A stretch of DNA of 64,000 nt from assembly GCA_025934775.1 (NCBI GenBank), contig JAICWO010000006.1, positions 62,001 to 126,000 of the forward strand. The letters are read 5' to 3'. Source of the stretch: Gemmatimonadaceae bacterium (GTDB lineage: Bacteria > Gemmatimonadota > Gemmatimonadetes > Gemmatimonadales > Gemmatimonadaceae). Positions 1 through 64,000 of the stretch are shown here, one piece after another (within the stretch, counting starts at the first letter, position 1; the number at the start of each line of letters is the position of its first letter). The position numbers were made by a program, and so were the translations under genes. The notes beneath the pieces were generated by a model. It searched no databases and was not told the origin of the DNA. It saw nothing but the letters and a program-made list of their open reading frames with translations.

Positions 1-230
1 GTCGTCCCGTCGGCCGACTCGCCCTCGCTCCGCCACCAGCCGCCGGGACGCACGTCGCCCGTCCACCGCGTCACGCGGTACGTCTCGGGGGACCCCCACC
101 AGCTCGCGATCTCATCCGAGCAAATCGCGCGAAAGACGCGTTCGGGGGCCGCGGCGATCTCCACGGAGGCGAGGATCACTCCACTCGTCAAATCCGCCAC
201 GGCTCGCGCCGAGCGCAGCTGACTCGGCAT
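1..230 (-). CDS. SRPBCC/AHSA1-family protein (partial, 3' end outside window)
   Basis: Only the first 76 codons are inside the window. The N-terminal part reads as an AHSA1/polyketide-cyclase-like fold: a strand with VEIAAAPERVFRAI, then the Trp-rich segment WWGSPETYRVTRWTGDV and PGGWWRSEGE. Proteins of this family bind small hydrophobic ligands in a helix-grip cavity; the ligand here cannot be guessed. The ATG at 230-228 overlaps the TGA of the upstream ArsR gene by one base (TGATG), so the two are co-transcribed and probably translationally coupled. ArsR plus AHSA1 pairs are a common bacterial arrangement. The start follows from that overlap; the C-terminus is not visible. Confidence 0.8.
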   Translation of the reverse strand, partial: MPSQLRSARAVADLTSGVILASVEIAAAPERVFRAICSDEIASWWGSPETYRVTRWTGDVRPGGWWRSEGESADGT

Positions 231-550
231 CACCGCTCCTCCAGCCGCCGCTTGAGGTTGTCGAGACTCGTGACCCAGAACGCGCGGTAGCCTTCGATCC
301 AACCGACCACGCGTTGAAGCGGCACGGGATCGAGTTGGTACACGCGCTCGCGCCCGACGCGCGTCTCCCGCACCAGCCGCGCTTCGCGCAGCACTCTGAG
401 ATGTTTGGAGATGGCCGGGCGGCTCTGCTCGAATTCGTCAGCGAGCGCGTTCACCGGCGCGCTGCCGCCGCGGAGCCGATCGAGAATGGCGCGCCGCGTC
501 GGATCGGCGATCGCCCGGAAGACATCGGTGCTCGCTGCAATGCGTCCCAT
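230..550 (-). CDS. ArsR-family winged-helix transcriptional regulator
   Basis: A 106-residue ArsR/SmtB-type repressor. The winged helix-turn-helix is clear: FRAIADPTRRAILDRL, then a recognition helix in EFEQSRPAISKHLRVLREARLV and a wing RVGRERVYQLDP. No Cys-rich metal site of the ArsR/SmtB sensors is present, so it probably belongs to the non-metal subgroup that travels with AHSA1 proteins. It is first in an operon with the SRPBCC gene (one-base stop/start overlap). A palindrome-like GTAACC-N4-GGTCAC lies 5 bases upstream of its start codon and a near-identical, better palindrome lies before the divergent gene at 672, suggesting autoregulation and control of both operons. Confidence 0.92.
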   Translation of the reverse strand: MGRIAASTDVFRAIADPTRRAILDRLRGGSAPVNALADEFEQSRPAISKHLRVLREARLVRETRVGRERVYQLDPVPLQRVVGWIEGYRAFWVTSLDNLKRRLEER

Positions 551-554
551 TCTC

Positions 555-570
555 GTAACCTATCGGTCAC
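555..570. promoter_or_regulatory. Putative ArsR operator 1 (arsR side)
   Basis: GTAACCTATCGGTCAC, an imperfect palindrome (GTAACC/GGTCAC, spacer TATC), ends 5 bases before the arsR start codon. It matches the stronger copy at 628-649 in the same intergenic region (GTAACC-N-ATCGGT-N-ACT shared). It probably overlaps the arsR ribosome-binding region or transcription start. Assignment to this ArsR is inferred from position. Confidence 0.6.
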
Positions 571-627
571 TGCAAGGTCCAATAACGCGCGGCTGGCGAC
601 TTGACTTCGGAAGCGAGGCTCATAATT

Positions 628-649
628 TGAGTAACCAATCGGTTACTCA
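628..649. promoter_or_regulatory. Putative ArsR operator 2 (perfect 9-bp inverted repeat)
   Basis: Arms TGAGTAACC (628-636) and GGTTACTCA (641-649) are perfectly complementary around the spacer AATC. A possible -35 TTGACT (601-606) and an AT-rich CATAATTT (621-628) lie immediately upstream, although their spacing (14-15 bp) is short. The site lies 22 bases before the ATG at 672. Being nearly identical to the arsR-side copy at 555-570 makes it a strong candidate operator. Confidence 0.65.
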
Positions 650-671
650 TTCTCACTCCAGTGAGGCCCGT

Positions 672-1115
672 ATGCGCGCACCGCCGGCCTACCGCGCCGC
701 CGCAATCCTTCTTCTCTTATTCGCACTCGGTCATACGCTCGGATTCAACCGCGTCGATCCTCGCTGGGGAGTGACGGCGCCGATCGCGGCGCTGCAGTCG
801 ATTCGCTTCACCGCCCAGGGGACGGCCGCGCGCACGTACTGGGGCTTCTATCTCGGCTTCGGCTACTTCTGCTCGGTGCTCATGCTGTTCGCCGCCGCGC
901 TGGCGTGGCAGTTCAGCAGCCTCCCGACTGACGTGCTGCGTCGCCTCCAGTTGATCGAGTGGTCGTTCGTCGTGGTGTTTCTCGCGATCACCATACTCAC
1001 GTGGCGGTTCTTCTTTACCGCGCCTATCGTTTTCGCCACGCTGATCACCGTGAGCCTCACGGCCGGCGCGTGGCGGGCGCGCGTCGATCGGCCAACCGAG
1101 CGAGGCAGCCGATGA
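672..1115 (+). CDS. Small integral membrane protein (LIC_13387-like)
   Basis: 147 residues with about four hydrophobic segments: residues 5-20 (AAAILLLLFALGHTLGF), 60-85 (FYLGFGYFCSVLMLFAAALAW), 98-115 and 120-138. It resembles the small uncharacterised membrane proteins often found beside ArsR regulators. The ATG at 672 is chosen because the reading frame becomes hydrophobic there and the start lies just after the operator at 628-649; the open frame upstream is antisense to arsR. Its stop overlaps the start of the next gene (ATGA), so the two form an operon. Function unknown; the shared palindromes suggest that the divergent ArsR controls it. Confidence 0.8.
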   Translation: MRAPPAYRAAAILLLLFALGHTLGFNRVDPRWGVTAPIAALQSIRFTAQGTAARTYWGFYLGFGYFCSVLMLFAAALAWQFSSLPTDVLRRLQLIEWSFVVVFLAITILTWRFFFTAPIVFATLITVSLTAGAWRARVDRPTERGSR

Positions 1116-1444
1116 TCGACATCAGCGACGAACAAATGCACGCCATTCGAGCCTCGAGCCGCCCGTATACGCTCGTCGTGCTCGGGGCGGGTCCGAATTA
1201 TCGAATGGACGGTGCGCGCGCGATCGTGTGGGAACACGTCCGCCGCTGCTTCGCGCTGCGTGCGGAGGGTGTGATGCCGCTCATTTTTCCCGTCGGCGTG
1301 GACGGCCTCGCGGGCATCTGCATTCTCACCGTCGGCCGCGACGAGGCGCAGCGGCTGATGGCGGACGATCCCGGTGTGGCGGCGGGGATCTTTACCCTCG
1401 ACGTCTACGACACGCGGGGAACTCCCGGCTCCGCCCTCCCGTGA
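1112..1444 (+). CDS. YCII-related (dimeric alpha-beta barrel) protein
   Basis: 110 residues. The body YTLVVLGAGPNYRM...VWEHVRRCFALRAEGVMPLIFPVG...GICILTVGRDEAQRLMADDPGVAAGIFTLDVYD follows the YCII-like plan: strand, helix after a W-H pair, then the 'A..L...DP' segment before the last strand. Members of this fold are small dimeric proteins with mostly unknown roles. The ATG at 1112 overlaps the upstream stop (ATGA), giving translational coupling to the membrane protein. YCII, AHSA1 and ArsR genes co-occur widely, which supports one ArsR-controlled unit here. Confidence 0.82.
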   Translation: MIDISDEQMHAIRASSRPYTLVVLGAGPNYRMDGARAIVWEHVRRCFALRAEGVMPLIFPVGVDGLAGICILTVGRDEAQRLMADDPGVAAGIFTLDVYDTRGTPGSALP

Positions 1445-1473
1445 TGAGCGTTCGCGAATCGTGCATCGCGCCG

Positions 1474-3705
1474 TCAGCGCGATGAAGTCGTCGTCGCCGC
1501 CGCGGCGGTGGCCTTGTCGAAGTGCGTCCGGAACCAGCCGAAGATCCGCGACCAGTGGTCCTGGAATTCGTCGGGTGTGCCCGCGCGGCCGGCGCCGTGG
1601 CCGGCGTGCGCGTACTGCACCCACACCGCTTCCTTCCCGAGGCGGCGGAGCGCGTAGTACATCTCGCGCTCGTTGGTGTCGGGTACGTTCCAGTCGTCGC
1701 GGCCGGTGAGCATCAAGAGCGGCGTCGTGATGCGATCGGCGTAGAAGATCGCCGAGTGCTGGATGTACTTCATCGGCGCCTGCCACAGCGTGGCGCCGAG
1801 GCGGTCCTGCCCGTTCTCGGCCGCGCTGTAGTTGCGCGTGCCGATGCGCGGGCTGTCGCCGAGGAAGGAGATGATGTCGACCTTGCCGGAGATATTCACC
1901 GCGGCCTTGAAGCGATCGGTCTGCTCGATGAGCAGGTTCGCGGCGTAGCCGCCGTAGCTCTGCCCCTCGACGCCGAGCTTCGTGCCGTCGACGAGCCCGC
2001 GCTCCTCGAGGCTGTTGATGCCGTCCGTGACGCCCTTGACCCACGCCTCGCCGGGGTAGCCGATGTGCAGGTCGACGCTGGGATGGAACACGAACCATCC
2101 CTGCGCCGCGAGCAAGTTCATGTTTTCGTTATATCCATTGTCGAAAAACGTCTCGTACACCTCGGCGACCAGCGGATACTTCTTGCCGGCCTGATAGCCG
2201 TACGGGTAGTACAGTACGCCGTACAGCTTCTTCCCATCCACGTCGAGGTAGCTCACAAGCTCCGAGTGCGTGAGCGCGACGCCGGCGAGCTGCGGATTGA
2301 GGCTGGTGAGCGCGTGCACGCCGGAGAAGTTCTCGCCGGCGGCGTACACCTCGTTGGGCCGATCGCCGTCCGAGCGCTCGAAGACGAAGCGCGATCCGTC
2401 GCCGGAGACGTGCCACGACGCGTACACGTTCGCGTCGCTCGCCAGCGGCGTGGCCTGCTTGCTCTCGAGATCGTACCGCTCGAGGCCGCGGGCCCAGTGG
2501 TCCTTGGCCGAGGTGGCGACGAAGAGCGAGCGGCCGTCCTTGCTCCAGCTCTCGAACGTTCGCGTCGGGCGAGCGGCGGTGTCGGACTCGAACGCGTACG
2601 CGGTGGAGATGGCGCCGGTGCGCGGATCGAGCAGATGCCAGCCGTCGCGCGTACTCACGAGCAGCGCGCCGCCATCCGGTCGCCACGCGACGATGGCGTA
2701 CGACGTACGCGCGGTGTCGCCCCGTGTTGCCGGGCCGCGGTAGCGCGCCGTGAGGTTGCGCGCGCTGTCCTCGTTCACGTACCGCACGAAGACGTTGCCG
2801 CGATCTTCATACGCGAACGCGCTGCCGTCCTCATTCCACTTTGCTGATAGTCGTCGGTCGACCGGCTTGAGCAGCGTGTCGATCTTGCCGCTCGCGACGT
2901 CCACGCGGTACACGCCGGACGCCGTGCCCGACCGGTTGTCGTACGACGTCTTCTTCGGCACCGACGTGGCGAAGACGATGTGCGACCCGTCGGCCGTGAA
3001 CTGCGGCGCGCGCATGTCGACTTCGCCGCCGAGCTCGTGCACGGCGCCGTCGGCGAGATTCACCACCGCGGGAATCTGCCGATTGTTGACGTTCCTGACG
3101 CTGTCCCATGCGAGGAACGGCTCGCTCGCGTTCTGCACGACGATCTCGCCCTCGGTGATGTGGAGGAACGCGGCGCGTGCGCCGGCGGCCCAACCGTTCG
3201 GCCGGAGCGCGACGAGCACCGATTTTCCGTCCGGCGCCCAGACGAGCGGTGAGTTGGAGGCGACCGCCTTGGTCGTCGCGAGCGCCACCGTGCGCACGCG
3301 ATTCGATGCGACGTCGTCGACGTCGAGCGTGTAGTCGTCGCCTTTTCGCAGGAGAAAGGCGAGCTTCGATCCGTCCTTCGAGAACGCGGCGCCGCGTGCG
3401 TCGACCTTGCCCGGGAGAATGGCGCGCGTTCGGCCGCTCGTCGCGTCGATCAGCTCGAGCTCACCGGGCTGCGGTGCGACGTAGGTGGGATCGCCGTAAC
3501 GCGATGCGTCGACGCCGAGTCCGTCGCGTCGCACGTGGACCGAGAGCGCGAGCCAGTGTCCGTCCTTTGAGACGTCCTCGATGCGCGCCGTGCGGACGCC
3601 GAGTGCATCGTCGATGGTGAACGGACGTGGGGTCGGGTTTTGAGCGAGAGCCGGAAGCGCGGTGAGGACGAGACTCGCGCCGGCGAGGCGAAGAAGGCGA
3701 GACAT
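1474..3705 (-). CDS. Secreted S9-family serine peptidase (prolyl oligopeptidase type)
   Basis: 743 residues from the ATG at 3705, which begins a good signal peptide (MSRLLRLAGASLVLTALPALAQ); an upstream in-frame ATG at 3774 would precede it without a signal and is less likely. A beta-propeller-like region (residues ~30-430) with WAPDGKS and FSKDGSK-type blades is followed by an alpha/beta hydrolase domain. The nucleophile is S583 in GQSYGGY, the acid probably D671 in GRDDWNVP and the base H703 in HAGHGAG, so the triad is complete. It should cleave oligopeptides in the periplasm. It is monocistronic and divergent from the ADOP permease at 3825. Family assignment is firm; substrate is unknown. 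Confidence 0.93.
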   Translation of the reverse strand: MSRLLRLAGASLVLTALPALAQNPTPRPFTIDDALGVRTARIEDVSKDGHWLALSVHVRRDGLGVDASRYGDPTYVAPQPGELELIDATSGRTRAILPGKVDARGAAFSKDGSKLAFLLRKGDDYTLDVDDVASNRVRTVALATTKAVASNSPLVWAPDGKSVLVALRPNGWAAGARAAFLHITEGEIVVQNASEPFLAWDSVRNVNNRQIPAVVNLADGAVHELGGEVDMRAPQFTADGSHIVFATSVPKKTSYDNRSGTASGVYRVDVASGKIDTLLKPVDRRLSAKWNEDGSAFAYEDRGNVFVRYVNEDSARNLTARYRGPATRGDTARTSYAIVAWRPDGGALLVSTRDGWHLLDPRTGAISTAYAFESDTAARPTRTFESWSKDGRSLFVATSAKDHWARGLERYDLESKQATPLASDANVYASWHVSGDGSRFVFERSDGDRPNEVYAAGENFSGVHALTSLNPQLAGVALTHSELVSYLDVDGKKLYGVLYYPYGYQAGKKYPLVAEVYETFFDNGYNENMNLLAAQGWFVFHPSVDLHIGYPGEAWVKGVTDGINSLEERGLVDGTKLGVEGQSYGGYAANLLIEQTDRFKAAVNISGKVDIISFLGDSPRIGTRNYSAAENGQDRLGATLWQAPMKYIQHSAIFYADRITTPLLMLTGRDDWNVPDTNEREMYYALRRLGKEAVWVQYAHAGHGAGRAGTPDEFQDHWSRIFGWFRTHFDKATAAAATTTSSR

Positions 3706-3788
3706 GGCGACTGGGCGAGAGAAGATGACCGCGGGAGCGACCAAGAGTATGCCGAAGGGGATCAGCCGCCGCAAACGCCTTCGAATGC

Positions 3789-3818
3789 TCCAACCCTCTC
3801 GCGTACCCGGTTGTCCAA
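3789..3818 (+). promoter_or_regulatory. ECF-like promoter for the ADOP gene at 3825
   Basis: TCCAACCCTCT (3789-3799), 12 bases, then TGTCCAA (3812-3818). The same two boxes with the same 12-base gap stand before the ADOP gene at 39626 (39568-39597). CAACCC as -35 and GTCCAA as -10, 16 bp apart, resemble ECF sigma-factor promoters (AACC.../GTC). The -10 box ends only 6 bases before the ATG at 3825, so the message may be leaderless. Which sigma factor is involved is not known; none is encoded in the window. Confidence 0.6.
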
Positions 3819-3824
3819 CCCCGC

Positions 3825-6320
3825 ATGCGCAACCTCCGACTCGCCTTCCGCACGCTCGCCAAGACGCCGTTCGTCACCGCGATCGCGATTCTCTCGCTCG
3901 CGCTGGGCATTGGTGCCAACGCCGCGATCTATTCGCTATTCAACGAGTTGCTCCGAGCGCCGCTTCCGGTGCCGCATCCCGAGCAGCTCGTGAACTTTGG
4001 CGGCAACACGCCGTCGCCGGGCTCGCATCAGACCGGGCTCGCGGGCGGCGACAGCAAGTGGGTGTTCAGCTACCCGATGCTGCGCGATCTCGAGGCGCAT
4101 CCGGGTCCGTTCACCGGCATCGCGGGCCATTTCAGCTTCGGCGCGAACATCAGCTACCATGGCGCGACGCTCAACGAGAGCGGCGAGCTCGTCTCCGGCT
4201 CGTACTTCCCGGTGCTCGGCGTCAAGCCGGCGCTCGGGCGCCTGTTCGGCGTCGACGACGACAAGGTGATCGGCGGACGTTCGGTCGTCGTCGTGAGTCA
4301 TGGATTCTGGCAAACGCAGCTCGGCGCGGATCCGGCGATCGTCGGCCAGACGATCACGATCGACGGCAAACCGTTCACCGTGATCGGCGTCGCGCAGGAT
4401 GGATTCGAGGGGACGACTCTCGGTGACCGGCCGGCCCTCTTCGTCCCGCTCAGCATGCGCAGTACGCTCTCGCCCTGGTTCAACGGCTACACCGACCGCA
4501 CGCGCTATTGGATCTACGTCTTTGGCCGCATGAAGCCTGGCGTGACGATGGAGCAGGCGCAGGCGACGATCAACGTGTTCTATCACAATGTGATCAACGC
4601 GGTGGAAGTGCCGCTCCAGCACGATGTGAGCGAGAACGTGATGGGGCGCTTCAGAACGAAGAAGCTCGAGCTCACCGACGGCCGCCGCGGTGCGAGCGAT
4701 CTGCACCAGAGCACGCAGATGCCGCTCGAGCTGTTGTTCGGCATCACCGGCTTCGTGCTGCTCATCGCGTGCGCGAACATCGCGAACCTGTTGCTCGCGC
4801 GCGCCGCCAACCGCTCGCTCGAGATGGCGGTGCGCCTCTCGCTCGGCGCCACGCGGCGGCAACTCGTCACGCAGCTCCTCTCGGAGTCGGTGCTGCTCGC
4901 GCTGCTCGGCGGCCTCGCGGGACTTGCCGTCGCGTGGGCGACGCTGCACGCCATCGTGCTGCTGCTGCCCGCCGACGTGGCGTCGACGCTCTCGTTCGGC
5001 TTGAGCTCGAGCGCGATCGCGTTCGCGGGACTCTTGTCGATGGGCACGGGCCTCGCATTCGGCCTCCTTCCCGCGCTGCAGAGCACGCGCCCCGATCTCG
5101 TTTCCGCGCTGCGCGACGGCTCGGGGAAGACCTCGGCGACCCGATCGGCGGCGCGGTTCCGTACCTCGCTCGTCACGGCGCAGATCGCGCTCTCCATGGC
5201 GCTCCTCGTGCCGGCGGGGCTCTTCATTCGAAGTCTCCAAAACGTGAGCCGGGTGAAGCTCGGTGTCGACATCGACAACGTGATCACGTTCGCGGTGTCG
5301 CCGTCGCTCAACGGCTTGTCGGGACCTGCCTCGCAGCAGCGGTTCGCGTCGATCGAACGCGAGGTCGGCGCGATACCGGGCGTCACCGCCATCGCGGCGA
5401 CGCAGGTGCCGCTCCTCGCGGGAAACAACTGGGACAACGGCATGAACGTGCAGGGCTTTCCGCACACGCTCGATACCGACATGGACGCGTACTACAACGC
5501 GGTGAGTCCGGGCTACTTCCACATCATGGGCGAGGACCTCGTCGCCGGCCGCGAGTTTACCGCGGGCGACGCGGTGGGTTCGCCGCGCGTGGCGGTCGTC
5601 AACGAGGCGTTCGTGAAGAAGTTCCGACTCGGCAACACCGCCGTGGGCAAGATGGTCGGCATCGGCAAGGACAGCCTCACGCACGTGATCATCGGCGTCG
5701 TGAAGGACGCGAAGTACAGCGGCGTGAAGCAGAAGGATCGCCCCGTGTACTTCCAGCCGTACAAGCAGGACTCCAGTGTGGGCAACTTGAACTTCTACGT
5801 GCGGAGCGCGCTGCCGCCCGACGTGCTGATGCCGCAAGTGCGCGCGGCGGTGAGGCGCGTCGACGCCAACCTGCCGATCGAGGGACTCAAGTCGATGCCG
5901 CAGCAGGTGCGCGACAACGTCTACCTCGATCGCATGATCAGCATGCTCTCGGCGGCGTTTGCGGTGTTGGCGACGCTGCTCGCCGCAATCGGCCTTTACG
6001 GCGTGCTCGCGTACTCCGTCGTCCAGCGCACGAAGGAGATCGGCGTGCGCATGGCGCTCGGCGCGAATTCATCGGCCATTCTCGGAATGGTGCTGCGCCA
6101 CGTGGTGGTGATGACGGTCGTTGGCGCGGTGATCGGGGCGGCGGCCGCGTACGTGATCGGCCGCGGCGCGCAGTCGCTGCTCTTCGGCGTGAACGGGCGC
6201 GATCCGCTGGTAATGGTGAGCGCCGCGATGCTGCTCGCGCTCGTCGCGCTCGCCGCGGGCGCGGTGCCGGCCGTCAAAGCCTCGCGACTCGATCCGGTGC
6301 GCGCCCTGAAGTACGAATGA
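3825..6320 (+). CDS. ADOP-type ABC transporter permease (no prefix domain)
   Basis: 831 residues with two complete MacB/FtsX permease units in one chain. TM1 at ~17-40 carries [18 protein letters not shown] and is followed by PHPEQLV; the first extracytoplasmic MacB-PCD domain is ~50-290; TM2-4 are ~300-420 (FVLLIACANIANLLLARA); a second TM/PCD/TM set fills ~440-831, ending RLDPVRALKYE. No ATPase is encoded nearby, so whether it works with a distant ATPase or as a mechanical/signalling protein is open. Unlike five other copies in the window, it starts directly at TM1, lacking the ~80-residue cytosolic prefix, and has no PadR gene; instead it has an ECF-like promoter. Confidence 0.9.
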   Translation: MRNLRLAFRTLAKTPFVTAIAILSLALGIGANAAIYSLFNELLRAPLPVPHPEQLVNFGGNTPSPGSHQTGLAGGDSKWVFSYPMLRDLEAHPGPFTGIAGHFSFGANISYHGATLNESGELVSGSYFPVLGVKPALGRLFGVDDDKVIGGRSVVVVSHGFWQTQLGADPAIVGQTITIDGKPFTVIGVAQDGFEGTTLGDRPALFVPLSMRSTLSPWFNGYTDRTRYWIYVFGRMKPGVTMEQAQATINVFYHNVINAVEVPLQHDVSENVMGRFRTKKLELTDGRRGASDLHQSTQMPLELLFGITGFVLLIACANIANLLLARAANRSLEMAVRLSLGATRRQLVTQLLSESVLLALLGGLAGLAVAWATLHAIVLLLPADVASTLSFGLSSSAIAFAGLLSMGTGLAFGLLPALQSTRPDLVSALRDGSGKTSATRSAARFRTSLVTAQIALSMALLVPAGLFIRSLQNVSRVKLGVDIDNVITFAVSPSLNGLSGPASQQRFASIEREVGAIPGVTAIAATQVPLLAGNNWDNGMNVQGFPHTLDTDMDAYYNAVSPGYFHIMGEDLVAGREFTAGDAVGSPRVAVVNEAFVKKFRLGNTAVGKMVGIGKDSLTHVIIGVVKDAKYSGVKQKDRPVYFQPYKQDSSVGNLNFYVRSALPPDVLMPQVRAAVRRVDANLPIEGLKSMPQQVRDNVYLDRMISMLSAAFAVLATLLAAIGLYGVLAYSVVQRTKEIGVRMALGANSSAILGMVLRHVVVMTVVGAVIGAAAAYVIGRGAQSLLFGVNGRDPLVMVSAAMLLALVALAAGAVPAVKASRLDPVRALKYE

Positions 6321-6331
6321 TGATCTGCTGA

Positions 6332-7549
6332 TTACGCGACCGGCTTCGCCCGGCGCAAGCGCAGCGTGAAGGTGGAACCCTTGCCCGGCTCGCTCGACGC
6401 GAGCACGTCGCCGCCCATGCCGCGCGCGAGGCCGCGGCTGATCGCCAGCCCCAGTCCGGTGCCCTCTGCGGAACGCGTGAGCTTCTGATCCGCCTGGACG
6501 AACGGCTCGAAGATTCGTTCGAGAAACTCCGGCCGGATGCCGCGCCCCGTGTCGACGACCTGGATGTCGAGCCATTCGTCGAGCGTGGCGCAGTGCACCG
6601 TGATCCGGCCGCGCTCCGTGAACTTGGCCGCGTTGGAGAGGAGATTGATCATGATCTGCTCGACCTTCTCGATATCGGCGCGCGCGATGGCGTGGCTGCC
6701 GCACGCGATGAACTCGTAGGCGAGCCCCTTGGTCTCGAGCGCGGGTGCGATGTACGCCTCGAGCGTGTGGAGCAGGTCATCGATCCGCACGTCGGTGATG
6801 CGGTACTCGAGTCGTCCCGATTCCAGTTTGGCCAGATCGAGCACGTCGTCGATCAGCCTGAGCAGGAGCTGCTGATTCGCCCTGATGCGAACGAGATCGC
6901 TGCGCTGCTGCGCCGTCAGCGGGCCGCGCAGCTCCATGGTCATGAGCTCCACGTAGCCGGCGATCGCGTTGAGGGGCGTGCGGAGCTCGTGGCTCATCGT
7001 GCGAAGAAAAATGCTCTTCGCGTGGCTCGCCTCTTCGGCCGAAAGCTGCGCGTTGCGAGAATGGTCGATCTGCTGTTCGAGCTCGATGGCCTGTTCCTGC
7101 AACTGCTCCGCGAGCTCGCGTTCGGCGCGGCGCAGCCGGTTCGCTTCGGTGATGTCGCGCGCGATCTTGGCCGCGCCGACGATCTGTCCGTCGCGATCGC
7201 GGATCGGCGAGACGCTGAGCGAGATGTCGATCCGGCCACCGCCTTTCCGAAGCCGCACCGTCTCGAAGTTGTTGATCCGCTCGCCGCGCGCGAGGCGCGA
7301 CACGATCTCGCGCTCTTCACTGTGACACTCGGGCGGAATCAGCGTGAGCACGGAGCGCCCGACGATCTCGTCGGCGGTGTAGCCGAAAATCCGGCTGGCG
7401 CCGGCGTTCCAGCTTCGGATCACGCTGTCGAGCGTCTTGCCGATGATCGCGTCCTCGGACGACTCGACGATCGCAGCGAGCCAGCGTTCGGGTTCACGGG
7501 ACCAGAATTCGGGACGAGGCGCACGAGGGTCGTCCGGCGAGGGCAGCAT
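6332..7549 (-). CDS. PAS-domain sensor histidine kinase (soluble, orphan)
   Basis: 405 residues from the ATG at 7549; an in-frame ATG at 7621 would add 24 low-complexity basic residues. One PAS domain (~20-145: SSEDAIIGKTLDSVIRSWNAGASRIFGYTADEIVG) is followed by a coiled-coil linker, a HisKA domain with phospho-acceptor H187 (MSHELRTPLNAIAGY) and an HATPase_c domain with the N box (INLLSNAAKF), G1 (DTGRGI) and G2 (GTGLGLAI). No membrane segment is seen, so it acts in the cytoplasm. No response regulator is adjacent. It resembles the C-terminal half of the kinase at 46338, which has two PAS domains. Confidence 0.92.
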   Translation of the reverse strand: MLPSPDDPRAPRPEFWSREPERWLAAIVESSEDAIIGKTLDSVIRSWNAGASRIFGYTADEIVGRSVLTLIPPECHSEEREIVSRLARGERINNFETVRLRKGGGRIDISLSVSPIRDRDGQIVGAAKIARDITEANRLRRAERELAEQLQEQAIELEQQIDHSRNAQLSAEEASHAKSIFLRTMSHELRTPLNAIAGYVELMTMELRGPLTAQQRSDLVRIRANQQLLLRLIDDVLDLAKLESGRLEYRITDVRIDDLLHTLEAYIAPALETKGLAYEFIACGSHAIARADIEKVEQIMINLLSNAAKFTERGRITVHCATLDEWLDIQVVDTGRGIRPEFLERIFEPFVQADQKLTRSAEGTGLGLAISRGLARGMGGDVLASSEPGKGSTFTLRLRRAKPVA

Positions 7550-7656
7550 GCGTCGGCGGGGACTGCGAGAGTGTTCTAGAGATCGACGATCGGGATGCCA
7601 CGCAATCTGCGCCGGGAGCATGGATGCACAAGGCCCGATTGGCCGTGCGCGGTGGT

Positions 7657-7789
7657 CGGTGGGGCCCGTGCCACGGCTACGGGATCGTGCAGCTCATCCG
7701 GTCGCAGTCGAACAACGTGCTCCAGGTGGGAGCGGTTGACCGAAGCCATCGCCGGTCTCATGACGGCGCCGGCCGCGGAGGGGGCATGA
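7657..7789 (+). pseudogene. Remnant of a PadR regulator gene
   Basis: Frame 1 at 7657-7728 reads RWGPCHGYGIVQLIRSQSNN-VLQV, matching RWGPRHGYGIAQMIR...ALQV of the intact PadR at 31773. At 7727 the reading shifts by one frame into WERLTEAIAGLMTAPAAEGA and a stop, matching the C-terminal WERLSRVIAGLM of the same protein. About 45 codons (wing and dimerisation helix start) are missing at the junction and the N-terminal helix is unrecognisable. The gene is dead by internal deletion with a frame change. It is on the plus strand, tail-to-tail with the ADOP gene at 7915. Confidence 0.75.
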
Positions 7790-7830
7790 GTATTCTCCAA
7801 TGGCTGCCGCATCGCGCTCGGCATCGGCGC

Positions 7831-7905
7831 GACGAGATGCAGACAATCAACGCGGCGCTCCCGGTGTTCGACCCGAAGGTGGTCGATCATGCCGTGGCGG
7901 CGTCG
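7831..7905 (+). pseudogene. Short remnant of an ADOP permease, downstream of the PadR remnant
   Basis: In the plus-strand frame, 7831-7905 reads DEMQTINAALPVFDPKVVDH-AVAAS. This resembles the segment of ADOP permeases before the second FtsX unit (compare AIHAVDPEQPIASIASMD in the copy at 32126 and [17 protein letters not shown] in the copy at 50552). It lies in the order expected for a PadR-ADOP pair, after the broken PadR. It is interpreted as what is left of a roughly 3-kb unit. The match is short, so this is less certain than the PadR remnant. Nothing else recognisable was seen between 7550 and 7914. Confidence 0.45.
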
Positions 7906-7914
7906 CCAGCCCGT

Positions 7915-10632
7915 TCAATCGGCGCGCAGCGCTTCGACGGGTGGAACTCGTGCCGCGCGGCGCGCCGGCAAATAGCTCGCGAGCAGCGCCGTCGTCACGA
8001 GCACGAGGATCGCCGCGCCGAGCGATGGCACGTCGACGGTGCTCACGCCGAACAGTTGATCTCGAATGAGCCGCGCGGCGGCGAGCCCGATCGGAATGCC
8101 GATCACCACGCCCGTGCTCGCGAGCACCACACCTTCGCGCAGAATCATGCGCGCCACGCGGCCGGGCTCGGCGCCGAGCGCGACCCGAAGTCCGAATTCG
8201 CTCGTGCGCTGCTTGGTGGAGTACGCGATGACGCCGTACAGACCGAGCGCGGCGAGGAGCAGCGCGATCGCGCCGAAGCACGCGGTGACTTGGGTGAGGA
8301 GCAGATCCTGGCTCACGCTCTGCCGAATCCGATTGTCCAGTGGGCTCATGAAAACTTTGATCGCGCCGAGCACGTCGGACAGCGCCGCTGGCAGCGCCGC
8401 GGTGTAGGATGCCGGATCGCGCGCAACGCGGACGATCAGCTCGAAGCTGCGCGGCTTGTCGGTCGCGAACGGCCGCGACACGTACATGCGCCGCACGGGA
8501 GCGCCGCGTACGCTCGCCTCCTGCACATCGCGAACGATGCCAACCACCGTGTACTGCACGCTGTCGAGCGTCACCGTTCGGCCAATCGCGTCGCCGTGCG
8601 GGAAGTACGCGCGCGCCATCGTCGCGTCGAGCACGGCGCTGTTCGCGCCGGCATTCGCGTCGTGCGCATCGAAATCGCGCCCGCGCAACATCGTGGCGCC
8701 GAGCGTGTGCAGGTATCGCGGCCCGACCATGTCGAAGTTGATCGCGGCCGCGGAATCGCGCTCGGTGACGACGCCGGGAATGTCGACGTGGCCGAGCGAC
8801 TCGCCGCCCGAGAACACGCCCTCTTCCGAGTAGCTCGCATCGACGACGCCTGGCACCGTCCGCGCGCGATTTGCGACCGCGACGCGAAGCGCCTGCAAAC
8901 GCGCGCCAACGTAGTCGCTGCGCCCAGCCGCGACGTGCACGAGCAGTAGATGATCGCGATCGAGACCGAGATCGGCGCGCGTCAGCTCGCGCATGCTGTG
9001 CACGAGCAGGCCGACGCCGACGAGCATCAGCATCGAGAGCGCGATCTGCGCGATCACGAGCGTGCGTCCGAGGCGCGAGCGCGCACCGACGAGGCTTCGT
9101 CCGTGGGCGCGCAGCGACGCCGCCAGATCGAGTCGGGTCGCGCGCAACGCCGGGATCAAGCCGACCGCGAGGACGCAGAACACGGTGACGCCGATCGTGA
9201 AGCCCAGGATCCGCGCGTCCGGGCGGGCGTCGATCACGACGCTCTCGCCCGCGAGACGGACGACGGCGAGCAGCGCGCGCGTCGCCCACGTGGTGAGCAC
9301 CAGTCCGAGCACCGCGCCGGCGACTCCGAGCAGCACGCTCTCCGTCATGAGCTGTGAGACGAGGCGCGCGCGGCCGGCGCCGAGCGTCATGCGTACGCCC
9401 AGCTCACGCGCACGCGTCACCGCGCGGGCGAGCATGAGGTTCGAGATGTTCGCGCAGACCACGAGCACGACGAGCACCACCGCCGCCATGAGCACGTACA
9501 GCGCCGACTTGTACAGATCGCGGTCGACCGAGAACCCGCGCGCACCCGGCTCGACGCGCACGGGATCGCCCACGATGTCGCGATCGAAATCAGCGAGATC
9601 GGTGCTCGTGAGGTGCGATCGAATGGAGCGTAGCTCGATGGCCGAGAGCTCGGCGCGCGCTTGCGCGACCGTGACGCCTGGAGCGAGCCGTCCCATCATG
9701 TCGAGCCACGACGCGGCGCGGTCCTCGAGTAGCGTGTCGTCAGCGTTGAGGATTGGTTGGAGCGCGATCGGCAGCCACATGTCGGTGTTCTCGCCGATGA
9801 TGTCGCCGGTGAAGCTCGGCGGCGCGATGCCGATGATCGTGACCGGCACGTGATTCATGTCGACGGTGCTTCCGAGCACCGAGCGATCGCCGCCGAACCG
9901 ATGCTGCCAATAGGCGAAGCTGATCACGACGGCGGGTTCGCGCGCGCCGGAGTCGTCGCGCCCGCTGAACGTGTGTCCCGCCCACGCGGGCACCTCGAGC
10001 ACGGAGAAGAAGTTCGACGAGACGAAGCGCGCATTCGGCTCGTCGGGATTCGTCCACGAGCCGCCGCGCGCAACCATCTGGATGTCCGCGGTACCGGTGG
10101 CGTACACGCCCGCGAGCACGTGATTGCCGTCGCGTATGTCGGCATACACGGGATACGACACGTAGTCGACCATGGGCGAGCCATGCCAGGCCGAATGCAC
10201 TTTGCCCGGATCGCCGATCGTGACGAGTTGCTCGGCGTGCGGCACCGGCAGTGGGCGAAGGAGCAGCGCGTCGAGGAGCGTGAACACGGTCGTGTTGGCG
10301 CCGATGCCAATCGCCAGCGTGATGACGACGGTCGTGCTGAACGCGGGCTGCTTGCGGAGCGAGCGGGCCGCGTAGCGTGCGTCCTGCGCCAACCGCTCCA
10401 CGAGCGACGTTCCGCGCGCGTCGCGGCTCTCGTCCTTCATGCGCTCGATGCCGCCGAACGCGAGCCGCGCGCGGCGCACCGCTTCGTCGCGCGTCAGTCC
10501 GAGACGCTCGTACTTCTCCGCTTCCTTCTCGATGTGGAAGTGGAGCTCGGTGGCGAGCTCTCGCTCCACGGCGTCGCGGCGCACGAGCGCGCGCATGCGG
10601 TATCGGATCTCGCTCCACATCTCGCTCAGCAT
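7915..10632 (-). CDS. ADOP-type ABC transporter permease with cytosolic prefix
   Basis: 905 residues. Residues 1-~85 are a charged helical cytosolic prefix (RDAVERELATELHFHIEKEAEKYERLGLTRDEAVRRARLAFGG split by turns). TM1 follows with ITLAIGIGANTTVFTLLD and PHAEQLV. The first periplasmic PCD is ~120-360, TM2-4 ~385-500 (VVLVVCANISNLMLARAV), then the second unit to the C-terminus PPVEALRAD. It is the third gene of a PadR-ADOP-ADOP set on the minus strand, but 98 bases separate it from the preceding ADOP and hold its own promoter: TTGCAC (10697-10692), 17 bp, TACCAT (10674-10669), flanked by two palindromic sites. The RBS GGAAAGG precedes the ATG. Confidence 0.9.
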   Translation of the reverse strand: MLSEMWSEIRYRMRALVRRDAVERELATELHFHIEKEAEKYERLGLTRDEAVRRARLAFGGIERMKDESRDARGTSLVERLAQDARYAARSLRKQPAFSTTVVITLAIGIGANTTVFTLLDALLLRPLPVPHAEQLVTIGDPGKVHSAWHGSPMVDYVSYPVYADIRDGNHVLAGVYATGTADIQMVARGGSWTNPDEPNARFVSSNFFSVLEVPAWAGHTFSGRDDSGAREPAVVISFAYWQHRFGGDRSVLGSTVDMNHVPVTIIGIAPPSFTGDIIGENTDMWLPIALQPILNADDTLLEDRAASWLDMMGRLAPGVTVAQARAELSAIELRSIRSHLTSTDLADFDRDIVGDPVRVEPGARGFSVDRDLYKSALYVLMAAVVLVVLVVCANISNLMLARAVTRARELGVRMTLGAGRARLVSQLMTESVLLGVAGAVLGLVLTTWATRALLAVVRLAGESVVIDARPDARILGFTIGVTVFCVLAVGLIPALRATRLDLAASLRAHGRSLVGARSRLGRTLVIAQIALSMLMLVGVGLLVHSMRELTRADLGLDRDHLLLVHVAAGRSDYVGARLQALRVAVANRARTVPGVVDASYSEEGVFSGGESLGHVDIPGVVTERDSAAAINFDMVGPRYLHTLGATMLRGRDFDAHDANAGANSAVLDATMARAYFPHGDAIGRTVTLDSVQYTVVGIVRDVQEASVRGAPVRRMYVSRPFATDKPRSFELIVRVARDPASYTAALPAALSDVLGAIKVFMSPLDNRIRQSVSQDLLLTQVTACFGAIALLLAALGLYGVIAYSTKQRTSEFGLRVALGAEPGRVARMILREGVVLASTGVVIGIPIGLAAARLIRDQLFGVSTVDVPSLGAAILVLVTTALLASYLPARRAARVPPVEALRAD

Positions 10633-10650
10633 GTTCCCTTTCCTCTCGCG

Positions 10651-10697
10651 CTTCTACAAGACACGTTGATGGTATGCAGCTTCTTGTAGAAGTGCAA
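10651..10697 (-). promoter_or_regulatory. Promoter with paired palindromic sites before the ADOP gene ending at 10632
   Basis: Reading the minus strand: TTGCAC (10697-10692), spacer 17, TACCAT (10674-10669). CTTCTACAAGA at 10692-10682 and TCTTGTAGAAG at 10661-10651 are perfect inverted copies, 11 bp each, on either side of the -10. Each also contains a smaller TCT-N3-AGA palindrome. This is the same plan as at the PadR promoters (13848, 22722, 31773), so a PadR-type repressor is the likely binder. The local intact PadR at 13848 has a different half-site. Confidence 0.6.
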
Positions 10698-10730
10698 GAG
10701 GAGGCCGTGCGGTGCTCCAGCGCGGCCGTG

Positions 10731-13514
10731 CTACTCTTGCGCAAGCGCCGCGATTGGCGAGACGCGCGCCGCGCGCACGGCGGGCGCAAGCGCCGCGAGC
10801 ACCGCGCACGCCGCGATCGCCGCGACCGCGAATCCCATCGAAGCGGCACCAGCCGACGGGACGCCGGGGAGCGCGCCTCGCAGCGCCCGCGCCCCGCCGA
10901 GCGCGAGCGGCACGCCAACAGCGACCCCGATCCCGACCAACCGCAACGCGTCCCCGATGACGAGGCGCAGCAGCGCCGTCTGATCCGCACCGAGCGCGCT
11001 TCGCAGCCCGATCTCCGCCGTGCGCCGCGCGACCGCGTACGACATCACGCCGTAAAGGCCAACGAGTGCGAGCAGCAGTGCCGCCGCGCCGAATCCAATC
11101 GCCAATGCCACGAGCAGCCGCTGCTCGCGAATGGTCTCGGCGATCACCGCGGTGAGTGGCGACACGCGCGCCTGGGGCAATTCCGGATCGACGGCCGAGA
11201 TCGCGCGGTGAATCGCCGGGATGACCGCCGCGGGATCGCCGGCCGTACGGATCTCGAACGTGAGGTAGGGATGGTCCTCGCCGGCGATCTGTTGAGCGTA
11301 CGGCGCGTAGGCACGCCGGTCGATCGGCGCGGTGAGTGAATGGTCTCGAACGTCGGCGACGACCCCGACGACGGTCGTCGGCACGCTGGCGTCGAAGTAG
11401 ATCACGCGGCCGATTGCCGAACGCGCGCTGCCGAAATAGAACGTTGCCGCCGACTCATTCAGCACGGCCACGCTCGGCGACTTCGCCACGTCGTCCGCGC
11501 TGACGTCGCGGCCCGCGAGGAACCGCGCGCCGATCGCGTGTAGATATTCGCTGCCAACGAGATCGTAGTCGACCGAGCTGTCGGCCTGCGTTCGGCCGAC
11601 GAATCCCGGCACCGCGATCACCGCGTCGGCATCGTGATGGAGGAAGAGACCGTTTTGCGAATACGTCGCGGCGCGCACGCCGGGAATGCTTCCGATGTGC
11701 GCGGTCACGTCGTTCGCGAGCGCAATGAATCGATCGCCGGCCAAGCCTCGGCGCGCCGCGTCGACTTCAGCGACCACGAGGTGATCGTGGTCCATGCCCG
11801 GATCGCGTGATTCGAGTTTCATCAAGCTTCGCGCGAGCACGGCGGCGCCCGTCAGCAGCACGACGCAGAGCGCGACCTGCGCGGGCACGAGGAGAGCGCC
11901 GATCGGTATGCGGCCGACGCGACCCGCCGATCCCAACGACGGCATGCGCGCGCGCATGCTGGACGCGAGATCGGCGCGCGACGCGCGGAGCGCCGGCGCC
12001 AGTCCGAAGAGCAGCACGGCGCCAACGGACACCGCTAGCGTGAACGCGAGAACGGTGACGTCGATCCCGCCGCCGACCGACACGGGAGAATCCGCGGTCG
12101 CCGCGGCGCGCGAGAGTGCCGCGCTGCCCCACCAGGCGAAGGCCAATGCCGACAGCGCGCCGAGCGTCGCGACGAGCGCGCTCTCCGTCATCAACTGCCG
12201 CACGAGCCGTCCGCGGCCCGCGCCGAGCGCGAGACGGACGCTCAACTCCGTGCCGCGCGCGAGCGATCGACCGAGCAGCAGATTCGCGAGATTGGCGCAG
12301 ACGATGAGCAGGAGCAGCGCGACGCCCACCTGGAGCGTGAGGAGCGCGCCGCGAAAATTGACGCGCGCCGCCGAGAAGCCTTGGGCGCCGGACGACACGA
12401 GCACCGGCGCGACCCGCAGGTGTGATATCTGGGACGGGAATTGCGCGCGCGAAACGAGCGACGCGTGAATGAGCGTGGTGTACCGCGCGCGCGCCTGCTC
12501 GAGCGTGACACCCGGCGCGAGCCGGCCGAGCAGCAGCAGCCACGCCGTGTCCACCTTGCGAATGGGCGCGGTGTGCGGCTGCAGCACCGGCTGCATCGAG
12601 ATCGGAAGCCAGATCTGCGTCGGGCGCTCGACGACGTCGCCCTGAAAGTCCGGTGCGGCGACACCGATGATCGTGATCGCCACGCCATTGATCGTCACGT
12701 GGCGGCCGACGACGTCGGGTGTGCCGCCGAAGCGTTCGTGCCAGTACGCGTCGCTGATCACCGCGACCGGCGAGGTGCCCGGCGCGCCGTCTTCAACATT
12801 TCCGAATACTCGGCCGATGCGGGCGCGCACCTCGAGCACCGAGAAATAGTTTGCCGAGACGAAGCGGCCGTTCGTGTGCTCGAACGCGCCATCGGACACG
12901 CTGCTCACTCTGACGTCGAGACGTCCAGCGGTGCCGGATGCGGCCAGTCCCGTCACGACGTGCGTTTCGCTCAGCAGGTCCTGGTAGGTCGGAAACGAGA
13001 GCAGATCGGCGCGAGGTGCGCCCGAGGTGTGCCCGTCGATCGACGTCGTGCGCCCGATGGCGACGAGCTCGCCCGGGTGCGGCACCGGGAGTTGGCGCAG
13101 GAGGATCGCGTCGACGAGGGCGAAGATCGCGCTGTTTGCGCCGAGTCCGATGCCGAGCGTGATCACCGCGACCGCGGTGATGCCCGGCGCGCGAAGCATC
13201 TGCCGGACCGCGAAGCGCAAGTCCTGCGCAATCGTCTCGATGATTTCGCGGGCGCGCATTCGCCGCTCCCGCCGAGCCGCCGATCCGCGAAGTCGTGTCC
13301 GTGCGCCTGCCACGCTCGTGCCGAGCCGGCGAACCGCCTCGTCGTGTGCGGCGCCCGGAGTCATGCCGTGCGCGACGAGATCCGCGACACGCTCGTCGAT
13401 GACGCTTGCGAGCTCCTCGTCGGCGTCGGCGTGCATATCGCGCGTGGTACGTGCGTCGAGCCGAAAGAGCCGCCGCACGCCGGCGCGAATTCCATGGTCG
13501 CGCGCAGGCCGCAT
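10731..13514 (-). CDS. ADOP-type ABC transporter permease with long prefix
   Basis: 927 residues, the longest ADOP copy here. The prefix runs to ~100 and is rich in Arg and acidic residues (HADADEELASVIDERVADLVAHGMTP and RRERRMRAREII). TM1 carries VITLGIGLGANSAIFALVD and PHPGELV. First PCD ~130-370; TM2-4 ~390-500 (LLLIVCANLANLLLGRSL); second unit ~540-927, ending VSPIAALAQE. The ATG lies 4 bases beyond the PadR stop at 13519, so both are co-transcribed. The sequence is clearly divergent from the ADOP at 7915 (for example in the prefix), so these are not recent duplicates. Confidence 0.9.
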   Translation of the reverse strand: MRPARDHGIRAGVRRLFRLDARTTRDMHADADEELASVIDERVADLVAHGMTPGAAHDEAVRRLGTSVAGARTRLRGSAARRERRMRAREIIETIAQDLRFAVRQMLRAPGITAVAVITLGIGLGANSAIFALVDAILLRQLPVPHPGELVAIGRTTSIDGHTSGAPRADLLSFPTYQDLLSETHVVTGLAASGTAGRLDVRVSSVSDGAFEHTNGRFVSANYFSVLEVRARIGRVFGNVEDGAPGTSPVAVISDAYWHERFGGTPDVVGRHVTINGVAITIIGVAAPDFQGDVVERPTQIWLPISMQPVLQPHTAPIRKVDTAWLLLLGRLAPGVTLEQARARYTTLIHASLVSRAQFPSQISHLRVAPVLVSSGAQGFSAARVNFRGALLTLQVGVALLLLIVCANLANLLLGRSLARGTELSVRLALGAGRGRLVRQLMTESALVATLGALSALAFAWWGSAALSRAAATADSPVSVGGGIDVTVLAFTLAVSVGAVLLFGLAPALRASRADLASSMRARMPSLGSAGRVGRIPIGALLVPAQVALCVVLLTGAAVLARSLMKLESRDPGMDHDHLVVAEVDAARRGLAGDRFIALANDVTAHIGSIPGVRAATYSQNGLFLHHDADAVIAVPGFVGRTQADSSVDYDLVGSEYLHAIGARFLAGRDVSADDVAKSPSVAVLNESAATFYFGSARSAIGRVIYFDASVPTTVVGVVADVRDHSLTAPIDRRAYAPYAQQIAGEDHPYLTFEIRTAGDPAAVIPAIHRAISAVDPELPQARVSPLTAVIAETIREQRLLVALAIGFGAAALLLALVGLYGVMSYAVARRTAEIGLRSALGADQTALLRLVIGDALRLVGIGVAVGVPLALGGARALRGALPGVPSAGAASMGFAVAAIAACAVLAALAPAVRAARVSPIAALAQE

Positions 13515-13518
13515 CGTC

Positions 13519-13848
13519 TCAGCCGCGCGCCGTGCGCGTGTTGAGCACCGCGGTCAATGCGTCCGCGTACTCGGTGAGGCGCTTGGCTTCCGCGCGAAGG
13601 TGCGCGCGGCCGGCCGCGGTGATCGTATAGTAGCGCGCGCGGCGGCCGTTCTCGGTTATGCCCCACTCGCCGGCGAGTAGATTCCGCTCCTCGAGCCGGT
13701 GGAGTGCCTGCACGAGCGCGGCGTCTTCGACGGTGAACTGTCCGTTCGAGTGATCGTCCAGCCATCGGGCGATCTCGAACGCGTGCATCGGCGTCCACGA
13801 GAGCGTCTTGAGGACGAGCACGTCGAGCGTGCCTTTGATCAGGGCCAT
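13519..13848 (-). CDS. PadR-family transcriptional regulator
   Basis: 109 residues, the compact PadR form: an N-terminal winged helix (MALIKGTLDVLVLKTLSWTPMHAFEIARWL, then the recognition region [37 protein letters not shown]) and one C-terminal dimerisation helix (RAHLRAEAKRLTEYADALTAVL). Such proteins repress their own operon until a small molecule or protein cue releases them. It is first in the operon with the ADOP at 10731. A TTGCGA-N17-TAGACT promoter with two copies of an AGAGTCTA-type site sits directly upstream. The cue is unknown. Confidence 0.93.
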   Translation of the reverse strand: MALIKGTLDVLVLKTLSWTPMHAFEIARWLDDHSNGQFTVEDAALVQALHRLEERNLLAGEWGITENGRRARYYTITAAGRAHLRAEAKRLTEYADALTAVLNTRTARG

Positions 13849-13859
13849 GAGCGATGGGG

Positions 13860-13904
13860 TAGAGTCTACCCTAAGAGTCTATGCCGAGCGCCTCGCGCTC
13901 GCAA
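13860..13904 (-). promoter_or_regulatory. PadR promoter with tandem AGAGTCTA operators
   Basis: On the minus strand: TTGCGA (13904-13899), spacer 17, TAGACT (13881-13876). The plus strand shows TAGAGTCTA (13860-13868) and AAGAGTCTA (13873-13881), repeats 13 bp apart; each is a TAGA-N-TCTA palindrome or one base off. One copy covers the -10 box and the other lies around the expected transcription start, about 20 bases before the padR ATG at 13848. This is a typical autorepression layout. Confidence 0.65.
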
Positions 13905-13977
13905 GTCGTGCGGGGAACACGCATCATCCTCCCGCACGCGCACGTGATGGTCTCACATCGAGGGGAAGGAGGACCGC

Positions 13978-14361
13978 ATGGGAAAAGCGCGAGACGGGTT
14001 CACGCGTGTCCGCGCAATCGCGCTCACGTTGTCCGACGTCGTCGAGGGAACCACCTTTGGCTTCCCGGCGTTCAAGCGCCGCGACAAGACGTTCGCGTGG
14101 TTTCCAAAGAAGAAGGAAGTGGAAGCCGGCTCATTGGGAGTTCGCATGAGCATCGTCGAACGCGATTTTCGAATCTCGGCGGAGCCGTCGATCTACTACG
14201 TGACGCCGCATTACAAGGACTACACGTCGGTGCTCGCCCGCGTCGACGCGATGAGCGACGCCGCGCTGCGCGAGCTGCTCGAAGCGGGCCACGAATTCAT
14301 CGGGAAGCCCAAGGTCCCCGTCCGGCGCTTGACGCGGACGCCGCCTCGCCGTAGGAGTTGA
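13978..14361 (+). CDS. MmcQ/YjbR-like small protein
   Basis: 127 residues. It reads as the MmcQ/YjbR (CyaY-like) fold: RVRAIALTLSDVVEGTTFGFPAFKRRDKTFAWF, then LGVRMSIVERDFRISAEPSIYYVTPHYKDYTSVLARVDAMSDAALRELLEAGHEFI. The 'F.V..K.FA' and 'YVTPHYKDYPWVLVRL'-like segments are the usual hallmarks. Family members are small, possibly DNA-binding proteins without an established biochemical role. The ATG has a strong GGAAGGAGG ribosome site. The basic tail PRRRS is loosely conserved. It is followed 16 bases later by a membrane protein gene on the same strand. Confidence 0.85.
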   Translation: MGKARDGFTRVRAIALTLSDVVEGTTFGFPAFKRRDKTFAWFPKKKEVEAGSLGVRMSIVERDFRISAEPSIYYVTPHYKDYTSVLARVDAMSDAALRELLEAGHEFIGKPKVPVRRLTRTPPRRRS

Positions 14362-14377
14362 TTCTCCTCGAGGTGCT

Positions 14378-15313
14378 ATGTTCGCTCCCCCCGTCTTCTG
14401 GCCCGCGCTGCTCGGCGTACTGCTTCTGGTCGCCGGGATCATCTGCTACCGGCGGCAGCTCGCCGCGGGCAGCTCGCACGACGCATTCGGCCTCGCCGCG
14501 CTCGGTCCCGTGCTCGTCGCCGCGTCGCTCGCGGCGTTCGCCGGCGAGCACTTCACCGCGGCGCGAGTGCTCTCGCAATTGGTTCCGCGATGGCTGCCCG
14601 GCCGGCTGTTCATTGCGTACTTCGTCGGCGTGGCGCATCTCGCGGCGGCAGTGAGCTTCGTCGCGAGGCGATACGTCCGCTGGTCATCGCTCGGCCTTGC
14701 GGTGATGTTCGGTCTGTTCGTGCTGCTCATGGATTTGCCGGGCGCGGTGATGCACCCGGTGTCGCGCATGAACTGGATCCTCGCCGCACGCGAGACCACA
14801 TTCGCGATCGGCGCGCTCGCGCTGTATGCGATCACGATGCGGAGTCGCTCGCCACGCTGGTCGGCACTGCTGGCCGACTTCGCGCGACTGTGGACGGCGG
14901 GCGTGCTCGTGTACTACGGACTCGATCAGGTGCTGCATCCGCAGTTCACGCCCGGTGTACCCAGCTCCGCGCTCACGGCGCCCTGGGTCCCGGCGCCGCA
15001 CGCGATCGTGTACGCGACGGGCGTGCTGCTGATCGTGTTCGGCGTGGGAATGCTCATGAGAGCATACGCGAGCATCGCCGCCGCGTACGGCGGAGCGCTG
15101 ATGGTGGTGCTCTCCATTGTTCTCTATGTGCCGCAGTTCTTCCGGGCGGCCACAATTTCCGACCAGGTGGTCGGGATCAACTACGTATTCGACACGTTGC
15201 TGTTCGCCGGCACGCTGCTCGTAATCAGCCGAGCGATTCGCGAAGCCGGGACTCTCGCGAATCCCGGCTTCGTTGCCTCGACCCTCGATCCTCAGAGGGC
15301 CGCGAGCTCGTGA
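14378..15313 (+). CDS. Multi-pass membrane protein, DoxX-like N-terminal half
   Basis: 311 residues with about eight hydrophobic segments: 5-22, 38-58, 75-95, 102-122, 136-155, 165-185, 213-235, 240-262 and a further one near 280. The N-terminal half (GPVLVAASLAAFAGEHF...WLPGRLFIAYFVGVAHLAAAVSF) resembles DoxX-like proteins, which are small quinone-interacting or unknown membrane proteins. No catalytic motif was found. GAGG lies 5 bases before the ATG. The last 22 bases of the gene overlap the end of the convergent LVIVD gene, and a hairpin (15241-15272) lies inside this shared region. Function unknown. Confidence 0.8.
   Translation: MFAPPVFWPALLGVLLLVAGIICYRRQLAAGSSHDAFGLAALGPVLVAASLAAFAGEHFTAARVLSQLVPRWLPGRLFIAYFVGVAHLAAAVSFVARRYVRWSSLGLAVMFGLFVLLMDLPGAVMHPVSRMNWILAARETTFAIGALALYAITMRSRSPRWSALLADFARLWTAGVLVYYGLDQVLHPQFTPGVPSSALTAPWVPAPHAIVYATGVLLIVFGVGMLMRAYASIAAAYGGALMVVLSIVLYVPQFFRAATISDQVVGINYVFDTLLFAGTLLVISRAIREAGTLANPGFVASTLDPQRAASS
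15241..15272. terminator. Hairpin at convergent gene ends (possible bidirectional terminator)
   Basis: CGAAGCCGGGA (15241-15251) and TCCCGGCTTCG (15262-15272) form a perfect 11-bp stem with a 10-base loop. It lies in the last codons of the gene ending at 15313 and just beyond the end of the convergent gene (stop 15294-15292). No T-run follows, so it may be an RNA end-stabiliser or a weak bidirectional terminator rather than a classical one. Confidence 0.45.
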
Positions 15314-17250
15314 ACCGCGCTCGCGAGCATCCGCACCTTCTTCGCGTCGCTCGACTTGGCCGCGTCACTCTGAAGCTGCGACGCGAGCTTGTTCAGCGCC
15401 GATGCGCGCTGTGCGCCCGATGACTTCTCGGCGCCGGCGAGCGCCGAACGCGTGGACGACAGCTCGCCGGTCGCAAGCCCCTTGTCGCGCTCGAGCTGGT
15501 CGAGGTACGCGCGGGCGAGCGAGAACGATGCCGGCCACGTGTACTTCGACTGCCCCTGCACGTTGAGATAGTCGAGATGCGCCGTCTTGGCGGCGTCGAT
15601 CTCGTTCTGCGTGAGGAGCGCGTTCGGCGTGAGCTCGAGGATGTCGAGACCGCGCGTGATCTCCGAGCTCACGATCACCCCGTTGTACCAGTACGCCGAC
15701 CACGAGCCGCCGAGCACCATGTGCGTGGCGTCGAGCGGACCACGATCGAAGTAGGCGATCTCCGTCGGATGCGCGGCGTCCGTCCAATCGAAGACCGAGA
15801 TGCCGCCCTGATACCACGCCTGCACCATCACATCGCGGCCGGGGACCGGAATGAGCGAACCGTTGTGCGCGACGCAGTTCTCCTGCGGCGTCTGCGGGGC
15901 GGGCATCTTGTAATAGCTCTGGAAGTGGAGCTTGCGGTCGGCGCCGATGGTGAAGATCGCGTCGGCGCCCCAGTCCTTGGGATCGCTCGCGCGGCACTTG
16001 GGCGCGCTGCCGCCGCCCCACTCATCGGAGAAGAGCACCTTGGTGCCGTCGTTGTTGAACGTCGCCGAATGCCAATATGAGAAGTTTGAATCGGCCGCGG
16101 CATCGATGCGCACCGGGTGCGCGACATCGCGAATATCGAGGAGCAGGCCGTATCCTTCGCACGCGCCGCCGGCGAGCCCCACCGCCGGATAGACGGTGAT
16201 GTCGTGGCACTGCGTGGGCCCGGGCTGCGGACCGCTCGTCGCGCCGGCCGGCTGCCCGATCAGCTTGGCGATGATGCCGGGGAGCGCGACACGCAGCGCG
16301 GCACTGTCGGCGGTGGTCGCCGCGCCGCTGCCGTTTCTCGCCTTCACGACGCTGTCGAGCATCGGATGGACGAAGTTCGGCGGGAGGACCATCTGCTGGC
16401 CGAACACGTCGGCGATGAAATCGCCGCGCGCCTTCGCTTCGTTCAGCGCGGTGATGTCGTCCGGCGCCATGCCGTGCGTGGCCGGCTTCGTGAGATCGTC
16501 GAAGATGCGCGGCGAGCTCACGATCGCGGCCTGCTCGGGATGCGCGAGCGGAACCTTGATCACCTCGATGCGGAAGAGCGCGGAGTTGGGATCCTGTCCT
16601 GGCGCCGCGCCCACGCATCCGGCGAGCTCGCTCGGCGAACGCACCGGCGCGGAGCCCGAGACGTAGACGTAGACGTTCGCCGGATCCTTGGGATCGACGA
16701 CGACCGTGTGCGTGTGCGAGCCGCGGCACGTCTGCACGTTCGCCACGTTCCTGGGATGCGCGAGGTCGCTGATGTCGAAGATGCGAATGCCGCGAATGCG
16801 CGCCTGGCTCACCGTGTCCTTCACGCCCTCGCCGCCGCAGTCGATGCGGCCGGTGGTGCCTTCGGCCGAGACGAAGAGCAAATTCTTATACGTGGACACG
16901 TCGCTCTGCGACGCCGGGCAGTAGTTCCCCACGTCGAGGCGCGGATGCGCCGGGTCGGAGATGTCCCAGACCTGGTAGCCGTTGAAATTCCCCTGGATCA
17001 CTTCGTTCCCGCGGAACGCCAGATCGGAGTTGATGCCCTGCACGAACTTCTCCGACGGTTTCGTCACCGAGACGAGGCGGAGATTCCAGAGCGCCTCGCC
17101 GGCGTCGTATACGCCCGGCTTGAGCCCGACGCGCGCGTCGGGGCTCGGCGCGCCCGCCTGTGTCACTTGCTGGGCACCCGCGGGGAGTGCGGTGAACGCG
17201 GCAACCGCCAGCAGCGCGGTCGCGAGCGTGGGTGTGGTGCGGAACGCCAT
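15292..17250 (-). CDS. Secreted LVIVD-repeat beta-propeller protein
   Basis: 652 residues with a signal peptide (cleavage probably after AGAQQ, ~26). Repeated blades with VWDISDPAHPRLD, IFDISDLAHPRNV, LLDIRDVAHPVRI and VFDWTDAAHPTEI fit the LVIVD repeat, a secreted or surface beta-propeller. Paired Cys residues (NYCPASQ, IDCGGEG, TCRGSH, ENCVAHNG) suggest disulfides, consistent with export. The C-terminal ~100 residues are helical (SSGAQRASALNKLASQLQSDAAKSSDAKKV). It lies 39 bases downstream of the DUF305 gene in the same direction, so the two probably form an operon. No enzymatic residues recognised. Confidence 0.85.
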   Translation of the reverse strand: MAFRTTPTLATALLAVAAFTALPAGAQQVTQAGAPSPDARVGLKPGVYDAGEALWNLRLVSVTKPSEKFVQGINSDLAFRGNEVIQGNFNGYQVWDISDPAHPRLDVGNYCPASQSDVSTYKNLLFVSAEGTTGRIDCGGEGVKDTVSQARIRGIRIFDISDLAHPRNVANVQTCRGSHTHTVVVDPKDPANVYVYVSGSAPVRSPSELAGCVGAAPGQDPNSALFRIEVIKVPLAHPEQAAIVSSPRIFDDLTKPATHGMAPDDITALNEAKARGDFIADVFGQQMVLPPNFVHPMLDSVVKARNGSGAATTADSAALRVALPGIIAKLIGQPAGATSGPQPGPTQCHDITVYPAVGLAGGACEGYGLLLDIRDVAHPVRIDAAADSNFSYWHSATFNNDGTKVLFSDEWGGGSAPKCRASDPKDWGADAIFTIGADRKLHFQSYYKMPAPQTPQENCVAHNGSLIPVPGRDVMVQAWYQGGISVFDWTDAAHPTEIAYFDRGPLDATHMVLGGSWSAYWYNGVIVSSEITRGLDILELTPNALLTQNEIDAAKTAHLDYLNVQGQSKYTWPASFSLARAYLDQLERDKGLATGELSSTRSALAGAEKSSGAQRASALNKLASQLQSDAAKSSDAKKVRMLASAVHELAAL

Positions 17251-17289
17251 ATGAGTCCTCTGATGGGGTGGGGGGAGAGTCGAGATCGT

Positions 17290-17982
17290 TCAGGGTTCGG
17301 CGATGCCGAGCTTCATCATGGCGAGCATGCGCTGCATGCGCGCGATCTCCGTCGTCTGGTCCACGTTCACATCCGACGCCATCTTGACGATGGTGTAGTC
17401 CTGCGCGGCGCCGTACGTGTCGAACAGCTCCTTCACCATCTGGATCGCGCCGGTGTGGTGCTGGATCATGTACGTGAGAAAGAGCCGGTCGAATTCCGCG
17501 CCGCGCGCGGCGTCGAGCTGCTTCATCTGCGCGTCGGTGAGCATCCCGGGCATGAGCATGTCCTGCTCGGTGCCATTCATCATCATCTTCATGGGCATCG
17601 GCTTGGCCTCGGGCACCGGCTGATTGCGGTCGCGAAGCCACTGCTGCATGAGGGTGATCTCGTCCTGCTGCGCGTTGATGATGCGCGCGCACAGCGTCTG
17701 AACCGACTGGTTCGCGCCATGCGATGGCGCCCACTTCGCCATCACGATCGCCTGCGCGTGGTGGCTGATCATCCCCGTCATGAACTGGATGTCGGCCGCC
17801 GTGTACGGATACCGCGCGCTGTCGGAGCGCGCGCGCGCCATCGCGGCCGCTTCACCCTGGGCGACCGCAGCGGGTGTCGGACTCGCGGCAAGAGCGGCCT
17901 GGCCGGCGCTGCTCCGGCAGGCGGAGGCCCCGAGAACGGCGGTCGCGACGACGGCGATGGTCGCGAGGTCTACGCGCGACAT
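17290..17982 (-). CDS. DUF305 (ferritin-like) exported protein
   Basis: 230 residues from the ATG at 17982; a TTG 12 bases upstream is in frame but less likely. The N-terminus is a signal peptide ending near SAC (VLGASACRSS), so it may be a lipoprotein. The DUF305 signature is present twice: ADIQFMTGMISHHAQAIVMAKWA and LFLTYMIQHHTGAIQMVKEL, giving the paired MI.HH.GAI helices that bind metal, often copper, in relatives. A Met-rich linker (PMPMKMMMNG...MLMPGM) fits a periplasmic metal-handling role. It is the upstream partner of the LVIVD gene. Confidence 0.88.
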   Translation of the reverse strand: MSRVDLATIAVVATAVLGASACRSSAGQAALAASPTPAAVAQGEAAAMARARSDSARYPYTAADIQFMTGMISHHAQAIVMAKWAPSHGANQSVQTLCARIINAQQDEITLMQQWLRDRNQPVPEAKPMPMKMMMNGTEQDMLMPGMLTDAQMKQLDAARGAEFDRLFLTYMIQHHTGAIQMVKELFDTYGAAQDYTIVKMASDVNVDQTTEIARMQRMLAMMKLGIAEP

Positions 17983-18247
17983 GTCGAATCTCAATCTGGG
18001 TGGGAGGATGCCTCGGCCGCGTGCGTCCGCGGATGAGGAACGTCAGGCTACAGTATGCGTCGGTGTGCGCGCGAGCACGAGTGGCGCCGCGTGCGAGACG
18101 CGGCGTGACCGGTTCGACGGACCCCTCGTTGCGCGAACATGATGTTTACAAGTCGTCGCAAACACCGGTTTGGAAGCATGGTGCCATTCACCGTCTTCGA
18201 GGACCTGATCCCATAGCCGGTGCTGGAGCTGCTCCCATCGGGATCAG

Positions 18248-18553
18248 CTAGCGCCGGTCGTAGTGACCCAGTTCCGAATCGAGCTCACGCATGGCGGCTT
18301 GATAGTACGGATCGACCGGTGGCAGGTCGTGCACCGCCGGCGCCTTGGGCTTGGGCGACGATCCGAACAGGCCCCGCGCGAGGCGAAATACGCCGTACAC
18401 CACGAGCCCGACGAGTGCGAGCCGCAGCACGAGCATCGCCAGCCCAACGAGCGCGCCGAGGATGCCGAGCGTCGTCGCCAACGCGATCAGGCAGAGCGGA
18501 ATGCCGATCGCGAGTGCGAGGGCGATTTTGATGATCGACCAGAAGAAGCGCAT
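18248..18553 (-). CDS. Small membrane protein of unknown function
   Basis: 101 residues. The N-terminal 60 residues are almost entirely hydrophobic, probably two TM segments (SIIKIALALAIGIPLCLIAL and LGILGALVGLAMLVLRLALVGLVVYGVF), followed by a polar tail with SSPKPKAPAVHDLPPVDPYYQAAMRELDSELGHYDRR. A GGAGG ribosome site precedes the ATG by 6 bases, supporting a real gene. No family recognised. The 250 bases before its end (17995-18247) hold no supported gene; only a weak inverted pair TGTTTAC/GCAAACA (18143-18164) was seen there. Confidence 0.75.
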   Translation of the reverse strand: MRFFWSIIKIALALAIGIPLCLIALATTLGILGALVGLAMLVLRLALVGLVVYGVFRLARGLFGSSPKPKAPAVHDLPPVDPYYQAAMRELDSELGHYDRR

Positions 18554-18705
18554 GGAGGAGCCTCCGACCGCGGAATCGCGGGACGCAGATCCGTACGGAC
18601 GATGCGGGTGCCAGGTTCCAACGCCCGCGCTCGGCGTCCGTGTAACGCCGTGACCGCACGCCGCGTGTCATGGTTGAGCATCGTGAACTCGGCACGAGAT
18701 CAACA

Positions 18706-19161
18706 ATGACACGACTCGCTCTCGCCGCGCTCGCGCTCGCCGCCTCGGCGTGCGCGAGCAGCACCGGCCCAAGCACTCCACCGGCTCAGCACGCGCAGTT
18801 CACGCGTGGTCCGGTGATGTTCGACGTTCAGGACTTTCCCGCGTCGCTCGGCGTCCTGTGGGCCTTACCGTCCGTCACGCCCACGCAATCGGCGGTCGTC
18901 GTGCGTGCGATACAGTACGGGAGTCTCTGTGCTCTCGCCGTCGACGGCGGAGCGACCGTGAGCGCGGGGCACATCGCGCTCGACGTCACGTTCACGCCTC
19001 GTGCGGGCGCCGACTGCCCGAGCATTAGCAATGGTGAGGGCCGCGCGCTGCAGTACACGGCGACGATCGCCGCGCCGAGCGGCACCTATGAGGTCACGGT
19101 CGTGCACCACAACGGCGTCACGTCCGACACGCTCGTCGACCGTCGGGTCACGGTGCCGTGA
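18706..19161 (+). CDS. Small lipoprotein, function unknown
   Basis: 151 residues from the ATG at 18706, where a signal peptide begins (MTRLALAALALAASACASS) with a usable lipobox ending at Cys. The mature part looks all-beta (ASLGVLWALPSVTPTQSAVVVRAIQYGSL, then DVTFTP, LQYTATIAAPSGTYEVTVVHHNG), perhaps an Ig-like or CARDB-like domain. The frame is open back to 18670 but the upstream part lacks a signal. Its TGA (19159-19161) abuts the stop of the convergent DUF2911 gene without a spacer. Confidence 0.75.
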   Translation: MTRLALAALALAASACASSTGPSTPPAQHAQFTRGPVMFDVQDFPASLGVLWALPSVTPTQSAVVVRAIQYGSLCALAVDGGATVSAGHIALDVTFTPRAGADCPSISNGEGRALQYTATIAAPSGTYEVTVVHHNGVTSDTLVDRRVTVP

Positions 19162-19713
19162 TCAGGATGCCGGACGATACGGCGCCTTGATCGGGGCCGA
19201 CAGCGCCGTCTCGCCCCAGTGAATTCTGAGCTGCGCGCTGTCGCGCAGCACGAGCGGAAAATCGATCGTGAGCGTCTCAACGTGGGAGGCGCTTTGCGGC
19301 TCGAGATCGAGTCGCAGCACGTCGGTCGCCGCGCCCGGATACGGCTTGTGAAAGACGTGCGCCGCGCGGTTGAAGATCAGCGTCCATGCTTGTCGCGCTC
19401 GTGGAATGACCCAGAGCGTGTACTCGCCGGCGGCAAGCGGCCGGCCGTCGATCACGAGATCGTGATCGAACGTGATGCGCGTCGCCGAGTCCGCGCCAGG
19501 ATGCCAGACGCTGTCCCACGGCACGAGCGCACCGAACAGCGCGCGGCCGCGCGCCACGGGGCGTCCGTACTCGATCGAGATCGTGGTGAACGCCACGTGT
19601 TGCGCGATGCTCTGGCGTTGGCTGAACGGATAGCCTTGAGCGTTCGCGGACGCTGATGCGGCGGTGAGGAGTGCGAGCGCCAAGGCGGACGCGACGTGAG
19701 AACGGAGGTTCAT
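19162..19713 (-). CDS. DUF2911 secreted protein
   Basis: 183 residues with a signal peptide (MNLRSHVASALALALLTAASASANAQ). The DUF2911 core is clear: ISIEYGRPVARGRALFGALVPWDSVWHPGADSATRITFDHDL, then DGRPLAAGEYTLWVIP and WTLIFNRAAHVFHKPYP. Proteins of this family are periplasmic or secreted beta-sandwich proteins with no assigned function. The stop codon directly abuts that of the convergent lipoprotein gene (19161/19162), leaving no room for a terminator between them. Confidence 0.9.
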   Translation of the reverse strand: MNLRSHVASALALALLTAASASANAQGYPFSQRQSIAQHVAFTTISIEYGRPVARGRALFGALVPWDSVWHPGADSATRITFDHDLVIDGRPLAAGEYTLWVIPRARQAWTLIFNRAAHVFHKPYPGAATDVLRLDLEPQSASHVETLTIDFPLVLRDSAQLRIHWGETALSAPIKAPYRPAS

Positions 19714-19778
19714 AATCAGAAAAGTCGCGCCTCCGCCCGGGAGTTCCTAGATGGCCGAACCCTTGCGGTCCGCGAGGT

Positions 19779-21707
19779 ATGAGTCTTCGCGAGCTCCTCT
19801 TCGGCCGGCCACTCCGCTCCGCCGAACAGGAAGCGCAGCGGATTGGCGTGCTGCGTGGTGTGCCGGTGCTTGGACTGGACGCGCTCGCGTCCGCTGCGTA
19901 CGGGCCGGAGGCGGCGCTCAGCGTGCTGATTCCGCTCGGCGCCGGCGCCACCGGATTCATCGAACCGATCAGCGCCGTGATCATCGCGGTGCTCGCGGTC
20001 GTGTACGTCTCCTACCGCCAGACCATCGGTGCATACCCGAACGGCGGCGGCTCGTACACCGTCGCGACCGAGAACCTTGGCGCGACCGCCGGACTCCTCG
20101 CGGCCAGTGCGCTCGCGCTCGACTACGTGCTCAATGTCGCGGTCGCGATCTCAGCCGGTGTAGGAGCGATCGTCTCGGCGGTCCCGGCGCTCCTGCCGTA
20201 CACGCTCGCGCTGTGTCTCGCGATACTCGCGTTCCTCACGATCGTGAATCTTCGCGGCGTCCGCGAGGCGGGGCTCGCGTTCATGTTGCCGACGTATCTC
20301 TTCCTCGGCTGCCTCGGCCTCACGATCGTGCTGGGCGTTGCACGCGTGATCCTCGGACACGCGCATCCCGTCCTTGCGACCCACGCGCTGCCGGCCGCCA
20401 CCAAGCCGATGGCGGCAGCGAGCCTCTGGCTGATCTCGCGCGCATTCGCGAGCGGGTGCACCGCGATGACGGGCGTGGAGGCGGTGTCGAACGGCGTGCC
20501 GCTCTTCAACGAGCCGACGGTCCGCTCGGCGCAGCGGACGCTCACCACGATCATCGCCGCGCTCGCGCTGCTGCTCGCGGGGATCGCGTTTCTGTCTCGC
20601 GAAATGGGGATCGTCGCGACGTCGCCGGGCCAGCCCGGCTATCAGAGTATTCTCTCGCAGCTCGTGATGGCGGTCGCGTCGCGCAGCGCGTTCTACTACG
20701 TGACGATGGCGTCCGTCGTGGCGGTGCTCTGTCTCTCGGCCAACACGAGCTTCGCCGACTTTCCGCGACTGTGTCGCGTGCTCGCGCTCGACGAGTACTT
20801 GCCCGCCGAATTCGCCCATCCCGGAAGTCGGCTGGTCTACACCGCGGGCATCGTCTCGCTCGCGGTGCTCGCGGGAGCGTTGCTGATCATCTTCGGCGGC
20901 ATCACTGACCGGCTGATTCCGCTCTTCGCGGTCGGCGCGTTTCTCGCCTTCACGATGTCGCAGGCGGGCATGGTGGCGCACTGGCGCCGAAGCTCCGCGC
21001 CGCACGCTCGCCGGTCGCTCGCCGTGAACGCGTGCGGCGCGGCCGCGACGGGGTTGACGCTCGTGATCGTCGTGGTATCAAAGTTCGCTGAAGGCGCGTG
21101 GATCGTCGTGTTGATCATTCCCGGTGTCATTCTCCTTCTGCGCGCGGTGCGCCGCGACTTCGACCGGGTGGACGAGGAGACCGACGTCGCCGGGCCAATC
21201 CAGTTGGACGCGCCGCCGCCGCCGCTCGTCGTGGTGCCGCTCAAGCGCCTCGACCGTGTCGCGCGCAAGTCGTTGCGGCTCGCCATCACGATGTCGCCCG
21301 ACGTCGAAGTGGTCCACGTGCTCACCGGCGAGCCCGATATGGACGATCTCCGCGCGCGTTGGAAGGAGCAGGTCGAACGACCGATCGTGCGCGCGGGCTA
21401 TCCGGCGCCGAGGCTCGTTCCACTTCACTCGGATTACCGCGAGTTCTTCGGTCCGCTGTTGCAGCACGTGCGCGAGCTCACGCAGCGACATCCGCGGCGC
21501 TACGTCGCGGTGCTGATTCCCGAGCTCGTCGGAGCGCGATGGTACCACTGGCTGTTGCACGGCCACCGGTCCACGCTGCTCAAGGGCATGCTGCTCCTAC
21601 GCGGCGGACCGAACGTGATCGTCGTCAATACGCCGTGGTACCTGCGCGACAGCGCGCTGGAGCTGGTGCGCGAGGCCAAGCGCTCCAGGATGAAGCGCAA
21701 TGCTTGA
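19779..21707 (+). CDS. kimA: KimA-like APC-superfamily potassium (or amino acid) transporter
   Basis: 642 residues. The N-terminus FGRPLRSAEQEAQRIGVLRGVPVLGLDALASAAYGPEA and the first helix pair (FIEPISAVIIAVLAVVYVSYRQTI...YPNGGGSYTVATENLG) are those of the KimA/YdaO branch of APC transporters. About 12 TM segments extend to ~465. A ~170-residue cytosolic C-terminal domain follows (PLVVVPLKRLDR...VEVVHVLTGEPDMDDLRARW...RPIVRAGYPAPRLV), as in the high-affinity K+ importer KimA, where it dimerises. No c-di-AMP (ydaO) riboswitch fits in the 65-base leader. It overlaps a channel gene by 8 bases, which favours potassium as cargo. Confidence 0.82.
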   Translation: MSLRELLFGRPLRSAEQEAQRIGVLRGVPVLGLDALASAAYGPEAALSVLIPLGAGATGFIEPISAVIIAVLAVVYVSYRQTIGAYPNGGGSYTVATENLGATAGLLAASALALDYVLNVAVAISAGVGAIVSAVPALLPYTLALCLAILAFLTIVNLRGVREAGLAFMLPTYLFLGCLGLTIVLGVARVILGHAHPVLATHALPAATKPMAAASLWLISRAFASGCTAMTGVEAVSNGVPLFNEPTVRSAQRTLTTIIAALALLLAGIAFLSREMGIVATSPGQPGYQSILSQLVMAVASRSAFYYVTMASVVAVLCLSANTSFADFPRLCRVLALDEYLPAEFAHPGSRLVYTAGIVSLAVLAGALLIIFGGITDRLIPLFAVGAFLAFTMSQAGMVAHWRRSSAPHARRSLAVNACGAAATGLTLVIVVVSKFAEGAWIVVLIIPGVILLLRAVRRDFDRVDEETDVAGPIQLDAPPPPLVVVPLKRLDRVARKSLRLAITMSPDVEVVHVLTGEPDMDDLRARWKEQVERPIVRAGYPAPRLVPLHSDYREFFGPLLQHVRELTQRHPRRYVAVLIPELVGARWYHWLLHGHRSTLLKGMLLLRGGPNVIVVNTPWYLRDSALELVREAKRSRMKRNA

Positions 21708-22611
21708 CGCGATCGTGAGCGTCGTGGGCGCGGCGATCATCCTCGTCGTGATGCGCGACATCGTGCACGAGCTCTTCCATCCCGAAACGTCGGGATCGAT
21801 CAGCCGGGTCGTGATGCTCGGCGTCTGGCGCATCATGCGCCGCGTTGCACGCCGGCATCGCCGCGCGCTCTTCGACGCCGGTCCGCTGATGTTGATCGCC
21901 GTCGCCGGTGTGTGGACGGTGCTGCTTGGCGTGGGCTGGGCGCTGATCTACTGGCCGCGGCTGCCGGCGGATTTCCACGTCGCCGGCGGCCTGACGGGGC
22001 CCGCGAGCCACGGCTTTCTCTCCGCGCTGTACGTCTCGATGTCGACGCTGACGACGATCGGCGCCAGCGATCTGACGCCGCGCGTCGGTGCGCTGCGGCT
22101 GATCTACACGGCCGAAGGGCTCGTCGGGCTGGTGATGATCACCGCCTGGATCACATGGGTGCTCTCGATCTATCCGGTCATCGCCGAGCGGCGCGCGTTC
22201 ACGCGCGAGGTGATGACGCTGCGCCAGGCGGAGCCCCGTCCCGGCACCGCGGTGCGCGAAGCCCCCGTCGAGACGTCGGCCGACGTGCTGCGCACGCTCA
22301 CCGAGCAGGTGATCCGGATCGGCAGCCAACTGCAGCAGTCGCGGGTGACATACTACTTTCAGAATGAGGATCCCAACGTGGCGCTGGCGGAGCAGCTCCC
22401 GTGGGCGCTCTCGTACGCGCACGCGGCCGAGGAGCGCGGGACCGAGCCGGCGATCCGCCGCCACGGCGTGCTGCTGCGCACCGCGATCGAGCAGCTCCTG
22501 ACGCAGATCGGCGCCGAGTTTCTCGGCCTCCCCGACGCGCCGCCGGGCCGGATCATCATGGCCCTGGCGGAGGATCATCTCATCGCGAAGCGGCAGGGCG
22601 CGGCGAGCTGA
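21700..22611 (+). CDS. Two-TM ion channel with atypical filter (TTIGASD)
   Basis: 303 residues. Two membrane segments before the pore (1-20 and ~65-87), a pore helix (GFLSALYVSMSTL), the filter TTIGASDLTP at 118-127 and an inner helix (LVGLVMITAWITWVLSIYPVIAE) match the Ion_trans_2 channel plan. The usual TVGYGD is TIGASD here: Tyr and the second Gly are replaced, so potassium selectivity is not assured. A ~130-residue helical cytosolic tail follows. The start codon lies inside the last codons of the kimA-like gene (8-base overlap), implying coupled translation and linked ion fluxes. Confidence 0.8.
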   Translation: MLDAIVSVVGAAIILVVMRDIVHELFHPETSGSISRVVMLGVWRIMRRVARRHRRALFDAGPLMLIAVAGVWTVLLGVGWALIYWPRLPADFHVAGGLTGPASHGFLSALYVSMSTLTTIGASDLTPRVGALRLIYTAEGLVGLVMITAWITWVLSIYPVIAERRAFTREVMTLRQAEPRPGTAVREAPVETSADVLRTLTEQVIRIGSQLQQSRVTYYFQNEDPNVALAEQLPWALSYAHAAEERGTEPAIRRHGVLLRTAIEQLLTQIGAEFLGLPDAPPGRIIMALAEDHLIAKRQGAAS

Positions 22612-22645
22612 CCGGCACGCGCCGCCGCGGGCCGGAGAAACCAAT

Positions 22646-22702
22646 TTGACAACGCGAGCGTAGGAGCATAAGAATCTTAGGTCTCTTGTCCTAAGAATCT
22701 TA
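22646..22702 (+). promoter_or_regulatory. PadR promoter with twin TAAGAATCTTA operators
   Basis: TTGACA (22646-22651), spacer 17, TAAGAA (22669-22674). Two identical TAAGAATCTTA palindromes lie at 22669-22679, over the -10, and at 22692-22702, just past the expected transcription start; they are 23 bp apart. Together with flanks they form a 14-bp inverted repeat with one mismatch. This is the clearest operator pair in the window and almost certainly the autoregulatory site of the PadR at 22722. Confidence 0.75.
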
Positions 22703-22721
22703 TGCTACGAGCTAAACCCCG

Positions 22722-23072
22722 ATGACTCCTCCCGAGCTCGATCTCGTTCGCGGCACGTTGGACCTTCTCGTCCTCAAGGCCTTGTCGTGGGGACCGATGC
22801 ACGGCCTCGCCGTGGTGCGGTGGATCGAGCAGACGACGCGCGACGAGCTCCAGGTCGAGGAAGGCGCACTCTATCCCGCGCTGCACCGTATGGAAGAGAA
22901 GGGGTGGCTCGATGCGGACTGGGGCTACACGGACCAGAACCGCAAGGCAAAGTTCTACCGGGTCACGGCCAAGGGGCGTAAACACCTCGCGGCGGAGCAC
23001 GAGCGGTGGGCGCGGTACACGAGCGTCGTCGGCCTGGTGCTGGCGGCGCGCAAACCGGGGACCGCGCGATGA
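22722..23072 (+). CDS. PadR-family transcriptional regulator
   Basis: 116 residues: [61 protein letters not shown] is the winged helix, then YTDQNRKAKFYRVTAKG the wing and LAAEHERWARYTSVVGLVLAAR the dimer helix. It is closest in type to the copy at 31773. The ATGA overlap joins it to the ADOP at 23069, and both lie under the strong TTGACA promoter with twin TAAGAATCTTA sites. It is likely a repressor of that pair. Its N-terminal 'PPELDLVRGTLDLL' is the usual start of ADOP-linked PadR proteins. Confidence 0.95.
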   Translation: MTPPELDLVRGTLDLLVLKALSWGPMHGLAVVRWIEQTTRDELQVEEGALYPALHRMEEKGWLDADWGYTDQNRKAKFYRVTAKGRKHLAAEHERWARYTSVVGLVLAARKPGTAR

Positions 23073-25765
23073 GACGCGTGTTCCGCCTGCCCGGCACGGC
23101 GCGGCGCATCGACGACGAGGTGGAGCGGGAGTTCGCGTTCCACCTCGAGGGACGCATCGAGGACATCATCGCACGCGAAGGCCTCTCGCGCGACGCGGCC
23201 GAACGCGAAGCGCGCCGGCGGTTCGGCGACTACCACGGGTACCGCCAGGCCGCGCGCGACATCGATCAGCATATGCTCAATCGGAGAAATCGCATGGACC
23301 TGCTCGAGACCATTCGGCGTGAGACGCGGCAGGCCGCACGGGCACTCCTCCGCGCGCCGTCGTTCTCCGTCATCGCGATCGTCACGCTCGCACTCGGTCT
23401 CGCCGCGACGACGACCGTGTTCACCCTGCTCGATCGCGTGGTGATTCGGCCGCTGCCGTACCCGAATGCGGATCGGCTGGTGCACGTCGGCACGCTCTGG
23501 CCCAAGGTCGGACACGGCGACGAATTCGGGATCTCGCGCGGGCAGTACTTCTTCTTCAGGCAACACAGCACGACGCTGCAAGACCTGCTGTTCTACGATC
23601 GCGACATCATGATCGTGCCGGGCGACGGCTCGCATCCCGCCGAGCGCGTCGACGAGATGGATGTGAGCGCGAACGCGTTCGCGATGCTCGGGCTCGAGCT
23701 CGCGCGCGGCCGGTACTTCACGACCGCCGACGAGCGCAATCCGGACGGTGACCCGCGCGTGGCGCTCATATCATATGAGTACTGGCAGCGGCGGTTCGGC
23801 GGCGACCCGGCCATCATCGGCAAGCGGCTCGACTACGGCGCCAATCCGATGACGATCATCGGCGTGCTCGCGCCGCACGCGCGAATCCTCGACGCGACGG
23901 CGGACGTCTGGATCCGCAACCATCTCGATCCGGCCGATCCGCCGGTGAACAACCACACGCACAACGCGATCGGGCTGCTGAAGCCCGGCGTGACGGTGGA
24001 GCAGGCGGCGTCGGACATCGCGCACATCCAACAGCTCATGCGCGCGCAGTACCCCGCCGTCTACAGCGACTATTTCTACGACCATACCGGCTTCGCGATG
24101 CACGTGAGCGCGCTGCGCGACTTCGCGATCGGATCGTCGATTGCGCGCGCGCTGTGGGTGCTCTTCGGCGGCGTCGCGGTCGTGCTGCTGATCGCGGCGG
24201 CGAACGTGGCCAATCTCTACCTGGTGCGCATCGAGGCGCGCCGGCAGGAAGCCGCCGTGCGCACCGCGCTTGGCGCCGACCGCGCGCACCTCGCGGTGCA
24301 CTATCTCAGCGAGAGCCTGCTGCTCGCCGTCATCTCGGCGGCCGCGGCGATCGGACTCGGCTACTTGTTGCTGCACCTCGTGCTCTCCATCGCGCCGCAG
24401 TCGCTGCCGCGGCTCGAGGAGGTGCACCTCGGCTGGCGCAGCGTGGCGTTCTGTGTCGCAGTGTCGGTCGGCCTCGGAGTGGCGTTCGGGCTCGTGCCGC
24501 TCGCCGCGCGAGGTGTGGACGTCGACACCCTTCGCGAGGGCGCGCGCGGGCTCTCGACGTCGCGGTCGCGACGCTTCATTCGCCACGGGCTCGTGCTCGC
24601 GCAGATCGCGCTGGGCGTCGTGCTGCTCGCCGCCGGCGGCTTGATGGCGAAGAGCTTCTGGCGTCTGCGACACGTCGATATGGGCTTCAATCCCAACGGC
24701 GTGCAGACGATGATGATCATGCTGCCGCACACCGCGGAGCAGCCGGGTGGCCCGTCGGTAGCTACGATCTGGCAGCAGATCATTCAGAAAGTGCAAACGA
24801 TTCCCGGCGTCACGCATGCTGGTGCCGGCTGGGCCATTCCGCTGAACGACGGCGGATGCAGCGGCTTGATCGTGGACCAGCCGCTCGATCCGGCGAACGC
24901 GGGCGAGTGCATGCCGATGCAAGCGGTGACGCCCGGATATTTCGAGGCACTCGGCACGAAGGTGCGCGGCGCGCTGCCGACGTGGGATGACGTGGACGCG
25001 GGACGTGCACCGCTCGTCGTCACGCAAGCGTTCGCGAAGCGATTCTGGGGAACCGAGAACGCGATCGGTCGCGGTGTGCATCCGTATAACAAGAGAATAC
25101 CGGCGTTCCCGGTCGTGGGTATCGCCAGCGACATTCGCTCTGAGGGATTGCAGAATCCGCCGGTGGAAGAAGCGTACTTCTCGATCCTCGGACCACCGGG
25201 CACGCGGAACTGGCCTGTGTCGAGCGCGATGTCGCTCGTCGTGCGCGCGCCCACGTTGAGTCAGTCGGCGGTGATGACGGGCGTGCGTCGCGTCCTCGCC
25301 GACGTTGCACCCGGCGCGCCAATCGCCGACGCGAAATCGATGGAGCACATCGTCGCCGAGTCGACCGCGGGCACCTCGTTCGCGATGCTGCTCCTGCTCA
25401 TCTCGGCGGCGATCGCGCTGTCGCTGAGCGCGGTCGGCATCTACGGCGTGATCTCGTACATCGTCGCGCACCGTCGGCGCGAGATCGGGATTCGCATGGC
25501 GCTCGGCGCGCAAGCGGGCTCCGTCGCGCGGCTCGTAATCGGAGAATCGGTTGGTGTGGCGATCACCGGTGCAGCAATCGGCGTAGTCCTCGCCGCGGTC
25601 GCGATGCGTCTGCTCCGCTCGCAGCTCTTCGAGGTGAGCCCCAGCGATCCGCTGGTGCTCGCCGCGACGGGCGTCGCGCTCGTGGTGATCGCCCTGCTGT
25701 CCGCGATCGCGCCGACGCGCCGTGCGACGCGCATCGATCCGGTCGAGGCGATTCGCGCGGGCTAG
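23069..25765 (+). CDS. ADOP-type ABC transporter permease with cytosolic prefix
   Basis: 898 residues from the ATG at 23069 (MRRVFRLPG), which overlaps the PadR stop by ATGA; an earlier in-frame ATG at 23006 lies inside padR. Prefix 1-~80 (RIDDEVEREFAFHLEGRIEDIIAREGLSRDAAEREA) continues to a second short helix (RNRMDLLETIRRETRQAARALL) before TM1 (IVTLALGLAATTTVFTLLD). The usual ALGIGANT is LGLAATTT here. First PCD ~110-360, TM2-4 ~385-500 (VLLIAAANVANLYLVRIEA), second unit to TRIDPVEAIRAG. Its TAG shares the palindrome CTAG with the stop of the convergent DUF3108 gene. Confidence 0.92.
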   Translation: MRRVFRLPGTARRIDDEVEREFAFHLEGRIEDIIAREGLSRDAAEREARRRFGDYHGYRQAARDIDQHMLNRRNRMDLLETIRRETRQAARALLRAPSFSVIAIVTLALGLAATTTVFTLLDRVVIRPLPYPNADRLVHVGTLWPKVGHGDEFGISRGQYFFFRQHSTTLQDLLFYDRDIMIVPGDGSHPAERVDEMDVSANAFAMLGLELARGRYFTTADERNPDGDPRVALISYEYWQRRFGGDPAIIGKRLDYGANPMTIIGVLAPHARILDATADVWIRNHLDPADPPVNNHTHNAIGLLKPGVTVEQAASDIAHIQQLMRAQYPAVYSDYFYDHTGFAMHVSALRDFAIGSSIARALWVLFGGVAVVLLIAAANVANLYLVRIEARRQEAAVRTALGADRAHLAVHYLSESLLLAVISAAAAIGLGYLLLHLVLSIAPQSLPRLEEVHLGWRSVAFCVAVSVGLGVAFGLVPLAARGVDVDTLREGARGLSTSRSRRFIRHGLVLAQIALGVVLLAAGGLMAKSFWRLRHVDMGFNPNGVQTMMIMLPHTAEQPGGPSVATIWQQIIQKVQTIPGVTHAGAGWAIPLNDGGCSGLIVDQPLDPANAGECMPMQAVTPGYFEALGTKVRGALPTWDDVDAGRAPLVVTQAFAKRFWGTENAIGRGVHPYNKRIPAFPVVGIASDIRSEGLQNPPVEEAYFSILGPPGTRNWPVSSAMSLVVRAPTLSQSAVMTGVRRVLADVAPGAPIADAKSMEHIVAESTAGTSFAMLLLLISAAIALSLSAVGIYGVISYIVAHRRREIGIRMALGAQAGSVARLVIGESVGVAITGAAIGVVLAAVAMRLLRSQLFEVSPSDPLVLAATGVALVVIALLSAIAPTRRATRIDPVEAIRAG

Positions 25766-26508
25766 GGCTTACCGTTCGCGCGCGTGATGTGGCTCAGATA
25801 GAGATTGATCGATCCGAACGGCAATCCGGCTTTCATCTGGAGCAGCACGCGCGCGGAGTCATCGGAGAACCAGAGCTCCGCGTGGCCGTTCTGCGAGAAG
25901 ATGTGCGACGTGCGAATCTTGGGCGAGACGACGACGGCGGAGAACGTGCCCGCGGGCACCGTGATGCGCTCGCGTCGCACGACGTCGATCACGACGGGAT
26001 TGCCTTCGGGTTGGAAGTAGCGGTGCAGCTCGTAGTGATCGCCGGTCACGAGCGGTAGCGTACGGACGAAGTACACCATCGACACGTCGTCGAGCGGATC
26101 GGCCGTCGACGCGGTGGTCGGCTCGTTGTTCTTGGTGTAGCGGCGCCGCTCCGGCTCGATGCGGAAGTCGCGGCGCACGTGGTACGGACCTTCGTTGAGA
26201 TGCTGCACGAACCGGCGCGAGACGAAGCTGCCCGTGTCGAACCAGCTCGCCGTGGTGTCGCGGACGCGATAGCCGGGAATTCCGCCCGAGACTGCGAGCA
26301 CGGCATGCCACACCTGATGGCCATCCAGGGTATCGACATTGCTCACCGCCATCTGACCCGAGCCCACGTGGAGCTTGCCGAACGAGACGGCGTAGTCCAG
26401 CCGCTCGCCGACGCCGAATGGCAGCGGCGCGTCCGTGCGCAGATTGCGCGACGGCGCGGCGCCGGCGGCGAAGATCACGACAGCGAGTGGTAAGAGTTTT
26501 CTCAACAC
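25762..26508 (-). CDS. DUF3108 secreted protein
   Basis: 248 residues with a short signal peptide (MLRKLLPLAVVIFAAGAAPS). The DUF3108 pattern is visible: PFGVGERLDYAVSFGKLHVGSGQMAV, then WFDTGSFVSRRFVQHLNEGPYHVRRDFRIEPERRRY, and near the end AELWFSDDSARVLLQMKAGLPFGSINLYLS. Members are periplasmic beta-rich proteins of unknown role, often near envelope biogenesis genes. It starts 5 bases after the stop of the GT39 gene and is the last gene of the PAP2-PAP2-GT39-DUF3108 operon. Confidence 0.88.
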   Translation of the reverse strand: MLRKLLPLAVVIFAAGAAPSRNLRTDAPLPFGVGERLDYAVSFGKLHVGSGQMAVSNVDTLDGHQVWHAVLAVSGGIPGYRVRDTTASWFDTGSFVSRRFVQHLNEGPYHVRRDFRIEPERRRYTKNNEPTTASTADPLDDVSMVYFVRTLPLVTGDHYELHRYFQPEGNPVVIDVVRRERITVPAGTFSAVVVSPKIRTSHIFSQNGHAELWFSDDSARVLLQMKAGLPFGSINLYLSHITRANGKP

Positions 26509-26513
26509 GTCGA

Positions 26514-28112
26514 TTACGGCAAGTGTGTGGGCGGGAACAGATCCCGTGCTCGATAGACGATCAGTCCCACCCCGTCGTTAGCATGCCGGTGAATCTCGAG
26601 TCGCGCGGCGGGACGCGGGTCGATCGCCGCGAAGCGTGAAGCGAGCCGCGCAAGCGTGCGGTCTGCGTCAGGCGTCGCGCGCAGCACGATCAGAGCGGGC
26701 CGGCCGGCGAGGGCTCGCTGGTCGGCCACGAAGTGGAATTGGCGATCATCGTCGTTGAAACATAGGACCGTGGCATCGGCGGCGAGCGCGGCGCCGATCT
26801 TCGCGCCGTCGATCCAGTTGCTCGCGACGACGACCGACGTGCGACCGGCAGACAGTGAATCGATGACGGGGCGCAGTTCGCGCCAGTCGAGCGCGTCGAG
26901 CGACGGATCGCCGTGCGCGAACAGGCCCGGAAAGGCGCTCGAGAACCAACCCGTCTGGATCTGACTCGCCGCGAAGGCCACGAGCGAGACGACCAACAGC
27001 GCGGTGCCGCCGAGGTACACTCGAACGAGCCGGGCGCGACCGCGCTGCTCGAGTCGCGCCAGTGCATCGGCGAGGAGCGGAACGAGGAAGAGGAATCCGG
27101 GCGCCGGCCAGTGCGGAAGACCGGCGCGGCCGCCGAGTGCGATCGCGGGGAACACGATCACCGGGCCAGACGCGAGACAGGCGAGCAGCCATCGGGGTCG
27201 ATCGCCCGGGCCACGGCGCACCGCCGCGACGAATTGCCAGACGAGCGCGAGCCAGATCCACGGAAGCATGTACCCGGCTTGGCCGGCGAGATTTTGCAGC
27301 AGGCTGGCGATGTGCAGTCCATGCTGAAGGTCCGCGCGGCCGCCTTGGAAACGAAACGAGGCCCAACCGTGTCGCGCATTCCAGATCCACACCGGCAGCG
27401 ACATGGCGAGCGCGATCAGCCCCGCGAGGTACGGTGCCGGGCGGGCAATCCAGCGCCGCGCGCCGGCCGTCGTCGCCAGGAAGAGCAGCGCGCCGCTGAT
27501 GAGAAATATGGCATGATATTTTGATAATGCAGCGATGCCGGCGCCCACGCCCGCAAGCGCCCACCAGGCGGCGCCATGCCGGCCGTCGGCCGCGGTCGCG
27601 CGTTCCAGCGCCAGCGCGGCGAGCGCGAACCCCAGCAGCAGCGGGCCGTCGGGCAGAATCCAGCCGCCATCGCTCACGCCGAAGACGGGAATGACTTGCA
27701 GCAGAATCGCCGCGTGGACCGCGGCCCGCGGGCCAAACGATCTCCGCGCGATCCGCGCGACGAGCCACGTCGTCGCGGCGAAGAGCACGATGAACGGGAG
27801 GCGGAGGAGCACGTCCGAGTGCGCGCCGCCGAGCCGCTCGATGAGCGCGGTGATCCAGAAGACGAGCGGCGGGTGATCGTAGTAGCCGAGGCTCGTCGGA
27901 CGCGCGACGGCAACCGCGTACGATTCGTCGACGCCGAGTCCGATCGACGCGGCGAGCGCCAGCCGCGCGACCGCGCCGACGGCGATGACGATGAGAATCG
28001 CGCGCTCGCTGCGCGCGCGGTCGTTCACCTGAACGGCTGCGCCGGCGTGCGCGGCGCTAACGAGCGCTCTCGCCGGCGGCGAGAGAAGACCAGCCGAATT
28101 CGGTTCGCCCAT
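26514..28112 (-). CDS. ArnT-like glycosyltransferase, family 39/PMT_2 type
   Basis: 532 residues. The first extracytoplasmic loop has the catalytic-type acidic pair in GLGVDESYAVAVA, followed by SLGYYDHPPLVFWITA, both hallmarks of polyprenyl-phosphate-sugar-dependent transferases such as ArnT. About 11 TM helices extend to ~385; a soluble periplasmic domain ends the chain. It probably moves a sugar from an undecaprenyl-phosphate carrier to a lipid or protein. The ATG at 28112 would overlap the upstream PAP2 gene by 56 bases; a GTG at 28028 (VNDRARSERAIL) is an alternative start that avoids overlap. It is third in an operon with two PAP2 phosphatases, which fits carrier-lipid recycling or lipid modification. 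Confidence 0.85.
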   Translation of the reverse strand: MGEPNSAGLLSPPARALVSAAHAGAAVQVNDRARSERAILIVIAVGAVARLALAASIGLGVDESYAVAVARPTSLGYYDHPPLVFWITALIERLGGAHSDVLLRLPFIVLFAATTWLVARIARRSFGPRAAVHAAILLQVIPVFGVSDGGWILPDGPLLLGFALAALALERATAADGRHGAAWWALAGVGAGIAALSKYHAIFLISGALLFLATTAGARRWIARPAPYLAGLIALAMSLPVWIWNARHGWASFRFQGGRADLQHGLHIASLLQNLAGQAGYMLPWIWLALVWQFVAAVRRGPGDRPRWLLACLASGPVIVFPAIALGGRAGLPHWPAPGFLFLVPLLADALARLEQRGRARLVRVYLGGTALLVVSLVAFAASQIQTGWFSSAFPGLFAHGDPSLDALDWRELRPVIDSLSAGRTSVVVASNWIDGAKIGAALAADATVLCFNDDDRQFHFVADQRALAGRPALIVLRATPDADRTLARLASRFAAIDPRPAARLEIHRHANDGVGLIVYRARDLFPPTHLP

Positions 28113-28926
28113 TCGGTCCCATGCCGACGGTCATTCCGCGGAGCACCGTACCGATGACGCCGTCGTCATTCGCGTGGCGCTGCACGACGCGTCCGCTCCA
28201 CGTTCCAATGAACGCCGCCATGGGCAGATCGCTCGGCCAATGCATGCGCTGCACGACGCGCGCGATCCCGACCGCCGCCGCACCGCCGAACGCCGTCCAG
28301 TCGAGCAGGCGCGCGTGCGTCGAATCGGCCGCGCGCAGTTCGCCGGCGATCGTCGCGGCCATCGCGAAGGCGGCGGCGGTGTGCCCCGATGGAAACGAGA
28401 CGAACGGTCCGTTCGCCTCGTGAAAGCCGCGGCCGAGCTCGAACGCGTGCTTCGTCTGCACGCCCGGGAGTGCGCGGCCGGAAATACCTTTGCCGATCCC
28501 GGTGATCACCGTAGCCAGCGCGATCGATTCGATGTTGTGAATCGCGAATCGTCGAAGCGCTCCATTTCCAGTCATTGTCGTGCCGGCGAGCAGCACGGTG
28601 CTGGCGACGAACGGACCATCGCCACCGAGGAACGCGACGTCGCCCGCCACCTGATGCAGTCTGCGGCTGCGTTGCCAGTTCGGCTCGACGAGCTCGCTCG
28701 AGATCGGATGGTCGAGCGGCGCGATCGCGAAGGTGCCGACCGCCGCGGCGGCGAAGGCGATTTTCTCGTCTCGCGTGAGCCACGGAGCCGGATGATGCGC
28801 GGTCGCGTGAACGGAATCGGCGCGTTGGGCGGTCGTATCACGCACGGTGCTTTGGCCGAGTGCCGCGTTGGCCACGGCGCCGCAGGCCAACATGGCCGCG
28901 ATAGTTCCGCGCGCGATCGCTTTCAC
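28057..28926 (-). CDS. PAP2-family phosphatase, periplasmic; altered first motif
   Basis: 289 residues from a GTG at 28926 that overlaps the upstream stop (GTGA); it begins a signal peptide (VKAIARGTIAAMLACGAVANAALGQ). PAP2 motifs are C1 KGISGRALP (~140), C2 FPSGHTAAAF and C3 ARVVQRMHWPSD. C2 and C3 keep the catalytic His and Asp residues, but C1 should read K-X6-RP and has Leu in place of Arg, and the Ser before Arg in C3 is Ala. It may be less active or have another substrate. It lies between a PAP2 with intact motifs and an ArnT-like transferase, all overlapping. Confidence 0.85.
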   Translation of the reverse strand: MKAIARGTIAAMLACGAVANAALGQSTVRDTTAQRADSVHATAHHPAPWLTRDEKIAFAAAAVGTFAIAPLDHPISSELVEPNWQRSRRLHQVAGDVAFLGGDGPFVASTVLLAGTTMTGNGALRRFAIHNIESIALATVITGIGKGISGRALPGVQTKHAFELGRGFHEANGPFVSFPSGHTAAAFAMAATIAGELRAADSTHARLLDWTAFGGAAAVGIARVVQRMHWPSDLPMAAFIGTWSGRVVQRHANDDGVIGTVLRGMTVGMGPNGRTEFGWSSLAAGESAR

Positions 28927-29786
28927 TGCGCGTTCGCCGTCGCGGCGGGCGCCGGCATCGACCAGCCGAGGCCGAGCCGCCCGTTCGGCAGCGGCACCGC
29001 CTCGGCACCGAGCAGCCATCGGTCGATCAAGTTGTTCGTATGGCCGTGATTGTATCGCACGACTTTGATGCCGCTGAACGTGCCGATACCGGCTCCCACG
29101 ACGACGTCGCTCGCCCAATGCGCGTTGTTATACATTCGTGATAGGCCCACGAGCGTCGCGCCGCCGTACATCGCGGTTGCCACGAGCCACGTCGCGTGCG
29201 GCCACCATCGCTGCGATTCGCTTGTCACGACGCTCGCCGCCGCGAACGCCACGGTGGTGTGTCCTGACGGGAACGATTGGTAGCCGCCTCCCTTGGTCAA
29301 TCCGCGCGCGAAGCCAAAGTCGTGCGGGTTGGTGTCCGCCGACACGTATGGTCGCGCGCGTCCGGCGGCGTCTTTGAGCACGCCGACGATGATACCGGAC
29401 AGCGCCACCGCCTCGGAGCCGTGGAGCCCGAGGTCGGCGAGTGGGCGCCAGTGCGCGAGCCGGCCGACGGCGTACATGGACACGCCAATGACGACGGAGC
29501 CCGGGTCCGCGATGTACTGAACGTCGCGTGACGCGTTCTTGAAGAATCGATTCGCCTGCGTGCTCGAGTCCTGCAAGCGGCTCGCGATCGATTTGTCGGC
29601 GGGAAACATCACGATGGTGAGTCCCGCGAAGCCGCCGGCGAGCACGCCGTCGCGCCAGGTGAACAGCGTCTTCGCGGCGTGAATGCTGTCGCCGGGCATT
29701 GCCGTCTGCGCGGCGAGCGGGCGCGGCGAATTCACCCCTGCGACTCCGGCCAACGCGCATGCGAGCCATCGATGCATCAAGCGCAT
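28923..29786 (-). CDS. PAP2-family phosphatase, secreted, intact motifs
   Basis: 287 residues from the ATG at 29786 (MRLMHRWLACALAGVAG), which opens a signal peptide; the frame stays open to 29858 without one. The motifs are complete: KDAAGRARPY (K-X6-RP), SFPSGHTTVAF and SRMYNNAHWASDV (SR-X5-H-X3-D). Helices around them are hydrophobic, so it is a membrane-associated periplasmic phosphatase acting on lipid pyrophosphates, such as undecaprenyl pyrophosphate or a lipid A precursor. First gene of the four-gene operon ending at 25762. Its promoter region, shared with the PepSY gene, holds CTGTCA-N6-TGACAG (29875-29892). Confidence 0.9.
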   Translation of the reverse strand: MRLMHRWLACALAGVAGVNSPRPLAAQTAMPGDSIHAAKTLFTWRDGVLAGGFAGLTIVMFPADKSIASRLQDSSTQANRFFKNASRDVQYIADPGSVVIGVSMYAVGRLAHWRPLADLGLHGSEAVALSGIIVGVLKDAAGRARPYVSADTNPHDFGFARGLTKGGGYQSFPSGHTTVAFAAASVVTSESQRWWPHATWLVATAMYGGATLVGLSRMYNNAHWASDVVVGAGIGTFSGIKVVRYNHGHTNNLIDRWLLGAEAVPLPNGRLGLGWSMPAPAATANAQ

Positions 29787-29874
29787 GGTTCCACTGCTAC
29801 TCGGGTTGTCGAATCCGGGGATTCGGAAATCGCTGCGGCTCGCGGAACGTCCGCCCAAACACTATCGCTGTAAG

Positions 29875-29892
29875 CTGTCAGCAACATGACAG
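29875..29892. promoter_or_regulatory. Palindrome CTGTCA-N6-TGACAG between PAP2 and PepSY genes
   Basis: CTGTCAGCAACATGACAG has perfect 6-bp arms. The same arms with the same 6-base gap recur at 31647-31664 before the lone MacB-type permease (14 of 18 bases identical). It lies 72 bases before the PepSY ATG and 89 bases before the PAP2 ATG, so it could act on either or both. The regulator is unknown and not obviously encoded in the window. Confidence 0.55.
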
Positions 29893-29963
29893 TCGAGCCC
29901 GCGGCGCGCGATGTGCGGTCGCGCATGATCGAGTCGTCGACATGAACCCCGGAGGAAATTCCA

Positions 29964-30359
29964 ATGACCCACTCGATCAAGCATGCGCTGGTCGCCGCGG
30001 CCGTGATCGCCGCGGCGGCGATCACCACGGCCGGCGCGCAGGGGCCCGCTCCAAAGTACAAACGCGATCTTCCCGCGAAGCTCCTCAAAGAAGCAAAGAT
30101 TTCTGAAGCCCACGCGGCGAGGGCGGCGAGCGCCAAGGTACCGAACGGAACGATCGAGGGCGTCGAGCTCGAGAACGAGAATGGCCGTCTGATCTACTCG
30201 TACGAGCTCAAGGTGCCGGGCAAGTCAGGCGTCGAAGAGGTGAACGTCAACGCGAAAACCGGCGCGATCGTCAACACCGAGCACGAGTCGGCGGCGGCGG
30301 AGCGCGCCGAATCCAAGTCCGAAAAGGCGGAGAAGCCTACGAAGAAGCCGCCGCGGTAG
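29964..30359 (+). CDS. PepSY-domain exported protein
   Basis: 131 residues. Signal peptide MTHSIKHALVAAAVIAAAAITTAGAQ, then a single PepSY-like domain: LLKEAKISEAHAARAASAKVPNGTIEGVELENENGRLIYSYELKVPGKSGVEEVNVNAKTGAIVN (read in parts), which matches the 'A...A....G.v...elE.e.g...yev.i......e.~vd~.tG.v' pattern. PepSY domains inhibit or bind peptidases or act as sensor modules. The Lys/Glu-rich tail (ESKSEKAEKPTKKPPR) is disordered. A strong GGAGGAAAT ribosome site precedes the ATG. The palindrome at 29875-29892 lies upstream. Confidence 0.87.
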   Translation: MTHSIKHALVAAAVIAAAAITTAGAQGPAPKYKRDLPAKLLKEAKISEAHAARAASAKVPNGTIEGVELENENGRLIYSYELKVPGKSGVEEVNVNAKTGAIVNTEHESAAAERAESKSEKAEKPTKKPPR

Positions 30360-30376
30360 CTAGGCCGCCGCGCGGC

Positions 30377-31591
30377 TCACTCGTAGCGCAGCGCTTCGAT
30401 TGGGTCGAGCGTCGCCGCGCGCCGCGCGGGCCAGACGCCGAACAGCAGCCCGACCGCGCTCGCGAACGCGAACGCCAGCGCGATCGACGAGGTGCCGACG
30501 GCCGTCGACCAGCCGAACGCGTTGTGCAGCACGATCGCGCTGCCGACGCCTGCGGCGATGCCGATGGCGCCGCCGAGCAGGCAAAGCACGACGGCCTCGG
30601 CGAGGAATTGGAAGAGGATGTTTCGGCGCGTGGCGCCCAGCGCCTTCCGCACGCCGATCTCGCGCGTGCGCTCGGTGACCGACACGAGCATGATGTTCAT
30701 GATCCCGATGCCGCCCACCAGGAGCGACACCGCGGCGATGCCGGCGAGCAGCGTCGTGAACACCTGCGTCGCTTCGCCGAGTGTCTCGATGAAGTCGGCC
30801 TGGTTGCGGATGCGGAAGTCGTCGGGCTGATCCGAGCGCAGCCGGTGCGAGCGGCGCATCGCGAGCTGGACTTCGGTCGTGGCGTCCGGCAGGTCGGCTT
30901 CACTCGACGCGAGCGCGAAGATGTCGTCGACCCAGTCGGTCTTGAAGACGCGAAAGCGTCCCGTGTAGAACGGGATGAGCACCTGATCGTCTTCGCTGCC
31001 GAATCCGCCGCCGGCGCCTTTTTCCTTGAGCGTGCCGATGACCGTGAACTGGATCCCGCCGATCCGCACCTTCTGCCCGATGACCTCGTCGGGGTTGTTC
31101 ACGCCGAGATTCTCGAGCACACCGCTCCCGAAGACGGCCACGCGCTGCCGTCCGAGATTGTCGCCCGACGTGAACATCGCGCCATGAGCGATCTCATATT
31201 TCCGAACGATCAAGATGTTCGGTGTGGCGCCGACGATGCGCACGTTGGTGTTCTTGTCGCCCCACTGCACCTGGAGCATCTTATCCTGCTGCGGCTCCAC
31301 GGCGAGGATGTGCGGCGCGCGCTCCTCGATCGCCTGCGCGTCCTCGAGCGCCATGCGCCGCCGGGAGTTGAGCTGGACGCCGCCCATGCGCTGCCACGAG
31401 GCGTCGATCTGCAGCGTGGTCGTGCCGAGCGCGGCGATGCGGTCGCGGACCGATTGCTGGGCGCCGTTGCCGAGCGCGACCATCGCGATCACGGCGGCGA
31501 TTCCAATGACGATGCCGAGCATCGTGAGCAGCGAGCGCAGCAAGTTGGCGCGCAGCGCGCTGAGAGCAATGAGGAGGGGTTCGATCTGCAC
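30377..31591 (-). CDS. Lone MacB-type ABC permease (single unit)
   Basis: 404 residues, the usual size of a MacB-family permease without fused ATPase. TM1 (LRANLLRSLLTMLGIVIGIAAVIAMVALGNGAQ), a periplasmic MacB-PCD (~50-270) and three TM helices (GGIGIMNIMLVSVTERTREIGVRKALGATRRNILFQFL, AVVLCLLGGAIGIAAGV, ALAFAFASAVGLLFG) are all intact, ending LDPIEALRYE. This is the classic macrolide/lipoprotein-type exporter permease; neither an ATPase nor an HlyD-like adaptor is adjacent. The start is a GTG at 31591. A perfect palindrome, CTGTCATG-TC-CATGACAG, lies at 31647-31664 upstream. Confidence 0.9.
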   Translation of the reverse strand: MQIEPLLIALSALRANLLRSLLTMLGIVIGIAAVIAMVALGNGAQQSVRDRIAALGTTTLQIDASWQRMGGVQLNSRRRMALEDAQAIEERAPHILAVEPQQDKMLQVQWGDKNTNVRIVGATPNILIVRKYEIAHGAMFTSGDNLGRQRVAVFGSGVLENLGVNNPDEVIGQKVRIGGIQFTVIGTLKEKGAGGGFGSEDDQVLIPFYTGRFRVFKTDWVDDIFALASSEADLPDATTEVQLAMRRSHRLRSDQPDDFRIRNQADFIETLGEATQVFTTLLAGIAAVSLLVGGIGIMNIMLVSVTERTREIGVRKALGATRRNILFQFLAEAVVLCLLGGAIGIAAGVGSAIVLHNAFGWSTAVGTSSIALAFAFASAVGLLFGVWPARRAATLDPIEALRYE

Positions 31592-31646
31592 GACGGCGAG
31601 CTCGCGGGTCCGAAGGTGAGGCGATGTCGAACACTAACCATGGTAC

Positions 31647-31664
31647 CTGTCATGTCCATGACAG
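31647..31664. promoter_or_regulatory. Perfect palindrome CTGTCATG-TC-CATGACAG before the MacB-type permease
   Basis: 8-bp arms with a 2-base spacer, 56 bases upstream of the GTG at 31591. It shares CTGTCA-N6-TGACAG with 29875-29892. It lies on the permease side of the divergent region with padR (31773), and its sequence is unlike the PadR sites at 31723-31762, so another regulator is implied. Confidence 0.6.
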
Positions 31665-31717
31665 ATCCGTGGCGGCGCGGGCCGGCGGTGACGCGCACGC
31701 GCGGGCCAATTCGCCCC

Positions 31718-31762
31718 TTGCATGTAGGGCGCCTACACCCTACGATGTAGATAGTCTACATC
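31718..31762 (+). promoter_or_regulatory. PadR promoter with two TGTAG...CTACA palindromes
   Basis: TTGCAT (31718-31723), spacer 17, TACGAT (31741-31746). TGTAGG-GCG-CCTACA (31723-31737) fills the spacer and GATGTAGA-TAG-TCTACATC (31744-31762) covers the end of the -10 and the expected start of transcription. The two TGTAG starts are 23 bp apart, the same period as at the 22722 promoter. It is a probable autorepressor site for the PadR at 31773. Confidence 0.72.
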
Positions 31763-31772
31763 CAAGGGCGTT

Positions 31773-32129
31773 ATGAACGACCCCACGCTGTCGCGCATCG
31801 AGCTGCTCCAGGGGACGCTCGACTTCATCATCCTGCAAACGCTCCGCTGGGGTCCGCGCCACGGGTACGGCATCGCGCAGATGATTCGCGCCAGCTCCGG
31901 CGGCGCGCTGCAGGTCGAGACGGGCTCGCTCTATCCCGCGCTCCATCGGCTCGCCAAGAAAAAATGGGTGAGCGCCGAATGGGAGATCGCCGAGAGCGGC
32001 CAGCGAGTGCGCGTGTACACGCTCACGGCCGCCGGGCGCAAGCAGCTGGCCACCGAGAGCTCCAAATGGGAGCGCCTGTCGCGGGTGATCGCCGGGTTGA
32101 TGCGGCCGCCGAAGGAGAGTGACGCGTGA
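31773..32129 (+). CDS. PadR-family transcriptional regulator
   Basis: 118 residues: RIELLQGTLDFIILQTLRWGPRHGYGIAQMIRASSGGALQVETGSLYPALHRLAKKKWVSAEWEIAE forms the winged helix and [33 protein letters not shown] the wing and dimer helix. The broken PadR at 7657 is closest to this protein. It overlaps the ADOP at 32126 by ATGA, and is divergent from the MacB-type permease at 31591. Its promoter carries twin palindromes, so autorepression with ADOP co-regulation is expected. Confidence 0.95.
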   Translation: MNDPTLSRIELLQGTLDFIILQTLRWGPRHGYGIAQMIRASSGGALQVETGSLYPALHRLAKKKWVSAEWEIAESGQRVRVYTLTAAGRKQLATESSKWERLSRVIAGLMRPPKESDA

Positions 32130-34732
32130 AACGACCCTCGCTCCGAGACCGCGACGCCCGCGACCGCGATCTGGACGACGAGTTGCGCGCGCACTTCGCG
32201 ATGGCCGTCGCCGATCGCATCGCGCGCGGCGAATCGCCGCACGACGCGCTCGCCGCCGCGCAGCGCGAGTTCGGCAACATCACGCACGTGAAGGAAGTCA
32301 CGCGCGAGATGTGGGGCGGCGCGTGGATCGAGAGGCTCGCGCAGGATGCGCGCTACGCGGTCCGAGTGCTGCGGCGGTCGCCCGTGTTCGCGCTCACGTC
32401 GATCGCGACGCTGGCGCTCGGGATCGGCGTCACGACGGCGATGTTCACCGTCGTCCGCAGCGTGTTGCTCCGGCCGTTGCCCTTCGCCGCGCCCAACGAG
32501 CTGTACGTCGTCGCCCACGAGCCGGACCGGCTGCTCGAGGTGTTCGGGGACGCGATGCCCGATCACGAGTACGCGGCCTTCGCGCGCGCCGCGCGCACCT
32601 TCAGCGCGACCGCAGCCTATCGTACGTATCCGGGCACGCTCCTCGGCGCCGGCGAACCGGCGCGCCTGCCAATCGCCGCCGTGTCGCCGTCGTTCTTCGC
32701 GACCCTCGGCGTGCGTCCTCGATCGGGGAACGTGTTCGCCTCGACGGCGGATCAGCCTGGAGCCGACAACGTCGCGATCATCAGCGCGAGTCTCGCCCGC
32801 GAGCGATTCGGCGCCGACGCCGCCGCGATCGGACGCTGGATCACGCTCGACGGCTATCGCAAGCGGGTGATCGGCGTGATGCCCGAGGGGTTCGAGTTTC
32901 CACGACGGCCGGCGGTGTGGGTCCCGCTCGGCGAGAATCGCGACCCGAAGAACACACGTATGGAGACCGTGATCGCGCGCATGAGCCCGAGCGCGACGGT
33001 CGCCCAAGCGGACGCCGAGCTGCACGCGTTCGTTTCGAACGAGGAGCGAAAGCCGGTGCCATATCGCCGCGAGCACGCCTATACGCGGATCATTCCGTTG
33101 CGCGACCAGCTCGTCGGCGACGTGCGCACGCCGCTCGTGATGTTCTCGCTCGCGGTGGGGATCGTGCTGCTGATCGCGTGCGCGAATACCGCCAATCTCA
33201 CGTTGATGCGCGCGACGACGCGGCGTCACGAGCTGGCGATTCGGACGTCGATCGGCGCAAGCCGCGGCCGACTCGTGCGACAGCTTCTCACCGAGACGTT
33301 CGTCATTGCCGCGGCGGGCGGCGTCGTCGGGCTCGCGCTCGCGTTCGCCGGTGTTCGATTCTTGCTCGCCGTGCTTCCGCCGGGACTCCTTCCGCGCACG
33401 AATGAAGTGCATGTAGATCCAGTCGCGATCGGCGCGGCGGCTCTGGCCATATTCGCGGCCGCCGCGCTCTCCGGGATCGTGCCCGCGGTCGTGGCGTCTC
33501 GCCGGGACCCGCGCGAAGCGCTCGGCGACGCTGGCCGCACGGTCGCGCGCGCGCCGCTGCGCAAGCTGTTCGTCGCGGTCGAGGTCGGATTGTCGCTCGT
33601 GCTGCTGGTCGGCGCCGGGCTCATGATTCGTAGCTTCGAGCGCGTCCGCGGCATCGATCTTGGATTCACGCCGCGGAGCCTCGCGACCGCGACGCTCGAC
33701 TTTCCGGAGACGCGATATCGCACGACCGAATCCGTGCAGAACGCATCATCGGCGATCTTGAATCGCTTGTCCGCGATTCCCGGCGTGTGGTCGGCCAGCG
33801 TCGTGAACTGGATGCCGCTGGATTCGGCGTACATCGCCGGCGACTTCTCTCGTCGTGATGGGCCCGCGGTGCCGGACAACTACATGGTCCTCAAGCCGTG
33901 CGTGAGCGCGAACTACTTCGCGACGATGGGCATGCACGTGCGCGAAGGGCGCGGCTTTCTTCCCTCCGATGTCGCTGGCGCCGAGCCGGTCGTGGTGATC
34001 AGCGAGTCGATGGCGCGCGCGCTGTGGCCCAATGGAGGCGCGATCGGCCAACTGCTCACGTTCGCGAACTTGCCCGGGGCGCGGGATTGGATGCGGATCG
34101 TCGGCATTGTGGACGATGTCGTGCACGGCGATCCTCGAGACACGCCGATGCCGGCGCTGTATCGGCCGATCGCGCAGGTGAAGGAGCTCTTCTTCGTGAA
34201 TCATCTCACGTTCGTCGTGCGGACGAACGGCGATCCATCGGCGGTCATTGGCATGATGCGGCCCGCGATCCATGCCGTGGACCCGGAGCAGCCGATCGCG
34301 TCAATCGCCTCGATGGACGCGGAGCTCCGAGCGACGATCGCCGAGCCGCGCTTCCGATCGTTCGTGCTCATCGCGTTCTCGATTATGGCGCTCGTCATGG
34401 CGGGCGTCGGCATGTACGGTGTGCTGGCGTACGCCGTGAGTGAGCGAACCCGGGAGTTCGGGATCCGCCTGGCACTCGGCGCCGAGCCGCGCGCGATCGT
34501 GCGGCTCATCGGGACGACGACCGCCGCGGCGACCGTGCCGGGATTGGTCGTCGGCATCGCCGCTGCGCTCGGCGCCGCGCGTCTCCTCACGCGATTCCTC
34601 TTCGAGGTCCCGCCGACGGACCCGTTCGCCTTTGGCGGTGCGACGGGTGTGTTGCTCGCGGCCGCGTTCGTGGCGGCGATCGGACCGGCGCGCCGCGCGG
34701 CCCGCGTCGATCCGACGATCGCGATGAAGTGA
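32126..34732 (+). CDS. ADOP-type ABC transporter permease with cytosolic prefix
   Basis: 868 residues. Prefix 1-~72 (RDRDLDDELRAHFAMAVADRIARGESPHDALAAAQREFGN), then TM1 with IATLALGIGVTTAMFTVVRSV. The first PCD is ~105-330, TM2-4 ~345-455 (GIVLLIACANTANLTLMRATTRRHELAIRTSIGASRGRL), and the second unit runs to ARVDPTIAMK. The extracytoplasmic domains are shorter than in the 10731 copy. The ATG lies in the padR stop (ATGA). No partner ATPase follows. After its stop the 34733-34868 region has no gene, only a possible remnant of an outer-membrane protein tail on the minus strand. Confidence 0.92.
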   Translation: MKRPSLRDRDARDRDLDDELRAHFAMAVADRIARGESPHDALAAAQREFGNITHVKEVTREMWGGAWIERLAQDARYAVRVLRRSPVFALTSIATLALGIGVTTAMFTVVRSVLLRPLPFAAPNELYVVAHEPDRLLEVFGDAMPDHEYAAFARAARTFSATAAYRTYPGTLLGAGEPARLPIAAVSPSFFATLGVRPRSGNVFASTADQPGADNVAIISASLARERFGADAAAIGRWITLDGYRKRVIGVMPEGFEFPRRPAVWVPLGENRDPKNTRMETVIARMSPSATVAQADAELHAFVSNEERKPVPYRREHAYTRIIPLRDQLVGDVRTPLVMFSLAVGIVLLIACANTANLTLMRATTRRHELAIRTSIGASRGRLVRQLLTETFVIAAAGGVVGLALAFAGVRFLLAVLPPGLLPRTNEVHVDPVAIGAAALAIFAAAALSGIVPAVVASRRDPREALGDAGRTVARAPLRKLFVAVEVGLSLVLLVGAGLMIRSFERVRGIDLGFTPRSLATATLDFPETRYRTTESVQNASSAILNRLSAIPGVWSASVVNWMPLDSAYIAGDFSRRDGPAVPDNYMVLKPCVSANYFATMGMHVREGRGFLPSDVAGAEPVVVISESMARALWPNGGAIGQLLTFANLPGARDWMRIVGIVDDVVHGDPRDTPMPALYRPIAQVKELFFVNHLTFVVRTNGDPSAVIGMMRPAIHAVDPEQPIASIASMDAELRATIAEPRFRSFVLIAFSIMALVMAGVGMYGVLAYAVSERTREFGIRLALGAEPRAIVRLIGTTTAAATVPGLVVGIAAALGAARLLTRFLFEVPPTDPFAFGGATGVLLAAAFVAAIGPARRAARVDPTIAMK

Positions 34733-34868
34733 TCGTTCCCGCTCAGCGCACGAACGTGAACTCGTGTCCGTCCCGCTCGCGCCAACATCAGAATCCGTAT
34801 TTGGCCCCGACGATGCGCATCATGCCCGAAGTTGAACCGGAGCTTCGCAGCCGAGTTAGCATTCGCAT

Positions 34869-35669
34869 ATGACCATCGCCCGCATCGCGCTCGCGAACCT
34901 GCGCTTCCCCTCGTCGCCGGACGAGTCGGTGCAATCAGCGGAGGATGCGATCGCCCGTGCGGGCGCCGAGCACGCGCTCGTCGTCTGCTTTCCGGAAGCG
35001 TTCGTGCCCGGCTATCGCGTCGGCGCCTCGACGATGTCGCCGCCGAACGCCGCTTTTCTCGAGGACGCGTGGTCGTGTGTCGAGCGCATAGCCAAATCCG
35101 CCGGCGTCGCGGTCGTACTCGGCACCGAGCGGGTGATCGATGACGCGCTTCGTATCAGCGCCCTCGTGATCGATCGCGACGGCACGCGGCTTGGCTTTCA
35201 GGACAAGGTGCAGCTCGACCCAAGCGAAGATGCGATGTATGCCGCGGGGTCGGAGCGGCGCGTCTTTCGCGTGGGGCCGCTCACGTTCGGCATCTCGATC
35301 TGTCACGAAGGCTGGCGATACCCGGAGACCGTGCGCTGGCCCGCGCGGCACGGCGCGCAGCTCGTGTTTCATCCGCACTATCATTGGGCCGAGCCAGGCA
35401 GCTTTCGTCCGACTACGTTCGGCGATCCGGCGAACACGTTTCACGAAGGCGCACTGCGCTGCCGGGCGGCGGAGAACACGTGTTACGTCGCGAGCGTGAA
35501 CTACGCGAGCGACGGCTCGCCTACGACGTCGGCGGTGATTCGGCCGGACGGGAACGTGCTCGCGTACCAGCCGTACGGCGTCGAGGGGCTGCTGATCGTG
35601 GACGTCGATCTGAGCGCAGCGACCGGACTCCTGGCCGCGCGATTCAAGCCTGAGTCGGCGACCGCTTGA
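34869..35669 (+). CDS. Carbon-nitrogen hydrolase (nitrilase superfamily)
   Basis: 266 residues. The catalytic triad is complete: E43 in VCFPEAFVPGY, K113 in GFQDKVQLDPSE and C145 in FGISICHEGWRYPE; E120 matches the fourth conserved acidic residue. It should hydrolyse a C-N bond of an amide, carbamoyl compound or nitrile, but the specificity-determining loops (WRYPETVRWPARHGAQLVFHPHYHWAEP) do not match a specific subfamily I can name. It is cytosolic, without a signal peptide. The next element downstream is the Cys-rich leader at 35693, 23 bases after its stop, so read-through from this gene into the sulfur operon is possible. Confidence 0.88.
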   Translation: MTIARIALANLRFPSSPDESVQSAEDAIARAGAEHALVVCFPEAFVPGYRVGASTMSPPNAAFLEDAWSCVERIAKSAGVAVVLGTERVIDDALRISALVIDRDGTRLGFQDKVQLDPSEDAMYAAGSERRVFRVGPLTFGISICHEGWRYPETVRWPARHGAQLVFHPHYHWAEPGSFRPTTFGDPANTFHEGALRCRAAENTCYVASVNYASDGSPTTSAVIRPDGNVLAYQPYGVEGLLIVDVDLSAATGLLAARFKPESATA

Positions 35670-35692
35670 CGCCCGGTGCATCTTTCTGGCGC

Positions 35693-35794
35693 ATGACGAT
35701 TCTTCCGAACTCCGCGAATTGTTGTTGTCCGAAGACCTGTGCTCGCTCCTTCGAGAGTGGTCACGGTTTCGTCGCGCGCGGAGGAGTCGAGTAG
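35693..35794 (+). CDS. Cysteine-rich leader peptide (predicted attenuator sensor)
   Basis: A 33-codon ORF beginning MTILPNSANCCCPKTCARSF. Cys codons are at 10, 11, 12 (35720-35728) and 16. No Shine-Dalgarno site is visible before the ATG, so it may be a leaderless message. It ends 31 bases before a strong intrinsic terminator (35825-35861) that precedes the sulfite reductase and cysG genes. Poly-Cys leader ORFs that act as cysteine-responsive attenuators of sulfur genes are known in mycobacteria. By analogy, stalling at the Cys run when Cys-tRNA is short would permit read-through. Neither translation nor attenuation has been shown here. Confidence 0.72.
   Translation: MTILPNSANCCCPKTCARSFESGHGFVARGGVE
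35742..35760 (+). promoter_or_regulatory. Antiterminator segment with protecting hairpin in the Cys leader
   Basis: GAGAGTGG (35753-35760) can pair with CCGCTCTC (35829-35836), the left arm of the terminator, through 8 consecutive pairs including one G-U. CTCG (35742-35745) can instead pair with CGAG (35752-35755), hiding that segment. A ribosome stalled on the Cys codons at 35720-35728 would cover about up to 35740 and hinder this 4-bp hairpin, freeing the antiterminator. This is the classical four-segment arrangement, read by eye only. Confidence 0.55.
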
Positions 35795-35824
35795 ACGCAT
35801 ATCGCCCATCCGTTCGCCGAATCC

Positions 35825-35861
35825 AAGCCCGCTCTCACTCGAGAGCGGGCTTTCTGTTTTT
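35825..35861 (+). terminator. Intrinsic terminator in the leader of the sulfite reductase operon
   Basis: AAGCCCGCTCTC (35825-35836) and GAGAGCGGGCTT (35841-35852) form a perfect 12-bp stem with a 4-base loop ACTC, followed by TCTGTTTTT. It lies between the leader peptide stop and the sulfite reductase ATG at 35895, so it would terminate leader transcripts unless the antiterminator forms. Confidence 0.88.
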
Positions 35862-35894
35862 CAGGACGTTCACCTCCGACCAGGATGTCACCGC

Positions 35895-37526
35895 ATGACG
35901 GATACGCAGGAGAGGAAGGAAACAGCGGCGCAGCGCGTGGAGCGCATCAAGCGTGAGCGGCCATCGTGGTCGATCATGGACGACATTCGCCGCTACGCGC
36001 GCGCGGGATTCGACTCGATCTCCGCGGACGACCTGCAGGTGCGCTTCCGCGCCTGGGGGCTGTACACGCAAGGCGATGGACGCGGCACGCGCGGCGAAGA
36101 GCAGCCGTACTTCATGATGCGTGTACGAACGCCCAACGGCGTGCTGAATTCGTCGATGGTGCGCACGATCGCGAATCTCTCCGATCGCTACGCGCGCGGC
36201 AGCATCGACATCACCAACCGGCAGAATTTCCAGCTCCACTGGCTGCGGATCGAAGACGTGCCGACGGTGTGGGACGAGCTCGCGCGCGTCGGATGGACGA
36301 GTCAGGGCGCGTGCGGCGACAACACGCGCACCGTCACCGGATGCCCGCTCGCCGGGATCGATCACCAGGAGCTGATCGACGCGTCGCCGGTCGCGCTCGC
36401 CGTGGACCGCGCGATGAACGGCGATCCGGCTTTCGAGAACCTGCCGCGCAAGTTCAAGATCACGATCACCGGGTGCTCACACTGGTGCACTTATCCCGAG
36501 ATCAACGACATCGGCGTCACCGCGGTTCGCCGTGGCGACGGCCGCGTGGCGTTCCAGGTGCGCGTGGGCGGCGGACTCTCCACACGTCCGCATTTCGCCG
36601 AAGCGTTGCCCGCGTACGTCGAGGCCGGCCAGGTGCTCGATGTCGTGCGCGCGATCGCGGGAATCTTCCGCGACTCCGACGAGCTGCGGCACAACCGCGC
36701 CAAGGCGCGGATGAAATTCCTGTTCATCAACGGCTTGTGGACGGCGCCCACCATTCTCGAGGAGATCGAGCGGCGAATCGGCTACGCGTTGGAGCGCTCG
36801 CCGGTGGTCGCGCCTCCCGAAGGCGTGTACCGTGACCACGTCGGCATTCATGCGCAGCGGCAACCGGGACTCGACTACGCCGGCTTTTCGATCGTCTCCG
36901 GACGCATCACCACCGACCAACTGCGCACGATAGCGCAGCTCGCCGAGGGCTACGGTGATGGCGCGCTTCGGCTCACGACGTCGCAGAACGTGATCGTGCT
37001 CAACGTTCCGCACGACCGCACGGCCGACCTGGCGCGTGAGGCCGCGGCCGCGGGGCTCCCGTTGTCCGGATCTCCCTTTCAGCGCGGCACGCTCTCGTGC
37101 ACCGGATCGGAGTACTGCAAACTCGCGATCACCGAGACCAAGAAATTCAGCATCGCGCTCTCCCGCGAGCTCGAGGCGCGGCTGCCACAGTTTAACGAAT
37201 CCTTACGCGTGCACGTGACGGGATGTCCGAACGCGTGCGGCCAGCATTGGATCGCTGACGTGGGACTTCAGGGCGTGCTCATTCAGCGCGACGGAGTACC
37301 GCTCGAAGGGTTCGACGTGTTCGTTGGCGGCGGAGTGGGATCGCGCGCGGCATTCGCGCGGCGTTTGGGGTACCGCGCGCCGGCCGGCGAGATTGCGGAC
37401 GCACTCGAGCGGCTCTTTCGGACATTCCAGGCGGGCCGCTCGCCGAATGAGAGTTTTCAAAGTTGGTCCGGGCGCGCGGGGGATGCGCGCCTGCGAGCCG
37501 CGCTGGCGGGCGACGCGGCCGGATGA
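35895..37526 (+). CDS. Siroheme-dependent sulfite (or nitrite) reductase, ferredoxin type
   Basis: 543 residues from the ATG at 35895; the open frame back to 35739 crosses the terminator and is not coding. The siroheme/4Fe-4S ligands are C402, C408 (LSCTGSEYCKLAI) and C444, C448 (VTGCPNACGQHW). The N-terminal half has the matching parachute domain PYFMMRVRTPNGVLNSSMVRTIANLSDRYARG-SIDITNRQNFQLHW and ACGDNTRTVTGCPLAG, like mycobacterial NirA. It should reduce sulfite to sulfide with six electrons from ferredoxin. Sulfite is favoured over nitrite because of the Cys-codon leader and the cysG gene overlapping its stop (ATGA); sequence alone does not decide. Confidence 0.9.
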   Translation: MTDTQERKETAAQRVERIKRERPSWSIMDDIRRYARAGFDSISADDLQVRFRAWGLYTQGDGRGTRGEEQPYFMMRVRTPNGVLNSSMVRTIANLSDRYARGSIDITNRQNFQLHWLRIEDVPTVWDELARVGWTSQGACGDNTRTVTGCPLAGIDHQELIDASPVALAVDRAMNGDPAFENLPRKFKITITGCSHWCTYPEINDIGVTAVRRGDGRVAFQVRVGGGLSTRPHFAEALPAYVEAGQVLDVVRAIAGIFRDSDELRHNRAKARMKFLFINGLWTAPTILEEIERRIGYALERSPVVAPPEGVYRDHVGIHAQRQPGLDYAGFSIVSGRITTDQLRTIAQLAEGYGDGALRLTTSQNVIVLNVPHDRTADLAREAAAAGLPLSGSPFQRGTLSCTGSEYCKLAITETKKFSIALSRELEARLPQFNESLRVHVTGCPNACGQHWIADVGLQGVLIQRDGVPLEGFDVFVGGGVGSRAAFARRLGYRAPAGEIADALERLFRTFQAGRSPNESFQSWSGRAGDARLRAALAGDAAG

Positions 37527-38929
37527 CGACGTACTATCCCGTCATGCTCGATCTGCGGGACCGGCTCGCCGTCGTGATCGGCGCCGGTCCGGTGGCCGAG
37601 CAGAAGCTGCGCGAGCTGCGCGAGGCCGGCGCGCGTGTTCGCGTCGTGAGCCCGCGGGCATCTCCGGCCGTCGAGGCGTTGGCGGCCGCGGGAGACATCG
37701 AATGGATCGCCCGCGAATATGCACGCGGCGATCTCCGCGGCGCTCGCATCGCCGTCGCGGCGACGGGTGACGCGGCCGTGAACGCACGCGTGTGGAGGGA
37801 AGCCGAAGCGCGCGGCGTGCTCCTCAACGCCGTGGATGATGTGGACCGGTGTCATTTCATCGCGCCGTCCGTGCATCGGGAGGGTGGCGTGACGATCGCG
37901 GTGTCGACTGGCGGCGCGTGCCCGGCGCTTGCTGTGCGGCTGCGCGAGCGTTTCGCTCGCGCGGTGGGCCCGGAGCACGCCACGCTGGCGCGCATTGCCG
38001 GGTCGCTGCGCGCCGAGGTCGCGCGCCGTGTACCGTCGCTCGACGTGCGGCGGAGGCTCTGGTACGGAATCGTCGACTCGACCGCGCTGGCGTCGCTCCG
38101 TACCGGGGACGAAGCCGCCGCATGCGCTGATATTGAAACAATCATTCAAAAACACGAAACAACGACGGGGACGGCGCGCGCCAGCGCGCGTCCGCCGGGC
38201 TCCGTCGCCCTCGTGGGTGCAGGACCCGGCGATCCGGAGCTGATCACCGTTCGCGGCCGGCAACTGCTCGAGACCGCGGACGTCGTGCTCCACGACCAGC
38301 TCGTCGCCCCCGCGCTCGTGGCGCGAGCGCCGGCGCACGCCCGGGTAGTCGACGTTGGAAAGCACGGTCATGGGCGCGCGATGCCGCAGCGCGCCATCAA
38401 TGCGCTGCTGGTGTGCGAAGCGCGTCGCGGCAACCGCGTGGTGCGCCTCAAGGGCGGCGATCCGTTCGTATTCGGCCGCGGCGGCGAAGAGCTCGCGCAC
38501 CTTCGCGCCGCCGGGATTCAGTGCGAGGTCGTGCCCGGCGTGTCGTCGGCAATTGCGGCGCCGCTCGCGGCGGGAATCCCTGTCACGCAGCGCGGCGTGG
38601 CGTCGGCGTTCGTCGTCGTTGCCGGCCATGCATCGAACGACGGCGAGCCGCCGGATTGGACGGCGATCGCGCGCGTGCCGACGATCATCGTCCTGATGGC
38701 GCTTCGATCGCTCGGCGCGATCGGCAAGCGTCTCGTTGCGGCCGGCGTACGGCCTGATACCCCGGCCGCCGTCGTTTCGCGTGCGACGTTGGCCGGCGAA
38801 CGCATCGTGACGGGCACGCTATCGACGATCGCTGCGATCGCTGCCGCCGCCCAGCTCGAGCAGCCGGCGACGCTGATCGTAGGAGAGGTCGTGCGCTTGC
38901 GCCGCGACGATGCTCGGCCAGCCGACTGA
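37523..38929 (+). CDS. cysG: Siroheme synthase CysG (precorrin-2 dehydrogenase/ferrochelatase plus uroporphyrinogen-III methyltransferase)
   Basis: 468 residues. The N-terminal CysG-B part (~1-200) has the NAD-binding AVVIGAGPVAEQKLRELREAGARVRVVSP and NAVDDVDRCHFIAPSVHREGGVTIAVSTGG. The C-terminal SAM-dependent methyltransferase (~225-468) has SVALVGAGPGDPELITVRGRQLLETADVVLHD, VGKHGHGRAMPQ, VRLKGGDPFVFGRGGEE and PGVSSAIAAPLAAGIPVTQRG. Together they convert uroporphyrinogen III to siroheme, the cofactor of the preceding reductase. The ATG overlaps the reductase stop (ATGA), so cofactor and apoenzyme are made together. The linker between the domains (ETTTGTARASARPPG) is low-complexity. Confidence 0.95.
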   Translation: MTTYYPVMLDLRDRLAVVIGAGPVAEQKLRELREAGARVRVVSPRASPAVEALAAAGDIEWIAREYARGDLRGARIAVAATGDAAVNARVWREAEARGVLLNAVDDVDRCHFIAPSVHREGGVTIAVSTGGACPALAVRLRERFARAVGPEHATLARIAGSLRAEVARRVPSLDVRRRLWYGIVDSTALASLRTGDEAAACADIETIIQKHETTTGTARASARPPGSVALVGAGPGDPELITVRGRQLLETADVVLHDQLVAPALVARAPAHARVVDVGKHGHGRAMPQRAINALLVCEARRGNRVVRLKGGDPFVFGRGGEELAHLRAAGIQCEVVPGVSSAIAAPLAAGIPVTQRGVASAFVVVAGHASNDGEPPDWTAIARVPTIIVLMALRSLGAIGKRLVAAGVRPDTPAAVVSRATLAGERIVTGTLSTIAAIAAAAQLEQPATLIVGEVVRLRRDDARPAD

Positions 38930-38938
38930 CGCGGCGAC

Positions 38939-39511
38939 TCAGTCGCGCGGTACGTTCGCGCCGGCGGCACTCCACGGCGGACAGCGCGGCGGGGCGGTTC
39001 GCGCCGCCCGACTGGTGTCGCTGCGCGGCACGGTATCGAGCTGCGCGAGCAGGTGCACGTCGAAGATCAACGTCGCACGCGGCGGAATCACGGGCGGCCG
39101 TCCGCGCTCGCCGTACGCGAGCTGGTACGGGATGATGAGCCGCCGCTCGCCGCCAACGCGCATGCCCTCGAAGCCGAGGTCCCATCCGGCGATCACGCGC
39201 CGCGCGCCCTGCGGGAACGAAATAGGGTCGCGCGGCTTTCCCTTGTCCGTCGTGTCGTGCGACGAGTCGAATTCCTTGCCGCTCGTGAGCCAGCCGGTAT
39301 AATCGACGTAGTAGCACGTGCGCGGCTCGGCGGTCGCGCCGGTGCCTTGCCGGATCTCTATATAGCGAAGACTAAATGCCGTCCGCGGCTTCCCGGAGAC
39401 GGCTGGGATCGGCGGGGCAAAGGCCGGGTGCCGGTGAACGCACGCCGTCGCGAGCGTGGTCGCGAGCGCGGTCGTGAACAGCGTCAGTGCGGCGGCGAGT
39501 GGGTTGCGCAT
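38939..39511 (-). CDS. FKBP-type peptidyl-prolyl isomerase, exported
   Basis: 190 residues from the ATG at 39511. The N-terminus is a signal (MRNPLAAALTLFTTALATTLATACVH); the Cys could carry a lipid but the box (LATAC) is poor. The FKBP core is clear: YIEIRQGTGATAEPRTCYYVDYTGWLTSGKEFDSS, then VIAGWDLGFEGMRVGGERRLIIPYQLAYGERGRPPVIPPRATLIFDVHLL. Conserved FKBP positions (Y, FD, VI, W, Y, F) are kept, so isomerase activity is likely, in the periplasm. A short inverted repeat (CGACTGA 38923-38929 / TCAGTCG 38939-38945) spans its stop and that of convergent cysG. Confidence 0.9.
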   Translation of the reverse strand: MRNPLAAALTLFTTALATTLATACVHRHPAFAPPIPAVSGKPRTAFSLRYIEIRQGTGATAEPRTCYYVDYTGWLTSGKEFDSSHDTTDKGKPRDPISFPQGARRVIAGWDLGFEGMRVGGERRLIIPYQLAYGERGRPPVIPPRATLIFDVHLLAQLDTVPRSDTSRAARTAPPRCPPWSAAGANVPRD

Positions 39512-39567
39512 GGGGGAAAGATTACGCCGCCCGACTGCCGTGCGTGAGGCCGGCTGCGCGCGAGCCA

Positions 39568-39597
39568 TCCAACCCTCTTCCGCGATCGGGTGTCCAA
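39568..39597 (+). promoter_or_regulatory. ECF-like promoter for the ADOP gene at 39626
   Basis: TCCAACCCTCT (39568-39578), 12 bases, TGTCCAA (39591-39597), matching the boxes and gap at 3789-3818. The -10 box ends 28 bases before the ATG at 39626, and CGGGGAA just before it can serve as ribosome site. The 12-base spacers differ between the two copies, so the identical boxes look functional. Confidence 0.62.
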
Positions 39598-39625
39598 TCT
39601 CTGAACTCTGCGACGGGGAACCGTG

Positions 39626-42157
39626 ATGCCATCCATCCGCGCCATACTCGATGTGGTCGATCAGCACGTGCGGTACGCGCTGCGCGGCCTGCGCTCGCGA
39701 CCGGGATTCGCGGCCGCCGTCGCCGTCACGATGGCGCTCGGCATCGGCGTCGACGCGACGATGTTCGGTGTGCTCGACCGGCTGCTCTTCCGCGCGCCGG
39801 ACGGCGTCACGCATCCCGAGCGCGTCTTCCAGATCGAGACGCACAGCCTCGACGAGCCGTGGTACAACTCGTCGTTCGCATATCCCGAGTATACCGACTT
39901 TCGCGACCACCCCGGCGCATTCGAGGCGGTCGGCGCCGTGCAGCGGACGCGCGACTTTCCGCTCGGGCGTGGTGCCACCGGCACCAGAGTCGCCGGCGCG
40001 CTCGCGTCGGCATCCTTCTTCACGGCGCTCGGCGTCAAACCGGCACTCGGCAGATTCTTTCAAGCTGAGGAAGACAACCCGGACGCACCGAGCAACGTCG
40101 CGGTGATCGGCTACGGATTCTGGCAGCGACACTTCGCCGGTTCGGCGGCCGCGATCGGCGCATCACTCGACATCGGCGAGAACCGGTACCGCGTCGTCGG
40201 CGTCGCGCCGAAAGGCTTCAGCGGCATCGACCTCGGCGATGTCGACGTCTGGATTCCGATCACCGCGCGCTCCGGTCTGCGGTTCGACAACTCCGAGAAG
40301 TGGACGACGAATCGGAGCGCGACGTGGATCACCGTCGTCGCGCGCACCAAACCCGGCATCACCCCGCAGGTGGCGGTCGCGCAGGCAACCGCCGCCTATC
40401 GCGCCGGATTAGAGCAGCGAATCGCCGAGAATCCAAAGCTCGCCAAGTACATCCATGTCGATTCCGAGTTCGTGTCGCTCGCATCGCTGATTCCCGGCAA
40501 AGTTCCGGCCGGCATGAACACGTCGGTGGCGGAGAGCGACATCAAGGTGGCGCGGCTGCTCGGGCTCATGGCGATCGTCGTGCTGATCATCGCCTGCGCG
40601 AACGTCGGCAATCTGCTGCTCGTGCGCGCATTCGACCGGCGGCGCGAGATCGCGATCCGGCTCGCGCTGGGCGTGACGCGCGCGCGGCTCATGGGCCAGT
40701 TGCTCGTCGAAGGACTGCTGCTCTCTCTGCTCGGCGGCCTCGGCGCGCTGATCATGGCGTGGCTCGCATCGAGCACGGTTCGCGTGTGGCTGCTCGGCGG
40801 CTCGACGTGGAGCGGGAATCCGATCGACAGACGCCTCCTCGCGTTCACCGCGATCGCGACGATCGCGACCGGCATGCTCACGTCGATCGCGCCGGTGCTG
40901 CAGTCGCGAAAGACCGACGTGACGATCGCGCTCAAGTCCGGCGTGCGCGACGGCGCGGCGCGGCGGTCCCGCGCGCGCGAAGTGCTCCTGGTGGTGCAGG
41001 CGGCGCTGGCGATCGTGCTGCTCGCCGGCGCGGGGCTCTTCCTGCGCAGCGTGCAGAACGTGCGCGCGCTGCCGCTCGGGATCGACGCGCCCCACATCGT
41101 CGTGGCCGACTTCGACCACCGCGGTGTCGGCATGAGCAACGATCAAGCAAAACAGTTATATGAGCAAATGATAGAGCGCCTTCGCGGCGCCCCAGGCGTG
41201 CGCGCCGCCGCGTTGAGCGTCGGCATGCCGTTCGGCCTGAGCTGGAGCACCGACGTATCCGTGCCCGGCCGCAGGCTGCCCAAGGTCTCGAATGGGCCGG
41301 TGCAGTACGCGATCACGGCGGACTACTTCGATGCGCTCGGTATTCCACTTCTCATGGGGCGCACGTTCACGACCGCCGACCGCGCCGGCACGTCGCTCGT
41401 CGCGGTCATCAACGAGACGATGGCGCGGCTCTACTGGCCGAACATGAATCCGGTCGGCCAGTGCGCGAAGATCGGCGCCGACACGATGCCCTGCACGACG
41501 ATCGTCGGCGTGGTCAAGAACACGCGCCGGCAGAACCTCGTCGAAGGATTGATTCCGCAGCTCTACCGGCCAATGGACCAAGTTCCGAAGACCGCGATCG
41601 ACGGCACCATCTCGTTCTTCGGATACAATTTGGTCGTGCGAACGAGCGGACCCGCGGCGCACTACGTCGACGCGGTGCGGCGCGCGATGCAGACGACGTC
41701 GTCGCTCGTTCCGTATCCGAAAGTGCGCGCGATGAGCGATCTGCTCGGCGGCCGCATGCGCGCCTGGGAGCTCGGCGCGCGTGTGTTCACGGCGTTTGGT
41801 GCACTCGCGCTGCTGCTCGCCGTCGTTGGACTGTACAGTGTCAGCGCGTTCAGCATCGCGCAGCGCACGCACGAATTCGGCGTCCGCTCGGCGCTCGGCG
41901 CGAGCGCCGCCGACCTCGTGCGGCTCACGTTGACGACGAGCCTGCGGCCGGTGATCACCGGATTGGTGGCCGGCGTCGCGATCGCGATGCTGGCCGCGCG
42001 ATTCATCGAAGCGATGCTCTTTGGCATCAGCGCGCGCGATCCCGTGGTGCTCGGCGTCGTCTGCGCCGTGCTGCTCGTCGCGGGCGCGACGGCGAACCTG
42101 ATCCCCGCGCTCAGAGCGTCGCGCGTGGATCCGGCGCGCGCGCTGCGGACCGACTAG
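39626..42157 (+). CDS. ADOP-type ABC transporter permease (no prefix domain)
   Basis: 843 residues from ATG 39626 (a GTG sits directly before it). Only ~12 residues precede the amphipathic QHVRYALRGLRSRPGFAAAVAVTMALGIGVDATMFGVLD of TM1, so the cytosolic prefix is absent. First PCD ~55-305, TM2-4 ~310-425 (IVVLIIACANVGNLLLVRAFDRRREIAIRLALGVTRARL), second unit to SRVDPARALRTD. The motif GIGVDATMF has Asp where other copies have Asn/Thr. Like the copy at 3825, it has no PadR neighbour and carries an ECF-like promoter. Its TAG shares CTAG with the stop of the convergent lipoprotein gene. Confidence 0.9.
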   Translation: MPSIRAILDVVDQHVRYALRGLRSRPGFAAAVAVTMALGIGVDATMFGVLDRLLFRAPDGVTHPERVFQIETHSLDEPWYNSSFAYPEYTDFRDHPGAFEAVGAVQRTRDFPLGRGATGTRVAGALASASFFTALGVKPALGRFFQAEEDNPDAPSNVAVIGYGFWQRHFAGSAAAIGASLDIGENRYRVVGVAPKGFSGIDLGDVDVWIPITARSGLRFDNSEKWTTNRSATWITVVARTKPGITPQVAVAQATAAYRAGLEQRIAENPKLAKYIHVDSEFVSLASLIPGKVPAGMNTSVAESDIKVARLLGLMAIVVLIIACANVGNLLLVRAFDRRREIAIRLALGVTRARLMGQLLVEGLLLSLLGGLGALIMAWLASSTVRVWLLGGSTWSGNPIDRRLLAFTAIATIATGMLTSIAPVLQSRKTDVTIALKSGVRDGAARRSRAREVLLVVQAALAIVLLAGAGLFLRSVQNVRALPLGIDAPHIVVADFDHRGVGMSNDQAKQLYEQMIERLRGAPGVRAAALSVGMPFGLSWSTDVSVPGRRLPKVSNGPVQYAITADYFDALGIPLLMGRTFTTADRAGTSLVAVINETMARLYWPNMNPVGQCAKIGADTMPCTTIVGVVKNTRRQNLVEGLIPQLYRPMDQVPKTAIDGTISFFGYNLVVRTSGPAAHYVDAVRRAMQTTSSLVPYPKVRAMSDLLGGRMRAWELGARVFTAFGALALLLAVVGLYSVSAFSIAQRTHEFGVRSALGASAADLVRLTLTTSLRPVITGLVAGVAIAMLAARFIEAMLFGISARDPVVLGVVCAVLLVAGATANLIPALRASRVDPARALRTD

Positions 42158-42531
42158 CCTCGCTTATCGCACCGCCGCGTGATCGTCACCGGCGCGCCCG
42201 GCGTGTTCGTCGGAAGCCAACTTCCGCCGACTTTCGCGTTGAAGCTCGCCGCGTGGTTCTCAGCGGCCGTTCCCTGCAGCGAGAGGCGCGGCGTGCCCGG
42301 CGTCACGGTGCCGATGTAGACGTTGGAGCTGCCGTTGAAGACGTTTGCGTAGACGTCGATTGCTTGATTACCGCGGTTCTGAATCTCGAGATACGGCTCG
42401 CCATCGCATATCGGCTGCTGCTTCACCGTGGCGGCGGCGGTATCAGCATAATCGAAATTCGGCTGGGCGCGGTGGCATCCCGCCGTGCCGAACATGGCGA
42501 TTGCGATGATGGCGAAGTGGCGCACGCGCAA
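42154..42531 (-). CDS. Small lipoprotein, function unknown
   Basis: 125 residues. The signal peptide MRVRHFAIIAIAMFGTAGC has a fair lipobox (TAGC). The mature part is beta-rich (EPYLEIQNRGNQAIDVYANVFNGSSNVYIGTVTPGTPRLSLQG) and has a C-terminal Cys (TRRCDKRG) and an earlier one (QPICDGE), perhaps a disulfide. The body resembles small periplasmic domains of unknown role. The TAG stop shares its four bases CTAG with the stop of the convergent ADOP gene. Confidence 0.75.
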   Translation of the reverse strand: MRVRHFAIIAIAMFGTAGCHRAQPNFDYADTAAATVKQQPICDGEPYLEIQNRGNQAIDVYANVFNGSSNVYIGTVTPGTPRLSLQGTAAENHAASFNAKVGGSWLPTNTPGAPVTITRRCDKRG

Positions 42532-42587
42532 ACCTCGATATAGAAGGTCTCACAGTATATGCATGTGCATCCGCGGCCGCGAGAGAG

Positions 42588-44096
42588 TCAGTGCTGCGCG
42601 ACGGCCACCACGGCGCGCGTCGCAAACCTTCCGCGCGGCACCCACTCGAAGACGGCGAGCCGCGCGCCGCTGAACCATGCATCGTTTACTGACAGATCGA
42701 ACGTTTGACCGCGGCGCGCAGCCGCTTGCATCTGTGCGGTCGTCGTGAGCAACGTCGAACCGGGCACGAGCACCCAACCGCTCGACGACCCGGACGAGAG
42801 CTTACCGAACATCATCGCTTCGCGGCGCGTCTCGTTCCATGCGACGTAATTGTACCCCGACCAGTCGCCAGCTCGCGGACTGATGCCGAGCGTGTTGAGT
42901 GTCACGTCGGTCGCCAGCGTGTGCGTCGCGACATTCGTGATTCGGAAGCGTGTTCCGTTGCCCGTCCACGTCGCACCCTGCGTGAGCGGAATCGTCGTAA
43001 CGAGCCGTGGCTCGCTGGCGTCGATGTGGCCAACCGCCTCCACGGCCTGCACTCCGGCGCTCAACCGCGACCGATCGTCGTCGCCGAGCTGCACGGGCAC
43101 GATGCTGTTGCGCGGGAATCCTTCCGTGAGCGCCGCGGTGTCGCCGAGCCAGCGCGCGAGGTTCGGCAACGGAAGCGCCGGGTCCTGCACGCTTGCCGCG
43201 GGGCTCGTCGGGTGCAGATAGATGCGCGACCCGTCGGCGAGTCGAATGTCCAGCGTGTCGATGCTGAAGCGGAGTCTCAGGCTCCGAAGCGGGGAGTCGA
43301 CGCGGACGGTGAGCCGGAGCTCGCCGAGATTGCGAAGCGTGGCCGTGTCGACGGAAATGTGCACCGGCATCGAGCCGAAGCGGTCGACGATGCGCGAATC
43401 TGACCCGGTCCCCACGAGACTGAGCATCAAGCACGCAATCGCGACGAAACCACCGAGCCACACCGTTCGGCGGACCGTCCGGCGTCGATAGACCAGCGCG
43501 ACGATCGACAGCGCTCCAATGCCACCGACCGTGGCAAGAGCATGACTGACCCAGTTCCGATCGAGCGGTCCTGTCACGCTGTCGGGCAGCATCGCCATGA
43601 TCAGGAGAAGCACGACCGCGATGATCACGGCAGCCGTGACGAACGAACGGAGGTCGTCCGTCAGCGCCGCGAGGAGGATCGCGGCGAGCAGCCAAATCGC
43701 GTACACGCCCGCCGAGCCGCCGACGATCGAGGCGAGCGCCCCGTGCGGTGTGCGGAGCGACAACAGTCCTATGATCTCACCGACCGCCGGGATTCCGATG
43801 ACGGCGAACGCCGTCAGCGCCAGCTTCGTCGCGATGATGGCTGAGGGATGAAACGGACGGCTCGCCCAGAACGCATTGCTCCGCGTCGGCGAGTCGGCCT
43901 GTAACAGCAGTGCGCAGAGGACGACGCCGAGCATCGTGCTCATCACCATCGCCGAGACGTAGAGATCCGAGGCGACCGGCCCGAGCACGATGTACAGCGT
44001 CCCCAGCGCGGCGACGATCGTGTACCCCGCGAGTGGCCACCACGACTGTCGCACGTCTTTGATCATCACGTGCCGGACCTGCGCGAACCAGCTCAT
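42588..44096 (-). CDS. ABC-2-type membrane permease with C-terminal extracytoplasmic domain
   Basis: 502 residues from the ATG at 44096, which overlaps the ATPase stop (ATGA). Six to seven TM helices (GYTIVAALGTLYIVLGPV, VMSTMLGVVLCALLL, IIATKLALTAFAVIGIPAVG, IWLLAAILLAALTD, FVTAAVIIAVVLLLIMAM, ALATVGGIGALSIVALV, TVWLGGFVAIACLMLSLVG) fill ~15-240. A ~250-residue C-terminal domain follows (DTATLRNLGELRLTVRVD...FEWVPRGRFATRAVVAVAQH), likely periplasmic. It is the membrane part of a transporter with the ATPase at 44093 and the YtrA-type GntR regulator at 45048. Substrate unknown; Ytr systems answer cell-wall antibiotics in Firmicutes. Confidence 0.85.
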   Translation of the reverse strand: MSWFAQVRHVMIKDVRQSWWPLAGYTIVAALGTLYIVLGPVASDLYVSAMVMSTMLGVVLCALLLQADSPTRSNAFWASRPFHPSAIIATKLALTAFAVIGIPAVGEIIGLLSLRTPHGALASIVGGSAGVYAIWLLAAILLAALTDDLRSFVTAAVIIAVVLLLIMAMLPDSVTGPLDRNWVSHALATVGGIGALSIVALVYRRRTVRRTVWLGGFVAIACLMLSLVGTGSDSRIVDRFGSMPVHISVDTATLRNLGELRLTVRVDSPLRSLRLRFSIDTLDIRLADGSRIYLHPTSPAASVQDPALPLPNLARWLGDTAALTEGFPRNSIVPVQLGDDDRSRLSAGVQAVEAVGHIDASEPRLVTTIPLTQGATWTGNGTRFRITNVATHTLATDVTLNTLGISPRAGDWSGYNYVAWNETRREAMMFGKLSSGSSSGWVLVPGSTLLTTTAQMQAAARRGQTFDLSVNDAWFSGARLAVFEWVPRGRFATRAVVAVAQH

Positions 44097-45007
44097 GCCG
44101 CCGCCTCCATTGATCGTTCGTCCCGCGCGCGCCGCGCCAGGGCGACAAATACCTCGCGCAGCGTGGCGTCGCGCGATTCGATTCGCGCGGCGTTGGGAAA
44201 GCGCGCCGCGAGCCGTGCGTCGAAGCCTTCGCCGGCATCGCTCGCGAGAAACGTGAGCTGTCGCCCGGAGCGCTCGACGGAGAGCCACATTGGATCGAGC
44301 GCGGGCGATGCGTGCTCGCCGCCCAGCGTGACATCGACCTGCTTGAATCGCTGACGCAGGGTCTCCATCGGCTCCGCGATCTGCATTCGACCACGGCCGA
44401 GAAATCCGACCCAGTCCGCGAGGAGCTCGAGCTCACCGATGTCGTGAGAGCAGAGCAGCACCGTCCATCCTTCGGTGCCGGACGACTCGAGCAGCCCGCG
44501 CACCAGCTCGTCCTTCACCAGCGCGTCCATGCCGGTGAACGGTTCGTCCATGAGGAGCAGCTCGGGGCGGGGCGCGAGTGCGCAGAGCAGCGCCGCCTTC
44601 ATGTACTCGCCGCGCGAGAGCGTCTGGATCTTTCGCGCCGGATCGAGATCGAAGCGCGCGCGGAGGTCGCGCGCGAGCGCCTTGTCCCATCGCGGATAGA
44701 GCGGCGCCAGATACGCCTCGAGCTGCTCGAGCCGCATCCAGCCGGGAAGCGACTGTCCCTCGGCGATGTACCCGATGCGCTCGCGGTGCTTCACCGTGAG
44801 TGCCGAGCTCTCGATCCCGAGCACGCGCGCACCTCCCGTGTAGCCTCGGCGAACGCCCATGAGTATTTGTAAAAACGTCGTCTTGCCCGACCCGTTCGGA
44901 CCGAGCAGCGCGTAGAGCGCGCCCTGCGGGATCGTGAGATCGACCCCGCGCAACGCCGCGATGGCGCCGTACGAGTAGCTCAGGTGACTGACGTCGACTA
45001 TCGCCAT
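44093..45007 (-). CDS. ABC transporter ATP-binding protein
   Basis: 304 residues from the ATG at 45007 (MAIVDVSHLSYSYG). Walker A is GPNGSGKT (36-43), the Q-loop region follows, the signature is LSRGEYMKAALLCAL and Walker B is LLLMDEPFTGMD, followed by the switch His in LLCSHDI. The signature LSRGE deviates from LSGGQ but is seen in YtrB/CcmA-like groups. A ~90-residue C-terminal extension (VDVTLGGEHASP...VFVALARR) is typical of DrrA/YtrB-type ATPases. It lies 40 bases downstream of the GntR gene and overlaps the permease; one operon, repressed through the operator at 45451. Confidence 0.93.
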   Translation of the reverse strand: MAIVDVSHLSYSYGAIAALRGVDLTIPQGALYALLGPNGSGKTTFLQILMGVRRGYTGGARVLGIESSALTVKHRERIGYIAEGQSLPGWMRLEQLEAYLAPLYPRWDKALARDLRARFDLDPARKIQTLSRGEYMKAALLCALAPRPELLLMDEPFTGMDALVKDELVRGLLESSGTEGWTVLLCSHDIGELELLADWVGFLGRGRMQIAEPMETLRQRFKQVDVTLGGEHASPALDPMWLSVERSGRQLTFLASDAGEGFDARLAARFPNAARIESRDATLREVFVALARRARDERSMEAAA

Positions 45008-45047
45008 GGCGCGTATCCCTCGTGCATCGTTGGTGTAGGCATGTGTG

Positions 45048-45449
45048 TCATCGACCTCCGTCGCGGTCGCGGCCGAAGAGCTCCGTCCACCGTGCATCGA
45101 CGGCGTTGAGCACGTCCTTGCGCTCGAGCCCCAGCCGCCGCGCTTCGACCAGCAGCTGCTCGACCTCGCCGGAGAGGAGCGCGCGCCGTTCGCCGGCCGA
45201 GGCGCGCCGGCCGCTGGTGACGACCGTTCCGATTCCCGGCCGCACCTCGAGGAGTCCGTCGCGCACGAGCTCCGCGATGACTTTCTGCGCCGTGTTCGGG
45301 TTGATCTTGAGCGCCTGGCTCAATTCGCGAACCGACGGGAACGCCGAGCCGGCCGCGAGCTCGCCGGAGACGATGGCCTTGGTCGCCGCGTACACGACCT
45401 GCCGGTACGGCGACTCGCCGGGGTGCAGGGTGATCGGGAACGGCAGCAT
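45048..45449 (-). CDS. GntR-family regulator, YtrA type
   Basis: 133 residues: a GntR winged helix (PYRQVVYAATKAIVSGELAAGSAFPSVRELSQALKINPNTAQKVIAELVRDGLLEVRPGIGTVV) and a short C-terminal helical part of ~60 residues, the YtrA arrangement lacking a large ligand domain. The winged-helix stretch PSVRELSQALKINPNTAQ is diagnostic. It heads an operon with an ABC ATPase and permease. A perfect inverted repeat, GGTGTACTA-N7-TAGTACACC, begins one base before its start codon. It probably represses its own operon until an envelope stress signal arrives. Confidence 0.94.
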   Translation of the reverse strand: MLPFPITLHPGESPYRQVVYAATKAIVSGELAAGSAFPSVRELSQALKINPNTAQKVIAELVRDGLLEVRPGIGTVVTSGRRASAGERRALLSGEVEQLLVEARRLGLERKDVLNAVDARWTELFGRDRDGGR

Positions 45450-45450
45450 A

Positions 45451-45484
45451 GGTGTACTATGTCACGTAGTACACCAGCTGTCAA
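45451..45484 (-). promoter_or_regulatory. YtrA-type operator on a TTGACA-N17-CATAGT promoter
   Basis: Minus strand: TTGACA (45484-45479), spacer 17, CATAGT (45461-45456). The operator arms GGTGTACTA (45451-45459) and TAGTACACC (45467-45475) are perfectly complementary with a 7-base spacer and cover the -10. The expected transcription start falls on or beside the A of the gntR ATG (45449), so the mRNA is probably leaderless. The operator would block RNA polymerase directly. Confidence 0.78.
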
Positions 45485-45541
45485 GCGTGAGATCGATCAA
45501 CTCCAGTGGCACCGTCGCGCGTCGGCGGGTACCATCCATAC

Positions 45542-46225
45542 ATGTGCGGCCGCGCAACGATCATCGATCCCGAAGGCGTCGAGCAGATCGCCGTCGAGTT
45601 CCACAAGAAATTCCTCCCCGACGACTGGAAGCGGCCGCGTTACAACATCCGGCCGACCGAAGAGCTTCCGGTCCTTCGCGTCGTCGATGACGCGCTCGAG
45701 CTCACGTTGCTCCGGTGGGGCCTGATCCCCTCATGGGCGAAGGAGCCCGCGCTCAAATTCCCGACGTTCAACGCGCGCGGCGACACGCTCGCCGAGAAAC
45801 CGACGTATCGCGGGCCATTCAAGAACCGACGCTGCCTCGTGCTCGTGGACGGCTTCTACGAGTGGCCCAAGAAGCCAAGCAAAGACCGGCGGCCGCGACA
45901 CATCAGGTTCCGCGATCGCCGCTGCTTCGCGCTCGCCGGTTTGTGGGATCGATGGGTCGACCGCGCCACCGGCATCGCCGTCGAGAGCTGCACGATCGTG
46001 ACGACCGACGCCAACGAGCTGCTCGCATCGGTGCCGCACGATCGGATGCCCGTCATCCTCGACGATGCGGCGCGCCGAATCTGGCTCGACCAGACGTCGG
46101 ATCCTGCTCGCCTCGCTTCACTCCTCGTGCCGCATTCGGCTGACGATATGGAGATGCTGATCGCGAACGCCGAGTTCGTGAACCATGCCATCGACGATCC
46201 TCGTTGCGTCGAGCCAATCGGGTGA
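45542..46225 (+). CDS. yedK: YedK/HMCES-family DNA-protein crosslink protein (SRAP domain)
   Basis: 227 residues from the ATG at 45542 (MCGRATII), which puts the invariant catalytic Cys at position 2; the 36 upstream in-frame bases would bury it, so this start is firm. N77 (FPTFNARGDTL), E107 (VDGFYEWPKK) and H166 (SVPHDRMPVIL) are the other SRAP active-site residues. Such proteins form a thiazolidine crosslink with abasic sites in single-stranded DNA and protect replication. It is divergent from the gntR operon, and the operator at 45451 lies between them. No LexA-like site was noticed upstream. Confidence 0.95.
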   Translation: MCGRATIIDPEGVEQIAVEFHKKFLPDDWKRPRYNIRPTEELPVLRVVDDALELTLLRWGLIPSWAKEPALKFPTFNARGDTLAEKPTYRGPFKNRRCLVLVDGFYEWPKKPSKDRRPRHIRFRDRRCFALAGLWDRWVDRATGIAVESCTIVTTDANELLASVPHDRMPVILDDAARRIWLDQTSDPARLASLLVPHSADDMEMLIANAEFVNHAIDDPRCVEPIG

Positions 46226-46337
46226 GCTGACGAGCTCGGCAGTTCGACGTGGCACTTCCATTGCTGCACCTGAGGACGTAAGGTGTGCGTCGCACGATCC
46301 GGTGCCGCGCTGATCGAGGTCGTGCTACCGCCCTTCA

Positions 46338-47933
46338 ATGACTGAATCGGACGATCCCGCCACCCCGTCCGCGGCCGAAACTTCCACCGACGCGGCGCTC
46401 TTCGTCGAATCGCGCAACACAGGCGGTCCGGCGCTGGAGAGCGCTGGTCTGTACGCGTTGCTGGTCGACAGTGTCCTCGACTACGCGATCTTCGCGCTCG
46501 ATCCCAACGGCTACATCCTGAGCTGGAACGCCGGCGCTCGGCGCATCAAAGGCTACGAGCCCGGTGAGATCATCGGCAAACACTTCTCCGTCTTCTATCC
46601 GCCGGAGAAAATCGCCGAACGGTTTCCCGAGTACGAGCTGCGCGAGGCGGCGCGCACCGGCCGGTTCGAGGACGAAGGTTGGCGTCTCCGCAAAGACGGC
46701 ACCCGCTTCTGGGCCAACGTCGTCATCACCGCGCTCCGCGACTCCGCGGGCCAACTCGTTGGCTACGCGAAGGTCACGCGCGATCTCACGGAGCGCCGCG
46801 CGAGCGAGGAGACGCTCCGCCAGAGCGAGGAACGCTTCCGCCTCATCGTGCAGAGCGTGCGCGATTACGCGATCTTCATGCTCGACGCCAAAGGCCGCGT
46901 CGCCACCTGGAACGAGGGCGCCGAGCGGATCAAGGGCTACCGCGCCGAGGAGATCATCGGGAAGCACTTCTCCGTCTTCTACCCCGAAGTCGACCGGCGC
47001 CGTGGTAAGCCGGACTGGGAGCTCGACGTCGCCGAACGTGACGGCCGATTCGAGGACGAAGGCTGGCGACTCCGCAAGGACGGCTCGCGTTTCTGGGCCA
47101 ACGTCGTCATCACCGCGCTCTTCTCCCAAAGCGGCAAGCTCATTGGCTTCACGAAAGTCACCCGCGACCTCACCGAGCGCCGAGCCGCCGAGGAGCGCGC
47201 CATCGGCGATGCCCGCCGCATCGCGGCGGCGGAGGCGTCGAGCAAAGTCAAATCAGAGTTCTTGGCCACGTTGAGCCACGAGCTCCGCACGCCGCTCAAT
47301 GCCGTCGGCGGCTATGCCGAGCTGCTCGAGGTGGGCGTTGCCGGCGACGTCAACGAGCGCCAACGCGAATACCTGCAGCGGATCCGGGAGAGCCAGCACC
47401 ATCTGCTCCGGCTGATCAACGATCTGCTGAACTACAGCCGCGTCGAAGCCGGACACGTGAATTACGACATCGGCCGCGTCCCGCTGCACGAGGTGCTCGA
47501 TCGCGCGCTCCTCATGGTGACGCCGCAGGCGCTCGCCAAACAGATCGAAATCGTCCACGGTCCGTGCGACGAATCAGCCGTCGCCGTCGCCGACGCGGCG
47601 AAGGTCGAGCAGATCGCGCTCAACCTGCTGTCGAACGCCGTGAAGTTCACGCCGAACGGCGGCCGCGTATCGGCGCGCTGCGAGTCGACCCACGATGAAG
47701 TCTCGCTCGCGGTCGTCGACACTGGTCCGGGCGTTCCGGTCGAGCGGCGCGAAGACGTCTTCGAGCCGTTCGTGCAGCTCGGACGCACGCTGCGCGCACC
47801 GCAGGAAGGCACCGGCCTCGGCCTCGCGATCAGCCGCGATCTGGCGCGCGCGATGAACGGCGATCTCGTCCTCCACGGCCCGCCCGGCGGCGGGGCTCAC
47901 TTCACACTCACCCTCCCGCGCTCGGAGCAGTAG
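46338..47933 (+). CDS. Double-PAS sensor histidine kinase (soluble)
   Basis: 531 residues. PAS1 (~37-155) and PAS2 (~165-283) are close copies: DYAIFALDPNGYILSWNAGA and DYAIFMLDAKGRVATWNEGA, GRFEDEGWRLRKDG in both, and a shared TERRA-S/A-EE linker. At DNA level TTCTGGGCCAACGTCGTCAT and the following ten bases are identical at 46707 and 47091, exactly 384 bases (128 codons) apart. HisKA has phospho-acceptor H314 (LSHELRTPLNAVGGYAELLE) and HATPase_c has LNLLSNAVKF, DTGPGV and GTGLGLAI. No membrane segments and no neighbouring response regulator. Convergent with the ADOP at 47946. Confidence 0.94.
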   Translation: MTESDDPATPSAAETSTDAALFVESRNTGGPALESAGLYALLVDSVLDYAIFALDPNGYILSWNAGARRIKGYEPGEIIGKHFSVFYPPEKIAERFPEYELREAARTGRFEDEGWRLRKDGTRFWANVVITALRDSAGQLVGYAKVTRDLTERRASEETLRQSEERFRLIVQSVRDYAIFMLDAKGRVATWNEGAERIKGYRAEEIIGKHFSVFYPEVDRRRGKPDWELDVAERDGRFEDEGWRLRKDGSRFWANVVITALFSQSGKLIGFTKVTRDLTERRAAEERAIGDARRIAAAEASSKVKSEFLATLSHELRTPLNAVGGYAELLEVGVAGDVNERQREYLQRIRESQHHLLRLINDLLNYSRVEAGHVNYDIGRVPLHEVLDRALLMVTPQALAKQIEIVHGPCDESAVAVADAAKVEQIALNLLSNAVKFTPNGGRVSARCESTHDEVSLAVVDTGPGVPVERREDVFEPFVQLGRTLRAPQEGTGLGLAISRDLARAMNGDLVLHGPPGGGAHFTLTLPRSEQ

Positions 47934-47945
47934 CGCGCCGGCGAA

Positions 47946-50552
47946 TCAGTCGCTCCGCATCGCGGCGCTTGGATCGATTGACGCCGCGCGTCGCGCCGGC
48001 AGATACGCGGCCAGCAGCGCCGATGCGGCGAGTACGCTGCTCACGCCGATGAACGTCGACGGATCCGTCGGCGTGACCTCGTATAACAGGCTCACCATCA
48101 CGCGCGAGAACGCGAGCGCCGCCACGAGCCCAACGCCGAGTCCGACGATCACTGGCGTCATACCGCCGCGCAACACGAGTCCGATGACGCGCGGCGTCGT
48201 CGCGCCGAGCGCGATGCGCAGTCCGATCTCCGAGGTCCGCTGCGCGACGGCATACGCGATCACGCCGTAAATGCCGATCGTGGCGAGCAGCAGCGCGAGC
48301 GCGCCGAACGTTCCAATGAGCCATGTTTGAAAGCGCGGCCGCGTCACCGATTCACCGACGAGCGACGAGAGCGGCTCCAGCTCGCGGGCGTCGAGCTCGG
48401 GGTCCGCGGCTGACACCGCGGCACGCACGGGCTGCATGGTCGTCGCCGGATCGGCCGCCGTCTTCACCGCCACCCACACGCCCGGCCATGGTCGCTGCGC
48501 GAACGGCACGTAGACCTGCGGCGTGAGCGGCGCACCGACGCCTTCGTACGCGGCGTCGTTCACCACGCCAACGATCGTGCGTGGCCCCGCGTCAATGATG
48601 ATACGATGACCGACCGCATCATCGCGCGGGAAGTATCGGCGCGCGAGCGATCGGCTCACGATCGCGACGGGCGCCGAGGCGGAATCGTCGGCCGTCGTAA
48701 ACCATCGGCCGTGCACCAGCGCGATCCCGAGTGCATCGTTGAACCCCGCCGTCGCCGGAACGAAGACCGCTCGCGGCTCGTGCCCCGGCGTCGACGGCGG
48801 TTGTCCTTCGATCAAATACGCGGTTTCCTCCTGCATCCGCGACGGCGGCATGCTGGTGCTGGCGCCCGCCGCGGTCACACCCGGAATCGCGCGCAGACCG
48901 GCGAGCATGCGATCGATCACCGCCTCCTTCTGCGCGACGCCGGGATATCGATCGCTCGGCAGCGTGACATGAAACGCGAGTACGCCGCTCGATTGAACGC
49001 CGATGTCGGCGGACAGCAGGCGCGCGAAGCTTCGAATCATCAGTCCCGCGCCCACGAGCAGCACGACCGCGAGCGCGACTTCGATCGCCGTGAGCATCGA
49101 GCGCGCACGCGCGGCCGCTTGGCCCGCCGTGCCGCCGCGGCCCTGCTCGCGCAGTGCGTCCTGCGCGCCGCTGCGCCAGGCGAACATCGCGGGCGCCACG
49201 CCGAACACGATCCCGGTGAGCAGCGAGATGGCGACCGCGAACGCGAGCGTGCTCACGTCGAGTCCGACGTTCTCGAGCCGCGGAATGTCGGACGGTCCAA
49301 AGCGCACGAACAGTCGGCTCGCGACGACGGCAACGCCAACGCCGGCGGCACCGCCAATCAGCGCGAGAAGCACGCTCTCCGTCATGAGTTGTCGCGCCAC
49401 GCGACCGCGGTGTGCGCCGAGGGCGCGCCGCACGGCGATCTCCCGCCGCCGCGCCGACATGCGCGCCATGAGTAAATGCGCAACGTTCACGCAGCCGAGG
49501 AGGAGCACGAGCCCCGCCGCGCCGAGCATGGTCCAGAGCGCGCGCTGCACGCCGCTCACGGCATCGGCGCGCACCGACTGCAATCGCATCGTGCGGCCCG
49601 CATCGTCGTCGGGATAGGCCGCGGCGCTCCTCGCGTACGCGGCGTTCAGATCGGCCTGCGCGGCGCGCATGCTCACGCCGGGCGCGAGTCGCGCGATGAC
49701 CCGGAACGCGAGCACGCTCCGTTTGGTGATCCACGGATTCGGCGCGCCCGGCGACTCCGGCGACATCGAGGCGATCGGTTGGAACGACGTCCACAGATCG
49801 ATGTCCGGCGTCGGAAAGTGAAAGCCAGCCGGGAGCACGCCCACCACGGTGAACGGCTTGTGATCGAGCAACACCGTTCGACCGACCACGCTCCTGCTTC
49901 CAGCGAATCGCCGCTGCCACAATCGATAGCTGATCGCGACCACGGGAAGGCGCTGCTCGTCGTCGCGCGGCATGCGGCCGATCACCGGGCGCGCGCCGAG
50001 GATGCCGTAGAGGCCCGGCATCGCGATCACGGCGCGCGCTTGATCCACGCCTTCGGGGCCGGTGATCTCGTATCGATTGAAGCCGTAGCCCGAGATCCCG
50101 CTGAACGCTTTCGTGCCGCGCTGCCAGTCGACGATGTCGAGATACGACGCGGCGTAGCGCGCATCGCGCGAGCCGTTCGGCACCTCCCACGCCGACACGA
50201 GTCGGTCGGGATCGGCGTACGGCAGCGCCTCGAGCAGCACCGCGTGCACGACGCTGAAGATGGCCGTGTTGGCGCCAATCCCGAGCGCCAGCGTGAGCAC
50301 GACGGCCAGCGTGAAGCCGACGTTGCGCCGCAACACGCGCGCGCCGTAGCGAACGTCCTGGAGCAGATCGTCGAGCACACCCAGCGTCCAGGCGTCGCGC
50401 GTCTCCTCGCGCACGCGCGTGACGTTGGCCATGCGCCGCCGGTCGCGGGCGGCCAGTTCGGCGTGGAGGCGCAGCTCTTCGTCGAGCTCCGCGGCGAGGG
50501 TATCGCGCCGCGCGCGATCGCGGAGGCGGCTCAGCATTTCTCGAATGCGCAT
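47946..50552 (-). CDS. ADOP-type ABC transporter permease with short prefix
   Basis: 868 residues. The prefix (~1-60) is short: [35 protein letters not shown]; the usual 'EA.R.AR..FG' helix is missing, as if ~20 codons were lost. TM1 is [19 protein letters not shown]. First PCD ~95-330, TM2-4 ~340-445 ([41 protein letters not shown]), second unit to [12 protein letters not shown]. The AGGAG ribosome site overlaps the end of padR (stop 50568-50566), 13 bases before the ATG. Same operon as that PadR. Confidence 0.91.
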
Positions 50553-50565
50553 GTGCTCCTCGCGG

Positions 50566-50895
50566 TCAGACGGAGCGCATGACGCGATGGATCGCGTTCA
50601 CGAGCGCGGTGAATCCGGCGGTCTGCTCGCCCAGCTGCTTGCGGCCGGCGGCGGTGATCGTGTAATAGCGCGCGCGCTGGTGGTTGGGCGTTTGCCGCCA
50701 CTCGGGCTTGAGCCAGCCGCGCTGGCGCATCCGCTGGAGCGCGGGGTAGAGCGATCCTTCGTCCACCTGAAGGACGTCGTCCGAGAACTCCTTCAGGTGG
50801 AGCGCGATGCCGTACCCGTGCAGCGGTCCGGCGCTGAGGATCGTGAGCACCAGCAGGTCGAGGGTGCCCGGGAGGAGGTCGCGTTTGGGGGCCAT
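50566..50895 (-). CDS. PadR-family transcriptional regulator
   Basis: 109 residues: [69 protein letters not shown] (winged helix) and [35 protein letters not shown] (wing and dimer helix). This is the most typical PadR sequence of the four intact copies. It drives the ADOP at 47946 as a second gene. Two TAGA-YGG-TCYA sites overlap or precede its start codon, so it likely represses itself. Confidence 0.94.
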
Positions 50896-50925
50896 AGACG
50901 GTCCAGGGGATAGATGGTCTATGGC
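50895..50925 (-). promoter_or_regulatory. PadR operator pair before the gene ending at 50895
   Basis: TAGACGGTCCA (50895-50905) and TAGATGGTCTA (50911-50921) are direct repeats 16 bp apart, each a TAGA-N3-TCTA palindrome or one base off. The larger GCCATAGAC (50891-50899)/GTCTATGGC (50917-50925) inverted repeat spans both. A possible -35 TTGTCA lies at 50933-50928 on the minus strand, but no good -10 at 17 bp was seen. Confidence 0.6.
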
Positions 50926-50960
50926 TTTGACAACGGATCCGCGCGAAAGGTTGTTTCAGC

Positions 50961-51980
50961 CTACTTCACGAATCGCGTCTTGCTCTTGTCCAGTTGGTCG
51001 AGCACGGTGTGGATGTCGTTGGCCACGGCCTGCACGCGCGTGATGTGGTGCGGGTCGAACTGCGGATCGTACGGGCTCCGCGTCGGCCCGCCCGCCACCT
51101 CGAGCACCGCGTCGAAATGATATGGATGCGCGATCCCGGTCTTGGGGTCGGTCCACGTGCCCTGCCAGGCGAGCGACTTGTTCGTCGGCCAGAGGCCGTA
51201 CGGCAGCGCCATCGTCCGCACCTTGTAGCCCGCGACCGCCGAGTCGATCGCCATCATGTTGCCCGCGATCTGCTGCTGCACGGCGGCGTCGGGATACTTG
51301 TTGAGCTTCATGTGCCAGATCGTGTGATCGCACAGCTCGAAGCCGTTGTCGGCCAGCCATTTCACTTTCTGAAAGCGCCACGCCTTCTGCTGGCCGCCGT
51401 ACTTGGGAGTGTCGCCGAAGAAGTTGTGGCCCGCCGCCGCGCCGTTGAGCATGCAGAACGTGCCGCGGTTCTTCCATCCGGGATGCGTCTTCATGAAGTC
51501 TTCCCAGATGCCGATCGCGCTGTTCGGATCGATCGTGAGCTTGCCGTCGGCCCCCTGGATATATGAAAACTGTGATGGCGACGCGTCGTCGAACACGAAG
51601 ATCACCGGCGACATGCCGTCGGGCACGTCGCCGAAGTTCTTGTCGAGCATCTGCGCGACGGTGATGGGCCGGTACCCGCGCTTGTACACGTCCTCCAGAT
51701 CGGCCTTGAAGCTCGCGACCGTGCGCGTGTAGAGCGCGTTCTGTGTGCCGCCGATCACGTGGTACTCCAGCACCGGGATCCGGCCCATGTGGTTCGCGGG
51801 CAGCTTTGGCCCGGTGTCGTTCGCGCTCGCCGCCGGCTGGTTGCCGGCGCCGCCGGTGCTCGGCGCGTTGCCGCTCACATCACCGGTCGCCGAGCCCTTG
51901 GTCGCCGGGCTGCTCTTGCTCGCGCCGCAGGCGGCGAGCAATGCGACCGAAATCACCGCGCAAGTCTTCTGGAACGACAT
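50961..51980 (-). CDS. Polysaccharide deacetylase-like lipoprotein
   Basis: 339 residues from the ATG at 51980, which begins a lipoprotein signal (MSFQKTCAVISVALLAACGAS, lipobox LAAC). A Ser/Gly/Ala-rich linker (~25-65) follows. The NodB-like motifs are present: YHVIGG near the start, VIFVFDDASPSQF (acidic pair of motif 1), FELCDHTIWHMKLN (H-x4-H-like motif 2, metal ligands) and TMALPYGLWP (motif 3). It should be a periplasmic, metal-dependent sugar deacetylase, perhaps on peptidoglycan or an exopolysaccharide. It is divergent from the PBP gene at 52111. Confidence 0.85.
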   Translation of the reverse strand: MSFQKTCAVISVALLAACGASKSSPATKGSATGDVSGNAPSTGGAGNQPAASANDTGPKLPANHMGRIPVLEYHVIGGTQNALYTRTVASFKADLEDVYKRGYRPITVAQMLDKNFGDVPDGMSPVIFVFDDASPSQFSYIQGADGKLTIDPNSAIGIWEDFMKTHPGWKNRGTFCMLNGAAAGHNFFGDTPKYGGQQKAWRFQKVKWLADNGFELCDHTIWHMKLNKYPDAAVQQQIAGNMMAIDSAVAGYKVRTMALPYGLWPTNKSLAWQGTWTDPKTGIAHPYHFDAVLEVAGGPTRSPYDPQFDPHHITRVQAVANDIHTVLDQLDKSKTRFVK

Positions 51981-52110
51981 CTTGCTCTTCCATTGAGGAA
52001 TGTTTGTTGCGCCCGCTCCGCGGGTTCCCCGCGCGCTCGCTGCGTTGCGACCGGAAACCTCGGTGAGCGAGGAGCGTACCAATCTGTAGTGTGTTCACCA
52101 CCCGAATCGC

Positions 52111-54303
52111 GTGACCGTCACTTCTCTTCACCGCCGCCTCGAGATTCTCCGCCGCCGCATGCGCCCGAACCCGGGCGAGCCGGCGTCGCGCTGGCTGCGC
52201 CGCCACTGGCCGTGGCTCACCGCGCTCGCGCTCGCCTGCGTGGCGGTCGGTCTGTTCGACGCATGGCTGGGCACGTGCGGATTCTCGAGTTGCCCCTCGC
52301 CGGCTGAGATCCGGGCCTTCCATCCCAGCGAAGGCGGCAACGTCTATGACCGCAACGGAAAGCTGATCGGACACCTGGAGAACATTCGCCGGGTGAACGT
52401 CCCGCTCAGCGTGGTCCCCAAGCAGGTGCAGGAGGCGTTCGTCGCGACTGAGGATCGCCGGTTTTACCAACATAACGGCCTCGACTGGCACGGCGTGCTT
52501 CGCGCGGTGTTCCGGAACCTGAGCGCCGGCGGAATTCGCCAGGGCTTCAGCACGATCACGATGCAAGTCGCGCACAACAGCTTTCTCGCCGACCGCTATC
52601 ACGGGCGATCGCTGCGACGCAAGCTGATCGAGCTGCGCATCTCGCGGCTGCTCGAGCGCGAGCTCACGAAGGACCAGATTCTCGAGCACTACCTCAACGT
52701 CATCTACCTCGGCAACGGCGTGAATGGCGTCGAGGCCGCGAGCCTCGATCTCTTCGGCAAGAACGTCGACAAGCTGAACCTGCCCGAAGCGGCGCTGCTC
52801 GCCGGCCTGCCGAAGGCTCCGTCCGAGTACAACCCCAGGCACAGCGAGCGGCTCGCCAAGCAGCGCCGCAATCTCGTGCTCTCGCTGATGGCGGATCAGG
52901 GCTACATCTCCGACGGCGAGGCGCAGCAGGCGGAAGCGCTGCCGGTGCGCATCGCGGAGAACGAGTGGCGGCCGTCGATCGCGAACGAGCCGAGTGCGCT
53001 CGACGCGGTGCGAGCGCTGGTCGATTCCGTCGCTCCCGACGTGCTCAAGGAGCAGGACGTCAACGTCTACACGACGATCGACTACACGCTGCAGCGCGCG
53101 GCGGACCGCACGATGACACGGCACATGAGCGAGATCACGCGCGAGACGCAGGAGACGATGGGCGGCGTGAGCGAGAGCGTGCAGGGCGCGCTCGTCGCGC
53201 TCGACCCGGCGACGGGCGACATTCGCGCGCTCGTGCCCGGCCATCGCACGCAGCGGGGCGGCTTCGACCGCGCGTTCTACGCGCGGCGCCAGCCCGGCTC
53301 GGCGTTCAAGCCGTTCGTGTACGAGGCGGCGCTCTCGGCGGGGTACACGCCGGGTTGGGAGGTCGACGACGATCCGGTGCAGGTGCAGATCGGCCGCACG
53401 GTCTGGCAGCCGGCGAACTACAACGACGAGTACAACGGGCGCATCACCTTCGCCCGCGCGCTGTTGCTCTCCGCGAACTCGGCGACGGTGCGGGTGAGCC
53501 GCGCGGTGGGCGAGCAGTCGGTGATCGCGGCCGCGCGCCGGAACGGGATTACCAGTCCTTTAACACCAGTTCCGTCAATCGCCCTCGGCGCCGAAGGCGT
53601 GACGCCGGTGGAGCTCGTCGCGGCGTACGCGCCATTCGACAATGGCGGCGTGCGCGTGAAGCCGCGCCTCGTGACGCGGGTCGAGGCGCCGGACGGCACG
53701 CTGCTCTGGTCGAGCGAAGTGGAGCGCACGCCGGTGATGGATCCGCGCGACGCATACGAGATGACGCAGATGCTCGAAGGCGTGGTGGATTTCGGGACGG
53801 GGAAGACGATCCGCGACATGGGGCTCAGCGGTCCGATCGCCGGCAAGACGGGGACGACGAACAGCGGCGAGGACGCATGGTTCGTCGGCTACACGCCGAC
53901 GCTGGTCGCGGGGATCTGGTTCGGCTACGACACGCCGCGACAGATCGCGGAGAACGCGACCGGCGGCCGGCTCGCGGCGCCCGCATGGGCGGAGTTCTAT
54001 CAGAGCGGCTGGCACGAGCCGCGCGGGTCGGCATGGACGCCGCCCGACGGGATGGTGTCGGCCGTGGTCGATCCGGAGAGCGGCGAGCTGGCGACCGACT
54101 GGTGCCCGACGAAGCGGCGCGAGTGGTTCAAGCCGGGAAGCGAACCCAAGGAGCAATGTCATCTGCACACCGGTCCGCCGGAGGGCCAGATCGCGATCGA
54201 TGACAACGGGAACATCTCGGTGCAGCCCGGTCGCGCGAACGATCCGATCGGCAACGTGGGCCGGAGCATCGGCAACATTCTGCGAAAGATCATTCACTGG
54301 TAA
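52111..54303 (+). CDS. Class A penicillin-binding protein (glycosyltransferase plus transpeptidase)
   Basis: 730 residues from the GTG at 52111; an ATG at 52159 is an alternative start. A cytosolic N-terminus (~35) is followed by one TM helix (WLTALALACVAVGLFDAWL). The glycosyltransferase domain has the catalytic Glu near 114 in ATEDRRFYQHNGLDW, then GFSTITMQVAHN and ELRISRLLERELTKDQILEHYLN. The transpeptidase has S397 (PGSAFKPF), SAN in LLSANSATVR and K579 in GKTGTTNSGE. It polymerises and crosslinks peptidoglycan at the inner membrane. The tail after ~690 (EGQIAIDDNGNISVQPGRAND) is polar. Family certain; pbpC versus mrcA type not settled. Confidence 0.95.
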   Translation: MTVTSLHRRLEILRRRMRPNPGEPASRWLRRHWPWLTALALACVAVGLFDAWLGTCGFSSCPSPAEIRAFHPSEGGNVYDRNGKLIGHLENIRRVNVPLSVVPKQVQEAFVATEDRRFYQHNGLDWHGVLRAVFRNLSAGGIRQGFSTITMQVAHNSFLADRYHGRSLRRKLIELRISRLLERELTKDQILEHYLNVIYLGNGVNGVEAASLDLFGKNVDKLNLPEAALLAGLPKAPSEYNPRHSERLAKQRRNLVLSLMADQGYISDGEAQQAEALPVRIAENEWRPSIANEPSALDAVRALVDSVAPDVLKEQDVNVYTTIDYTLQRAADRTMTRHMSEITRETQETMGGVSESVQGALVALDPATGDIRALVPGHRTQRGGFDRAFYARRQPGSAFKPFVYEAALSAGYTPGWEVDDDPVQVQIGRTVWQPANYNDEYNGRITFARALLLSANSATVRVSRAVGEQSVIAAARRNGITSPLTPVPSIALGAEGVTPVELVAAYAPFDNGGVRVKPRLVTRVEAPDGTLLWSSEVERTPVMDPRDAYEMTQMLEGVVDFGTGKTIRDMGLSGPIAGKTGTTNSGEDAWFVGYTPTLVAGIWFGYDTPRQIAENATGGRLAAPAWAEFYQSGWHEPRGSAWTPPDGMVSAVVDPESGELATDWCPTKRREWFKPGSEPKEQCHLHTGPPEGQIAIDDNGNISVQPGRANDPIGNVGRSIGNILRKIIHW

Positions 54304-54377
54304 GACCCTTACAGCGGCCCAAATGGGGCGCGTGTATTGTTAGTGCGAGTCCCACTTTTCATACGAGAGGAGCCATC

Positions 54378-55082
54378 ATGCGTCGTGCTCAGATTGCGCT
54401 CGCCGCGACCGCGGTCGCGCTGTTGCCGCAGCTTGCCATCGCCCAGGGAAACATGGGCGGCATGCGGATGGATCAGTCCAAGGCCGTCGCGGGCGGCGGC
54501 ATTTCGGTGCCCGGCTGGCAGGGAACGGCGGATCGCAACGCGCCGATCACCAACGCCAAGTTCGCGCCGGAAGGGAACGGCTTTCACATCACGACGGGCC
54601 CGGCGGCGACGTACTGGAATCCGGCGAACACGGCGAGCGGCGACTACACCGTCAGCGCCACGTTCACGGAACCGAAATACATGAATTTGAATGATCATCC
54701 GCACCCCTACGGCATCATGATCGCCGGCAACGATCTCGGCACCGCGAACCAGAGCTACCTCTATTGCGCGGCGTACGGCGACGGCGATTTCATCGTCCGC
54801 GGCTTCGGGCCGCGCCCATTCCAGATGAACGGCCGCGAAGGCGAGCCGAATGCCGCGGTGCACAAGGCGGCGGCGGCCGGTCAGCCGGTGACGCAGGACA
54901 TCGCGATGTCGGTGAAGGGCGACAAGGTGTCGTGCTCGATCAACGGCAAGGAAGTGGCGACCTACAACAAGTCCGACCTGGTCACGGCGGGCAAGCTCAA
55001 GTCCACCGACGGCGTGTACGGCCTTCGCTCGGCGCACAACACCGAAGTGATCGTCACGAACCTCAAGCTCACGAAGGGTTGA
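54378..55082 (+). CDS. Secreted DUF1080-like (concanavalin-type) protein
   Basis: 234 residues with a signal peptide (MRRAQIALAATAVALLPQLAIAQG). The mature region looks like a jelly-roll domain: NAKFAPEGNGFHITTGPAATYWNPANTASGDYTVSATFTEPKY, then YGIMIAGNDLGTANQSYLYCAAYGDGDFIVRGFG and VSCSINGKEVATYNKSDL...GVYGLRSAHNTEVIVTNLKL, resembling 3-keto-disaccharide hydrolase (DUF1080)-like or LamG folds. No catalytic residue was identified. A good GAGAGGAGCC ribosome site precedes the ATG. Probably exported to the periplasm or outside. Confidence 0.78.
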   Translation: MRRAQIALAATAVALLPQLAIAQGNMGGMRMDQSKAVAGGGISVPGWQGTADRNAPITNAKFAPEGNGFHITTGPAATYWNPANTASGDYTVSATFTEPKYMNLNDHPHPYGIMIAGNDLGTANQSYLYCAAYGDGDFIVRGFGPRPFQMNGREGEPNAAVHKAAAAGQPVTQDIAMSVKGDKVSCSINGKEVATYNKSDLVTAGKLKSTDGVYGLRSAHNTEVIVTNLKLTKG

Positions 55083-55108
55083 GCGTCGCCGAGTCGGCTT
55101 GGGCGTTA

Positions 55109-56464
55109 TCAGCGCGATTCGGTCAACAGTTCGTCAATGGCGGCGTATCCGGTTGGAACGGATACGCCGCTCTTGCTTGCGCCAGCATCGAGGAGCGCCT
55201 TGACCGAGCGAGGCGAGCGGCGTTCGGTCCAGTATGAATCGACGCAGGCGCGCCCCGCGAGCATGAGCGGAGTCTGATCGTTCCCGTCGCGGGCGTCCAC
55301 GTCCGCGCCGCGCGCGACGAGGAGCTCGACGGCGTTGTGAGCGGCGCGCCATGACGCGGCATGCAGTGCCGTCGTCGCCGCGGTCGTGCCGAAGTAGCTC
55401 TCGCCAAGCGCGTGCGTCGCGTCCACTGGAACGCCAAGCTCCAGCAGCAACGCCACGCCGGTGGCGTTGTCATTCCCCGCGAATTCGACCAACACGGTGC
55501 CGCCTTCGGCGACGAGCTGCGCGAGCGCATGCGGCTCAGCGGCGGCGAGCGCGTGCGCTTCGAGTCCATCGCCGCGTGCGCACGCGGCGATGATGCGATC
55601 CACGCCATCGAGCAGGATCGGGATGCCGCGCCGCTCGATCGCGGCCAGCACGTCGGCGCGCCCGCGGCGGGCGGCGAGCACGATGGACGAATGGCCCGGT
55701 CGTGCCGGCCCGCCGTGCGCGAGGTTCGTCGCGACGATCGTCGGATCGGCGCCGCGGTCGAGGAGCAGCTCGATGATCGCGATGCGATTGTCGCTCAACA
55801 CCGCGTGGTGCAGCGCCGTTCGGCCCCAGTGGCCAACGAGGTTCGGATTGGCGCCGTGGTCGAGGCACAGGCGAATGCCGTCGATGTCGTGCCAGTCGGA
55901 CTTGCGCAGCAGCATCGTGTTCAAACTACTCTCATTGAGCGTTCCGCTGTCGAGCAGCACCTCGAAGGCGCTCTCGTCGTACGATTCTGGCGAGTGATAG
56001 GGCGTCTCGGCGTCGTTCGGATCGCCGCCGCGCTCGAGCAGCAGCTTGGTGACGCCGGCGCTGAACGCCACGCCGGCCGCGCCGTACAGGGCGCTCTCCC
56101 ATTCCGGGTGCGGCGTGTGCTCGTCGTCGAAGAAGCCGGCGTTCGGATCGGCGCCGGCGTCGAGGAGGGCCGCCGCCGCGCGGATGAACGCGTCCGTCCG
56201 CGGCTTGTCGTGCGCGAGGTAGCGTGAAAAGCAGAGGTAGATCAGCGGCTCCGCGTCCCGCGGACCGCTCTTGGCGGTCGCGCTCGCCGGGTTGCGCGCA
56301 ATGAGCCGTCGGACGGTCTCGTCGTCGCCGAGCATCGCGGCCGCGTGAATGTCGTCGGCGGCAATCTCCGGATGCGCGGCGAGGATCGCTTCCGCGCCGT
56401 CGAGCGCTCCGTACCAGAAGCCGGCGCGCAGAAGCGCGTCCCGAGGGCCTTCAGGATTCGTCAT
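55109..56464 (-). CDS. Ankyrin-repeat protein coupled to the ABC exporter
   Basis: 451 residues, no signal peptide. Ankyrin repeats are evident: AAALLDAGADPNAG, TKLLLERGGDPNDAE, IRLCLDHGANPNLVGHWGRTALHHAVLSDNRIAIIELLLDRGADPTIV, NAVELLVARGADVDARDGNDQTPLMLAG and KALLDAGASKSGV. At least six units are seen. The ATG at 56464 lies in the stop of the ABC exporter gene (ATGA), so it is translated in coupling with it; an ankyrin partner for an ABC exporter is unusual. It may be a cytosolic scaffold. The long open frame upstream (to 58249) is antiphase to the exporter and is not coding. Confidence 0.87.
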   Translation of the reverse strand: MTNPEGPRDALLRAGFWYGALDGAEAILAAHPEIAADDIHAAAMLGDDETVRRLIARNPASATAKSGPRDAEPLIYLCFSRYLAHDKPRTDAFIRAAAALLDAGADPNAGFFDDEHTPHPEWESALYGAAGVAFSAGVTKLLLERGGDPNDAETPYHSPESYDESAFEVLLDSGTLNESSLNTMLLRKSDWHDIDGIRLCLDHGANPNLVGHWGRTALHHAVLSDNRIAIIELLLDRGADPTIVATNLAHGGPARPGHSSIVLAARRGRADVLAAIERRGIPILLDGVDRIIAACARGDGLEAHALAAAEPHALAQLVAEGGTVLVEFAGNDNATGVALLLELGVPVDATHALGESYFGTTAATTALHAASWRAAHNAVELLVARGADVDARDGNDQTPLMLAGRACVDSYWTERRSPRSVKALLDAGASKSGVSVPTGYAAIDELLTESR

Positions 56465-58401
56465 GTGAGAATTGGTGTGGTTTCGGTCGAGGCTTCCGCC
56501 TGGCGCATGACCATGCCGTAGTACACCCCGCGCGCTTCCATGAGCGATTCGTGGTTGCCGCGCTCGACGACCCGGCCGTCGTCCATCAGCAGGATCATAT
56601 CGGCGCGGCGGACGGTCGACAGCCGGTGCGCGATGACGAAGGTGGTCCGGCCGGCGAGCAGCTCCGCCATCGAGGCCTGAATGAGCTGCTCGCTCTCGGT
56701 ATCGAGGTTGCTCGTCGCTTCGTCGAGAATGAGAATGCGCGGCGCTTTCAAGAATGCTCGAGCGATCGCGAGCCGCTGCTGCTGCCCGCCCGACAGCTTC
56801 ACGCCGCGCTCGCCGATGAACGTGTCGTAGCCGTCGGCGAGATCGACGATGAACTCGTGCGCGTTGGCCAGCTGCGCCGCGCGCACGACGTCCGCCTCCG
56901 TCGCGTCGAAGCGGCCGTACGCGATGTTGTCGCGCACGCTCCCGTCGAAGAGAAACGTCTCCTGCTGCACGATCGCGAGCAGGTCGCGGTAGCTCCCGAG
57001 CCGGAAGTCGCGGAGATCGACGCCGTTGAGCAGGATGCGTCCGCGCGTCGGATCGTGAAAGCGCGCGACGAGGTCGGTGACCGTCGTCTTGCCGGCGCCG
57101 CTCCGGCCGACGAGCGCCACGACCGTGCCGCCGGCCACGCTGACACTGAGATCGCGCACGACCGGGCGTCCCTCGCGATACTCGAATTCCACGTTCTCGA
57201 ATCGAATCTCTCGAACGTCGGAAGGCGCCGTGCGCGCGTTCGGCCGGTCCGGCTTGTCCGGCGGCGTCTCCATCACGTCGAACAATCGCTCCATGGCCGC
57301 GAGCGACCGTTGCAGCTCGGAGAACGAGTTGACGATGTTCCACACGGGGCCGAGCAGCAGCGACGTGTACCACTCGAACGCCATGATGTCGCCGACCGAT
57401 GCGCGGCCGCGGATGTTGAGCCAGCCGCCGTACCACACGATGGCGACGTTCACCACGCCGAGGAGCAGGCTCCACGAGGTCCAGATGACGAGCTCGCGGC
57501 GCTGCGCGAACATCTCCTTGCGCAGGATCGTGTGCCGCCCGCGCATGTACTCGAGGAGCTCGGCGAGCTCCCGCCGAAACGCGCGCACCACGCGAATGCC
57601 GGAGAACGTCTCGCCGACCCGCCCGTCGACCTGCTCCGCATCCTTGCGGACGACGCGATAGATGGGGCGCACGCGCCGCGCGAACGCGAAGCTGATCGCC
57701 ATGATGCCCGGGATCAGTCCGAGCGCGGTGAGCGCGAGCCGCCAGTTGAGTGTGAGGAGAATGCCGACCGCGATGACGAGCCGGATGAGCGACAGCACCG
57801 GCGAGACGAACGCCATCTGGAAGAGACCCGTCGTCGCCTCGACGTCGCCGGTCAGGCGCGAGAGGATGCCGCCGGTCTTCATCTCCCAGAGCTTGGGCAG
57901 CGGCAGGTGGAGCAGCCGGTGATAGAGCGCGCGCCGGAGCGCGAGCATGAGGCGCACGTTCAACAGCCGCTGTCGGTAATCTTTGAGCGCGCCGAGCAGA
58001 TTCGAGATGACGATGACCGACAGGAACACGAAGCCCGCGAGCTGCAGCCGCGAGACGCGAGCGACGACGTCGAGCGCGCGATTGAGCAGCACGTGGTCGA
58101 CGATGTAGCGCATGAACAGCGGCGAGAGCATGTCCAAGCCGGCGCCGACGAGCGCCAGCGTGAACACGAGCGCGACCGCGTACCGGTGCGGTCGCAGCCA
58201 GCGGAGATACGCGTTGAGGTACCGGCGGTGCGGCGAGCGCCGGCGCCACCAGCGCACGGGCTTCTGATCGCCGTGTTGGGCCGCGTCGCGAGCCGGACTG
58301 CCGCCGCGTTCCGCTTCGATCGCCGCGTCGAGCCGGCGCTGCTTGTAGTCGTCGACGAACGTGGCGTACCGCTGTCGCGACGAACGCGGGTGTTCGGTCA
58401 T
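56461..58401 (-). CDS. ABC exporter, fused membrane and ATPase domains (MsbA/BmrA type)
   Basis: 646 residues. A charged N-terminal stretch (RQRYATFVDDYKQRRLDAAIEAERGGSPARD) of ~70 residues precedes the six-helix ABC membrane domain (~75-370), then the ATPase: Walker A GRSGAGKTT near 430, Q-loop (IVQQETFLFDGSVRDN), signature LSGGQQQRLAIARAFL near 540, Walker B ILILDEATSNLD near 560 and switch His in VIAHRLSTV. It forms homodimers, or heterodimers with a partner not adjacent here, exporting lipids or drugs. An ankyrin-repeat gene overlaps its stop. Confidence 0.94.
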   Translation of the reverse strand: MTEHPRSSRQRYATFVDDYKQRRLDAAIEAERGGSPARDAAQHGDQKPVRWWRRRSPHRRYLNAYLRWLRPHRYAVALVFTLALVGAGLDMLSPLFMRYIVDHVLLNRALDVVARVSRLQLAGFVFLSVIVISNLLGALKDYRQRLLNVRLMLALRRALYHRLLHLPLPKLWEMKTGGILSRLTGDVEATTGLFQMAFVSPVLSLIRLVIAVGILLTLNWRLALTALGLIPGIMAISFAFARRVRPIYRVVRKDAEQVDGRVGETFSGIRVVRAFRRELAELLEYMRGRHTILRKEMFAQRRELVIWTSWSLLLGVVNVAIVWYGGWLNIRGRASVGDIMAFEWYTSLLLGPVWNIVNSFSELQRSLAAMERLFDVMETPPDKPDRPNARTAPSDVREIRFENVEFEYREGRPVVRDLSVSVAGGTVVALVGRSGAGKTTVTDLVARFHDPTRGRILLNGVDLRDFRLGSYRDLLAIVQQETFLFDGSVRDNIAYGRFDATEADVVRAAQLANAHEFIVDLADGYDTFIGERGVKLSGGQQQRLAIARAFLKAPRILILDEATSNLDTESEQLIQASMAELLAGRTTFVIAHRLSTVRRADMILLMDDGRVVERGNHESLMEARGVYYGMVMRQAEASTETTPILT

Positions 58402-58500
58402 GGGGCCGGATTTCGCGGCGGCTCGGGTCGAGGAATCTGCTCGGCCGGGCCGCGCGACGCCACTCAGGGGCGCGGAGCGGCTATGTGTGCCAGATCACGT

Positions 58501-58824
58501 ATGCATCGTGACCCGCGTCACCACCGAGCCCAGCTGGACTCAGACTTGCGAGCGGAATCGGGCGTGCCGATGCGTGAATTTATAGATGCCGCTGGAGTGC
58601 GGTGGACCGTCTGGAGCACCACGCCGTTCTCGAGCGGGGTCGCGTCGAATCTTAGGACGGGATGGCTGACGTTCGAGTCGAGCGGCACGCGCCGGCGCCT
58701 CGCCCCGATCCCCGAAGGTTGGGAGGAGGCCGCGGTAGACCGCCTGCGGAGCTATTGCGCCGCCGCCGAGGCGGTGGGTCGAACTCCGATCACCGGCTCG
58801 CGTCCCATCGAGCCGCGCGATTAG
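58501..58824 (+). CDS. Small protein of unknown family, paralogue of the gene at 58845
   Basis: 107 residues if the ATG at 58501 is used; ATGs at 58483 (with GGAG upstream) and 58570 (MREFIDAAGVRW) are alternatives. The C-terminal 80 residues match the protein at 58845-59339: REFIDAAGVRWTVWSTTP against REIADDTGVRWTVFEVHP, NLRTGWLTFESSGTRRRLAPIPEGWEE against RFRNGWLAFDCGPETRRLAPIPHEWQD. The domain looks like a small beta/alpha module, with a WL.F....TRRLAPIP core. No known family. The two genes face each other with 20 bases between their stops. Confidence 0.65.
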   Translation: MHRDPRHHRAQLDSDLRAESGVPMREFIDAAGVRWTVWSTTPFSSGVASNLRTGWLTFESSGTRRRLAPIPEGWEEAAVDRLRSYCAAAEAVGRTPITGSRPIEPRD

Positions 58825-58844
58825 TAAATACTGATAAGCGGCTG

Positions 58845-59339
58845 CTACGGCGTGCGTCGCGCAGCCGGTTCGGCGCCGCGGCAGAGCTGGAGCAGCGCGG
58901 AATCCGAGAGATCCTGCCACTCGTGCGGAATGGGCGCGAGTCGCCGTGTTTCCGGGCCGCAGTCGAACGCGAGCCAGCCGTTGCGGAAGCGCTCGCGCAC
59001 CGCGGGCCGGCCCGTCGCGCCCGACGGATGCACCTCGAACACCGTCCAGCGCACGCCCGTGTCGTCCGCGATCTCCCGCGACGCCGGCTCCGATGCGATC
59101 GGCGCGTCATGCGGTGCGGCGGCCTCCGGCTCGCGAGTCATTTGCCGGCGGACCGAGATCGCCTCCTTCGCGGCCTCATTCGCGATCGCCAGCATTTCCT
59201 CGATCCGAATGAGCTCGCCCGTGTCGGCGCGCTCCACGTTGGTGGTGCACGCCGTATCGAGCGCGGTTTTGAGCGTGGCTTTCGCGCGCTCCAGCGCTGG
59301 CTGGAGCTGCTCGGACTGATGTGTCGACATTCGACGCAT
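58845..59339 (-). CDS. Protein of unknown family with N-terminal helical part, paralogue of 58501
   Basis: 164 residues from the ATG at 59339 (MRRMSTHQ); another ATG at 59330 and a GTG at 59357 are possible. The N-terminal ~75 residues are helical and charged (LERAKATLKTALDTACTTNVERADTGELIRIEEMLAIANEAAKEAISVRRQM), then comes the same ~75-residue module as in the convergent gene (REIADDTGVRWTVFEVHP...RFRNGWLAFDCGPETRRLAPIPHEWQDLSDSALLQLC). The shared module probably arose by duplication and inversion. No membrane segment. Function unknown. Confidence 0.7.
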   Translation of the reverse strand: MRRMSTHQSEQLQPALERAKATLKTALDTACTTNVERADTGELIRIEEMLAIANEAAKEAISVRRQMTREPEAAAPHDAPIASEPASREIADDTGVRWTVFEVHPSGATGRPAVRERFRNGWLAFDCGPETRRLAPIPHEWQDLSDSALLQLCRGAEPAARRTP

Positions 59340-59421
59340 GCTGATGTTGCACGCCACCAGCGCAACGGACGTGCCCGACGCTGGTGACGTGCGTCATGCG
59401 GAGATCGCTCTGCTCAGAACC

Positions 59422-60717
59422 TTACAACAGCCCGACCCAGTTCGACTGATCGCCGTTGAAGCCCGGGAACACGGCGTCCATCTTCGCCGCGCCCAGGTGC
59501 TTGAACGCCACTTCAGAGAACACAGATCGGAAATCCGTCGTGAGCGCGAGATCGCGTCCCTCGTTGAGCTGTTCGGGCTCGAGACCCGGCCACTTGCCGT
59601 GGACCTTCTTGCCCTTCACGTCGCCGCCGATGACGAACATCGCCGTCGCGTGGCCGTGATCCGTGCCCCCGTTCCCGTTCTGGTGCGCCGTGCGGCCGAA
59701 CTCGGACATCGTGAGGATCGTGACGTCGGCCATGCGGTTGCCCAGGTCCTGCGTGAGCGCGCCGATCGACTTGGAGAAATCGTCGAGCCGGTTCGCGAGC
59801 TGGCCGGTGGCGCCGCCCTGATTCACGTGCGTGTCCCAGCCGCCGACGTCCGCGAACGCGACCTCGAGTCCGACGTCGGCCTTGATCAACTGGGCGATCT
59901 GCTTCAGGTGCTGGCCGAACGGCGAGCGCGGGTAGTCGGCGGCGTTGTCCGGTTGATACTTCTGCGGGTTTGCCGCTTTGAGAATCTTCATCGCCTCGAA
60001 CATCTCGCCGCCGGCGGCGTGCACGACGTCGGAGCTCCCGGTCATGTAGAGCGCCTCGATCGCTTCGGCCTGCGTGCCGGTCGTGCGGATGGTGAACTCG
60101 TCGAGACTGTTCATCGCGACCGACGCGGCAGGGCCCTCGAGGATGCGCGGCGTCTGCGGCGTCATCGAGACGGCCTGGAACGGCGAGCTCACGAGGCCGC
60201 CCTTGGTATCGTGGATCTTGCACTCGTCGCACGTGCCTTTTACGGCGAGGTAGCGGTTGAGCCAGCCGTCGCGCGTCCCCTTGTTGTCGGGCGTGCCGGA
60301 CTCCATGTAGTCCTGCGCGTCGAAGTGCGAGCGCGTGTTGCTCGGGCTGCCGACCGCGTGCACCGGTGCGAGGATGCCGTCGTCCCACAGCCGCTTGAAT
60401 GGCGCGAGCGCCGGGTGCAGGCCGAAGAATCCGTCGAGGTCGATCGCGGACTGCGCGGTGCCGGAGACCGGCGCCGGCACGGCGATCGTTGGCCGCATCG
60501 CGTAGTACGACTTCTCGCCGAACGGCACGACGACATTGAGCGCATCCGCCGCGCCGCGCTGGAAGAGCACGATGAGCACCTTGCCGCGGCCGTTCCCGTG
60601 CGCCGCCGCGCCGTTGAGCAGATCCTGAGCGAACACCGTCCGCCGGAGGAAGCTGGGGCTCAAGCCCATCGTCGCCAGCGCCATCGCGCCGGACTTCATG
60701 AACACGCGCCGATCCAT
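59422..60717 (-). CDS. DUF1501 protein (Tat-exported, sulfatase-like)
   Basis: 431 residues from the ATG at 60717 (MDRRVFMKSGAMALATMGLSPSF), a Tat-type signal with RRVFMK. The DUF1501 body is clear: GKVLIVLFQRGAADALNVVVPFGEKSYYAMRPTIAVP, FFGLHPALAPFKRLWDDGILAPVHAVGSPSNTRSHFDAQDYME, VGGWDTHVNQGG, VTILTMSEFGRTAHQNGNGGTDHGHATAMFVIGGDVKGKKVHG. The D, H residues of the TDHG/W-D-T-H motifs resemble alkaline-phosphatase-superfamily metal sites. Such proteins nearly always pair with DUF1800 proteins, as here; substrate unknown. An AGAGG site precedes the ATG; the DUF1800 gene ends 23 bases upstream. Confidence 0.93.
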   Translation of the reverse strand: MDRRVFMKSGAMALATMGLSPSFLRRTVFAQDLLNGAAAHGNGRGKVLIVLFQRGAADALNVVVPFGEKSYYAMRPTIAVPAPVSGTAQSAIDLDGFFGLHPALAPFKRLWDDGILAPVHAVGSPSNTRSHFDAQDYMESGTPDNKGTRDGWLNRYLAVKGTCDECKIHDTKGGLVSSPFQAVSMTPQTPRILEGPAASVAMNSLDEFTIRTTGTQAEAIEALYMTGSSDVVHAAGGEMFEAMKILKAANPQKYQPDNAADYPRSPFGQHLKQIAQLIKADVGLEVAFADVGGWDTHVNQGGATGQLANRLDDFSKSIGALTQDLGNRMADVTILTMSEFGRTAHQNGNGGTDHGHATAMFVIGGDVKGKKVHGKWPGLEPEQLNEGRDLALTTDFRSVFSEVAFKHLGAAKMDAVFPGFNGDQSNWVGLL

Positions 60718-60740
60718 ATCAGTATCCTCTTTCGATAATG

Positions 60741-62660
60741 CTAACGCCGCTGGAATTCCGGCGCACCGAGCGCCAGTCCGACCACTTGCGGCAGTCCTTG
60801 GAGATCGATCTCGCGCCCGTAACCCGGGATCTGCGCCCCGCGTCCGCGCGGGAAGCCCTTGCCCGGCGTGCGTTCCGCCGCGCCCTGCTGCCGGCCGCCG
60901 CGGCCGCCGGCGTTCATGCCCATCGAGCCGCCCGCGTTCGACGTATCGCCGGCCGATGCCATGGCCGTCGTGTCGCTCGCTTTCGCCAGCATCGGGTTCT
61001 CGCCGGTGAGCAGCACCTCGCGCGTCTGCGGCGCCACCTGTCCGCCGAGCACGAGCTTGACGATGCTGTCCACCTGCTGCTCGCGCGGCAGCGGACGGAG
61101 CGACGCGAGCTGCGGCACGTTCGCGATCCGCGCGCCGGGAATCTGACCGGCGGCCATCGAGAGACCGAAGTTGATGCGGTTCAGGATCGCGCCCGTGTTC
61201 ATCCATGCGTCGCCGCGATCGGGCCAGCCTTCCGGCGTCTGGTGGCCGAAGATCGGCTCACCCAGCCGCGCCACGAGCTGCGCGGTGCGCGGGGTGGTGT
61301 CTGGCTGCGCGTCGAGCGCCCGGAGCCCGCTCGCCACGACCTCGAACGGGGTCTTCACTTTGCTGCGGTACGCGACTCGGCTGAAGAATTCCGGCGACGT
61401 GATGATGCAGCGCAGCGTCTGGCGGATGTCGCCCTGCGTCGATTCGAACGTGTTCGCGCAGCGATCGACCAACGCTTTGGGCGGATCGTCGCTCACGAAG
61501 TGGCGGGCGAGCTTGGTCGTGATGAAGTGCGCGGTTGCCGGCGCGGTGGCGAGGATGTCGAGCACGCGCTCGCCCTCGTCCTCGCCGTGCCCCGCGGGGA
61601 ACTTCTGCCCGAGGATCGTCTTTTCGCCCGAGTCGTGAATGCGCGGATTGAACACGAACTCGCCGGTCTGCCGGTTGAACGTCCATCCGGTGAGCGCGCG
61701 AGCCACTTCCTGCACGTCCTTCTGTGTATATCCGCCGTCGACGCCGAGGGTGTGGAGCTCCATCAGCTCGCGCGCGTAGTTCTCGTTGAGACCACGATCG
61801 GCCTGCGCCTTCACCTGCGCCATGATCTTCGCGCGCTGCTCCGGCGGGGCATTGAGGAGCCGGCGGCGGAGCGCGGGCGGCACCTGTCCCGGGCGAACCG
61901 CACGAGGAATGAGCGTGGGATGCGCGCTGTCGGCGGCGCTCTCCCAGTTATCGAGGAAGAAGAGCATTGCCGGGCTCTTGGCGACCGCGCCGAGCAGGTC
62001 GCGGAATTTGCCGAACGCGTGCGGCCGAATGACGTTCTCGTCGTAGTCGGTGAGGAAGAGCCGAACCTGGCCTTTGCCCGCGTAGACGCTGAAGTGATTC
62101 TCCCAAAAATCGGTCATCACCTCATCGAGCTGCCGGTCGGTGACGACGGCGCGTGCGAGCTTGGCCGATTGCACCTGCCCGACCATCTGCTGCGCCTGCC
62201 GTGCCATCTGCGCGAGCTGCGGATTGTTCGCGAGGATCTCGCGCCGCGCCTGCGCCTTGTTCTCCGTCGTGTCCTTGACGTCGGCCTTGACCTGCCGTTG
62301 CAGCTTCTGCACGACGTTGTAGTCGTGAATGATGTCCGGCGTCTTCATCGCGAAGACGGAGTAGTGCGACATGAGCGAGTCGGTCGCCGCGTCGGCGATG
62401 CGCTCCGGGTGTAACTGCTGGTCGATCCACTTGTCGACGCCCATCGCGCGGACGCGTTCCGCGTCGCCAGGGCGCGCGCCGAACGTGAGGCGGTTGAGCA
62501 CTTGCTGAACCTGCTCGTCGGGGAGGAGCTCGCGCGGCTGCGCGGCGGCTGCTGCCTCGGCGGCGGACATCGGTGCTGGCTGATCTGTCTGGCGCGGCTG
62601 CGCGGCACAGGCCGCCAGCGAGATGATCGCGCACACCGTGACGTACGAACGCATGGACAT
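60741..62660 (-). CDS. DUF1800 lipoprotein
   Basis: 639 residues. The N-terminus MSMRSYVTVCAIISLAACAAQPRQ has a lipobox (LAAC), so it is likely anchored in the envelope. The DUF1800 body includes QVLNRLTFGARPGDAERVRAMGVDKWIDQQLHPERI, MTDFWENHFSVYAGKGQVRLFLTDYDENVIRPHAFGKFRDLLGAVAKSPAMLFFLDN, GLNENYARELMELHTLGVDGGYTQKDVQEVARALTGW and ITTKLARHFVSDDPP. The C-terminus is a Gly/Arg-rich tail (SMGMNAGGRGGRQQG). It is co-transcribed with DUF1501. The biochemical function of the pair is not established. Confidence 0.93.
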   Translation of the reverse strand: MSMRSYVTVCAIISLAACAAQPRQTDQPAPMSAAEAAAAAQPRELLPDEQVQQVLNRLTFGARPGDAERVRAMGVDKWIDQQLHPERIADAATDSLMSHYSVFAMKTPDIIHDYNVVQKLQRQVKADVKDTTENKAQARREILANNPQLAQMARQAQQMVGQVQSAKLARAVVTDRQLDEVMTDFWENHFSVYAGKGQVRLFLTDYDENVIRPHAFGKFRDLLGAVAKSPAMLFFLDNWESAADSAHPTLIPRAVRPGQVPPALRRRLLNAPPEQRAKIMAQVKAQADRGLNENYARELMELHTLGVDGGYTQKDVQEVARALTGWTFNRQTGEFVFNPRIHDSGEKTILGQKFPAGHGEDEGERVLDILATAPATAHFITTKLARHFVSDDPPKALVDRCANTFESTQGDIRQTLRCIITSPEFFSRVAYRSKVKTPFEVVASGLRALDAQPDTTPRTAQLVARLGEPIFGHQTPEGWPDRGDAWMNTGAILNRINFGLSMAAGQIPGARIANVPQLASLRPLPREQQVDSIVKLVLGGQVAPQTREVLLTGENPMLAKASDTTAMASAGDTSNAGGSMGMNAGGRGGRQQGAAERTPGKGFPRGRGAQIPGYGREIDLQGLPQVVGLALGAPEFQRR

Positions 62661-62721
62661 GAATCAGTGCCGTTGAAGTCTGCTCGGTAGACGCGGTTGG
62701 CGACCCATCGTTAACCACCAG

Positions 62722-64000
62722 ATGATCGCGACGTGCGAGCGGCCTTGCGCCGCTCTATGGCACGTCCTACGGTTGGAGAGCCCGACGCTGTTGCCACGTG
62801 TCGTGCATCACATTCCGACGCCGGATCCCGCCTGCGTGCCCCACTTCTATCGCTCGCCAGATGAGTTCGTAGCCGCCGCGACCGCGGCGGTGGCGGGCGC
62901 TGCGCCGCGAACGCCAGTGGCGGTGTTGGTGGCGGAGGTGGATCCGACGGACGCGCCGGACGGGAGCGCGGCGCTCCGTTCCATCGCGTCGGCGACGGGA
63001 GCCGTGGCGGAAATCGTGCGCCACACGCTGCGCGCCGATGATCACGTCGGGGTGTCGGACGAGGGGCTCGTGATGGTGCTCGTCGGCGCGACGGCGGACG
63101 ACGGCCGTTCGGTGGGCGACCGCATTTGCGCCGCCGTGCGCATTCACGCGTTCGGAGATGGCCTCGGTCAACTGACGCTGTCGATTGGCGCGGCGGCCGC
63201 GCCGGAGAACGGCGCATCGTACGATACCGTATTGAGCGCGGCGCGCGGCGCGCTCGCGCGGATTCAATCGCAGGGGCGAGACGGCGCCGCCGCGGCGCCG
63301 CTGCCGCACCACGAGGCACTCCAGCGGCCGCTGGCGATCGATCGGCTTGCGGGTCGCGTGCAGGAGTTCGCGGCCCTGACCGGCTGGCTCGACGAGGCCT
63401 GTTCGGGGCAGCCGCGAGTGGTGTCGGTGTTCGGTGAGACGGGCAGTGGGACGGCGATGTTGTTGCGGCAGCTGGAGTCGGAGGTGCGGCTGCGGGGCGG
63501 GGTGTTCGCGATGGCGGCGTCGCCGCGAAGCGAATGCCCGCTGCCATACGCGGTTTGGTCGGCGCTGCTCAAGGCGACCAGCCGGTTCGCGAGCGGACCT
63601 GAGCGTGCGTGGACAGAGCTACAGCACCTCGAGAGCTCGTTTGGCCGCCCCGAGACCGTGCCGTCGGTCGGAAGCCAATACCGTCTGCTCGGAGAGCTTG
63701 CCGAGTACTTCCGCACATTGGCTGGAGCGCGGCCTCTCGTGCTCGTGCTCGACGAAATGCAGTGGGCGGACACCACGTCCTGGGACGCGCTCGAGCATCT
63801 GCTCGGTCAGCTCGACACCGACCGGATCATGCTGTGCGGGGCGCAACGGCCGGACGCGGGCTTCGACACGTCGCCGTATCGGCAGATGCTGAAGCGTCAC
63901 GACATCTCGCGCGAGCTGACGCTGTCGCGCTTGACGCGCGATGAAGTAAAGCAATGGCTGGAGGGCGCTTTCCACCGACAGACGGTCGGCCGCGAGTTCT
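62722..64000 (+). CDS. GGDEF-like/AAA ATPase fusion with degenerate motifs (partial, C-terminus beyond window)
   Basis: The frame is open from 62722 to the window end (426 codons seen). Residues ~40-190 look like a GGDEF fold (ATGAVAEIVRHTLRADDHVGVSDEGLVMVLVGATADDG, LGQLTLSIGAAAAPENGASYDTVLSAARGALARIQ), with SDEGL where GGDEF should be; so diguanylate cyclase activity is unlikely. An AAA-type NTPase follows (~205 on): GETGSGTAM stands where Walker A would be, lacking the Lys, and Walker B is VLVLDEMQWAD, as in AAA_16/STAND ATPases. The ATG at 62722 is uncertain; a TTG at 62773 is possible, because the codon usage of the first 17 codons is poor. Confidence 0.75.
   Translation, partial: MIATCERPCAALWHVLRLESPTLLPRVVHHIPTPDPACVPHFYRSPDEFVAAATAAVAGAAPRTPVAVLVAEVDPTDAPDGSAALRSIASATGAVAEIVRHTLRADDHVGVSDEGLVMVLVGATADDGRSVGDRICAAVRIHAFGDGLGQLTLSIGAAAAPENGASYDTVLSAARGALARIQSQGRDGAAAAPLPHHEALQRPLAIDRLAGRVQEFAALTGWLDEACSGQPRVVSVFGETGSGTAMLLRQLESEVRLRGGVFAMAASPRSECPLPYAVWSALLKATSRFASGPERAWTELQHLESSFGRPETVPSVGSQYRLLGELAEYFRTLAGARPLVLVLDEMQWADTTSWDALEHLLGQLDTDRIMLCGAQRPDAGFDTSPYRQMLKRHDISRELTLSRLTRDEVKQWLEGAFHRQTVGREF

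Follow-up and report, generated by a model that had tools for sequence, protein, structure and literature searches.

Most of what is known about leader-peptide attenuation comes from proteobacteria and actinobacteria. The trp leader of E. coli (RF00513) combines an ORF carrying the sensor codons with three stems, 1:2, 2:3 and 3:4, and has a GC-rich terminator (AGCCCGC..GCGGGCU) with a U tract. For cysteine, leaders without terminators were predicted in mycobacteria by Seliverstov et al. in 2005 (PMC1262725), and Canestrari et al. 2020 is cited in PMC13236596 and PMC9031893 for poly-Cys ORFs that are leaderless and act at the level of translation. In Rhodobacterales, uORFC-8-2 is a predicted cysteine attenuator located before cysS (PMC8632094). 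For Acidobacteria, it was noted that hardly any of the predicted attenuators had been given a function (PMC2965389).

We analysed a stretch of 64,000 nucleotides, here called the window, from the 4.88 Mb genome of a soil bacterium of the Gemmatimonadaceae. It contains an element that we identify with high confidence as a ribosome-mediated transcription attenuator specific for cysteine, Table 1. The element shares with the E. coli trp leader the sensor-codon ORF, the three stems and the GC-rich terminator with its T tract. However, it is predicted to sense Cys and not Trp, its ORF has no Shine-Dalgarno motif upstream, its 1:2 stem is weaker, and region 2 lies inside the ORF, ending 34 nt ahead of the ORF end, so that a ribosome at the stop codon leaves region 2 uncovered. 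With uORFC-8-2 it has in common the tandem Cys codons (two in uORFC-8-2) in a short uORF, an intrinsic terminator and the same proposed logic (PMC8632094). On the other hand, uORFC-8-2 is found only in Alphaproteobacteria, before the cysteinyl-tRNA synthetase gene and with UGC dominant (PMC8632094), while the set described here belongs to other phyla, precedes sulfate-assimilation genes, has UGU dominant and is mostly without Shine-Dalgarno motifs. The mycobacterial poly-Cys sORFs resemble our set in placing Cys-run leaders before cysteine-pathway operons.

Table 1. Features of the predicted cysteine attenuator and its downstream genes, in window positions.
Feature	Position	Strand	Evidence
Leader ORF, 33 codons; translation MTILPNSANCCCPKTCARSFESGHGFVARGGVE, then stop	35693-35794	+	sequence
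Cys codons 10-12 (TGT TGT TGT), TGT starts at 35720, 35723 and 35726	35720-35728	+	sequence
Cys codon 16 (TGT), 5' foot of the protector hairpin	35738-35740	+	sequence, leader alignment
Protector hairpin 1:2, 9 bp	35739-35764	+	folding; alignment of nine leaders; independently RNAalifold
Region 2, antiterminator 5' arm	35753-35760	+	folding; pairing conserved in nine leaders
Intrinsic terminator stem 3:4, 12 bp, 4-nt loop; AAGCCCGCTCTC-ACTC-GAGAGCGGGCTT, then T tract	35825-35852	+	folding, terminator scan, conservation
Region 3, antiterminator 3' arm, within the terminator 5' arm	35829-35836	+	folding; pairing conserved in nine leaders
T tract TCTGTTTTT	35853-35861	+	sequence, terminator scan
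NirA-type ferredoxin-dependent sulfite/nitrite reductase	35895-37526	+	PF01077/PF03460; nearest solved structure 1zj8
Siroheme synthase CysG	37463-38929	+	PRK10637, 440 bits (cut-off 400)

The initial annotation had proposed a Trp-type cysteine attenuator at this place, and most of its parts are found as described. The ORF with Cys at codons 10-12 and 16 is present in the sequence, and the 12-bp stem with its T run is the sole terminator-like site between 35500 and 35900, where shuffled sequences give 0.3; the energy of the stem is -23.2 kcal/mol. The 8-bp antiterminator was recovered as well, with one G-U pair and an energy of -14.6 kcal/mol; on its own, this pairing does not differ significantly from shuffles (p 0.22). 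For the protecting hairpin, its existence is confirmed but not the 4-bp version first drawn (35742-35745/35752-35755). This is replaced by a better hairpin, which pairs 35739-35741 with 35762-35764 and 35743-35748 with 35755-35760 (-8.6 kcal/mol). The whole 206-nt region folds better than its own shuffles (z -2.4).

Family matches agree with the two downstream genes expected, a sulfite reductase and cysG, the substrate of the former being only probable. The closest solved structure to the reductase, a NIR_SIR-family protein, is M. tuberculosis NirA (1zj8, E 8.6e-93), itself a sulfite reductase. The window protein misses the NCBIfam cut-offs and the profiles leave sulfite versus nitrite undecided; it is probably a sulfite reductase. 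The cysG ORF starts inside the reductase gene, and its family match begins near 37532. Upstream, on the same strand, a carbon-nitrogen hydrolase gene ends at 35669.

For the element itself, we infer leader translation, stalling, termination and a response to cysteine, as follows. When charged tRNA-Cys is ample, the ribosome would pass through the leader and the 1:2 protector would form behind it. Region 3 would then be free, and the 3:4 terminator would halt RNA polymerase ahead of the two downstream genes, sulfite reductase and cysG. Under a shortage of charged tRNA-Cys, the ribosome would wait at the TGT codons, chiefly at Cys16 at the foot of the protector. The stalled ribosome would open 1:2 and free region 2 to pair with the emerging region 3, and this 2:3 pairing would block the terminator so that the operon is transcribed.

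Such a switch is not reproduced by equilibrium folding in which the ribosome positions are masked. The terminator wins wherever the ribosome is placed, and as long as region 4 is missing the antiterminator is the preferred fold, whether a ribosome is present or not. The switch must be kinetic. In the same test the E. coli trp leader (26 nt followed by 116 nt confirmed in E. coli genomes) also ends in the terminator, yet it discriminates before region 4.

Nine homologous leaders, including that of the window, were aligned (alignment A2). The protector is paired in 94% of the cells, the terminator in 99%, with both-sided changes in four pairs, and the antiterminator in 100%, including a GC/AU exchange; slid control structures pair in only about 40-60% of the cells. 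RNAalifold recovers the same protector and terminator without structure input. The homologous leaders of other genomes have the pattern C..C..CARS.GSG in common, and the codon at the protector foot, Cys16 in the window, is TGT in seven of the nine. The relatives keep both the Cys run and the stem, whose absence would have counted against the proposal, and their stems carry compensatory changes. The conserved leader and stems, these compensatory changes and the cysteine-pathway genes downstream all support the proposed Trp-type attenuator. The nearest relatives of the window, by sulfite reductase, are Gemmatimonadota.

A covariance model run against 395 genomes from the phylum found six extra full-length members above 100 bits outside the training set, each of them with a Cys run, e.g. 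SCCPPCRKMCARSSGSGRGCGAVAAGMQ. The finds outside the training set include members before cysC and sulfite reductase. Matches below about 31 bits, mostly bare terminators or chance, were not counted. True Cys leaders occur among the weaker matches at L215, L216, L217, L219 and L221 (L numbers denote loci); at L218, L220, L222, L223, L225, L228 and L229 no Cys leader was found. In the genome of the window, the window leader, itself in the training set, scores 101.9 bits, and no second copy was found by the model, the next best match having 16.5 bits.

Other leaders diverge in sequence from that of the window, yet they share the overall plan. At L002, L004, L022 and L024, GCGGCCGG near the leader end pairs with CCGGCCGC in the terminator, and in the Acidobacteriota leaders CTCTGG or CTGGCG pairs with CCAGAG or CGCCAG. 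Some Acidobacteriota terminators with bulged stems (L040, L042-L045, L048, L053) were missed by the scan and spotted by eye in the sequence. Among 30 leaders, the antiterminator pairing of each leader with its own terminator has a mean energy of -22.5 kcal/mol, compared with -17.8 kcal/mol when swapped between loci, and the observed mean was not matched in any of 20,000 permutations; taken singly, many leaders are non-significant, that of the window among them.

Many leaders of the relatives are probably leaderless, with translation starting at the very 5' end of the transcript, because a sigma-70 -10 box sits 5-10 nt before the start in 22 of 56 leaders, a count that also requires TTGAC with a spacing of 16-18 nt. 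Elsewhere the same promoter pattern was seen at only 4 sites in 692 kb. A TANNNT box 5-9 nt upstream accompanies 18 of the 99 in-frame ATGs before the Cys run but none of the 52 ATGs in the other frames, and Shine-Dalgarno motifs are rare (3 of the 99 in-frame ATGs). The window leader is off this pattern, with CATCTT 8 nt before the ATG and no fitting -35 box. Since the hydrolase stop codon is only 23 nt from the leader ATG (35667-35694) and no recognisable promoter was found between them, the window leader may be transcribed from a promoter further upstream.

The probable leaderless starts of many relatives are also what a cysteine-responsive translational or Rho-dependent control, with the hairpin as accessory only, would have in common with mycobacteria. 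There the poly-Cys leaders have no conserved terminator (PMC1262725), and their control is reported to be translational (Canestrari et al. 2020, as cited in PMC13236596 and PMC9031893). We consider such control improbable here, as intrinsic terminators with T tracts are found in the window and in nearly all leaders examined, and the antiterminator covaries with the terminator arm.

Transcription attenuation also has to be weighed against another origin of the hairpin. With the hydrolase gene ending just upstream in the same orientation and no promoter recognised before the leader, the hairpin could be the plain intergenic terminator of that gene, and the Cys ORF could be there by chance. We examined 30 sulfite-reductase loci with any terminator up to 1 kb upstream, picked regardless of a leader. 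In front of 21 of the 30 terminators there is a Cys-rich ORF (at least 3 Cys per 8 residues, ending just before the terminator), while shuffled sequence gives 0.4 (sd 0.7). The enrichment is specific: Cys leads by a wide margin, with all other residues nowhere near. Pairs of Cys ORF and terminator in related loci number 29 in sense and 3 in antisense orientation, and in most of them the stop codon is 22-46 nt from the terminator. Near 30 further TGYTGYTGY sites in the window's own genome, no such pair was found in 178 kb (both strands). Together with the conservation of leader, terminator and alternative stems in relatives and the fit of antiterminator arms to their own terminators, these counts make a plain terminator very unlikely.

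The Cys codons of the leaders are biased in their usage. The leaders contain 90 TGT and 52 TGC, the genes of the same loci 48 TGT and 252 TGC (Fisher p 5e-23); in the window TGT makes up 4 of 4 Cys codons in the leader and 15 of 72 in the genes. One reading is that the slower codon serves as the sensor, another that the base composition of the leaders is looser. Cys accounts for 4 of the 33 codons of the window leader, and the Cys-rich character is kept in relatives, while the spacing varies freely among leaders (CCC, CACAC, CCxxC, CMCM). In several leaders Met codons are interleaved with the Cys run or directly follow it, as in CCCM, CMCM and CCMCCMC (L002, L004, L014, L022, L035, L042, L043, L106, L116, L117, L219); these leaders may respond to methionine supply as well, or translation may re-initiate at the ATG.

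Small Cys-rich ORFs with metal or redox roles are known, e.g. the copper-responsive CxxxC uORFs, and by this precedent the leader peptide might sense metal or redox state and not cysteine supply. This would hardly be compatible with a free Cys spacing at constant Cys content, the TGT bias, and downstream genes of sulfate assimilation and transport, and we reject it. A metabolite riboswitch for SAM or another sulfur compound, of the kind that often controls sulfur genes in other bacteria, is rejected with even greater confidence, as no Rfam family reaches its gathering score in the window or ten related loci (the best weak match is Trp_leader, RF00513, with 19.5 bits where the cut-off is 41) and the conserved core sits within the reading frame with the Cys codons.

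Cys-rich leaders followed by a terminator were found at about 56 loci in Gemmatimonadota and Acidobacteriota. As first gene or just behind, they precede sulfite reductase (window, L002, L014, L034-L038, L119, L213), CysH (L106, L110, L113, L116, L194), CysC (L022, L191, L193, L205, L208), CysN/C (L182), a frame with a CysD-type PAPS_reduct domain (L190), a sulfate-binding protein (L195) and a uroporphyrinogen-III methylase (L062). By this distribution the element is regulon-wide and extends beyond a single operon. No leader with terminator was found in the examined stretch of the sulfite-reductase loci L010, L012, L013, L028, L101-L105, L108, L112, L114 and L118, whose operon heads may lie outside it, nor was a Cys leader found before the cysND genes of the window's own genome.

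Cys leaders with terminators also precede a Porin_O_P outer-membrane protein, at L216 / L235 (G041:C62) and L215 (G379). In G041, genes for a sulfate-binding protein, CysW and CysA lie behind the porin gene. Because of the leader in front and these transport genes behind, the porin is probably specific for sulfate or sulfonate.

At L217 / L236 (G044:C44), a Cys leader (SCCRTTLACPSGSSRGRAG) and terminator precede the gene of a TonB-dependent receptor; the receptor may serve in the uptake of a sulfur source. At L219 / L238 (G235) and L221 / L239 (G158), Cys-rich leaders such as MSCMCMCCCMC precede a RimK-like ATP-grasp protein and a monooxygenase, the latter near SfnG/SsuD but below the cut-off; a sulfur-scavenging or thiol pathway is possible. 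One leader ending in ISGQGSFRT, at L052 (CAJCHZ010000039.1), is labelled Betaproteobacteria. This ending matches Acidobacteriota (L036), and the label is therefore probably wrong.

Some genomes contain two such leaders. The same leader type occurs with various first genes, and this suggests a cassette-like element that moves from one operon to another.

A Trp-operon-like cysteine attenuator with an intrinsic terminator had initially been put forward as new for a Gemmatimonadota-like genome. A cysteine attenuator with such a terminator had already been predicted once (uORFC-8-2, PMC8632094), and with the mycobacterial and Rhodobacterales precedents the kind of system is known. What may be new is the form, probably leaderless in many cases, regulon-wide and with intrinsic terminators, in these phyla. 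Our literature search found no description of this form there, and no paper combining Gemmatimonadota with leader-peptide attenuation.

We lean slightly towards a broader reading, in which Gemmatimonadota and Acidobacteriota sense cysteine mainly via leaderless poly-Cys attenuators across the sulfur regulon, with promoter and attenuator moving as one cassette. The regulon would then cover sulfate uptake, activation and reduction, siroheme and perhaps sulfonate scavenging. Cysteine-sensing attenuation with intrinsic terminators appears here to span a whole regulon in two little-studied phyla. If the leaderless start is true, the ribosome would load once the 5' end of the RNA emerges, a coupling unlike that of a Shine-Dalgarno leader. 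The element also marks genes without an assigned role as sulfur-related, such as the TonB receptor, the porin before a sulfate transporter, and the ATP-grasp enzyme beside a monooxygenase of the sulfone/sulfonate type.
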